Source: a virus
Virus record (IMG/VR): IMGVR_UViG_3300049825_000310
Location: 1 to 28,330 of that record
Reading direction: 5' to 3' (one strand)
Length of the DNA stretch: 28,330 nucleotides
This document shows positions 1-28,330 of this stretch, piece after piece. The position numbers and the translations under genes are program-made. Positions within the stretch are counted from its first letter, which is position 1. Each line of letters starts with the position of its first letter. The notes below the pieces were generated by a model. It was not told where the DNA came from, searched no databases, and saw nothing but the letters and a program-made list of their open reading frames with translations.

Positions 1-2
1 TT

Positions 3-422
3 GAAGTAAACGGCAATCAATACACCGTGGCACCATACTTTAATGGCATACGCTACTCTGATATAAATTACAAAGCACTCACTACATCCTACGGCAAATT
101 ATATCCTGGTTATGTAGTACGATGGAAACTGTTCAATGGTCCAAAGTATCCATCTGATTATGTTTATGGATGCACATTTGTGAAAGAGTTTAGACCAGGC
201 GAAGGCGTTAACAATACCATAAAGATAGTTGCCGACACTCAGTTCTTTTATGATGCTGCCACAAACACATTGCACTTTGATAATACAACGGTGGAAGACC
301 CTATACTATGGGGCGAATACGAGGAATATCCTGCTCAAGGCAAAAACGATGGTGACCAATGCTTCATAAATTTGCGCACCGGCAAAAAAGTTATCAATGC
401 TGTTGGAAATATCCCACAGTAG
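3..422 (+). CDS. Virion/tail-region protein, C-terminal part only
   Basis: The reading frame is already open at the left edge (E-V-N-G-N-Q-Y-T before the first GTG at 27), so this is the C-terminal 139 codons of a longer gene. The GTG is probably not a start. The visible part is rich in Tyr, Gly, Asn and aromatic residues and looks like beta-structured virion protein, but I recognise no domain. It is followed by a strong hairpin terminator, so it closes a rightward transcript. The tail genes at the right end of the window point the same way, so on a circular map this would be the end of the tail module. Assignment to the tail is inference from position. Confidence 0.6.
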   Translation, partial: EVNGNQYTVAPYFNGIRYSDINYKALTTSYGKLYPGYVVRWKLFNGPKYPSDYVYGCTFVKEFRPGEGVNNTIKIVADTQFFYDAATNTLHFDNTTVEDPILWGEYEEYPAQGKNDGDQCFINLRTGKKVINAVGNIPQ

Positions 423-486
423 AATATATTTGTTATCTCTAATTCATGGTTAATTACATATAATTAAGGGAAAGCACAAATTAGCA

Positions 487-522
487 AAAAAGCCTCTACA
501 AACGTGTGGAGGCTTTTTCTTT
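487..522. terminator. Bidirectional hairpin terminator
   Basis: A 13-bp stem (AAAAAGCCTCTAC against GTGGAGGCTTTTT, one G-T pair) encloses a 6-nt loop at 500-505. T runs lie downstream on both strands. It sits between the plus-strand gene ending at 422 and the minus-strand ninG ending at 561, so it can end both convergent transcripts. Confidence 0.85.
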
Positions 523-560
523 TCACTTGTTTTTATTTATGTAAATTCTATTCAGTTCCT

Positions 561-1112
561 TTAGTTCTTCGATTGTCCACTCAACTCTTTTATCAATCCC
601 TTATAGTAGGCAATCTTTTCTTTTATCTCAGGTAGGGTGAGTTTTAGTTCTTGTTGTTTCCTTTCCTCTAGGGCATCAAATCTTTCTTGGCCTATTCTTG
701 CAGGTAGTCGTTTTCTGTACTCATGCAAATTACCGCCTTTGTGTTGGTTACAATGGACGCAAGCATTATGAACGTTGTCCTCGTCAACCCTTAACTGTGG
801 GTATGCTCCACAAGAGTAGAAGTGACTTGCGTCTGTTTTCTTTCCTTGTAAATTTTGACCGCAACTTATACATGGGAGGTCTTTGTCTCTTAGCCTTATG
901 TATGTATTGAAAGCAATCTGTAAAAGTTGCATCCAATCGCTATGTGTTTTCAAAGACTCCTTCTTTTCCGCCACCCACTTCTTATCCTCTTTTTTCTTTT
1001 GAAATTTAGCGTATTCAATCATGCACGCTGGAGTTTCACACACGGGTTGCAATGAATTAAAACGGGGCTCAAACTTCGACTTGCAGACTTTACACTTTCG
1101 CGTTGTTTTCAT
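561..1112 (-). CDS. ninG: NinG/Rap-like recombination nuclease
   Basis: This 183-residue protein matches the NinG family (lambda Rap), which acts on branched recombination intermediates. Visible features are an N-terminal zinc-knuckle-like stretch (CKVC at 8-11, then Cys 25 and 30), a Lys/Glu-rich helix at about 35-60, and a second metal region at about 80-125 with CISCG, a DASHFYSCG motif and CVHCNQHKGG, an HNH-like arrangement. Length is close to the family norm. It is the only minus-strand gene in the left structural block and is isolated by a terminator on its 3' side, so it looks like an independently expressed insertion. It probably works with the exonuclease and ssDNA-binding-like protein at 13280-14474. 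Confidence 0.88.
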   Translation of the reverse strand: MKTTRKCKVCKSKFEPRFNSLQPVCETPACMIEYAKFQKKKEDKKWVAEKKESLKTHSDWMQLLQIAFNTYIRLRDKDLPCISCGQNLQGKKTDASHFYSCGAYPQLRVDEDNVHNACVHCNQHKGGNLHEYRKRLPARIGQERFDALEERKQQELKLTLPEIKEKIAYYKGLIKELSGQSKN

Positions 1113-1275
1113 TCAGTTGGCGGTTCAGGTAATAGTATCCAATTATTGTTCATTTTTTAAGTGCTTTAATTTACTGTTATTCAAATACATAAAATTTGTT
1201 TCCCTTATCAATGAGGTAAACATTTATGATTTCATGTTTTATTCGTTTAGTGCAAAAATATGTATAAAAATAGAC

Positions 1276-1311
1276 TTGTGCAAGATAAATAAACCGTTGC
1301 AATAATCTTTG
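1276..1311 (+). promoter_or_regulatory. Possible promoter for the capsid operon
   Basis: A TTG at 1276-1278 and a TAATCTTTG at 1303-1311 resemble the Bacteroidetes -33 and -7 boxes, but the spacing is about 24 nt and the -7 box has one extra base. The region 1113-1341 is the divergent space between ninG and the scaffold gene, where a rightward promoter would be expected. This is a weak match. Confidence 0.3.
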
Positions 1312-1341
1312 TATCTGTTATCAATAATTAATTCAAAAAAC

Positions 1342-1932
1342 ATGAGCACAAAAGATACTGTAATCGCAAAATTCAAAGATATTCTTTCTAAAAACCCATT
1401 CTTGAAACTTGCCGCTGCTGAAGGTTTAGAGCCTGCGGCACCCGTTGAGTTCAAAGCCACCGCAAAGTTAGCCGATGGAACGGAGATACAAAGCACTGCG
1501 GATTCTTTTGCTGTAGGTTCTGATGTTATGGTAGACGGTGCGCCTGCTGCGGATGGTGAATACATCATGGAAGATGGAAGCGCAATCGTTGTTGCAGGTG
1601 GATTAGTTACGGAAGTAAAGGAAGCCACACCAACGGACATGACGAGCGAACAACTATTGGCCGCTATCTCTGAATTATCAGAGCAACACAAAACACTTTC
1701 GGAAACTTTGACCGCTAAACAAGCTGAGTTGGAAGTATTGACCGCAAAGGAAAAATCAACCAACACTGAGTTGGCTATTGCTAAAGCCGAGGTTGCACGT
1801 TTGAGCGCATTACCTGCTGCTGCAAGTGTTACCGATGTTGCATTAGCTGCTTCAAAACAAAAAGAAAAGCCATCTAAAACATGGGCAGAAATGAACGCAA
1901 TTGAGCGCATGATTTCTTTGAAAAATAACTAA
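1342..1932 (+). CDS. Capsid scaffold-like protein
   Basis: The ATG at 1342 is preferred over an in-frame upstream ATG at 1309, which only adds residues in the leader. It gives 196 residues. The protein is acidic and Ala/Glu/Thr-rich. Residues about 35-90 look like small beta repeats (LADGTEIQSTADSF, then YIMEDGSAIVV), residues about 95-150 form a predicted coiled coil, and there is a short conserved-looking tail (WAEMNAIERMISLKN). It lies directly before the major capsid gene. A coiled-coil acidic protein just upstream of the capsid gene is the usual place and shape for a scaffold or capsid-assembly protein in Bacteroidetes phages. The role is inferred from context. No protease motif is visible. 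Confidence 0.65.
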   Translation: MSTKDTVIAKFKDILSKNPFLKLAAAEGLEPAAPVEFKATAKLADGTEIQSTADSFAVGSDVMVDGAPAADGEYIMEDGSAIVVAGGLVTEVKEATPTDMTSEQLLAAISELSEQHKTLSETLTAKQAELEVLTAKEKSTNTELAIAKAEVARLSALPAAASVTDVALAASKQKEKPSKTWAEMNAIERMISLKNN

Positions 1933-1971
1933 GTTCATATCAACCAATAAAATAAAAATCAATCCAATAAA

Positions 1972-2868
1972 ATGGCAACAACTCTTAATCTTACCGAGAC
2001 ATACGATGGCGAATTAGCCGGACAAATCCTCGTTAATGCACTCATCACAAATGAGTCAATGCAGCACGTTACGTTGAAAGAAGATATCGCGTACAAAGAA
2101 AAGGTGCGTAAAATGGAAATGGATGTGGTTATAGGTCCAATAACCTGTGACTTCACACCAACAGGCTCTGTTACATTATCAGAGCGTGAACTTGTTTTGG
2201 AAGGTTTCCAAACGCAAGGCCAACTTTGTAAAAAAGATTTTCTACGGGATTGGACTGCGCGCGATGCACAGAACAATATGTTGAATGGTCAATTGCAAGG
2301 AGGCATAGGTGACTATGTTGCACTAGCTATCGCTGCTAAAAATGAGCGCATCATGTGGCAAGGTGTAGATGCAACGGTTGGCGAATATAACGGATTTATA
2401 ACGCTATTCAATTTGGATGGAACTATTAACTCTGTTGCTTCTCCTGTGGCACTTACAAAAGCGAATATTATCGACAAGATAGAATTGCTTTTGGCTGAGG
2501 TTCCAACTGAGATTGAGAACGCCACCGAAAAGCCTATGGTGTACATGAACAATAAAACGTTCCACATATACCGTCAAGCAAACGTTGCAACTGGTAACGG
2601 TTGGAATACATACAACGGACCAGCTGTAGACAAATCATTCATGGGTATCTATGATATTGTTATTTGCCCGGGAATGACTGACAATACCATGGTAGTTGCT
2701 CAGAAATCAAATCTTTGGTTTGGTACTAACAAAGCAAGCGACATGAACTCTATCAAAACAAAAGATATGAGCGATGTTGATTTGAGTAACAATGTTAGAT
2801 GGACAGCGCAGTGGTTTGCTGGCTTGCAGTATGGTTTCGGTAACGAGATTGCACTTTACACAGTTTAA
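1972..2868 (+). CDS. Major capsid protein (HK97-fold type)
   Basis: This 298-residue protein has the size and layout of an HK97-fold capsid protein of Bacteroidetes phages. It has a helical N-terminus (residues 1-45), a strongly conserved-looking middle (MDVVIGPITCDF, ERELVLEGFQTQGQLCKKDF) and a C-terminal stretch typical of the P/A domains (MVYMNNKTFHIYRQ, GIYDIVICPGM, VVAQKSNLWFGT, WFAGLQYGFGNEIALYTV). It follows the scaffold-like gene and precedes a G/C hairpin that may end part of the transcript, as is common after abundantly expressed capsid genes. Family recognition is from memory. Confidence 0.85.
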   Translation: MATTLNLTETYDGELAGQILVNALITNESMQHVTLKEDIAYKEKVRKMEMDVVIGPITCDFTPTGSVTLSERELVLEGFQTQGQLCKKDFLRDWTARDAQNNMLNGQLQGGIGDYVALAIAAKNERIMWQGVDATVGEYNGFITLFNLDGTINSVASPVALTKANIIDKIELLLAEVPTEIENATEKPMVYMNNKTFHIYRQANVATGNGWNTYNGPAVDKSFMGIYDIVICPGMTDNTMVVAQKSNLWFGTNKASDMNSIKTKDMSDVDLSNNVRWTAQWFAGLQYGFGNEIALYTV

Positions 2869-2885
2869 GATTTTCCAATAACAAC

Positions 2886-2906
2886 GGGGGTTTAATCGCC
2901 CCCTTT
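2886..2906 (+). terminator. Hairpin terminator after the capsid gene
   Basis: GGGGG (2886-2890) pairs with CCCCC (2899-2903) around an 8-nt loop, followed by TTT then an A/T run. It lies 18 nt after the capsid stop and just before the next start, so it is likely leaky and sets relative expression. Confidence 0.65.
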
Positions 2907-2921
2907 AATAAAAAATAAAAC

Positions 2922-3464
2922 ATGGCGTGTATATTAACACAAGGATTTACAACATCGTGCTTAGATGGCGTTGGTGGTATCTCTGAGGTATTTGTTGCGA
3001 ATTGGGATAACTTTGATTCAGGCATTACAACTGACCCAACAAGCGGTGAAATAGATGGACTTCCAACTGCTACGCTTTATCGCTATGTAGGATTGAAGGC
3101 TTCAATGTCATTGGATGATACACCGAAACCTGATGTTGGAAACGGAACAATTTTCTACGAACAGAAAGTTGCTATTCGTATAGGTGGTTTGAGTTCTGCT
3201 AAGTCGAAAGAAATCACAACGCTTGCAAAAGCTAAGTTGATAATCTTTGTTCGCACAAACAAGAACCAAATACTTTGCATCGGCAAACAAAATGGTGCGT
3301 TCTTAACCGGTGGAGCAGGTGGCGCAGGAAAAGCACTAGGTGACTTCAACGGTTACGAGTTAGAATTTACTGCTGAAGAGCCGACCATGGCATTGTTTGC
3401 AGAAGCATACACGGCCGTTCCATTTGACAACTTCGCAGGCATAACATTAAGCCCTCTATACTAA
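2922..3464 (+). CDS. Putative major tail (tube) or virion protein
   Basis: This 180-residue protein starts MACILTQGFTTSCLDGVGGI. An N-terminal pattern of this kind (short leader, Cys, DGVGGI, then VFVANWDN) recurs in Bacteroidetes phage virion proteins beside the capsid gene. The rest is mixed beta, with IFYEQKVAIRIGGLS at about 80-95 and a Gly-rich loop near 128-137. It is flanked on both sides by hairpin terminators, which suggests its own high-level expression and fits a major structural subunit. Tail-tube identity is inference. A capsid accessory protein is the alternative. Confidence 0.55.
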   Translation: MACILTQGFTTSCLDGVGGISEVFVANWDNFDSGITTDPTSGEIDGLPTATLYRYVGLKASMSLDDTPKPDVGNGTIFYEQKVAIRIGGLSSAKSKEITTLAKAKLIIFVRTNKNQILCIGKQNGAFLTGGAGGAGKALGDFNGYELEFTAEEPTMALFAEAYTAVPFDNFAGITLSPLY

Positions 3465-3513
3465 GACCCGTTCTGTTTTCATCTTTCATATAAGTTTTAA
3501 TTGTTTCAAAATA

Positions 3514-3544
3514 GGCGGGCCTCAAAACTCGCCTTTTTTGTTTT
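3514..3544 (+). terminator. Rho-independent terminator
   Basis: GGCGGG (3514-3519) pairs with CTCGCC (3528-3533), one G-T pair, around an 8-nt loop, followed by TTTTTT, G and TTTT. It lies 50 nt after the stop at 3464 and only a few bases before the next start at 3549. Confidence 0.8.
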
Positions 3545-3548
3545 AAGA

Positions 3549-3938
3549 ATGAAATATCTAATACCAAATACAAGCGGTCAGACGCTATATGCTACACTCA
3601 AAGAGGGTGAAGTAATACTTGGTGCATCATACACAAATTACTTGCTTGTAATAACCCGCGATGAGAATTATAGCGATGGTGAAAGTATAGCGCAGGTGCC
3701 AGTGGTAGTGATAGACAATGAAAGGTTCACACAATTAACAGTTACCACTGTGGGTTTAACTGCTCCAGGCGCTCACACATACAAAGTTTACGGACAAAAT
3801 TCGGCAGTTAATACGGATCCAACTTCATTATTGGTAGTTGGTTTAATCGAGATGGGTTCAATAATTTTAACGGACGATGCTGAATATTTCACACCGTCAA
3901 TTTCAACAATAGAAAACGATGTTAGAAGCAGACAATAA
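3549..3938 (+). CDS. Small virion-module protein, unknown
   Basis: The ATG at 3549 is chosen because the upstream in-frame codons run through the terminator hairpin. The product is 129 residues, mostly beta, with a hydrophobic core of alternating residues (YLLVITRDENY, VPVVVIDNERF, HTYKVYGQNS). It overlaps the portal start by 20 nt, so the two are translationally linked. I do not recognise the family. The position between a virion protein and the portal suggests a capsid decoration or fibre-like role, which is only a guess. Confidence 0.7.
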   Translation: MKYLIPNTSGQTLYATLKEGEVILGASYTNYLLVITRDENYSDGESIAQVPVVVIDNERFTQLTVTTVGLTAPGAHTYKVYGQNSAVNTDPTSLLVVGLIEMGSIILTDDAEYFTPSISTIENDVRSRQ

Positions 3939-5934
3939 AAATAAAGTGCATAGCATTTCATTGGCTCAGTATTCGCCACAGAACTATTCTGAGGGTGAAG
4001 ATAACAAAGGCGTGGTGCACTATGGCAATGATAATAATTTTCCGTTGTACTTGGCTGAGTTGCACGAAACAACGCCCGTGCATGGCCCTTTGTGTACTTC
4101 ACTTGCCACAATGATTTCGGGCAAAGGATTTGAAACTAAAGACGCGAAACTTAATCAACGTGTAATTGCTCACGGCCTTTCTGACTTACTTCCTAAAGTA
4201 GGTAGTGACTTGAAAATATACGGTGGTTTCTTCACTGAAATCATTTATTCTACCGATAGAAAAACGGTTGCTAAAATAAAATACCATCCATACCATTGGT
4301 GCCGTTTGGGCATTGACAAAACAACTGGCGAAGTAGTGGGCGTTTGGATAAGTCGTGATTGGACAAGCACGGGCAAGGTTAGAAATAGACCAGTATTCGT
4401 GCCTCGTTTCAATCCTGCATTTAAAGAAGAACAACCAAATCAAATATTATTTACTCAGTTGCCGGTTGTTGGTAACGGATATTATGCTAAACCTGATTAT
4501 TGGCCTGCAGTAAACTATTTAGAGTTGGCCCGTCAAATTGGAATTTACCATGTGAATAATATTCTGAATGGTTTCTTTCCATCGTTTATGGTGTCGTTCT
4601 TTAATGGTGTGCCTGACGAAGAAAGTCAAAGAGGTGTGCGTAGGTCATTTGAAAAGTCGGCAAGCGGTGCAAAGAACGCGGGAAAGATGCTGATCACATT
4701 CAATGAAAGTGGTGTGACGCCTCCAAAGGTTGACCTCATGCCAATGACGGATGCAGATAAGCAGTACGACCTATTGAACAAACAAAGTGTTTCGCATATC
4801 ATGGTCGCCCACCGTGTTACAACTCCAAGATTATTTGGAATAGGTGACACTGGCAACGGTTTAAGTTCAAACACTGATGAAATGAAACAAGGGTTGGAGA
4901 TATTGAACACTCAGGTAATCAAACCATATCAAAGTTTGATTTGCAAACATTTTGAAACCATATACCAAGCAGAAAGTATCAATGGCACGCTCGAAATTAT
5001 ACCAAATGCACCAATAGACTTTATGAGCGATGAGCATACGGGTGTAAATGCTGCGTCACTTGCTCTTAATGGTGCTCAAATTGATTCTTTGATTAACATA
5101 ATACTACAAGTTGCAACGGGTGTTCTTACTCCTGAAACGGGCCGCGCAGTAATGAAGGCAGGTTTCCCTCAGTTGAAGAAAAAACAACTTGATGACATAT
5201 TTGAAACCGTTATTCCTGCAAGCGTAAACCCAACAGAGGTGTTGCAAAGCGTTGTTCGGTTTAGAAAAATAATGATGTCTAATGAATATATATCAAGCGA
5301 TACGCCAGTTTCTGAACCGCCCGTGGTGGCACCTAAATTAAGCGCAGAACCTGGAGCGGAATTAATCGCACTAGGTGAAGACGTGCCCAATGGTTATTTT
5401 ATTCTCGATGCATACAAAGTAAACGATGATGATGATGATGCTGAAAACGCAAGCCTTGAAAGTGTAAACTTATCAGTGAGCGCAGGCACGGCAAGGCCTA
5501 ATGCAAAGAGTGAGCAAGATAAAAAGATTGACAATAAACTGTTCATCACTCGTTACCGTTACAAGGGCGAAAGTTCGGACAACACTCGCGCTTTCTGCAA
5601 GAATATGGTGTCGGCCAACAAACTCTATCGCAAAGAAGATATAGTTCAAATGGAGAACCGCGCAGTCAACCCGGGATGGGGACCGAAAGGTTCGGACACT
5701 TACAATATATTTTACTTCAAAGGCGGTGGCGAATGTCATCATTTTTGGCAAAAAGAAGTGTATGTAAGTGCTGAAGGTTTGGGCATAGATGTGAACAACC
5801 ACAACGCAAGAAAAGAAGCTGTTGCCAAAGCAGAAAAGCAAGGCTACAAAGTGCGAAACGAAAAGCAAGTGGCACAACTTCCCGTTGATATGCCTTTCAA
5901 TGGATTTTTACCTGATAACCCTCGATTCAATTAA
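3919..5934 (+). CDS. Portal protein with C-terminal MuF-like extension
   Basis: This 671-residue protein forms the dodecameric ring through which DNA enters the capsid. Residues about 1-480 have portal character: VVHYGNDNNFPLYLAEL near the N-terminus, then GKGFETKD, a TEIIYSTDRKTVAKIKYHP stretch, and the stem/crown region with THRVTTPRLFG-like sequence around 295-310. A linker containing five consecutive Asp codons follows near residue 505. The last ~150 residues carry SDNTRAFCKNM, YRKEDI, GGGECHHFW and a basic tail. The spacing R-x-F-C ... E-D-I ... GG-x-x-C-x-H-x-W resembles the C-terminal cysteine/histidine module of phage minor head (MuF-like) proteins. The start at 3919 overlaps the previous gene by 20 nt. 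Confidence 0.82.
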   Translation: MLEADNKNKVHSISLAQYSPQNYSEGEDNKGVVHYGNDNNFPLYLAELHETTPVHGPLCTSLATMISGKGFETKDAKLNQRVIAHGLSDLLPKVGSDLKIYGGFFTEIIYSTDRKTVAKIKYHPYHWCRLGIDKTTGEVVGVWISRDWTSTGKVRNRPVFVPRFNPAFKEEQPNQILFTQLPVVGNGYYAKPDYWPAVNYLELARQIGIYHVNNILNGFFPSFMVSFFNGVPDEESQRGVRRSFEKSASGAKNAGKMLITFNESGVTPPKVDLMPMTDADKQYDLLNKQSVSHIMVAHRVTTPRLFGIGDTGNGLSSNTDEMKQGLEILNTQVIKPYQSLICKHFETIYQAESINGTLEIIPNAPIDFMSDEHTGVNAASLALNGAQIDSLINIILQVATGVLTPETGRAVMKAGFPQLKKKQLDDIFETVIPASVNPTEVLQSVVRFRKIMMSNEYISSDTPVSEPPVVAPKLSAEPGAELIALGEDVPNGYFILDAYKVNDDDDDAENASLESVNLSVSAGTARPNAKSEQDKKIDNKLFITRYRYKGESSDNTRAFCKNMVSANKLYRKEDIVQMENRAVNPGWGPKGSDTYNIFYFKGGGECHHFWQKEVYVSAEGLGIDVNNHNARKEAVAKAEKQGYKVRNEKQVAQLPVDMPFNGFLPDNPRFN

Positions 5935-5937
5935 GCC

Positions 5938-6492
5938 ATGGCCGTATCATTTCCAGCTAAAACGCTAATCATAGATGAAAATTACATAAAGAAGAACAGT
6001 GCTTTGAATGGTTCTGTTGATGCTAATTTAATTTATGCAGCCATGTATGTGGCTCAAATTAAAAACGTGCAACCGTATTTGGGCACGGCCTTATATGAAA
6101 AGATTTTATCAGACATTGCTGGCGGTACACTTGCTGGTGATTACTTGGACCTAGTCACAAAGAAATTAGCAGACGTTTGCTGTTGGTGGACTATGATTGA
6201 GTTGATACCAAAGCTCACATACAAGTATGACAATGGCAGTTTACAACAAAGAATTTCAGAAGATAGCACGCCTATAAGCGATGCGCAAATGAAGGATGAA
6301 ATAGACCGCGCAAGGCACAATGCTGAGTTCTTCACACGTAATTTAATTGACTACCTATGCGAAAATTCAAGTTTGTTTCCTGAGTATTCTCAAAGCGTAT
6401 CACCATGCAAATACCCACTTAAAAGAGTGCGCGTTGCCACATCATTCATGTTCACATTTACAAACGAAAATAATAATTGTTGCAATGATTAA
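5938..6492 (+). CDS. Putative head-tail connector protein
   Basis: This 184-residue, mainly helical protein begins 3 nt after the portal stop. It has a repeated helical region (NLIYAAMYVAQIKNVQPYLG, then LYEKILSDIAGG) and a conserved-looking middle with CCWWTMIELIPKLTYKYDNGS at about 82-102. Helical proteins of this size immediately after the portal usually serve as head-completion or connector proteins. The function is inferred from position and shape. The C-terminal Cys/Asn-rich tail (NNNCCND) is odd and overlaps the next start by 8 nt. Confidence 0.6.
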   Translation: MAVSFPAKTLIIDENYIKKNSALNGSVDANLIYAAMYVAQIKNVQPYLGTALYEKILSDIAGGTLAGDYLDLVTKKLADVCCWWTMIELIPKLTYKYDNGSLQQRISEDSTPISDAQMKDEIDRARHNAEFFTRNLIDYLCENSSLFPEYSQSVSPCKYPLKRVRVATSFMFTFTNENNNCCND

Positions 6493-6751
6493 ATCCTTAG
6501 TACGTGGCCAAGTAGTCACAATTTTAAAACGCTCAAATGGTTACGAATACCTTCGTGAAGGCGATATAGTAATAGATGAACCATTAACACTTCACCCAAG
6601 CGGACAAGCTGTTACCTGCACCATAGATATATGCGATGTGGTGGCTAACTGCGATGTGGTGTTGAATGACAAAGCATACATAACTGACGAACACCCGTTT
6701 GTGTTTCCTGAGTTGGTAGGAGGCAGACCTAGAAATATTGTACGAAGATGA
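6485..6751 (+). CDS. Small conserved-type protein, unknown
   Basis: The ATG at 6485 overlaps the end of the upstream gene and gives 88 residues. A longer in-frame reading from 6347 would lie wholly inside the upstream gene and is rejected. The protein has a beta-rich N-terminus (VRGQVVTILKRSNGYEYLREGDIVI), two CD-containing segments (TIDICDVVANCDVVL) and an Arg-rich end. No family recognised. It overlaps the next ORF by 4 nt (ATGA), so it belongs to the same translational chain. Confidence 0.65.
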   Translation: MIKSLVRGQVVTILKRSNGYEYLREGDIVIDEPLTLHPSGQAVTCTIDICDVVANCDVVLNDKAYITDEHPFVFPELVGGRPRNIVRR

Positions 6752-7122
6752 ACCAAAAAACATTCGCTGCATTTTTAGTTAGCTTACTAGCACTATGCAC
6801 ATGGATGTTTGGTTATATCCTAGTTGCCTATACATTTCATCATCCATACTTTGTCACGGATATATTCGTCACTGATATGTGGATGCTTAGTGATGCGATA
6901 GCCAAGTGCTTAATCATTGTTGTTCTATTAATGCTTACTACTGGATACTTTCATCAATGGTTGATGTTTGTTTTTTCTGTTGCCGTAAATAATTTACTCG
7001 ATGAATTATGGTTTGACCCTTACACACTAGGGTTAAACGAAGCTGCTATTACTGTTTTGCTTGCTGTTTATTACACCACACAAATCAACAAGGCTTTGTA
7101 TGCAGCAAGACGACATCAATGA
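6748..7122 (+). CDS. Integral membrane protein, possible lysis accessory
   Basis: This 124-residue protein has about four hydrophobic segments, at roughly 6-28, 45-66, 68-84 and 98-115, with short polar connections. It starts in an ATGA overlap and is overlapped by the next gene. It stands first of three membrane proteins directly before the endolysin, so a holin or holin-accessory role is plausible, but nothing in the sequence proves it. Confidence 0.65.
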   Translation: MNQKTFAAFLVSLLALCTWMFGYILVAYTFHHPYFVTDIFVTDMWMLSDAIAKCLIIVVLLMLTTGYFHQWLMFVFSVAVNNLLDELWFDPYTLGLNEAAITVLLAVYYTTQINKALYAARRHQ

Positions 7123-7429
7123 AATTCTAACTAAAAACGGTGTACCTATAATGAGTGCAATAACCGCTACTGTTGCAAAAGTATCACACACGATAATGAA
7201 TAACAGAAAACTATCATTTGCAAAGTGGTGTGCCATTATATCCATATCGTTATTTTGGGCGTGGATGGCCGGCTTGTTTTGTGCTTGGAAGGGATTTGAT
7301 ACACTTCTTACATCTATGGTCGTAGGCCTTTCTACGTTGCTAGGAGAGCGAATCAATGTGTACATAAGCGAAAACTATAAAGTCATATTTGATAAACTAC
7401 TTTCAATATTTACAAGTAACAAAAAATGA
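7100..7429 (+). CDS. Membrane protein, possible holin-type
   Basis: The ATG at 7100 is preferred to an in-frame upstream start at 7061 because it gives the shorter 23-nt overlap with the previous gene. The 109-residue product has a polar N-terminal helix, then hydrophobic segments at about 40-62 (AIISISLFWAWMAGLF) and 65-82, and a basic Lys-rich end. One polar start, two hydrophobic helices and a charged tail is a common class II holin layout. It overlaps the next gene by 4 nt. Confidence 0.6.
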   Translation: MQQDDINEILTKNGVPIMSAITATVAKVSHTIMNNRKLSFAKWCAIISISLFWAWMAGLFCAWKGFDTLLTSMVVGLSTLLGERINVYISENYKVIFDKLLSIFTSNKK

Positions 7430-7965
7430 AAAAACCATTCAAAGACACGGGCGTTGGTAAGTTCCTGCGCGAAAAAGTAGCGCCAATAGCAGGCGATGTA
7501 CTTACAATAGTAGGAGACATAACTGGGCGTGAAAGCATCGAAAAGATAGGCCAACTATTGAACGATAAGAAAGAACAAAGCGCAGAAGCCATGGCCCTGC
7601 ACATGGAGTTCGAGAAGTACAAGTTGGAATGGGAATTGGAACTGCAACGCCTGGAGCTGGATATATTCAAAACTGAATTAGCAGATCGCGAAAGTGCCCG
7701 TGCCCGTGAAATACAATATATGCAGGCCAACGGTGGTAAGCGTGATTGGTTAATGGGCTCGGCTGTTGCTGTTGCTCTTATCATGTACGTTTGTGCATTT
7801 GCGTTTCTAGCTTATGGACCCGTTGTTCCTGATGGAAAGAAAGATTTGTTCAACATGGGCGTTGGCCAAGTATTCACATTTGCCGGCATGGTGTTCGCTT
7901 ATTACTTAGGCACAACTAAAAGTTCACGCACCAAAGATGAAACCATTGCAAGCGCTATAAAATGA
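7426..7965 (+). CDS. Holin-like protein with coiled coil and two TM segments
   Basis: This 179-residue protein has a basic amphipathic N-terminus, a long coiled coil at about 50-100 (Glu/Leu/Lys-rich), the ADRESARAREIQYMQ stretch typical of phage proteins of this type, then two membrane segments at about 109-129 and 143-161 and a short charged tail. The layout (helical cytosolic part, RDW, two TM helices, YYLGTTKSS end) resembles the three-TM holins of phages and gene-transfer agents. It lies immediately upstream of, and overlaps by 4 nt, the endolysin gene. Confidence 0.65.
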   Translation: MKKPFKDTGVGKFLREKVAPIAGDVLTIVGDITGRESIEKIGQLLNDKKEQSAEAMALHMEFEKYKLEWELELQRLELDIFKTELADRESARAREIQYMQANGGKRDWLMGSAVAVALIMYVCAFAFLAYGPVVPDGKKDLFNMGVGQVFTFAGMVFAYYLGTTKSSRTKDETIASAIK

Positions 7966-8420
7966 ACCGCGTAAAGATTACCGATAACTTTTACCTCGAT
8001 GAGTTTATACCACCCGAAATATATTCGGTGCGCGGTGCTGCTTCCATTGAGTTATTGGATATTCGGATAATCGCGGGAGTGCAATTCCTACGCGAAAAGG
8101 CTGAGGCAAAGTATGGTGCCAGTGTTTCATTCACTGTAAATAATTGGTACAACAAAGGCACACGCCACGAAAGTGGTTTAAGGCTGCCAAATACACACAC
8201 TGGAGCCAAATGGAGCCAACATAAGTACGGCAGGGCAGTTGACATAGTGCCAAGGGGTTTGAGCGTTGCACAGATATTTGAAATCGTAAAAGAGAATGAG
8301 AGGTATTTATTAGACAGCGGGTTTATAACCACCGTAGAAAATATTGCCTTTACTAAAACTTGGCTTCATGTGGATTGCAGATACACCGGATTGGATAATT
8401 TACGGATTGTCAACCCTTAG
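7962..8420 (+). CDS. M15-type peptidase endolysin
   Basis: This 152-residue protein has the zinc-peptidase motifs of the M15 family: SQHKYGRAVDIVP at about 85-97 supplies the first His and Asp ligands, and KTWLHVDCRY near the end supplies the second His with its following Asp. The N-terminus (NFYLDEFIPP) is typical of phage M15_3 enzymes that cut peptidoglycan cross-links. No signal peptide is present, so it needs the upstream holin-type proteins for export. The 3' end overlaps the convergent minus-strand gene by 21 nt. Confidence 0.88.
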   Translation: MNRVKITDNFYLDEFIPPEIYSVRGAASIELLDIRIIAGVQFLREKAEAKYGASVSFTVNNWYNKGTRHESGLRLPNTHTGAKWSQHKYGRAVDIVPRGLSVAQIFEIVKENERYLLDSGFITTVENIAFTKTWLHVDCRYTGLDNLRIVNP

Positions 8421-8639
8421 ATGCTCCGGCTTAAGCAACATTCTATTTTTGCACACATAGTAGTTATTGCTCAAAGTCATTGCGACACGGTCTATTTCAA
8501 TCAATAGTTTTTTCCTCTGAGCACCCGTGAGCTCCATTATAAATTCATGGCCGTTGATGAATTTTTGAGTAACGCCCAAGTCCAAAACCCTCACAAGGTT
8601 ATTGTGGTAGGCCAATTTTTGTTCTGTTATCATGTCCAT
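8400..8639 (-). CDS. Small protein at the end of the early operon, unknown
   Basis: This 79-residue protein is Leu-rich and helical, with a central stretch HEFIMELTGAQRKKLLIEIDRVA. It is the last gene of the leftward operon and overlaps the endolysin 3' end tail to tail by 21 nt. It starts one base away from the stop of the gene at 8641. No domain recognised. Confidence 0.6.
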   Translation of the reverse strand: MDMITEQKLAYHNNLVRVLDLGVTQKFINGHEFIMELTGAQRKKLLIEIDRVAMTLSNNYYVCKNRMLLKPEHLRVDNP

Positions 8640-8640
8640 T

Positions 8641-8865
8641 TTAAAAAGGTATTGCTTGTTTCTTAAATTGTTTTAATGTCGGTCTAATCTTATCCAGCGA
8701 TTTGAATTTTCCGTCTATTATGTAGCCTATGGTACATCGTTTCGTTACTTGTTTAATCAGTTTACCGCTCTTTGAATTATAACACAATCCGCACTCAGTA
8801 AACCAATAATGTGGGTCATTATCAAGGTGCCATTTTGCAACATATTTTACAGTGAAATCGGGCAT
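8641..8865 (-). CDS. Small conserved-type phage protein
   Basis: This 74-residue protein contains a central CGLCYNSKSGKLIKQ segment and a C-terminal IGYIIDGKFKSLDKIRPTL segment. The combination (N-S-K-x-G-K-x-I-K ... G-Y-x-I-x-G-K-F) looks like a recurring small protein of Bacteroidetes phages, with the feel of an AP2/NUMOD-type DNA-contact module, but I cannot assign a function. Its start codon is only 10 nt from the attI-like site that begins cassette array A, so its native upstream sequence has been replaced by the array. Confidence 0.6.
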   Translation of the reverse strand: MPDFTVKYVAKWHLDNDPHYWFTECGLCYNSKSGKLIKQVTKRCTIGYIIDGKFKSLDKIRPTLKQFKKQAIPF

Positions 8866-8875
8866 TTGCGTGGGT

Positions 8876-8901
8876 GTAAAGTTTCGCCAATCGACAAGTT
8901 A
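8876..8901. repeat. attI-like site, left edge of cassette array A
   Basis: A 26-bp sequence beginning GTAAAGTTTCGCC and ending CGACAAGTTA is repeated exactly at 17009-17034, where array B begins. Identity stops at the base after GTTA, the expected crossover core (G^TTA). The CGCCAA before the core resembles the L' arm of the complete attC-like sites at 9228 and 17414. It therefore behaves like a simple attachment site (attI) or a half attC. Confidence 0.65.
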
Positions 8902-9156
8902 GGCGAAACCTTTCTCCACCCTGTTACGAATAGCGCCCCAATCCATCATACTATTTTGTAAAGCAGTTATTCGCTCTCCATCATAGAATTGCATTTCATT
9001 AATTTGTTTCTGTTTATCCTGTATCATTTCTTCACAAAATAGTATTGCTCCGATTTGACCTTTTTCTTTCGTAAGGTCATATGCTTGTTCATCCCACCGA
9101 AAGGCATCGCCTAACACGGGTTTGGCAAAAAAGCCGTTTTGTTCTTCGTTTGACAT
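8899..9156 (-). CDS. Cassette A1 protein, unknown
   Basis: This 85-residue protein has a polar N-terminus, a Trp/Asp-rich middle and helical stretches (GAILFCEEMIQDKQKQINEMQ). The stop codon TAA lies in the recombination core GTTAGGC at 8898. The start codon lies inside the attC-like site to its right, so the first ~15 residues (with FFAKPVLGD) are encoded by attC arms. Function unknown. Small Trp-rich helical proteins of this kind are common products of integron cassettes and phage accessory genes. Confidence 0.6.
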   Translation of the reverse strand: MSNEEQNGFFAKPVLGDAFRWDEQAYDLTKEKGQIGAILFCEEMIQDKQKQINEMQFYDGERITALQNSMMDWGAIRNRVEKGFA

Positions 9157-9236
9157 ATTGTTCTAATTTTTAAGTTTTGTAATTCGATTTAACTTCTCGT
9201 TTCGGCTTCTTCGCCAAGCCCCAAAACGTTATAGCC
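9107..9236. repeat. attC-like site A1
   Basis: On the plus strand the order is R'' GCCTAAC (9109-9115), 5-nt spacer, L'' TTTGGC (9121-9126), about 86 nt, L' GCCAAG (9213-9218), 9-nt spacer CCCCAAAAC, then core GTTATAGCC (9228). The arms extend to about 15 bp (TTGGCAAAAAAGCCG against CGGCTTCTTCGCCAA, two mismatches). R'' complements the GTTAGGCG that starts this cassette at 8898, as expected for an integron cassette. Confidence 0.72.
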
Positions 9237-9238
9237 AA

Positions 9239-9502
9239 TTAAGAAGAAGACAGTTCATAATCTCCGTGAGTTGGACTATATACTTCTAATTTTGGCGATT
9301 TTAATAATTCCTTCATATTTTCTGCACTACCAATAGCTTGTCCATTTATATACCAATACCAAATCATTCTACCTACTGTTTTATGTTGCCAAGTTAATGT
9401 TGGTCTGTGTATTTTTAAGTCAACCGTTAATTTTTCTTCTAATCCACACAAATCACAATCTTTTTTTATTTTATCAATCAGCTTTTGTCTAATACTACTC
9501 AT
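9239..9502 (-). CDS. Cassette A2 protein, unknown
   Basis: This 87-residue protein has a basic helical N-terminus (SSIRQKLIDKIKKDCDLCGLEEK), a beta middle (TWQHKTVGRMIWYWYINGQ) and a C-terminal KLEVYSPTHGDYEL. No domain recognised. Start and stop both lie inside the cassette: the stop is 11 nt from one core (GTTATAGCC at 9228) and the start is about 9 nt from the matching R'' (9511-9520). That is the classic tight fit of a gene in an integron cassette. Confidence 0.6.
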   Translation of the reverse strand: MSSIRQKLIDKIKKDCDLCGLEEKLTVDLKIHRPTLTWQHKTVGRMIWYWYINGQAIGSAENMKELLKSPKLEVYSPTHGDYELSSS

Positions 9503-9510
9503 AAATTAAC

Positions 9511-9620
9511 TGGCTATAACAGCACATTTGAGAAATTAAAAATGGCATTTAGTTTAGTATTTAAATTGAGCTGTGAAGTAGCCATTTTTAACTTCACAAA
9601 TCTGCAAAACGTTAGGCGAA
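9511..9620. repeat. attC-like site A2
   Basis: The clearest hairpin of the array. R'' TGGCTATAAC (9511-9520), spacer AGCAC, then L'' ATTTG starting at 9526, with a ~21-bp imperfect stem (9526-9546 against 9581-9601, two mismatches). L' CAAAT (9597-9601) is followed by the 9-nt spacer CTGCAAAAC and core GTTAGGCG (9611). R'' is the exact complement of the cassette's own first bases, GTTATAGCCA at 9228. Confidence 0.78.
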
Positions 9621-9623
9621 ATG

Positions 9624-9902
9624 CTAAAGAACATTCCACTGCTTTAATAAATCTTTCTGACTTTGTTTTAAGTTGGACATTTTCACAACCGTATCATCAT
9701 AGTTTCTGTCAGTTGAAACTACTACAAATCCGCTTTTGTCCTGTAAATCTTTTATTGGATTTTGCCAACACATTGATTGATATGCACCGCTAAAATGTCC
9801 AACATAAGCTAATTCTCTTTTTTGCTTTTCGGTAAGCACTTCGCCTAACAGCACATTTGCAATAGGCGGGGTTTCGTGGTTTAATGATGTTTTCGTTTCC
9901 AT
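9624..9902 (-). CDS. Cassette A3 protein, unknown
   Basis: This 92-residue protein begins METKTSLNHETPPIANVLL, nearly the same as the A4 protein, because both N-termini are encoded by near-identical attC-like sequence. The unique body has QSMCWQNPIKDLQDKSGFVVVSTDRNYDD and a Lys-rich end. No domain recognised. The stop is 13 nt from the core GTTAGGCG at 9611. Whether the real start is the ATG inside the attC-like site or one further in is open. Confidence 0.55.
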   Translation of the reverse strand: METKTSLNHETPPIANVLLGEVLTEKQKRELAYVGHFSGAYQSMCWQNPIKDLQDKSGFVVVSTDRNYDDTVVKMSNLKQSQKDLLKQWNVL

Positions 9903-9978
9903 ATAAAATTTTATTTTAAGTTGATAATTTCGTTTTCAAAAGTCCCACCCATCGCAAATCCCTAATCCGTTATGTGCA
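9841..9978. repeat. attC-like site A3
   Basis: R'' TTCGCCTAAC (to 9849), spacer AGCAC, L'' ATTTGC (9855-9860), about 93 nt, L' GCAAAT (9954-9959), 9-nt spacer CCCTAATCC, core GTTATGTGC (9969). R'' complements GTTAGGCGAA at 9611. The stem continues inward with several G-T pairs. About 110 nt are nearly identical to site A4, so the two share a recent common origin. Confidence 0.72.
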
Positions 9979-10266
9979 AGTAAACCAACCACGCCCAGAC
10001 AACACACTTTCATCGTTGTAAGTTTCTTTAAGTTCAACCTTATCTTGTTTGGCTAAATCCTTCATCGCTTGTTTTATCTCTTTAATTTCTGCTACTATCC
10101 CGTTTTCGTGCAATTGGTCTTTTAGGGCATCATAGCCAAACCAATACGCTTCAAATTCTCCTGTTCTATTTCCCCAATCATTCCGCAACACATCTAAAAT
10201 GCCTGCACATAACAGCAGATTTGCAATAGGCGGGGTTTCGTGGTTTAATGATGTTTCATGTTCCAT
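9970..10266 (-). CDS. Cassette A4 protein, unknown
   Basis: The ATG at 10266 gives 98 residues. An in-frame TTG at 10320 is less likely. The N-terminus (MEHETSLNHETPPIANLLL) is encoded by attC-like sequence and mirrors A3. The body (DVLRNDWGNRTGEFEAYWFGYDAL, then EIKEIKQAMKDLAKQDKVELK) is different and mostly helical. The stop TAA lies in the core GTTATGTGC at 9969. No family recognised. Confidence 0.55.
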   Translation of the reverse strand: MEHETSLNHETPPIANLLLCAGILDVLRNDWGNRTGEFEAYWFGYDALKDQLHENGIVAEIKEIKQAMKDLAKQDKVELKETYNDESVLSGRGWFTCT

Positions 10267-10340
10267 ATAAAGTTTTATTTTAAGTGATAAATTCGTTTTC
10301 AAAACTCCCACCCATCGCAAATCTGCGGAGCGTTATGTGC
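10203..10340. repeat. attC-like site A4, right edge of array A
   Basis: R'' GCACATAAC (10205-10213), spacer AGCAG, L'' ATTTGC (10219-10224), about 92 nt, L' GCAAAT (10317-10322), 9-nt spacer CTGCGGAGC, core GTTATGTGC (10332-10340). R'' exactly complements the core at 9969 that opens the cassette. The following 52 bases to the next gene end hold nothing I recognise. Confidence 0.75.
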
Positions 10341-10392
10341 TATTATATCAACGTAGGTAGTTCGCACCAATGGGTTACTTCTTCAATACCCG

Positions 10393-10983
10393 TTAAAGAG
10401 TTAAAGGAGGTATTTCATTCGTATCGTGTGCACCGTGCTTCAGAACTTCTTCTTCGGCTCTTATGTATCGGTACTGAGTGAAGTCGAAATCCACATGGCC
10501 GTAAATTCTAAATCTAGGCGTTACGGAAGACATTGGAAGTCTATCCCATTCATCTTGGACCATCTTTTCAAACGGTGAAAGTTTTACTATCTTCATGTCC
10601 ATTGGTTTTTCAGTGTGTACTAGCTTGTCGGTTACTTCTTTTAAAATTTCATTCATTTGAGGGTTTTGGAATAGCGTGTAAATATTGTTTGCCTCAACAT
10701 CCTTGTCGCGCTTCCTGGCTATTGCAATATCTCTTTCCTTTTCAAATTTACTTAAAAAAGAAAAAATAGTTGGTCTATCCATGCGGTTAAAAATATCACC
10801 GTAATTGCCAGCTAATACATTCCGTAGGCATAAATCAATATCATCTAACTTCAGCATCCACTTATCATTCACTATGGCCTCTGCGCATGATACTATTTGC
10901 TGCCCGTTCATGTTTCTATCAATATTCAACTCACTGCAAAACCTCGTAATCAGTAAAGTCACCTTCGCCACCGTTGTTGCCAT
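10393..10983 (-). CDS. Replication-module protein, helicase-loader-like
   Basis: The ATG at 10983 gives 196 residues. A start at 11124 would overlap the upstream gene by 194 nt and is rejected. ATG 10914, just after the upstream stop, is an alternative but would remove the conserved-looking ITRFCSELNID. The protein has a helical N-terminal half with NMNGQQIVSCAEAIVND, DIDLCLRNVLAGNYGDIFNRMDRPTI and a very basic helix. This pattern recurs in Bacteroidetes phage proteins that follow a replisome organizer. A role as helicase loader or replication partner is inference from order. Confidence 0.6.
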   Translation of the reverse strand: MATTVAKVTLLITRFCSELNIDRNMNGQQIVSCAEAIVNDKWMLKLDDIDLCLRNVLAGNYGDIFNRMDRPTIFSFLSKFEKERDIAIARKRDKDVEANNIYTLFQNPQMNEILKEVTDKLVHTEKPMDMKIVKLSPFEKMVQDEWDRLPMSSVTPRFRIYGHVDFDFTQYRYIRAEEEVLKHGAHDTNEIPPLTL

Positions 10984-11836
10984 GTCCACTTTCCGGAGGG
11001 TGCTCAGTGGTTTGTCCTGACTGGTCAAATTTGTTTCTAAGGATAGCGTGGGCTTCGGCTGCCACGCCTGCGGCATCAAATCGCTGCTTAGAGCCATGGC
11101 CGTTGTTTTGTTTGGTGTTTCCATTTTTTATTGAAGATATTATATTTATCAAATTTGAGTTGATTTGCTCCAGTTTCAGTTGCTTTTGGTGGAAAGAATC
11201 CCACTTTTCATAATTATGCAAAACATACTTCCAAGCTTGTATGTTTTGTTTGTTCAACTCATCACCATCCAAGTTTGGATGTGAGTTTTTTACTTGCTCA
11301 CGAAGGTAAAGAATTATTTTCTGCAATGCAGTACGCCCTTGCACTGAAAATTGTTCGGTGGTTCCAGTTCTTGATTTTAGAAAATCATTGTAAACATCAA
11401 GAAAAAGTTGATTTGGAACTGTGCTTTTTGTTTCGCGCGGTTTTTTTTCTTTTTCTTTTTTATCTTCTTTTTTATTTTCTTCTTCATATTCAAGCTTAAA
11501 GCAAGCTTGGTTCAAGCTTGAATTTAAAAAAAGATTATGTTTATCTAATGCTCTAAATGTAGGTTTATGAGGATTGTAACCTTCTTTTAATGAAACAAAA
11601 TTAACTTCAATGTAGTCGGTTAATAAAACTTTACCGTCTGCAATTTTAACCACATTTGGAATTTTCAATAATTCGTTAAACTGAATAGAGAACCCATTGT
11701 CTACGTTGAAATATTCAGTGTCAAATTCATAAACTCCGGCAGCATCTGATTTATCCCAAATATAAAACCAAGCTTGCTTCAAGCTTGATTCAAGCTTGCG
11801 TAAAGCTTTCCAATCCGGATTTATAAATTTTTTCAT
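10931..11836 (-). CDS. Replisome organizer / replication initiator-like protein
   Basis: This 301-residue protein has an N-terminal stretch (residues 1-105) of winged-helix type with SSLKQAWFYIWDKSDAAGVYEFD and FNELLKIPNVVKIADGKVLLTDY. A Lys/Glu linker follows at 115-135, then a helical region at about 140-210, and a Gly/His/Asn-rich low-complexity tail. This layout is typical of phage initiators that bind the origin and recruit helicase. The gene itself contains two groups of 11-bp-spaced CAAGCTTG boxes, as expected if the origin lies inside the initiator gene, as in lambda O. It starts in an ATGA overlap with the small gene upstream. Confidence 0.65.
   Translation of the reverse strand: MKKFINPDWKALRKLESSLKQAWFYIWDKSDAAGVYEFDTEYFNVDNGFSIQFNELLKIPNVVKIADGKVLLTDYIEVNFVSLKEGYNPHKPTFRALDKHNLFLNSSLNQACFKLEYEEENKKEDKKEKEKKPRETKSTVPNQLFLDVYNDFLKSRTGTTEQFSVQGRTALQKIILYLREQVKNSHPNLDGDELNKQNIQAWKYVLHNYEKWDSFHQKQLKLEQINSNLINIISSIKNGNTKQNNGHGSKQRFDAAGVAAEAHAILRNKFDQSGQTTEHPPESGHGNNGGEGDFTDYEVLQ
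11491..11520. repeat. Iteron-like boxes, group 1
   Basis: CAAGCTT(A), CAAGCTTG and CAAGCTTG begin at 11491, 11502 and 11513, exactly 11 bp apart, so they lie on one face of the helix. Confidence 0.7.
11769..11798. repeat. Iteron-like boxes, group 2
   Basis: Three perfect CAAGCTTG palindromes begin at 11769, 11780 and 11791, again with exact 11-bp periodicity. At the protein level both groups encode a related SSL-x-QA segment, so part of the similarity could be coding duplication. Confidence 0.7.
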
Positions 11837-12012
11837 TGGATGTTTGATATTAAGAATTTCTGTGCTTTTATGATTTCACGAATCAAAGCATCGTCAATAG
11901 TTATATTAATCACCTCAGCCTTTTCAGATTCACAAATAACTCTGAAATAGTCAGGGAAAACTTTAATAGATATTGAATCGGTCAATAGAATTTTAACATA
12001 GTGATATAACAT
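11833..12012 (-). CDS. Small protein upstream of the initiator, unknown
   Basis: This 59-residue ORF starts at ATG 12012 (MLYHYVKILLTDSISIKVF) and ends at a TGA overlapping the initiator ATG (ATGA). The tight coupling, the reading frame filling an otherwise empty stretch, and the beta-then-helix pattern (KAEVINITIDDALIREIIK) support it as a real gene. No family recognised. It is the first gene after the structured intergenic region at 12029-12087. Confidence 0.6.
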   Translation of the reverse strand: MLYHYVKILLTDSISIKVFPDYFRVICESEKAEVINITIDDALIREIIKAQKFLISNIQ

Positions 12013-12028
12013 GGGATATAAATATTAA

Positions 12029-12087
12029 ACCCCCACACGCAAAGGCTGTCCACGCTCCGAAAGGAGTATTGGCAATGCGGCAGGGGT
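12029..12087. other. Structured intergenic element
   Basis: Three nested complementary pairs: ACCCC (12029-12033) with GGGGT (12083-12087), CGCA (12038-12041) with TGCG (12076-12079), and CTCC (12055-12058) with GGAG (12063-12066). The inner pair closes on a GAAA tetraloop in the plus-strand sense. It lies in the 143-nt gap between genes and, for leftward transcription, just upstream of the 59-residue ORF. It could be an RNA leader, an operator or a chance fold. Confidence 0.4.
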
Positions 12088-12155
12088 ATTTTTATAGTAT
12101 TTTTCATCGTGAACAGCGGGGCTAAAATAACAATAATTCGGATATTCCAAATTAA

Positions 12156-12395
12156 TTATTCAAAATTTTTCCCTTCGGCATTTCGAAATTCAATCGAAGC
12201 GCCTGATTGACGTTTGTATTGGTCAAGTTCCATAAGTGTCTTTGTTCTGTCCAATTCATACTTCAGTGCATTATTGGCCTGCTTTGCTAAATTAGCCTGT
12301 GCCTTTGCATTTTCTACTGTTGTAATTCCTGAGTCTAACTTCTCCATTTGTTCAAATAAGAAGTGTAAAAGTGATTTGTTGTTAATCGGTTTCAT
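12156..12395 (-). CDS. Small coiled-coil phage protein
   Basis: This 79-residue protein begins MKPINNKSLLHFLFEQMEKLDSG, followed by an Ala/Gln/Lys-rich helix (AKAQANLAKQANNALKYELDR). The pattern looks like a small conserved protein of Bacteroidetes phage early operons, apparently all helical. Function is not known to me. It overlaps the gene upstream by 4 nt. Confidence 0.75.
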   Translation of the reverse strand: MKPINNKSLLHFLFEQMEKLDSGITTVENAKAQANLAKQANNALKYELDRTKTLMELDQYKRQSGASIEFRNAEGKNFE

Positions 12396-12988
12396 GATGT
12401 TTGAATTTTAATAATTAATAAAAGTAAATCGTTTAGTATAACTTCCCTTTCTTCAGGTTGCCTGTAGTGCCTGATGTTTTTTAGTATTCGTGTTATCTGT
12501 TCACAGCTTGATTTGTATTTTTTAAATCTTTCATTTCTATTTATCCATCTTGAAATAACATGATTTATTGCGTTAAGTATTTCAATTCTACGGGTAGAGT
12601 GATATATTTCAAAAGCAGTTTCAATATGTATATTAACGGCAATAAAAGGTCTATCACAAACAGTAATACTACAATGGTCAAAATAACTTTTTTGGTTTGA
12701 CCTGCGGATAGGATTAAGGCCTATATGCTTAAAAACTAGTTCATCTATAATTTCTAAAGCAAAGTTCCTACGGCTTAATTCATATAATATGTAATTATCC
12801 TCAGAATGTTCTTTCTCCTGCGCCTTTAATTTTAGCCACTCATTGCAGAAAACTAAATATTCATGTTTCCCATTAACCGGATTGAATATCTTCAAAAATC
12901 GCTTAGCACAGCATTTATCAAGTTCTCCTACGAAGTTGTCCAAATGCTCGCAATGTGATTTGTTGTGGTGTTGGCAAGTACTTGTCAT
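12392..12988 (-). CDS. Unknown early protein with Cys/His-rich N-terminus
   Basis: This 198-residue protein has a Cys/His-rich start (CQHHNKSHCEHLD, then ELDKCCAKRF) that could bind zinc, and a long, basic helical body ending in LLLLIIKIQ. It overlaps its neighbours on both sides by 4 nt, so it is translated within the chain. No domain recognised. Confidence 0.65.
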   Translation of the reverse strand: MTSTCQHHNKSHCEHLDNFVGELDKCCAKRFLKIFNPVNGKHEYLVFCNEWLKLKAQEKEHSEDNYILYELSRRNFALEIIDELVFKHIGLNPIRRSNQKSYFDHCSITVCDRPFIAVNIHIETAFEIYHSTRRIEILNAINHVISRWINRNERFKKYKSSCEQITRILKNIRHYRQPEEREVILNDLLLLIIKIQTS

Positions 12989-13146
12989 GACAAATCTTTT
13001 TGCCTGAGATGAAATTCTAATTGTTCAGAGCGTTTGCGTTCTTGGTCCAGGCGTTGTCTAAGGTTGCAAACTTTCCATGTGGCAAGTAAAAGACACGCCA
13101 TGGTTGGTACATAGATAATAAGGAGGGCTAGCTTTACTTCGTTCAT
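12985..13146 (-). CDS. Small single-TM protein with coiled coil
   Basis: This 53-residue ORF starts MNEVKLALLIIYVPTMACLL, so one membrane helix spans about residues 5-26. A basic, Glu/Arg/Gln-rich coiled segment follows (RQRLDQERKRSEQLEFHL). The stop overlaps the next gene start (ATGA). The layout resembles small Rz- or membrane-anchor-type proteins, but it lies in the replication operon, so no function is proposed. Confidence 0.6.
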   Translation of the reverse strand: MNEVKLALLIIYVPTMACLLLATWKVCNLRQRLDQERKRSEQLEFHLRQKDLS

Positions 13147-13147
13147 T

Positions 13148-13270
13148 TTAAAATAGTGTTAATTGTTTTGACTGCAACTCATTCAAATCATGCCTTAAAC
13201 TTAGCATACATTGGTAGTACCATTTAGGACTACGCATCACTTTCAAGCAAATGGCATAATGTGGGTTCAT
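13148..13270 (-). CDS. Small ORF, 40 residues
   Basis: It starts at ATG 13270, 10 nt after the exonuclease stop, and ends 1 nt before the start of the next gene. The product (MNPHYAICLKVMRSPKWYYQ and a helical end) has no recognised family. The support is fit: it fills the gap exactly and is in the operon's direction. Confidence 0.45.
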   Translation of the reverse strand: MNPHYAICLKVMRSPKWYYQCMLSLRHDLNELQSKQLTLF

Positions 13271-13279
13271 TGGTTCGTT

Positions 13280-14002
13280 TTAAAAAGGTGTGTGTTCATC
13301 CACTGGTGGCAAGATTGGTCTTTTGAAAAGTTCAATCAGAATGTCACGTTCTGCAGCGGCTTGTGAAATTTGCAATCGTAAGTCCGACTGTACTTGTTCA
13401 TCTGCTAAAATAACAGCGTAAAACATTCTTGATTCAATAGGTAGGTTGTATTCTATTTTGTTTCCATCGTCATCAATTACTGAGGAAGTCATGTATCTAA
13501 CAAGATAATGCTTTGTAACGGGCGGGTGTCCTAAACTTTCATTGTGTTTGGTTAATGCCATCATTTGCATTTGAGCCTGAAAAAACATTTCCTTTGGCAC
13601 GTGCTGAAACTGTGGTTTTGATTCCTTAATGAATAGAATCTTCTGTTCGTAGAATGTCTCCGTTGGACACTTCACATCCACGCTTGCCGTTATTACATTG
13701 CTAAAGTCATACTCAGCAGCATCAGGGGTGGCGCCTGAGTTTTCATCAATAGGAAAAAACTCCTGGTCTAAGTATGAAATTATTTTTCCCGTTACTTCTC
13801 GAAATGTTTCTATCGCTTCAAACTCATTCAGATTGCCGTGTTCAGTGTGGAATGATGAAAAGTTTCTTTTCCGGTGCCCGCGAACAATTTCTTCAGCCTT
13901 TTCCATTATGTACTTATCTCTCGTCACACCTTTACCACCAATAAACAATTTATGTGCTGAGTGGCCAGTAAACATACCGAGTGATTTATTGCTCAGACTC
14001 AT
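13280..14002 (-). CDS. YqaJ/lambda-exonuclease family nuclease
   Basis: This 240-residue protein has the motifs of the YqaJ-type 5'-3' exonucleases. An early acidic/His region (HTEHGNLNEFEAIETF at about 52-67) supplies the first glutamate, and the catalytic core GATPDAAE ... ASVDVKCP at about 90-113 has the Asp and the D-x-K pair. A helical region with QAQMQMMAL follows, the Q-x-Q-x-Q-like part of the family. It degrades one strand from duplex ends for recombination. It overlaps the ssDNA-binding-like gene by 17 nt, the usual exonuclease/annealing pair. Confidence 0.85.
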   Translation of the reverse strand: MSLSNKSLGMFTGHSAHKLFIGGKGVTRDKYIMEKAEEIVRGHRKRNFSSFHTEHGNLNEFEAIETFREVTGKIISYLDQEFFPIDENSGATPDAAEYDFSNVITASVDVKCPTETFYEQKILFIKESKPQFQHVPKEMFFQAQMQMMALTKHNESLGHPPVTKHYLVRYMTSSVIDDDGNKIEYNLPIESRMFYAVILADEQVQSDLRLQISQAAAERDILIELFKRPILPPVDEHTPF

Positions 14003-14474
14003 CTTGTATTTGTTTTTTTATTTCTTCGGTTAATGAAAAACGCTTTTCAATATCGGTAAAGTTCCCACCGCCTCTTATGTGTGTCACGGCTGGCGCCCAA
14101 GCCTTTGATTCCTTTGAGAGTAGTGGAAGTTTTATTTCTTCAGGCACTACGCGCAGGGCCTCTACAACTTCACCAAAAGCATCCACCAACTCAGAGCGCA
14201 GCTTTATTTTCTTACCAGCCCAATCTTCAATGTATGGTGTGTTGTAGATTTTTGTTATCACCTTAGAGTTAAGTCTATTCAATATCATTGGCTTTTGAGA
14301 CTCGACCCAATGAATTACTGTGCATTCCTGAGTTTTCCCGCCCTGCCCCTTGACCTTTTCTCGAGTTACTTTAGATATGGTTAAAATTAAGTTTTCTCCA
14401 GGTTGTAAAGAGTATGAGCCTAAGTAGTCGGGGTTGACTAATTTCTTCCAATGTGTTTTCTGTTCTGTTGACAT
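13986..14474 (-). CDS. ssDNA-binding / recombination partner-like protein
   Basis: This 162-residue protein has an apparent beta-rich OB-like core: HWKKLVNPDYLGSYSLQPG, then LILTISKVTREKV, CTVIHWVES, PMILNRLNSKVITKIYNTPYIEDW and KIKLRSELVDAFGEVVEALRV. I recognise this pattern (DYLGSYSL ... PYIEDWxGKKI) from Bacteroidetes phages, where it sits beside the exonuclease. A ssDNA-binding or annealing-support role is inferred from that position. The C-terminus is acidic/Gln-rich, as in SSB proteins. Confidence 0.6.
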   Translation of the reverse strand: MSTEQKTHWKKLVNPDYLGSYSLQPGENLILTISKVTREKVKGQGGKTQECTVIHWVESQKPMILNRLNSKVITKIYNTPYIEDWAGKKIKLRSELVDAFGEVVEALRVVPEEIKLPLLSKESKAWAPAVTHIRGGGNFTDIEKRFSLTEEIKKQIQDESEQ

Positions 14475-14494
14475 TGTATAAAGTATTAATTGTT

Positions 14495-14818
14495 TTAAAA
14501 TTTATAATTGCAAATATTGCACTCTGACCCGTGTAGTTCCAAACTTTTTTCTCCATCTTCTAAATCTTGTTTATTGGTAAAAATTCCGATATAGTCGAAG
14601 TCGATAATAAAGCTGCTATGGTCGCCACGGCTCCAAGATTTCAAACCAAGTTGAACTTCCACTAATAGCCAACCCCATGCATCAAATGCAAGGTCGCCAG
14701 AGTGAAACTCAAACCCGGTTTCCTTTGATTGCCAACAGTCGTCCGTGTCCTCGGTAGAATATCGGTTATAAACTGCATCGCTTATAAATTGCGCTTGTTC
14801 CGGTGTAATCTTGCTCAT
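14495..14818 (-). CDS. Unknown early protein
   Basis: This 107-residue acidic protein is rich in Asp, Trp and Phe (YSTEDTDDCWQSKETGFEF, DLAFDAWGWLLVEVQLG) and ends HGSECNICNYKF, a possible metal site. It overlaps the upstream gene by 4 nt. No family recognised. The acidity would fit a DNA mimic, but there is no direct support. Confidence 0.6.
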   Translation of the reverse strand: MSKITPEQAQFISDAVYNRYSTEDTDDCWQSKETGFEFHSGDLAFDAWGWLLVEVQLGLKSWSRGDHSSFIIDFDYIGIFTNKQDLEDGEKSLELHGSECNICNYKF

Positions 14819-15057
14819 ATTCTTTCCATCATTAATTCGTCAATAAGAAGTGCGCGCATACGTTCTTTCAATCGTATTCTTTGGTAGCATTTAAACCTCC
14901 AGTCAATATCTTGGAATAGAATATCGCCTTTGGTTTTAGTGCGCTCCATTTCGCGTTCAGCGTAGTTAATACGTTTGTTGTTGCGCTCAACTTTGCGGAG
15001 CATTTTTAAAATACGCTCGTGGCGTCTAATGGTGTGGTTGATTACGGTCTGTGTCAT
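14815..15057 (-). CDS. Basic helical early protein, unknown
   Basis: This 80-residue protein is strongly basic, Arg/Lys/Glu-rich and helical throughout (HTIRRHERILKMLRKVERN, MERTKTKGDILF, RLKERMRALLIDEL). It could bind nucleic acid or form a coiled coil. It overlaps the next gene by 4 nt. Confidence 0.6.
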   Translation of the reverse strand: MTQTVINHTIRRHERILKMLRKVERNNKRINYAEREMERTKTKGDILFQDIDWRFKCYQRIRLKERMRALLIDELMMERI

Positions 15058-15069
15058 TTTATAATAATT

Positions 15070-15213
15070 TTATGGGTTTACTTTAAGATTTGCTTGCACA
15101 TATTCCAGCGCCTTGTTAATTCCATCAATGAAGCCTATGCACTCTTCTTGTGAGTGCTTTTCTTTCACATAGGCATTTACCCATGCTTCTTGCTGTTCTT
15201 TGGTGATTATCAT
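15070..15213 (-). CDS. Small early protein, 47 residues
   Basis: It starts at ATG 15213, overlapping the upstream stop (ATGA), and reads MIITKEQQEAWVNAYVKEKH, then HSQEECIGFIDGINKALEY. The coupling and the regular helical pattern support a real gene. Function unknown. Confidence 0.65.
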   Translation of the reverse strand: MIITKEQQEAWVNAYVKEKHSQEECIGFIDGINKALEYVQANLKVNP

Positions 15214-15359
15214 TTTATAAAGGTATTAATTTGTTTTTCGCAGTGTTGATGCATAAGCAGGAATTTCAAAGGTTCCTTGCCTGCTGAAGTGTTGCCGCAA
15301 TGGCAAGCTATTACACGCTCACCTTGTCGGGTGTTGAAGGTTTTAACGGGGTTGCACAT
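15210..15359 (-). CDS. Small Cys/His protein, first gene of the replication operon
   Basis: The ATG at 15359 gives 49 residues. A start at 15410 would place the promoter inside the gene and is rejected. Features are CNPVKTF, then ACHCGNTSAGKEPL and LLMHQHCEKQ, with Cys/His spacing that could bind zinc. It is the first gene after the promoter at 15384-15416, with a leader of about 20 nt. Early, small and metal-binding suggests a regulator, but no domain is recognised. Confidence 0.6.
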   Translation of the reverse strand: MCNPVKTFNTRQGERVIACHCGNTSAGKEPLKFLLMHQHCEKQINTFIK

Positions 15360-15383
15360 AGTTTTGTTACGTTTAATTACGGG

Positions 15384-15416
15384 CAAATATATATAAATAT
15401 AAATATTCAAACCAAA
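15384..15416 (-). promoter_or_regulatory. Bacteroidetes-type promoter of the replication operon
   Basis: On the minus strand TTTG (15416-15413), a 21-nt spacer and TATATTTG (15391-15384) match the Bacteroidetes primary-sigma consensus TTTG ... TAnnTTTG. The predicted start near 15377 leaves a short leader before ATG 15359. Confidence 0.75.
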
Positions 15417-15455
15417 TAAATATGCAACTATTTTTAAAAACCTAATGAAATCAAT

Positions 15456-15479
15456 ACTTTCAGAACGAAAGTTTTTTTT
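15456..15479 (+). terminator. Hairpin with T run on the plus strand
   Basis: ACTTTC (15456-15461) pairs with GAAAGT (15467-15472) around AGAAC, followed by eight T. It would stop rightward RNA about to run antisense into the terminase gene. No rightward gene precedes it. In the leftward sense it lies just after the terminase stop, without a T run. Confidence 0.5.
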
Positions 15480-16791
15480 AGATTACAGCGTACTTTCCGT
15501 AATTCGGGCGCAATTCAAAGAACATACGAAGCATAATCGCGTCTGCATAGTCGGGCGAAAAGCCATGCTTCTGCTTAATTTCTTCTTTACCAATGACTGC
15601 TAACTTTCCATCACCATCAGGGTTTCGCCTGCGAATGAGGTCGAGTTCCTTCACTATGGTTTCCTTTGGACCTGCCATGAATGTGATAGCGTTCTTTTCG
15701 ATTAACTCCCCTAGCTTGAAGTAGGCTTCGGCCTTTATGTTTGTGAACTTTTCAGCGTGCACAGCACGGGAGCCATTAAGGAAGCCGCGACACTTTAAGG
15801 TGTCAACCACACCACCTCCAATTCCATCCTCGTCAACTACCACATTTGAAAGCGTGACACCATGCGCTGCGATTATTTCACGAATAGCGGCAACCACTTC
15901 CACTATTGACTTTTTAACCAGTAGTTTCACCTCGATAAGGGTGCAGCCTTGCCAATAACAAATAACGGTTCTATCCTTACCATAGCGGGCAATGTCGGCT
16001 GTGATGTACTTTTCATTGCCTCCTACCTTTTCATCGCGAAAACAAGTTAGAAGGTCGTCATATTGATATATACGGTCGTTACTTTCGTCATAATCCCAGT
16101 TGCCCTCCAGCAGCCTTTGGCGGTCTATTTCCGGCAGCAAAGAAAGGTTATCATAATAACTTGCAGGTAGTGATGGATTGTCACTTGGTAGGGCTGCAAT
16201 GAAACATTTATGGTCAGGTAGCGTTCCTTGTATGCTTGGTTGGTAGAAGTCGTTATATAACCATCCCTTTGACGGGTTACAAGTCATTAACATTTTAGGC
16301 TTCAAATCAAACTCCACAAGTTTAAAACGCAAACGTGATTGAACAATAGTAACCGCCTTATGTGTTACCTGCGACACCTCATCTATAAATGCATCGGTCA
16401 ACTCTAGCGAGCCCAAGCTATCAAAGTTCGGATCCGATGGATAAGCGAATAAATCCTTCAGTATTATTTCAGACCCATTTGAAAAGGTAATGATATGCGA
16501 TTGTCCGTTGTAATGATAATGCTTTCCGGCAACTAACTTTAAGTGTTGAGCCACTTCAAAGAATGAACGCAAAGTTGTGATTTGCAACGTGGCAAGTTTA
16601 GACCTACCTATTAAACCGCGAGTGCCTGGATATTTAAGCCTTCGCATAATTTGCCAGTGAACACCTAGTCTTGACTTTCCACCGCCTGCTGCACCACCAT
16701 AAAGAACTTGGATGAACGGTGAATTGTTAGACAATGCACTGAGGCACTCTATTTGTTTTGGGTGAAATTCTTCGCTGAGGTTTCTTTTCAA
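15478..16791 (-). CDS. Terminase large subunit
   Basis: This 437-residue protein is the DNA-packaging motor and nuclease. The ATPase part has a Walker A site GGAAGGGKS (about residues 33-41) and a Walker B TDAFIDEVS (about 131-139). The nuclease part has the acidic triad, ITADIARYGKDRT, VVVDEDGIGGG and SPDYADAIM. The start is unusual: there is no ATG upstream in the open frame, and TTG at 16791 before KRNLSEEFHPKQ gives the normal N-terminus. It overlaps the small gene at 16793 closely. The small subunit candidate is on the other strand at 21905. Confidence 0.93.
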   Translation of the reverse strand: MKRNLSEEFHPKQIECLSALSNNSPFIQVLYGGAAGGGKSRLGVHWQIMRRLKYPGTRGLIGRSKLATLQITTLRSFFEVAQHLKLVAGKHYHYNGQSHIITFSNGSEIILKDLFAYPSDPNFDSLGSLELTDAFIDEVSQVTHKAVTIVQSRLRFKLVEFDLKPKMLMTCNPSKGWLYNDFYQPSIQGTLPDHKCFIAALPSDNPSLPASYYDNLSLLPEIDRQRLLEGNWDYDESNDRIYQYDDLLTCFRDEKVGGNEKYITADIARYGKDRTVICYWQGCTLIEVKLLVKKSIVEVVAAIREIIAAHGVTLSNVVVDEDGIGGGVVDTLKCRGFLNGSRAVHAEKFTNIKAEAYFKLGELIEKNAITFMAGPKETIVKELDLIRRRNPDGDGKLAVIGKEEIKQKHGFSPDYADAIMLRMFFELRPNYGKYAVI

Positions 16792-16792
16792 T

Positions 16793-16948
16793 TTATTCAG
16801 ATTCAGTAATTTTGCAGCGTATCATCCAAAATGCGGCTACGGCCCATCCAATCATAGATTCATGGTTGTTAGTAACGTAGCCCCAAACCGAGCAAAACAA
16901 GGCTAATGTAACGCATATAGCATCAATTGTTGTTATGAATGATTTCAT
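16793..16948 (-). CDS. Small membrane protein upstream of terL
   Basis: This 51-residue ORF (ATG 16948) has two hydrophobic segments, about 5-24 (FITTIDAICVTLALFCSV) and 31-43 (MIGWAVAAFWMI), and an end rich in charged residues. It stops one base before the terminase TTG, which fits translational coupling. Array B was placed about 60 nt upstream of its start. No family recognised. Confidence 0.6.
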   Translation of the reverse strand: MKSFITTIDAICVTLALFCSVWGYVTNNHESMIGWAVAAFWMIRCKITESE

Positions 16949-17008
16949 GTTTTATTTTGTATTTAATTTGCAACACTTTTCATAGTGTTTATAAGTGTTT
17001 GCGTAAGA

Positions 17009-17034
17009 GTAAAGTTTCGCCAATCGACAAGTTA
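17009..17034. repeat. attI-like site, left edge of cassette array B
   Basis: Exact second copy of the 26 bp at 8876-8901, again ending at the core GTTA. The flanks differ completely (t before it there, a here; g after it there, t here), so this is a site shared by two loci and not part of a larger duplication. Confidence 0.65.
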
Positions 17035-17043
17035 TGTGCAAGG

Positions 17044-17286
17044 CTAAGAACAGAGCAAATCAGACAATTCATTGTGCTTTTTAATTAGCCATTCTTTTGC
17101 TAATCTTTTACCATCTTCTAAATCGTAACCTTCTCCAATATATTCGTTTCCAATAGTTACTGAATAGCTGTCACTTTGTTTCCATCCTTTCCATTCAATT
17201 AAACATTGTCCTAATGGGGTTTCAGAAATAACGTGGTCATAAGTGCTAACGTCTTTTGTTGGTTGTTTTGGTTCTGTCCAATTCAT
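17044..17286 (-). CDS. Cassette B1 protein, unknown
   Basis: This 80-residue protein has Pro/Thr/Lys at the start, then ISETPLGQCLIEWKGWK, SYSVTIGNEYIGEGYDLEDGK and an amphipathic helix. It looks like a small alpha/beta protein of the sort found in phage accessory genes, with no function known to me. The stop lies 13 nt from the cassette core at 17031 and the start about 40 nt from the matching R''. Confidence 0.6.
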   Translation of the reverse strand: MNWTEPKQPTKDVSTYDHVISETPLGQCLIEWKGWKQSDSYSVTIGNEYIGEGYDLEDGKRLAKEWLIKKHNELSDLLCS

Positions 17287-17325
17287 TTCATTTTTAAATT
17301 AAATTTAGTGCTGATAAACCGCCCA

Positions 17326-17422
17326 GCACATAACAGCGGTTTGGCAAAAGCTGCCAGAAAGTTTTGTGCGAATATTGAGCATCCGTTAGGCAGCCTTCGC
17401 CAAGCCACAAAACGTTAACGGC
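17326..17422. repeat. attC-like site B1
   Basis: R'' GCACATAAC (17326-17334), spacer AGCGG, L'' TTTGGC (17340-17345) continuing as AAAAGCTGCC, then a short loop, GGCAGC and L' GCCAAG (17399-17404), 9-nt spacer CCACAAAAC, core GTTAACGGC (17414). The stem is about 16 bp with few mismatches. R'' complements GTTATGTGC at 17031. Confidence 0.78.
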
Positions 17423-17426
17423 AACC

Positions 17427-17726
17427 CTAAGTAACATCACCCGAAAGTTTAATGTGCTTTACAACTGATTCCCATATTTTAAAAATTTCATATTCATAGT
17501 ATGACATTATATTAGCAACACCATCTTTATAAATATCATCCTTTTGAGAAATCTTTTTCATTACAGGAATAAGCCAATTCCAATCACTATGAAATTTAAG
17601 TTCCCCAACTGGCAATCCGTTTTTTTCATCGCACCACATTTTTTCACTTTCAGGAGTATATGATTTTTGAGTGAGATTTAGGAATTTAGCAATTAACTCA
17701 TTCCCGTTTTTTATTTCTTGTTCCAT
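17427..17726 (-). CDS. Cassette B2 protein, unknown
   Basis: This 99-residue helical protein has aromatic stretches (KMWCDEKNGLPVGELKFHSDWNWLIPVMKKIS, in part) and IMSYYEYEIFKIWESVVKHIK. The DW-W-L-x-P-V-x-x-K-I element recurs in small proteins of Bacteroidetes and phage cassettes. Function unknown. The stop is 13 nt from the core GTTAACGGC at 17414. Confidence 0.6.
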   Translation of the reverse strand: MEQEIKNGNELIAKFLNLTQKSYTPESEKMWCDEKNGLPVGELKFHSDWNWLIPVMKKISQKDDIYKDGVANIMSYYEYEIFKIWESVVKHIKLSGDVT

Positions 17727-17769
17727 TGTATTTGTTTAAATTATTAATAATAATTCCGAATGAAGGGCA

Positions 17770-17794
17770 GCCGATAACATAGGGTTGGCAATTA
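17770..17794. repeat. Collapsed attC-like site B2 (left half only)
   Basis: R'' GCCGATAAC (17770-17778; one mismatch to the complement of the cassette core GTTAACGGC), spacer ATAGG and L'' GTTGGC (17784-17789) are present. The loop and the L'/R' half are missing. The sequence runs directly into TTATTTTTTGC, where the next gene's stop codon lies. Confidence 0.5.
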
Positions 17795-18058
17795 TTTTTT
17801 GCTACGTTCTGCACAAAATTTACAGTTCTGTTTATGTACAATACCACCAGCATATGCATAATTCCAAACAACATATTCACAACTGTCAATCTGTACTACT
17901 TGGACATCGCCAGTTTCTATGCTTTGTATTTGATTTAATGGTTTTTGTTCTTTTTGTTGTTCGGAATTACTGCTTCCACAACCGCAAAAAATAACAGCTA
18001 CTAACAGCACATAAGCAAAAGCAAAAGTTCTGCGGTAAATGGATGTTCTCGTTTTCAT
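17792..18058 (-). CDS. Cassette B3 lipoprotein
   Basis: This 88-residue protein has a signal peptide with a lipobox: basic MKTRTSIYRR, hydrophobic FAFAYVLLVAVI, then FCGC, with the lipid-bearing Cys at about residue 25. A polar linker (Ser/Gln/Lys-rich) follows, then SCEYVVWNYAYAGGIVHKQNC with KFC after it, a recurring small fold with a C-terminal H-x3-C-x2-C motif. The signal peptide overlaps attC-like site B3. Phage lipoproteins sometimes exclude superinfecting phage, a possible role here without direct evidence. Confidence 0.7.
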   Translation of the reverse strand: MKTRTSIYRRTFAFAYVLLVAVIFCGCGSSNSEQQKEQKPLNQIQSIETGDVQVVQIDSCEYVVWNYAYAGGIVHKQNCKFCAERSKK

Positions 18059-18132
18059 ATTATATTCTGTTTTTAAGTTAAAATTTTCGTTTCTAAATCT
18101 TTGCCTTCGCCTATCTGCAAAACGTTAGCGGT
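18001..18132. repeat. attC-like site B3
   Basis: CTAAC (18001-18005), spacer AGCAC, L'' ATAAGC (18011-18016), about 92 nt, L' GCCTAT (18109-18114; one mismatch), 9-nt spacer CTGCAAAAC, core GTTAGCGG (18124). The inward stem pairs about 10 of 13 bases. The R'' does not clearly complement the start of this cassette. A second nearby sequence, GCAAAAAATAAC at 17983-17994, does. Confidence 0.55.
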
Positions 18133-18134
18133 AA

Positions 18135-18338
18135 TTAAAGTGACTTTCCGCATCTTCCGCATAAGGGGTTAAAATCTGAATCAACAGTCCTTGAGAATTG
18201 AGGCTTTTTACATTTGCACTTTAAATGTTCGCTTCGCCCACTAACACTAAATAAACGCAAAACTTGGTCTGCGAATACATTTGGCGGTATGTCATCTATC
18301 AAAGCCTGTACATACATTTTCTCTATTTCTTCTTTCAT
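18135..18338 (-). CDS. Cassette B4 protein with zinc-ribbon-like end
   Basis: This 67-residue protein has a helical N-terminal half (EEIEKMYVQALIDDIPPNVFADQVLRLF) and a C-terminal half with CKCKKPQF and CGRCGKSL, four or more cysteines in a zinc-ribbon-like spacing. The start codon lies inside attC-like site B4. Possibly a small regulator, but no family is recognised. Confidence 0.6.
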   Translation of the reverse strand: MKEEIEKMYVQALIDDIPPNVFADQVLRLFSVSGRSEHLKCKCKKPQFSRTVDSDFNPLCGRCGKSL

Positions 18339-18367
18339 CGTTATGCGTTTATTATTTTACGTTATCA
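18237..18367. repeat. attC-like site B4, right edge of array B
   Basis: CTAAC (18241-18245), short spacer, then AATAAACGCA, pairing with TGCGTTTATT at 18344-18353. The core is GTTATCAG (18361). R'' (CCCACTAAC) is a 7-of-9 match to the complement of the cassette core GTTAGCGGT at 18124. More degenerate than the A sites. Confidence 0.55.
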
Positions 18368-18398
18368 GAAAGTTTCAATTAAACATTCGGGCGTAACG

Positions 18399-18686
18399 CT
18401 ATTCATCCCCTTCACCTATTACCTTCACATAATCGCAAGCAGGCACGCCAAGTTCTGCAAACAGTGTGCAAACTAAGTCTGCGCGAAGTTTGCCAGGCGT
18501 ACGCATGAATTTAATGGCCGTCAAACGGTTTATTCCATTCTCATTGGCCAAACTATCCAAGGTGCCGTAACGCGCTTCCATTAAAGGGATAAGCGATTTA
18601 ACGTAGCTGCTACGCTGAGACCAACGGCTTCCGACCTTTGGCCCGCTTCTTTTTCTTTCGATAACTTTTTTTATTGACTTTGCCAT
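18399..18686 (-). CDS. HTH-type DNA-binding protein
   Basis: This 95-residue protein has a very basic N-terminus (SIKKVIERKRSGPKVGSRW) and a helix-turn-helix-like region at about 42-62 (LDSLANENGINRLTAIKFM), then a helical end with DLVCTLFAELGV. It is the second gene behind the promoter at 18971-19001. Its size and position suggest an early regulator. The exact family is not certain. Confidence 0.65.
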   Translation of the reverse strand: MAKSIKKVIERKRSGPKVGSRWSQRSSYVKSLIPLMEARYGTLDSLANENGINRLTAIKFMRTPGKLRADLVCTLFAELGVPACDYVKVIGEGDE

Positions 18687-18687
18687 A

Positions 18688-18930
18688 TTATTTTATGTTT
18701 TGTATTTCTTGTTTTACTTCTTGCCAGTATCTATGTTGTGCCTCTATATTTTGAACTTCCATCCAATCAAAGTCTATGGCTTTATCTATTTCATCAATCG
18801 CAGTGCATATACAGTATTTTCTTTCCTCTATTGTTAAATGGTCAAAGCTCAGAAAAATATCGCGTTTAGCATCATGGTGCATTTCATCAAAGAACGCCAT
18901 CATTTCCACTGCTTTTTCTTTAGCCGTCAT
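18688..18930 (-). CDS. Early protein, unknown
   Basis: This 80-residue acidic, helical protein (FFDEMHHDAKRDIFLSFDHL, then CICTAIDEIDKAIDFDWMEV) is the first gene behind the leftward promoter, so it should be made early. No domain recognised. Confidence 0.6.
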   Translation of the reverse strand: MTAKEKAVEMMAFFDEMHHDAKRDIFLSFDHLTIEERKYCICTAIDEIDKAIDFDWMEVQNIEAQHRYWQEVKQEIQNIK

Positions 18931-18970
18931 AGTTTTAATTTGTTTTAAAAGAAAGTTGTTTTACTTTTGG

Positions 18971-19001
18971 CAAAAATATACTAAAAAGTAAATATTCCAA
19001 A
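18971..19001 (-). promoter_or_regulatory. Bacteroidetes-type early promoter, leftward
   Basis: On the minus strand TTTG (19001-18998), a 19-nt spacer and TATTTTTG (18978-18971) match the consensus well. The first gene starts 41 nt further. The same AT-rich 88-nt divergent gap must also serve the rightward gene at 19019, for which I see no clear -7 box. Confidence 0.75.
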
Positions 19002-19018
19002 TATTTATTAAAATAAAT

Positions 19019-19486
19019 ATGGCAATTAACATAATAGCACCACAAGCAATTCAGGCAACAAGGTTGGAGATATGCCACGCTTGTAAGTTTTATAACGAAA
19101 CAACAAAGAGTTGTGGCACACTCATACTAGGTGACGAGGTAAAGAATGATGAACTCACGGCAACTCATTACAGAAAGAAGATTAAACTTTGCGGTTGTGT
19201 GGTTCGGGCTAAGGTAAAGCTGTCAATTAGCAAGTGTCCTGCTGAGAAATGGGACCGGCATACTTCAAAGCAGGGTTCGGTACCTTTGACGGATGAACAG
19301 ATTAAGAACCTGGCCGAGTTTATTAAATCACTGGAGGGCAAGAATAGAATCTATAATGATGAAGTTGTTAACTTATTCAAGTGGGCAAACAAAGTCAGCA
19401 GCACCTATGTGGAGGCCAGCACCTGCCCTAGTTGCGTGGTAGAAATAATTAATGCACTCAAAAGAGTAGTAAAGGAGGGCAAATGA
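19019..19486 (+). CDS. Cys-rich putative zinc protein
   Basis: This 155-residue protein has an N-terminal treble-clef-like cysteine set: ICHACKFYNETTKSCG at about 18-33, KLCGCVVRAKVKL at about 57-69 and KCPAEKW at about 73-79. The pattern R-x-E-I-C-x-x-C ... C-G-C ... C-P-x-x-x-W is familiar from Bacteroidetes phages. The C-terminal half is helical with a CPSCV motif. Probably zinc-binding, role unknown. It heads the rightward transcript and overlaps the next ORF by 4 nt. Confidence 0.65.
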   Translation: MAINIIAPQAIQATRLEICHACKFYNETTKSCGTLILGDEVKNDELTATHYRKKIKLCGCVVRAKVKLSISKCPAEKWDRHTSKQGSVPLTDEQIKNLAEFIKSLEGKNRIYNDEVVNLFKWANKVSSTYVEASTCPSCVVEIINALKRVVKEGK

Positions 19487-19647
19487 GCGAAAAAGAAAGC
19501 ATAGCATTTGCAGAGTGGATAGCTGAAAACCATTACCGATTGGAAAATATTGTAAATGGTGTAAGGCTATGGCGTAATGAGAACGCGCTAATGTCAACAA
19601 AGAATTTATATAAGCAATTCAAAAATGAAAAAACCGTACATTTATAA
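19483..19647 (+). CDS. Small conserved-type ORF, 54 residues
   Basis: It begins in an ATGA overlap and reads MSEKESIAFAEWIAENHYRL, with a C-terminal TKNLYKQFKNE. The pattern (x-F-A-E-W-I-x-x-N ... S-T-x-x-L-Y-x-x-F) matches small phage proteins I have seen in Bacteroidetes phages. Its 3' end overlaps the next gene by 23 nt in another frame. Function unknown. Confidence 0.7.
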   Translation: MSEKESIAFAEWIAENHYRLENIVNGVRLWRNENALMSTKNLYKQFKNEKTVHL

Positions 19648-20035
19648 CCTAGTCGTGTGGCTATTCCACAAGAACCAAAGGGTTTTCATTGCTTCATTCT
19701 TGATAGCCTGCGCGCTTATTGTGGTGCCCAACAGAACACTCAGTTGGATTGGAATATGTTTTATGTTTACATTTATAGCATTAGCGATACTCGGTGGAGT
19801 TGATTATTTGGTTTATAAAAAGAAACCTTTGAGAACTGCTAAAAACTTCTTTGAGTACATATTTAACAATCACAAGGCGGGTTTATTCTTCATGGCCCTA
19901 TTTATAGCCGTTGGTTTAATCACAGCAACGGTAGACCTCACAAATGATTATCGAGGCGGGGCACTAGCAGCAACGGGCGTGGTGTTGGTTTTATGGCTCA
20001 GTATGTTTTGGTACCAATACAATAAAGTAAAATGA
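19625..20035 (+). CDS. Multi-span membrane protein
   Basis: This 136-residue protein has four hydrophobic helices, about 19-35, 38-62, 80-98 and 112-130, with basic connecting segments (YKKKPLRTAKNFF). The paired helices look like two hairpins. It overlaps neighbours on both sides. No family recognised. A membrane role in infection such as exclusion or lysis timing is possible. Confidence 0.65.
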   Translation: MKKPYIYNLVVWLFHKNQRVFIASFLIACALIVVPNRTLSWIGICFMFTFIALAILGGVDYLVYKKKPLRTAKNFFEYIFNNHKAGLFFMALFIAVGLITATVDLTNDYRGGALAATGVVLVLWLSMFWYQYNKVK

Positions 20036-20466
20036 TAACAACCACGCTCATAATTCTACTATGCGCATTTGCCGCTGGGGGTATGAAGTGCGCAGCAGAT
20101 AAAGTACAAAGCGACCCTTATTATCAAACAGTAGAATGGAGGTTTAAGTACAAACGGGACAAGCAAGGAAACATACTCATGCACGGTGATAGGCAATACT
20201 CAAAACTGCGCAAGCTATACAACTATCTATTCCGCGTAAAGTATCAAGAGCACAGGCTATTCAGCACTACGCTATTTGTTTGGACTACAGATACTTGGCA
20301 CTTTGTAAACTTTATAAGGCACCTTGTATGCTGCGTGGCCGTTTATTTGTTAATTTACATGCAATATGATGATACCTTTGTTATGGTTGGAATACCTTTA
20401 TCGTTTCTACTAGGATTTCACATATATAATTTTGATAAAGATGCGAAACCGTCACCGATGAAATAG
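20032..20466 (+). CDS. Membrane-associated protein, unknown
   Basis: This 144-residue protein has an N-terminal hydrophobic helix (TTTLIILLCAFAAGGMKCAAD), a basic, Tyr-rich middle (YQTVEWRFKYKRDKQGN, KLRKLYNYLFRVKYQ) and two further hydrophobic segments at about 98-115 and 119-134. It overlaps the previous membrane gene by 4 nt, so the two may act together. Confidence 0.6.
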   Translation: MITTTLIILLCAFAAGGMKCAADKVQSDPYYQTVEWRFKYKRDKQGNILMHGDRQYSKLRKLYNYLFRVKYQEHRLFSTTLFVWTTDTWHFVNFIRHLVCCVAVYLLIYMQYDDTFVMVGIPLSFLLGFHIYNFDKDAKPSPMK

Positions 20467-20483
20467 CAGTAAAATTGGGAAAA

Positions 20484-21083
20484 ATGGAATTTAAGGAAGT
20501 AAAAATATCAGAGGTAAAATCAAACCCAAACAATCCGAGACTTATCAAAGATGATAAGTTCCAAAAGTTGGTGACTAGCATAAAGGAATTTCCGGAAATG
20601 CTTAAACTCAGGCCCATCGTGGTCAATGACGACATGATAGTGCTTGGTGGCAATATGCGGCTGAAGGCGTGCAAAGAAGCTGGACTAAAGAAAGTTCCAA
20701 TAATCAAGGCAAGCGACCTCACTGAGGACCAACAAAGGCAGTTCATTATTAAAGACAACGTAGGATTTGGAGAGTGGGATTGGGATATGATAGCCAATGA
20801 ATGGGATGCGGAGCAGGTTAAGGAGTGGGGCTTGGATTTGCCGTTGTTCACTGGCATAGAAGTTGGCACAGACGGTTTTAGTTTGCCCGATGGAGATAAA
20901 GCACCATTTCAGCAAATGGCTTTCACCCTTGCTGATGAACAAGCGGAACAAATAAAAAACGCTATTTCAGATATTAAAGAAACTGAGGAATACAAGTATT
21001 GCGAAACATTAGGAAACGAAAACAGCAACGGCAACGCACTTTATTTAATCATTATGCAATGGGCAGAGCAAAGGAAATCTTAG
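20484..21083 (+). CDS. ParB-like domain protein
   Basis: The ATG at 20484, with GGGA in front, gives 199 residues. A TTG at 20475 adds only three. Residues 1-95 form a ParB/sulfiredoxin-like domain: ISEVKSNPNNPRLIKDDKF, LRPIVVNDDMIVLGGNMRLKACKEAG, KVPIIKASDLTEDQQ and FIIKDNVGFGEWDWD. The C-terminal half is helical. In many phages this domain precedes or is fused to an adenine methyltransferase. Here the partner slot is filled by a Mom-like gene, overlapping by 25 nt. That suggests a targeting or regulatory role in DNA modification. Confidence 0.78.
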   Translation: MEFKEVKISEVKSNPNNPRLIKDDKFQKLVTSIKEFPEMLKLRPIVVNDDMIVLGGNMRLKACKEAGLKKVPIIKASDLTEDQQRQFIIKDNVGFGEWDWDMIANEWDAEQVKEWGLDLPLFTGIEVGTDGFSLPDGDKAPFQQMAFTLADEQAEQIKNAISDIKETEEYKYCETLGNENSNGNALYLIIMQWAEQRKS

Positions 21084-21865
21084 TAAAAGTAATACCTAGT
21101 AAAATAGCTAATGAATTTGTAAAAAAGCATCATTACAGTGGTAAAGTTGTTAATAAATCAAGTTTACATTTTGGTTGTTTTTTAGATAATAAATTACACG
21201 GAGTTTTAAGTTACGGTAGTCCTTTAGATAAATCAAAAGTTTTACCATTAGTTTATTCAGGCGATAAAAATAAAAATGAAAAATGGAATGAAATGCTTGA
21301 ACTTAATAGAATGGCATTTGATGACTATCTTCCAAAGTATTCAGAAAGTAGATGTATTGCGATTAGCATTAAATTAATTAAAAAAAATGCACCGCAAATA
21401 AAATGGTTGTTAAGTTTTTCAGATGGTACTCAATGCGGAGATGGTACAATTTACAGAGCAAGTGGGTTTAGTTTAACTCAAATAAAAATTAGTCAAAATG
21501 ATTTATGGGAATTACCAAATGAATTAGCATATTTAAGCAAGGGAAAACAAACAGTTCACAGAATTACAATACAATGCGGAACTTCATTAATTAGTAAATG
21601 GGTCATGAATAAATATAACAGGTTTACAATACCGTTAGAACAATTACAAAAAGAAAATGGTGGTAAATTGCAATCAGGAAACCAATTAAGATACATCTAC
21701 CTAATAGACAAAACTTGCAAAATAACCGTTCCAATATTACCATTTAGCAAAATAGATGAAATGGGAGCAGGAATGTACAAGGGAAAAAAGACTACTTTAG
21801 CCGAAAGAAAACTTTTACAAGCGGAGTTACCTCACAAGGGAGAGGATAGTGCAATCCAGCACTAG
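21059..21865 (+). CDS. Mom-like DNA-modification enzyme (GNAT fold)
   Basis: The ATG at 21059 gives 268 residues. The protein resembles the phage Mu Mom group: an early KKHHYSGK element (about 20-27), FGCFLDNKLHGVLSYGSPL, MLELNRMAFDDYLPKYSESRCIA (split over 79-101), WLLSFSDGTQCGDGTIYRASGF and LTQIKISQNDLWE. Mom adds a carbamoylmethyl group to N6 of adenine, which protects phage DNA from restriction. The gene is visibly more AT-rich than its neighbours, consistent with transfer. It overlaps the ParB-like gene 5' and a tRNA-like sequence 3', so the last ~15 codons may be read-through of RNA-gene sequence and the true end may be earlier. Confidence 0.72.
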   Translation: MGRAKEILVKVIPSKIANEFVKKHHYSGKVVNKSSLHFGCFLDNKLHGVLSYGSPLDKSKVLPLVYSGDKNKNEKWNEMLELNRMAFDDYLPKYSESRCIAISIKLIKKNAPQIKWLLSFSDGTQCGDGTIYRASGFSLTQIKISQNDLWELPNELAYLSKGKQTVHRITIQCGTSLISKWVMNKYNRFTIPLEQLQKENGGKLQSGNQLRYIYLIDKTCKITVPILPFSKIDEMGAGMYKGKKTTLAERKLLQAELPHKGEDSAIQH

Positions 21866-21891
21866 GGGGCGTTCGATTCGACCACTTCGCT
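21821..21891 (+). tRNA. tRNA-Gly-like sequence with abnormal anticodon loop
   Basis: A 71-nt cloverleaf: acceptor GCGGAGT/ACTTCGC (7 bp, one G-T), T8 A9, D-stem CCTC/GAGG with A14, GG and A21 in an 8-nt loop, A26, anticodon stem TAGTG/CACTA, a 2-nt variable loop, T-arm with TTCGATT and discriminator T. Glycine identity features are present: G1-C72, C2-G71, G3-C70, T73 and a TCC triplet. Oddities are an 8-nt anticodon loop (CAATCCAG) without the normal U33, a very short variable loop and a G-A mismatch at T-stem pair 51-63. No CCA is encoded. It may be a degenerate or a non-translating tRNA. Confidence 0.55.
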
Positions 21892-21904
21892 CAAATTATT
21901 AAGA

Positions 21905-22240
21905 ATGACAAATAGTGACATAAATAAAAAGGGAATGATAGAGGCGTTGGAGAAGTCTTTAGGCATTGTTACCACAGCGTGCAAGGCAGTTGGTATAAGC
22001 AGAGAAACTCACTATCGTTGGCTGAGTGAAGATGAACAGTATAAGTCCTCAGTTGACAGCATTGCCGACATAGCATTGGACTTTGCCGAAAGTAAACTTC
22101 ACAAGTCGATTGAAAACGGAAGCGACACGGCCTGCATCTTCTACCTTAAAACCAAGGGCAAGAAACGCGGCTACATTGAACGCAATGAGATAACGGGTGC
22201 AGACGGCAACCCAATAATTATAATGCCAAGCGATATATGA
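21905..22240 (+). CDS. Putative terminase small subunit
   Basis: This 111-residue protein has an HTH-like N-terminal part (SLGIVTTACKAVGISRETHYRWL at about 18-40), then a helical segment (SVDSIADIALDFAESKLHKSIENGS) and YLKTKGKKRGYIER. This matches small terminase subunits, which bind the packaging site. It begins right after the tRNA-like sequence and overlaps the tail chaperone start by 4 nt. Its partner, the large subunit, lies 5 kb away on the other strand, which is unusual. Confidence 0.7.
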   Translation: MTNSDINKKGMIEALEKSLGIVTTACKAVGISRETHYRWLSEDEQYKSSVDSIADIALDFAESKLHKSIENGSDTACIFYLKTKGKKRGYIERNEITGADGNPIIIMPSDI

Positions 22241-22830
22241 ACATATACATACGCTCACTTTCCAAAATCACATTAAAACAATACTGCGATTACAAGTCTG
22301 CAGTCGATGACATTGAACGTGCAATCGTGGCCACTGGATTAAACCGCGAAAAGGTGTTGGCACTTAAAATGGAAAGCATAAAGAAGATTTGTGAAGTGTT
22401 CAATGAGATAATTTCACACGAGGCACAACCACTGGAGCAAAAGATAAAAGTCAAAATAGGTTTGCGGTCAATGAAGTTGGCCTTCATTCCCGACCTGCAG
22501 AACATGACCGCTGCTGAGTACATCGATATGGATGAGTGCGGCAAGATGGTATTCCAAAATAAGAAGGGTGCGGACTACTCCTATCTGATTAAACTCATGG
22601 CCGTTCTTTACAGACCTATCAAAGAAGCGTGGGGCGACAATTATAATCTGATACCATACGATGCTGCCGGCACCCGCCACTACATGAAGTACATTGAAGC
22701 ATTGCCAATGGATAAAGTCTTTGGTGGATTGTTTTTTTTTTCAAGTTTAGAAACGAAACTTCAGCAAGGTTTGAGCGATTATTTGGCGGAGCAAATGACG
22801 ATGGCGAAGAAAGAAATAAACCAGGCCTAG
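22237..22830 (+). CDS. Tail assembly chaperone, frame-0 product
   Basis: This 197-residue helical protein contains KVKIGLRSMKLAFIPDLQNMTAAEYIDMD (in part) and a YSYLIKLMAVLYRPIKE segment with NYNLIPYDA, familiar from tail assembly chaperones of Bacteroidetes phages. Just before its end the codons FFF are read on a run of ten T. Ribosomes that stay in frame add SSLETKLQQGL and stop at 22830. It is the short form of a lambda gpG-like pair. Confidence 0.7.
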   Translation: MNIYIRSLSKITLKQYCDYKSAVDDIERAIVATGLNREKVLALKMESIKKICEVFNEIISHEAQPLEQKIKVKIGLRSMKLAFIPDLQNMTAAEYIDMDECGKMVFQNKKGADYSYLIKLMAVLYRPIKEAWGDNYNLIPYDAAGTRHYMKYIEALPMDKVFGGLFFFSSLETKLQQGLSDYLAEQMTMAKKEINQA

Positions 22831-22997
22831 CTACTAACTATGGATGGTTTGCTATTTTGGAAACTTTAGCAGAGCGGGATATTACGAAATTTGACTTAGT
22901 TTTGCAGAGGCCTATTTACGAATTATTCACTCATTTATGTTACATAGAGGATTACAATATTGAGCAACGCAAGTACATACAACGCACTGATAGCTAG
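22237..22997 (+). CDS. Tail assembly chaperone, -1 frameshift product
   Basis: A slip of -1 at the T run joins residues 1-168 to 85 residues read in the other frame (22740-22994, stop TAG 22995-22997), about 253 residues in all. The extension is clearly protein-like: ARFERLFGGANDDGEERN, then NYGWFAILETLAERDITKFD and RPIYELFTHLCYIEDYN, a layout typical of the C-terminal extension (lambda gpGT-like) of tail chaperones. It has no start codon of its own and fills the 129-nt space between the frame-0 stop and the next gene. Confidence 0.75.
22732..22741 (+). promoter_or_regulatory. Slippery site for -1 ribosomal frameshifting
   Basis: Ten T followed by C, read in frame as TTT TTT TTT TCA. Phe-tRNA can re-pair after a one-base backward shift, giving TTC AAG. 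The long homopolymer would also allow RNA polymerase slippage. Confidence 0.72.
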
Positions 22998-23742
22998 GTT
23001 CAAGCAATTTGCTGACGATCATTTTATGATTAAGATGTTCAACTACGGTCAGTACGAGAACGATAGCACCGCGAAAGAACCAATGTTTCCAAGCATGGCC
23101 GTTCAACCTGAGAGTGTTCAGATGAACGCAGGTGAAGCCATTCACACTTTCAATATTGTATTTGTTGATTTACCACATTCAAAGAATGATGGAACTGTTC
23201 ACGAAAAAGAAGCGTTGAGCGATTGTTTACAGTTGGCTCAGGACCTATGCGCTTTGATTAAATTAGGTACATTCTTCGGTGAACAAGTAAGCATTGAAGG
23301 AACACCAACGGCAACTTATGTAACTCAGGAAGGTGAACATACTTTGAGCGGTGTTCAATTATCTTTATCTATTTCAGTTCCATTTGAGTGGAATGTTTGC
23401 GACATACCGGCAACTTTTTCAACTCCAGGTTCTTCGGGGCCGGGTGTAGGCAATCCCTCAGTAGGAGGATTAGATTGTGAGGAATTAAGTATGTGCCCGA
23501 TAATTAAAAGCATAATTGAAATAGTAGGCACGATAGCTACACCGTACACAACTAAGTTACCGAACGCATTAACGGCAACGTATGCAGCAAGCGCTCATGG
23601 TTTGTTATTAGTGACTGGTGTAATGGTATTGAACACATCTAATAACGAAGTGGAGGTACTTGTTAATATTAATCAGACTAATCAAGATGTAATTGTTAGT
23701 TCTAACATAAATTTGCAAAATCATACAATAATCATATCATAA
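22960..23742 (+). CDS. Tail-module protein, possible tail terminator
   Basis: No ATG fits. The TTG at 22960 gives 260 residues and keeps STYNALIARFKQFADDHFMI, which looks conserved. ATG 23029 is the alternative. Residues 1-150 have the shape of a tail-completion protein: FKQFADDHFM, VFVDLPHSKND, LSDCLQLAQDLCALIKLG, TLSGVQLSLSISVPFEWNVCD. A Pro/Gly/Ser linker follows, and then a beta domain at about 185-260. It overlaps the end of the frameshifted chaperone by 38 nt. Role inferred. Confidence 0.65.
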   Translation: MSNASTYNALIARFKQFADDHFMIKMFNYGQYENDSTAKEPMFPSMAVQPESVQMNAGEAIHTFNIVFVDLPHSKNDGTVHEKEALSDCLQLAQDLCALIKLGTFFGEQVSIEGTPTATYVTQEGEHTLSGVQLSLSISVPFEWNVCDIPATFSTPGSSGPGVGNPSVGGLDCEELSMCPIIKSIIEIVGTIATPYTTKLPNALTATYAASAHGLLLVTGVMVLNTSNNEVEVLVNINQTNQDVIVSSNINLQNHTIIIS

Positions 23743-23746
23743 TCAA

Positions 23747-24505
23747 ATGGCAGAAAAAGGAATTTACATAAATTTAAACGGTCAGAAAGTAAACATTATA
23801 AAAGACTTTCGTTTAAACCCGTTAACAACAGCGCTAAGAACTACGCTCGGTTCGACTCTAAATAGTAACCACACGGGCTTGCAGTGTTACGACACTGACG
23901 AAAACGTAAACTATTTCTGGAATGGTTCGGCATGGAATAGTGGAGTTGCCCCCGTTGCAGGCATGATGCAATACAATGGACCTCACGCTTCATTGACAAC
24001 AGCACCAGCAGGCGCAAGCGATGGCGATGTGTATTACATGAACACATCAGGCACGTTGACATTTGCTGGTGTTACCTTCGCGCCAAGTGCATCAGTTCAA
24101 ATAGGCGACCAAATAGTTAGACGGTCGGCAACTGAGTACGATGTTATACAAGGCAACTCGATACCATCCACAGAAACGGTTGCGGGTATAATCGAAATTG
24201 CTACGCAACCTGAAACCAACGCTGGCACAAATGATACGTTTGCGATTACTCCTTTGAAACTTGCAACGTATAATGCAGCACAAGGCTATGCTAAAAAGCA
24301 TTTTCAAAATGCGATTACGTTGGTTGCTAACACTCCATTGACTATTACTCACAATCTTGCGTTATCGAATAAGGATGCGTTTGTAGCGAGTGTAAAAGAT
24401 AGCACTGGTGCTGTTATAGAAGTTGCCATAGTATCAATAGGAGTAAACTCATTATCTATTGAAAGTGCAATAGCGGCAACCAACGTTACAATTACGGTTG
24501 TATAA
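23747..24505 (+). CDS. Tail fibre-type protein
   Basis: This 252-residue protein has a fibre-like sequence with TLNSNHTGLQCYDTDENVNYFWNGSAWN near the start and ETVAGIIEIATQPETNAGT then TFAITPLKLA in the middle. The latter is the well-known phage fibre repeat (TVAGI-x-EIAT-x-x-E-x-x-x-G-x-D ... TP-x-K-L). The C-terminus is beta-rich. It likely forms a trimeric fibre or spike for host recognition. Confidence 0.75.
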   Translation: MAEKGIYINLNGQKVNIIKDFRLNPLTTALRTTLGSTLNSNHTGLQCYDTDENVNYFWNGSAWNSGVAPVAGMMQYNGPHASLTTAPAGASDGDVYYMNTSGTLTFAGVTFAPSASVQIGDQIVRRSATEYDVIQGNSIPSTETVAGIIEIATQPETNAGTNDTFAITPLKLATYNAAQGYAKKHFQNAITLVANTPLTITHNLALSNKDAFVASVKDSTGAVIEVAIVSIGVNSLSIESAIAATNVTITVV

Positions 24506-24945
24506 TGGGTAAGGCCAACTACGATGAAATAACGATAGCCGAACAGGCAGTGGCACCTGCTACGCCTGCTTCGGGTTTTGGCCATATATATCCAAAGCCT
24601 GATGGTAAATTGTACTATAAAAATTCATCAGGAGTTGAAACAGAATTAACCAATGTAGCGGGTGTTGGAATATCGCGAGTAGTTACGCAGGTATCTACTA
24701 ACATAACAGCGGGTAGTGCGGCAATTACCGACTACGATTATTACATTACGAACGGCAGCACGGTTACTTTACCAACGGCAGTAGGCAATACGAACATATA
24801 CACGTTCACACGAACTGGTTCTGTTGATTGCACCATAAACACAACATCAAGTCAGACTATCAATGGTGACTTAACAGCGGTTATAAAGTTGACAAATTAC
24901 ATTTTAACAATTCAAAGCAACGGCACTAATTGGGTGGCGAAATAA
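24505..24945 (+). CDS. Fibre-related virion protein
   Basis: This 146-residue protein begins one base before the previous stop ends. It has an N-terminal GFGHIYPKPDGKLYYKNSSG at about 23-42, a common phage fibre element (G-x-x-x-IY-x-K-x-DG-K-LY-x-K), then a Thr/Asn-rich beta domain (ITDYDYYITNGSTVTLP, NIYTFTRTGS). Likely part of the tail fibre or base with its neighbours. Confidence 0.7.
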   Translation: MGKANYDEITIAEQAVAPATPASGFGHIYPKPDGKLYYKNSSGVETELTNVAGVGISRVVTQVSTNITAGSAAITDYDYYITNGSTVTLPTAVGNTNIYTFTRTGSVDCTINTTSSQTINGDLTAVIKLTNYILTIQSNGTNWVAK

Positions 24946-24948
24946 ATC

Positions 24949-25953
24949 ATGGCGGATTATCCATTAATATCAGGTGTATCAACGGTAAATAGCAGTGCGG
25001 TTGCACTAGGAATAGGCGGTGTATTCACTGGCACAAGCATAGATGTTTCTTGTTGCTCGACTATTTCAGTGAGTGTATTTGCAAACGTGGCAAGTGCAAC
25101 GAATGGGCTTTCTATGCAACAGAGTTCAGACGGCACTAATTGGGATATAACTGACACATTCACTGTACCTGCTGCAACAGGTAAAACATACTCTGTTCCT
25201 CGCGTTGCAAAGTTTGCCCGCGTAGTTTATACCAATGGAGCTGTTGCTCAAGCATCATTCAGACTTCAAACGATTACTAGTATCGAAGCTCCAAACTCAT
25301 CAAGTGTAAAACCACAAGATGCAAGAAGCAATGAGAATGACTTTGTGGAAGTTGTTAATGCACCAATGTTATATGACAACGTGACTGATTCATGGAGCAG
25401 AGATAGAGGCGGTCACACACGAAACAGAGTTGGTCAATACGCGGCTACGACATTTAGGACAGCGGCATTGGCATCGGCATTACATAATATTTTCACAATA
25501 GAAAACCCAACGGGAAGCGGAAAGATAATGTACATTAAGTCTATAACATTCACCTTAGACACATTGGCTGCGTTGGCTGGTTCAGCACCGACAGTTAAGC
25601 TAAGTAAACTGGCAGCACTGCCAACATTAGGTACGGTTATAACATCTACAAAATGGAAAACATCCGATGCTACAGCGGTTGGAATAGTTCGCTGTTCTAC
25701 TTCTAGTGACGGTGGTGCAGTTACTGCTATTACAGCTACAGCGGGTGTAGTTATCAATGCAATTTTTCAAAACAAATTCCAAACAGCAGCAGGATATATA
25801 ATTCAAACGGTTCAGGAACTTTTGCCGAATATAGATAGGCATCGAGACCCGTATGTATTAGTGGCAGGAGAGTCGTTATTGGTTCAAGTACCTATAGCAT
25901 CAACCGTTACAAATGCGTATTTACTTACTGTAGTTTGGGAAGAAGGAACATAA
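24949..25953 (+). CDS. Virion structural protein, fibre/decoration-like
   Basis: This 334-residue protein is Ala/Ser/Thr-rich. The N-terminal half has beta sandwich character (TISVSVFANVASATNGLSMQ, SSDGTNWDITD), resembling phage proteins with a carbohydrate-binding-like fold. The C-terminal half contains IMYIKSITFTLDTLAALAG and YVLVAGESLLVQVPIAS. No enzymatic motif. It is placed among fibre genes, so a host-contact or base-plate decoration role is likely. Confidence 0.6.
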   Translation: MADYPLISGVSTVNSSAVALGIGGVFTGTSIDVSCCSTISVSVFANVASATNGLSMQQSSDGTNWDITDTFTVPAATGKTYSVPRVAKFARVVYTNGAVAQASFRLQTITSIEAPNSSSVKPQDARSNENDFVEVVNAPMLYDNVTDSWSRDRGGHTRNRVGQYAATTFRTAALASALHNIFTIENPTGSGKIMYIKSITFTLDTLAALAGSAPTVKLSKLAALPTLGTVITSTKWKTSDATAVGIVRCSTSSDGGAVTAITATAGVVINAIFQNKFQTAAGYIIQTVQELLPNIDRHRDPYVLVAGESLLVQVPIASTVTNAYLLTVVWEEGT

Positions 25954-25954
25954 T

Positions 25955-26524
25955 ATGGAAAGTAAGCACATACAAGATGCTGCGAAAGCCTTCGGCCAAA
26001 TGGTTGTTGAGCGTGCACAGCGCAATCTTGGTGCTACTCGAATAGTCAACGGCAAGCGTAGAAGGGCAGTAAGTACCGGCACGCTTAAAAATGATTTGAC
26101 ATATAAGCCACGGCACCGTAACAACAAAACAACTATTGACTTCACCACGAAAAGCGAAAGCACAAGACAATATGCGGATGTGGTTGAGTATGGTAGGCGC
26201 AAGGGCGCGAAGGTTCCAAAGATTAAACCCATAATGGATTGGATAAAACGGAAACCTATTAAGTTAAAAGATAAGAATGGTAAGTTCATAAGTATGCAGC
26301 CATATATTAATTCAAGGGGCAAAACAACTGACCCCGTATTAGGTGCAGCCATAGCCATAGCAAAGAGCATAAGCAAGAACGGAACGCCCGCAGTTAAGTA
26401 TTTCAATGAAGCTATTCAGACTACTTTGGATGATGACGATGGTAAATTATTTTTGGATTCCATGGAAAAGGAAATAGAATTAAGGTTACTTTTGAACTCA
26501 CGAAAAAAACAAAATAATTTATGA
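25955..26524 (+). CDS. HK97 gp10-like tail-completion protein
   Basis: This 189-residue basic protein has TGTLKNDLTYKPRHRNNKTTIDF, then QYADVVEYGRRKGAKVPKI and MDWIKRKPI, the hallmarks of the HK97 gp10 (neck/tail completion) family: G-x-L-x-x-x-L, Y-A-x-x-V-E-x-G-R-x-x-G-x-x-P and a W-I motif. It acts at the head-tail joint. Finding it among fibre genes is not the usual place beside the portal, but the motif is clear. It overlaps the next start by 4 nt. Confidence 0.78.
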   Translation: MESKHIQDAAKAFGQMVVERAQRNLGATRIVNGKRRRAVSTGTLKNDLTYKPRHRNNKTTIDFTTKSESTRQYADVVEYGRRKGAKVPKIKPIMDWIKRKPIKLKDKNGKFISMQPYINSRGKTTDPVLGAAIAIAKSISKNGTPAVKYFNEAIQTTLDDDDGKLFLDSMEKEIELRLLLNSRKKQNNL

Positions 26525-27234
26525 AACAGATTACAACTTTATTATTTGCACTGCTACTTACTGTAATTGGAAGTGGGCAGACTTGTTATGAGATTCCAAA
26601 GTATCAACACACCATATCAGGCCATGACATAGGTCAATCCTTTATGGCTTGCAATGATGCTGACCTCATAACGGTAACAACAAGTTTAGCCACTACATAC
26701 GCCACTACAAATGAAATAGAGTTCCGTGTATATGACCAAAATAATATAGTAGTAGGTAGTCAATCATACACGGTAAATTTGCCAGTGTGGGTATATCCAC
26801 AAGGAGGTGTGATGCACGAATTTACTTTTTATGCTTCAGCACCTATAAACGGGGGGCAATATTATAAATGGGAATTGAGCTATTGTTGTGACTATGTCAA
26901 CCCTGATTATTCAGTTAATGAGATAATTTGTGGAAGAACTGCTATTTCAGAGATAAGCGGCAATGCATATTTTAACCACTACAATGCAGACGGCACACCA
27001 TACTACCAAGTAAACCAAGTAAAGGACATATACGCTAAAGTTGAGTTAAAACAGCATGGTTGCGAAGGCGACTTTAATGGTGATAATCAGGTGGACAATA
27101 CCGATGCGGCAATAATAGCGGCTCAGTACGGTATGCCATGCTTAAACATAACCACTGACATGGATGGAGATTGTGATGTGGATGATATGGACTTGGATAT
27201 ATTTAAAAAATTGTTAGGTACTAAATGCAATTAA
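26521..27234 (+). CDS. Secreted protein with dockerin-like calcium repeats
   Basis: This 237-residue protein has a signal peptide (MKQITTLLFALLLTVIGSGQ, cleavage before Thr-Cys). A beta domain follows at about 30-130 (DIGQSFMACNDADLITVTT, EFRVYDQNNIVVGSQ), similar to Bacteroidetes adhesion or anchoring modules. The end has two calcium loops, GDFNGDNQVDNTDAAI at about 181-196 and DMDGDCDVDDMDLDIF at about 215-230, a pair like a type I dockerin. Six or more Cys in the secreted part suggest disulfides. It overlaps the tail-completion gene by 4 nt and the next gene follows directly, so it is co-expressed with tail genes. Confidence 0.7.
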   Translation: MKQITTLLFALLLTVIGSGQTCYEIPKYQHTISGHDIGQSFMACNDADLITVTTSLATTYATTNEIEFRVYDQNNIVVGSQSYTVNLPVWVYPQGGVMHEFTFYASAPINGGQYYKWELSYCCDYVNPDYSVNEIICGRTAISEISGNAYFNHYNADGTPYYQVNQVKDIYAKVELKQHGCEGDFNGDNQVDNTDAAIIAAQYGMPCLNITTDMDGDCDVDDMDLDIFKKLLGTKCN

Positions 27235-28330
27235 ATGTCAATAACGGTTAACCCAATACCAGCACCAAACTCAACTTATGGAACTACAGCCGTAGGTCAA
27301 AAAATAATATTATCAGCATCAAGTAATAACACTGGTCTTGATGGATTTTATTATTACTTACAGGTTCAAATAACTTCTTTAGATGAGGGGGTTTCAACGG
27401 TTACGAATTTGGATTTTTATGTGAGCCCAAATCCTAATGGAAATTTTATTTTCGATATAGCACCAATAATAAATTCATACATTTCTACAAGTAAAACAAT
27501 CGGAGGTTCAAGCATACACGCATACAGAGACGACACAAATCAAATATGTGATGACCTTCAGGTTACTGTTTACGGTGAAATATTCGAGGCTTATAATGTA
27601 GCTGGTGTATTGACTATTGACCTAGGCACAGTACAAACATTGTGTAATATGGAAATGCTAAATTTAACGCATCAAATAGAAGATGGTTATTATCCAAATA
27701 TTGAACAATTTAAACTAGATGGAGTTACTAAGCGATATTTATCAGACCGCAAAAAGGATACATACAAATTCACTTTAGAGCCGTTAATAAATTCAGACCC
27801 GAACGCGATAATTATACCCGTGCGCGAAAAGGATTATGGAGTTATAACAGCTCAGGCAGAGGGTAGCGCACTGTGGCAATCCGATAATATAGTAGTTCAG
27901 ATATTTGATGAATTAGGCACGGCAACATCAGCGTCTTTTTATCGTTATAGTAATGTTGCTATGCATATGGCTTTTTATCCTGCCAACTTAAACGGCAGTG
28001 CAATGGCTCTGACAATTAAGCCACAAGATTATCCGAATTGGAAGTTTATAAAGGTACAAGACGAGTTTAGTAAAAGCGCACCATATTATCTAGTAAACAT
28101 AGACCACTACGAGATTCACCAAGAATGTAAACACGATAACGTGCGGATTGCATGGGTTGGAAGTCGTGGAGGTTGGGAGTACTTTAATTTCAATAAGAAG
28201 AACGAAGAAAGTGTTCAGGTCGAGCGAAAGAGATATGAGAAAGTAGTCGGCACATACGAGGCTGCCACATTTGGATTCCTGCCTACTGATGCTGGACTGA
28301 AAGAATTAAAGCCCGTTGTTCAAAGGTTCA
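27235..28330 (+). CDS. Large tail-tip/base-plate protein, N-terminal part
   Basis: The frame is open from ATG 27235 to the window end, 365 codons without a stop. The sequence has beta-rich domains (GFYYYLQVQITSLDEG, FIFDIAPIINSYI). A stretch near residue 303, VRIAWVGSRGGWEYFNF and NKKNEESVQVERKRYEK, matches a recurring tail protein of Bacteroidetes phages (x-W-x-x-x-x-GGW-x-Y-F-x-F ... R-x-x-Y). Likely the host-contacting tail tip or base plate. The C-terminal part lies outside. Confidence 0.7.
   Translation, partial: MSITVNPIPAPNSTYGTTAVGQKIILSASSNNTGLDGFYYYLQVQITSLDEGVSTVTNLDFYVSPNPNGNFIFDIAPIINSYISTSKTIGGSSIHAYRDDTNQICDDLQVTVYGEIFEAYNVAGVLTIDLGTVQTLCNMEMLNLTHQIEDGYYPNIEQFKLDGVTKRYLSDRKKDTYKFTLEPLINSDPNAIIIPVREKDYGVITAQAEGSALWQSDNIVVQIFDELGTATSASFYRYSNVAMHMAFYPANLNGSAMALTIKPQDYPNWKFIKVQDEFSKSAPYYLVNIDHYEIHQECKHDNVRIAWVGSRGGWEYFNFNKKNEESVQVERKRYEKVVGTYEAATFGFLPTDAGLKELKPVVQRF

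Follow-up and report, generated by a model that had tools for sequence, protein, structure and literature searches.

Integron cassettes are already known in phages. The accessible part of Qi et al. 2023 (PMC9892861) describes CALINs in virulent phages, where cassettes bounded by attC occur with no integrase and include DNA methyltransferases. The arrays reported here resemble them in these respects, but the Bacteroidota site family and its recombinase are not described in that part of the paper, and we add reversed polarity, phage attI-like sites and cassette gain or loss among near-identical isolates. Chromosomal integrons of the Vibrio VCR type share with the Bacteroidota system a long (~125 nt) conserved attC, complementarity of each site to its own core, an attI beside the integrase and host genes in sense orientation. 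In contrast to the VCR type, the Bacteroidota integrase lacks patch III and its gene often reads toward the array, G.T wobbles replace extrahelical bases, and the spacers are 5 and 9 nt long. In classical attC sites, strand asymmetry is provided by extrahelical bases (PMC2727003).

On the enzyme side, an integron-like subgroup of tyrosine recombinases has been reported in which the IntI insert is not fully conserved (Smyshlyaev 2021, PMC8138268). The accessible part of that paper assigns no arrays to the insert-less members, whereas here such enzymes lie beside attI and attC arrays. An earlier integron survey required the IntI insert (PMC2426708), and the single complete integron that IntegronFinder 2.0 reported for Bacteroidetes proper is from Salinibacter (PMC9024848). 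Archaeal XerA and the XerC and XerD proteins are alike in the fold and length of the catalytic region, but the Bacteroidota recombinases group apart from XerD-like proteins and sit at cassette arrays, not at dif. No description of the Bacteroidota system or of reversed phage cassettes was found in the open-access literature searched, and within that literature both appear to be undescribed.

Two cassette arrays in a Bacteroidota phage

The stretch analyzed here (the window) is the full IMG/VR record IMGVR_UViG_3300049825_000310, which has 28,330 bases and is classed as linear. It encodes a terminase, a portal, NinG, an endolysin, an exonuclease and a Mom-like protein, and the named phages nearest to its terminase are Flavobacterium phage 11b (50%) and Cellulophaga phage phi10:1. 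The record is from a Bacteroidota phage and is probably incomplete. A search for viral relatives of the replication-side protein at 10931-11836 gave none, and ARAGORN places a tRNA of undetermined type at 21821-21892 (+), overlapping the end of the Mom-like gene.

An initial annotation had proposed that four small minus-strand genes are integron-like cassettes, each bounded by a GTTA core and a complementary R''. At the level of sequence, 8898-10332 is confirmed as an integron-style array of four cassettes (Table 1). All four boundary pairs are exact complements: GTTAGGCGA at 8898 and 9115 (GTTAGGCGA / TCGCCTAAC) for A1, GTTATAGCCA at 9228 and 9520 (GTTATAGCCA / TGGCTATAAC) for A2, GTTAGGCGAA at 9611 and 9849 (GTTAGGCGAA / TTCGCCTAAC) for A3, and GTTATGTGCA at 9969 and 10213 (GTTATGTGCA / TGCACATAAC) for A4. 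Core to core, the cassettes measure 330, 383, 358 and 363 bp, in line with the 330-380 bp first given. The L''/L' arms are present with 12-13 of 15 Watson-Crick pairs, and the constant 5-nt versus 9-nt spacers recur in the window sites. The site length of 110-140 nt had to be revised to 97-126 nt, and to 86 nt for one site in array B. Three of the four array A genes have their start codon within an attC.

Such exact boundaries are confined to the arrays. The R'' is complementary to the start of its own R' (G^TTRRRY), and exact GTTN6 inverted pairs spaced by 200-450 nt occur only five times in the whole window, four in array A and one in array B. In Markov-1 sequence of the same dinucleotide make-up, a mean of 1.1 such 9-base pairs is expected per whole window; for 10-letter words, three inverted pairs are observed against 0.17 expected.

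Table 1 Features of arrays A and B in the window
Feature	Position	Strand	Details
74-aa gene left of array A attI	8641-8865	-	homologues in two other viral contigs
attI-like site, array A	8873-8898	+	TTTGCGTGGGTGTAAAGTTTCGCCAATCGACAA|G^TTA; 34/37 nt as at array B left end
Cassette A1 (330 bp)	8899-9228	+	body 8899-9115; own attC 9112-9230 (+ orientation)
A1 gene	8899-9156	-	antisense; start codon within attC, stop codon within core
Cassette A2 (383 bp)	9229-9611	+	antisense gene 9239-9502 (-); own attC 9517-9613
Cassette A3 (358 bp)	9612-9969	+	antisense gene 9624-9902 (-), start codon within own attC 9846-9971
Cassette A4 (363 bp)	9970-10332	+	antisense gene 9970-10263 (-), start codon within own attC 10210-10334
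attI-like site, array B	16999-17031	+	sequence as in array A
Cassette B1	17032-17414	+	antisense gene 17044-17286 (-); own 86-nt phage-type attC 17331-17416
Cassette B2	17415-17778	+	antisense gene 17427-17726 (-); ends GTTAACGGC / GCCGATAAC, one mismatch
Cassette B3 region	17779-18126	+	antisense lipoprotein-like gene 17792-18058 (-); left end degenerate

A second array at 17031-18126 follows the same design with partly degenerate boundaries. The body of B1 has 87% identity with a cassette of another viral contig (L176), and the homology begins at G|TTA; between the two cassettes, R'' and R' have changed together (GTTATGTGC / GCACATAAC versus GTTATAGGTA / TACCTATAAC). The attC of B2 is not recognizable and has no match with the attC profile HMM described below. 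In B3 the start codon of the gene lies in the attC at 18002-18126 (HMM 32 bits), and part of the signal peptide of this lipoprotein-like gene is encoded by an attC. Neither Pfam nor PADLOC assigned a convincing function to any cassette gene of the window, and in PHROGs the B1 gene matches one family of unknown function.

Both arrays begin at one common attI-like sequence. With a position weight matrix built only from recombinase-adjacent host attI sites, the two copies rank 2-3 of 1261 GTT positions in the window, a moderate match given that two unrelated GTT positions score equally high; having the same sequence, the copies are not independent. The left-end sequence common to both arrays has no exact 25-mer match elsewhere in viral contigs. 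Homologues of the 74-aa gene to the left of array A adjoin an attI-like site with one cassette in one contig (L186) and a different cassette array in another (L282), so the position looks like a fixed landing place.

An attC family and an insert-less recombinase

Searched with 20 bases of one window site, public genomes gave at least 118 matching stretches, and among the matches listed all records are from Bacteroidota or Ignavibacteria; with 18 bases, 44 viral contigs matched. The majority of the matches are full sites ~86 or ~125 nt long whose outer cores vary. A profile HMM whose seed came exclusively from other genomes and viruses finds, in its second iteration, five window sites (9230-9112, 9971-9846, 10334-10210, 17416-17331 and 18126-18002; E 1e-7 to 1e-15), with 58 bits for A1 and 54 bits each for A3 and A4. 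The A2 site is too diverged for the HMM, yet it has the anatomy of the other sites and a good fold. Judged by these matches, the window sites belong to a Bacteroidota attC family present in >100 genomes and >40 viral contigs. The attC reading of the initial annotation is supported, but the cassettes are not of the canonical Proteobacteria type: the family is that of the Bacteroidota, its integrase is insert-less and the phage genes are reversed.

A hand-made attC scan with a strict R'/R'' consensus found no site, because the R'' of an integrated site pairs with the start of its own cassette and not with that of the next one. Across 123 cassettes, on average 8.1 leading bases are complementary to the own core compared with 4.2 for random partners, and 4.4 to the R' of the next cassette, as expected when cassettes join at G|TT. 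The arms behave in the same manner as a conserved stem. Window arms form 12.5 of 15 pairs (8.8 when shuffled), and among 52 diverse sites 89% of arm positions pair compared with 64% in shuffles (maximum 67%). The arms covary, with 171 double-change cells in these 52 sites against 52 in shuffles (maximum 70).

Almost all remaining positions of the window arms are A.C on the plus strand and G.T on the minus strand, at stem positions 7 and 10, so that the minus strand would form the long stem and the plus strand would not: the minus strand has a nearly unbroken 15-bp arm stem and the plus strand has A.C mismatches. The arms pair without gaps, with no extrahelical bases in the L'' arm and with central spacers of 5 and 9 nt. 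Single-strand folding, proposed as a check in the initial annotation, agrees: the minus strand is more stable in five of six window sites and in the sixth only by centroid, and the minus-strand folds of two of the six are clearly below shuffles. The minus-strand hairpin has z = -4.3 at A2 and z = -6.3 at A4. The same wobble asymmetry is seen in 107 host cassette sites versus 2 with the opposite one, and in 52 viral sites versus 1 (159 to 3 in total). As judged from predicted pairing, the attC-type strand asymmetry is reached by wobbles instead of extrahelical bases. At one locus (L002:1353-1725) a gene apparently lies within the loop of an attC-like site.

Beside the host arrays lies a site-specific recombinase, a relative of the integron integrases that is without their defining insert. 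In 17 of 20 host loci, attC sites are found no more than ~10 kb from it. The proteins are 340-470 aa long, and TIGR02249 (integron integrase) and NF040815 are better matches to them than XerC or XerD. Their TIGR02249 scores are 178-217 bits (cut-off 265 bits), in two stretches with a gap at positions 181-238, the insert region. The additional domain of IntI (patch III) is absent from the host recombinases, which are ~40 aa shorter there, and the spacing before the HxxR motif is 58-63 aa compared with 99-100 in IntI. In a tree rooted on Bacteroidota XerD-like proteins, the recombinases form a group beside IntI. A structure prediction (pLDDT 72, moderate) served solely to confirm the fold; XerA-type structures are the top scorers among solved structures. 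In NCBI, proteins of this kind already bear the name 'site-specific tyrosine recombinase/integron integrase', as does the one on a Chryseobacterium plasmid (NZ_CP041688.1, L272), where co-directional genes downstream of the recombinase extend to an IS110 and the reverse transcriptase of a group II intron.

The enzyme is carried by 129 of 247 evenly drawn Bacteroidia genomes. When 30 loci were drawn by recombinase, only 8 had a recognized attC within 1.5 kb, so other kinds of site or other functions may occur in this family. Ten host loci have an attI adjoining the integrase gene, and the window has attI-like sites only. In these ten, the first cassette begins 8-160 bp from the recombinase gene, often ~100 bp past its stop codon, at a motif TTGCGTATAT......A|GTT that ranks top in its own locus in 9 of 10 leave-one-out tests. 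The host attI beside the recombinase sets the attC orientation in the window as plus, and the minus-strand genes are therefore antisense to their attC. A minus-strand orientation, assumed from gene direction, was rejected on these grounds and also because the attC on the 5' side of a gene travels with that gene (L001/L002).

No recombinase of the insert-less family and no classical IntI over the cut-off is found in the window record. The absence of an integrase, noted as unusual in the initial annotation, holds for this record but is normal for its kind, as a full recombinase is found in only 4 of 37 viral records that have these sites, in a version shorter than the host enzymes. Given that the record is a 28-kb linear fragment, the window phage may also have a recombinase of its own. 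The viral recombinases form their own clade, and three of the four have sites of the attC family nearby. Three viral contigs (L234, L236, L237) combine an insert-less recombinase with an adjoining attI or attC array and are apparently complete phage integrons of the Bacteroidota attC family.

Polarity and exchange of phage cassettes

Host and viral cassettes differ in polarity. Host cassette genes are sense to their attC in 104 cases and antisense in 9 (n = 113), whereas viral ones are antisense in 57 and sense in 1 (n = 58; Fisher p = 1.6e-34, or 1.4e-21 with one per locus), both samples having been retrieved with a similar 18-20 base attC piece. The median cassette body is 960 bp in hosts and 286 bp in viruses. 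Full-length cassettes are shared 15 times among hosts and 13 times among viruses including the window, and none of the sampled cassettes is common to a host and a virus. By this sampling, phage cassettes are a separate pool from host cassettes.

Phage cassette genes run with the neighboring phage genes (112 long ORFs versus 17), and up to 22 of 58 viral cassette genes start within their own attC, some of them maybe upstream in-frame extensions. Host attC sites (L025-L142) carry a TAnnTTTG promoter-like motif toward the next cassette in 31 of 115 cases (4.7 expected); phage sites do not carry TAnnTTTG on the gene strand, and the Bacteroidota -7 promoter motif is not enriched there inside phage attC (1/59). 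Host cassettes may hence be read from the preceding attC, and phage cassettes would depend on the phage operon. Because that operon reads toward attI, only reversed cassettes would be useful to the phage. In phage cassette genes the distance between stop codon and far core is fixed at 16 nt (interquartile range 16-16), a 3' end conserved across unrelated genes, and many viral cassettes begin with GTTATGTGCAAG or GTTACCTGCAAG. A 642-kb uncultured phage (LR756502.1, L227) has one phage-type 86-nt attC at ~5001-5098 with an antisense cassette.

The Bacteroidota attC family is also carried by cultured Flavobacterium phages of the genus Muminvirus (mumin, filifjonk and tooticki). At 1648-8109 of their genomes (L283-L288) lie arrays of about a dozen cassettes, ~1/6 of the genome, and several of the cassettes, exchanged ones included, are DNA methyltransferases. 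These phages are 99.6-100% identical outside the differences, and whole cassettes are present or absent: one indel of 506 bp separates mumin6-1/6-2 from mumin6-3/6-4, and indels of 412 bp and 1581 bp separate filifjonk from mumin. Each indel junction has an equivalent cut range of 8-9 nt, which includes G|TT and does not fix it uniquely. The sequence of mumin, filifjonk and tooticki is common up to one attI and divergent from there. Cassettes common to unrelated viral contigs have 97-100% identity to the right of G|TT and 13-47% to the left in 7 of 9 comparisons. The comparison of breakpoints among related phages, called for in the initial annotation, thus came out in favor of cassettes, and it supports whole-cassette gain and loss at G^TT, as far as alignments place the junctions. 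The insert-less recombinase was not found in the complete genomes of cultured Muminvirus-type phages, which argues for an enzyme acting in trans.

Explanations and meaning

Both window regions are very probably phage integron-type arrays, recombined at G^TT by an insert-less Bacteroidota recombinase in trans. This reading builds on the boundaries, the covariation of arms and cores, the strand bias, the gain and loss among isolates, the adjacency of recombinase, attI and array in hosts and the reversed polarity, all observed as sequence features. Single-stranded attC sites would fold on one strand, the minus strand in the window, and the recombinase without patch III, supplied by the host or a co-infecting phage, would recombine them at G^TT. 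Arrays A and B would each start at their attI-like site and take up short, one-gene cassettes antisense to the attC. Behind a phage attI, such a gene becomes co-directional with the phage operon, which would drive its expression, and it may serve fitness, as the DNA methylation genes of the cultured phages could.

It is improbable that the arrays are instead ordinary CALINs, canonical attC cassettes moved by the classical IntI of a host with nothing specific to Bacteroidota. The attC logic is the same (R'', L'', L', R', G^TT), phage CALINs have been published, and the accessible part of Qi et al. reports that, of six phage attC sites tested, five were recombined by IntI1, a Polaribacter phage site among them (PMC9892861). 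However, not one of 28 attC-bearing Bacteroidota genomes exceeds the TIGR02249 cut-off, the enzyme that adjoins the arrays is a separate clade without the insert, and the 5- and 9-nt spacers and the wobbles in place of extrahelical bases depart from canonical attC. The Polaribacter phage P12002L, tried as a family member and rejected on a weak HMM match, has no convincing site of the Bacteroidota attC family.

We give still less credence to homologous or illegitimate recombination between stem-loop repeats, with no recombinase, even though attC-like repeats resemble one another and phage genomes are mosaic. The two ends of the 506-bp mumin indel share only ~8 nt (AACGTTA), too little for homologous recombination; three phage species carry different cassettes from the same attI; R'' and R' are complementary within a cassette and not between neighbors; and host arrays adjoin a recombinase. 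That the hairpins serve small phage genes as regulatory RNA or DNA elements, such as terminators or RNA stability elements, and are not recombination sites is hardly credible. Each does lie between genes, and two of six fold clearly below shuffles on the minus strand, but an Rfam scan gave zero matches, start codons lie inside the hairpins, and identical cassettes in unrelated phages end sharply at G|TT.

Beyond the window, we consider it likely that a phylum-wide, insert-less Bacteroidota integron exists together with a separate, polarity-reversed cassette pool that passes between phages, is recombined in trans by host- or phage-borne enzymes and serves phages as a common modular stock of accessory genes, DNA methyltransferases among them. 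On this phylum-wide reading, an integrase without the IntI insert would be missed by current integron finders. Since about half of the sampled Bacteroidia genomes carry the candidate enzyme, and many carry arrays, a large reservoir of cassettes has probably escaped notice. With the insert-less enzyme, the need for patch III in single-stranded attC recombination becomes testable, and the wobble pairs can now be tested as setters of strand choice. The cultured Flavobacterium phages, with natural cassette swaps that often involve methyltransferases, offer a laboratory system for integron exchange in phages.
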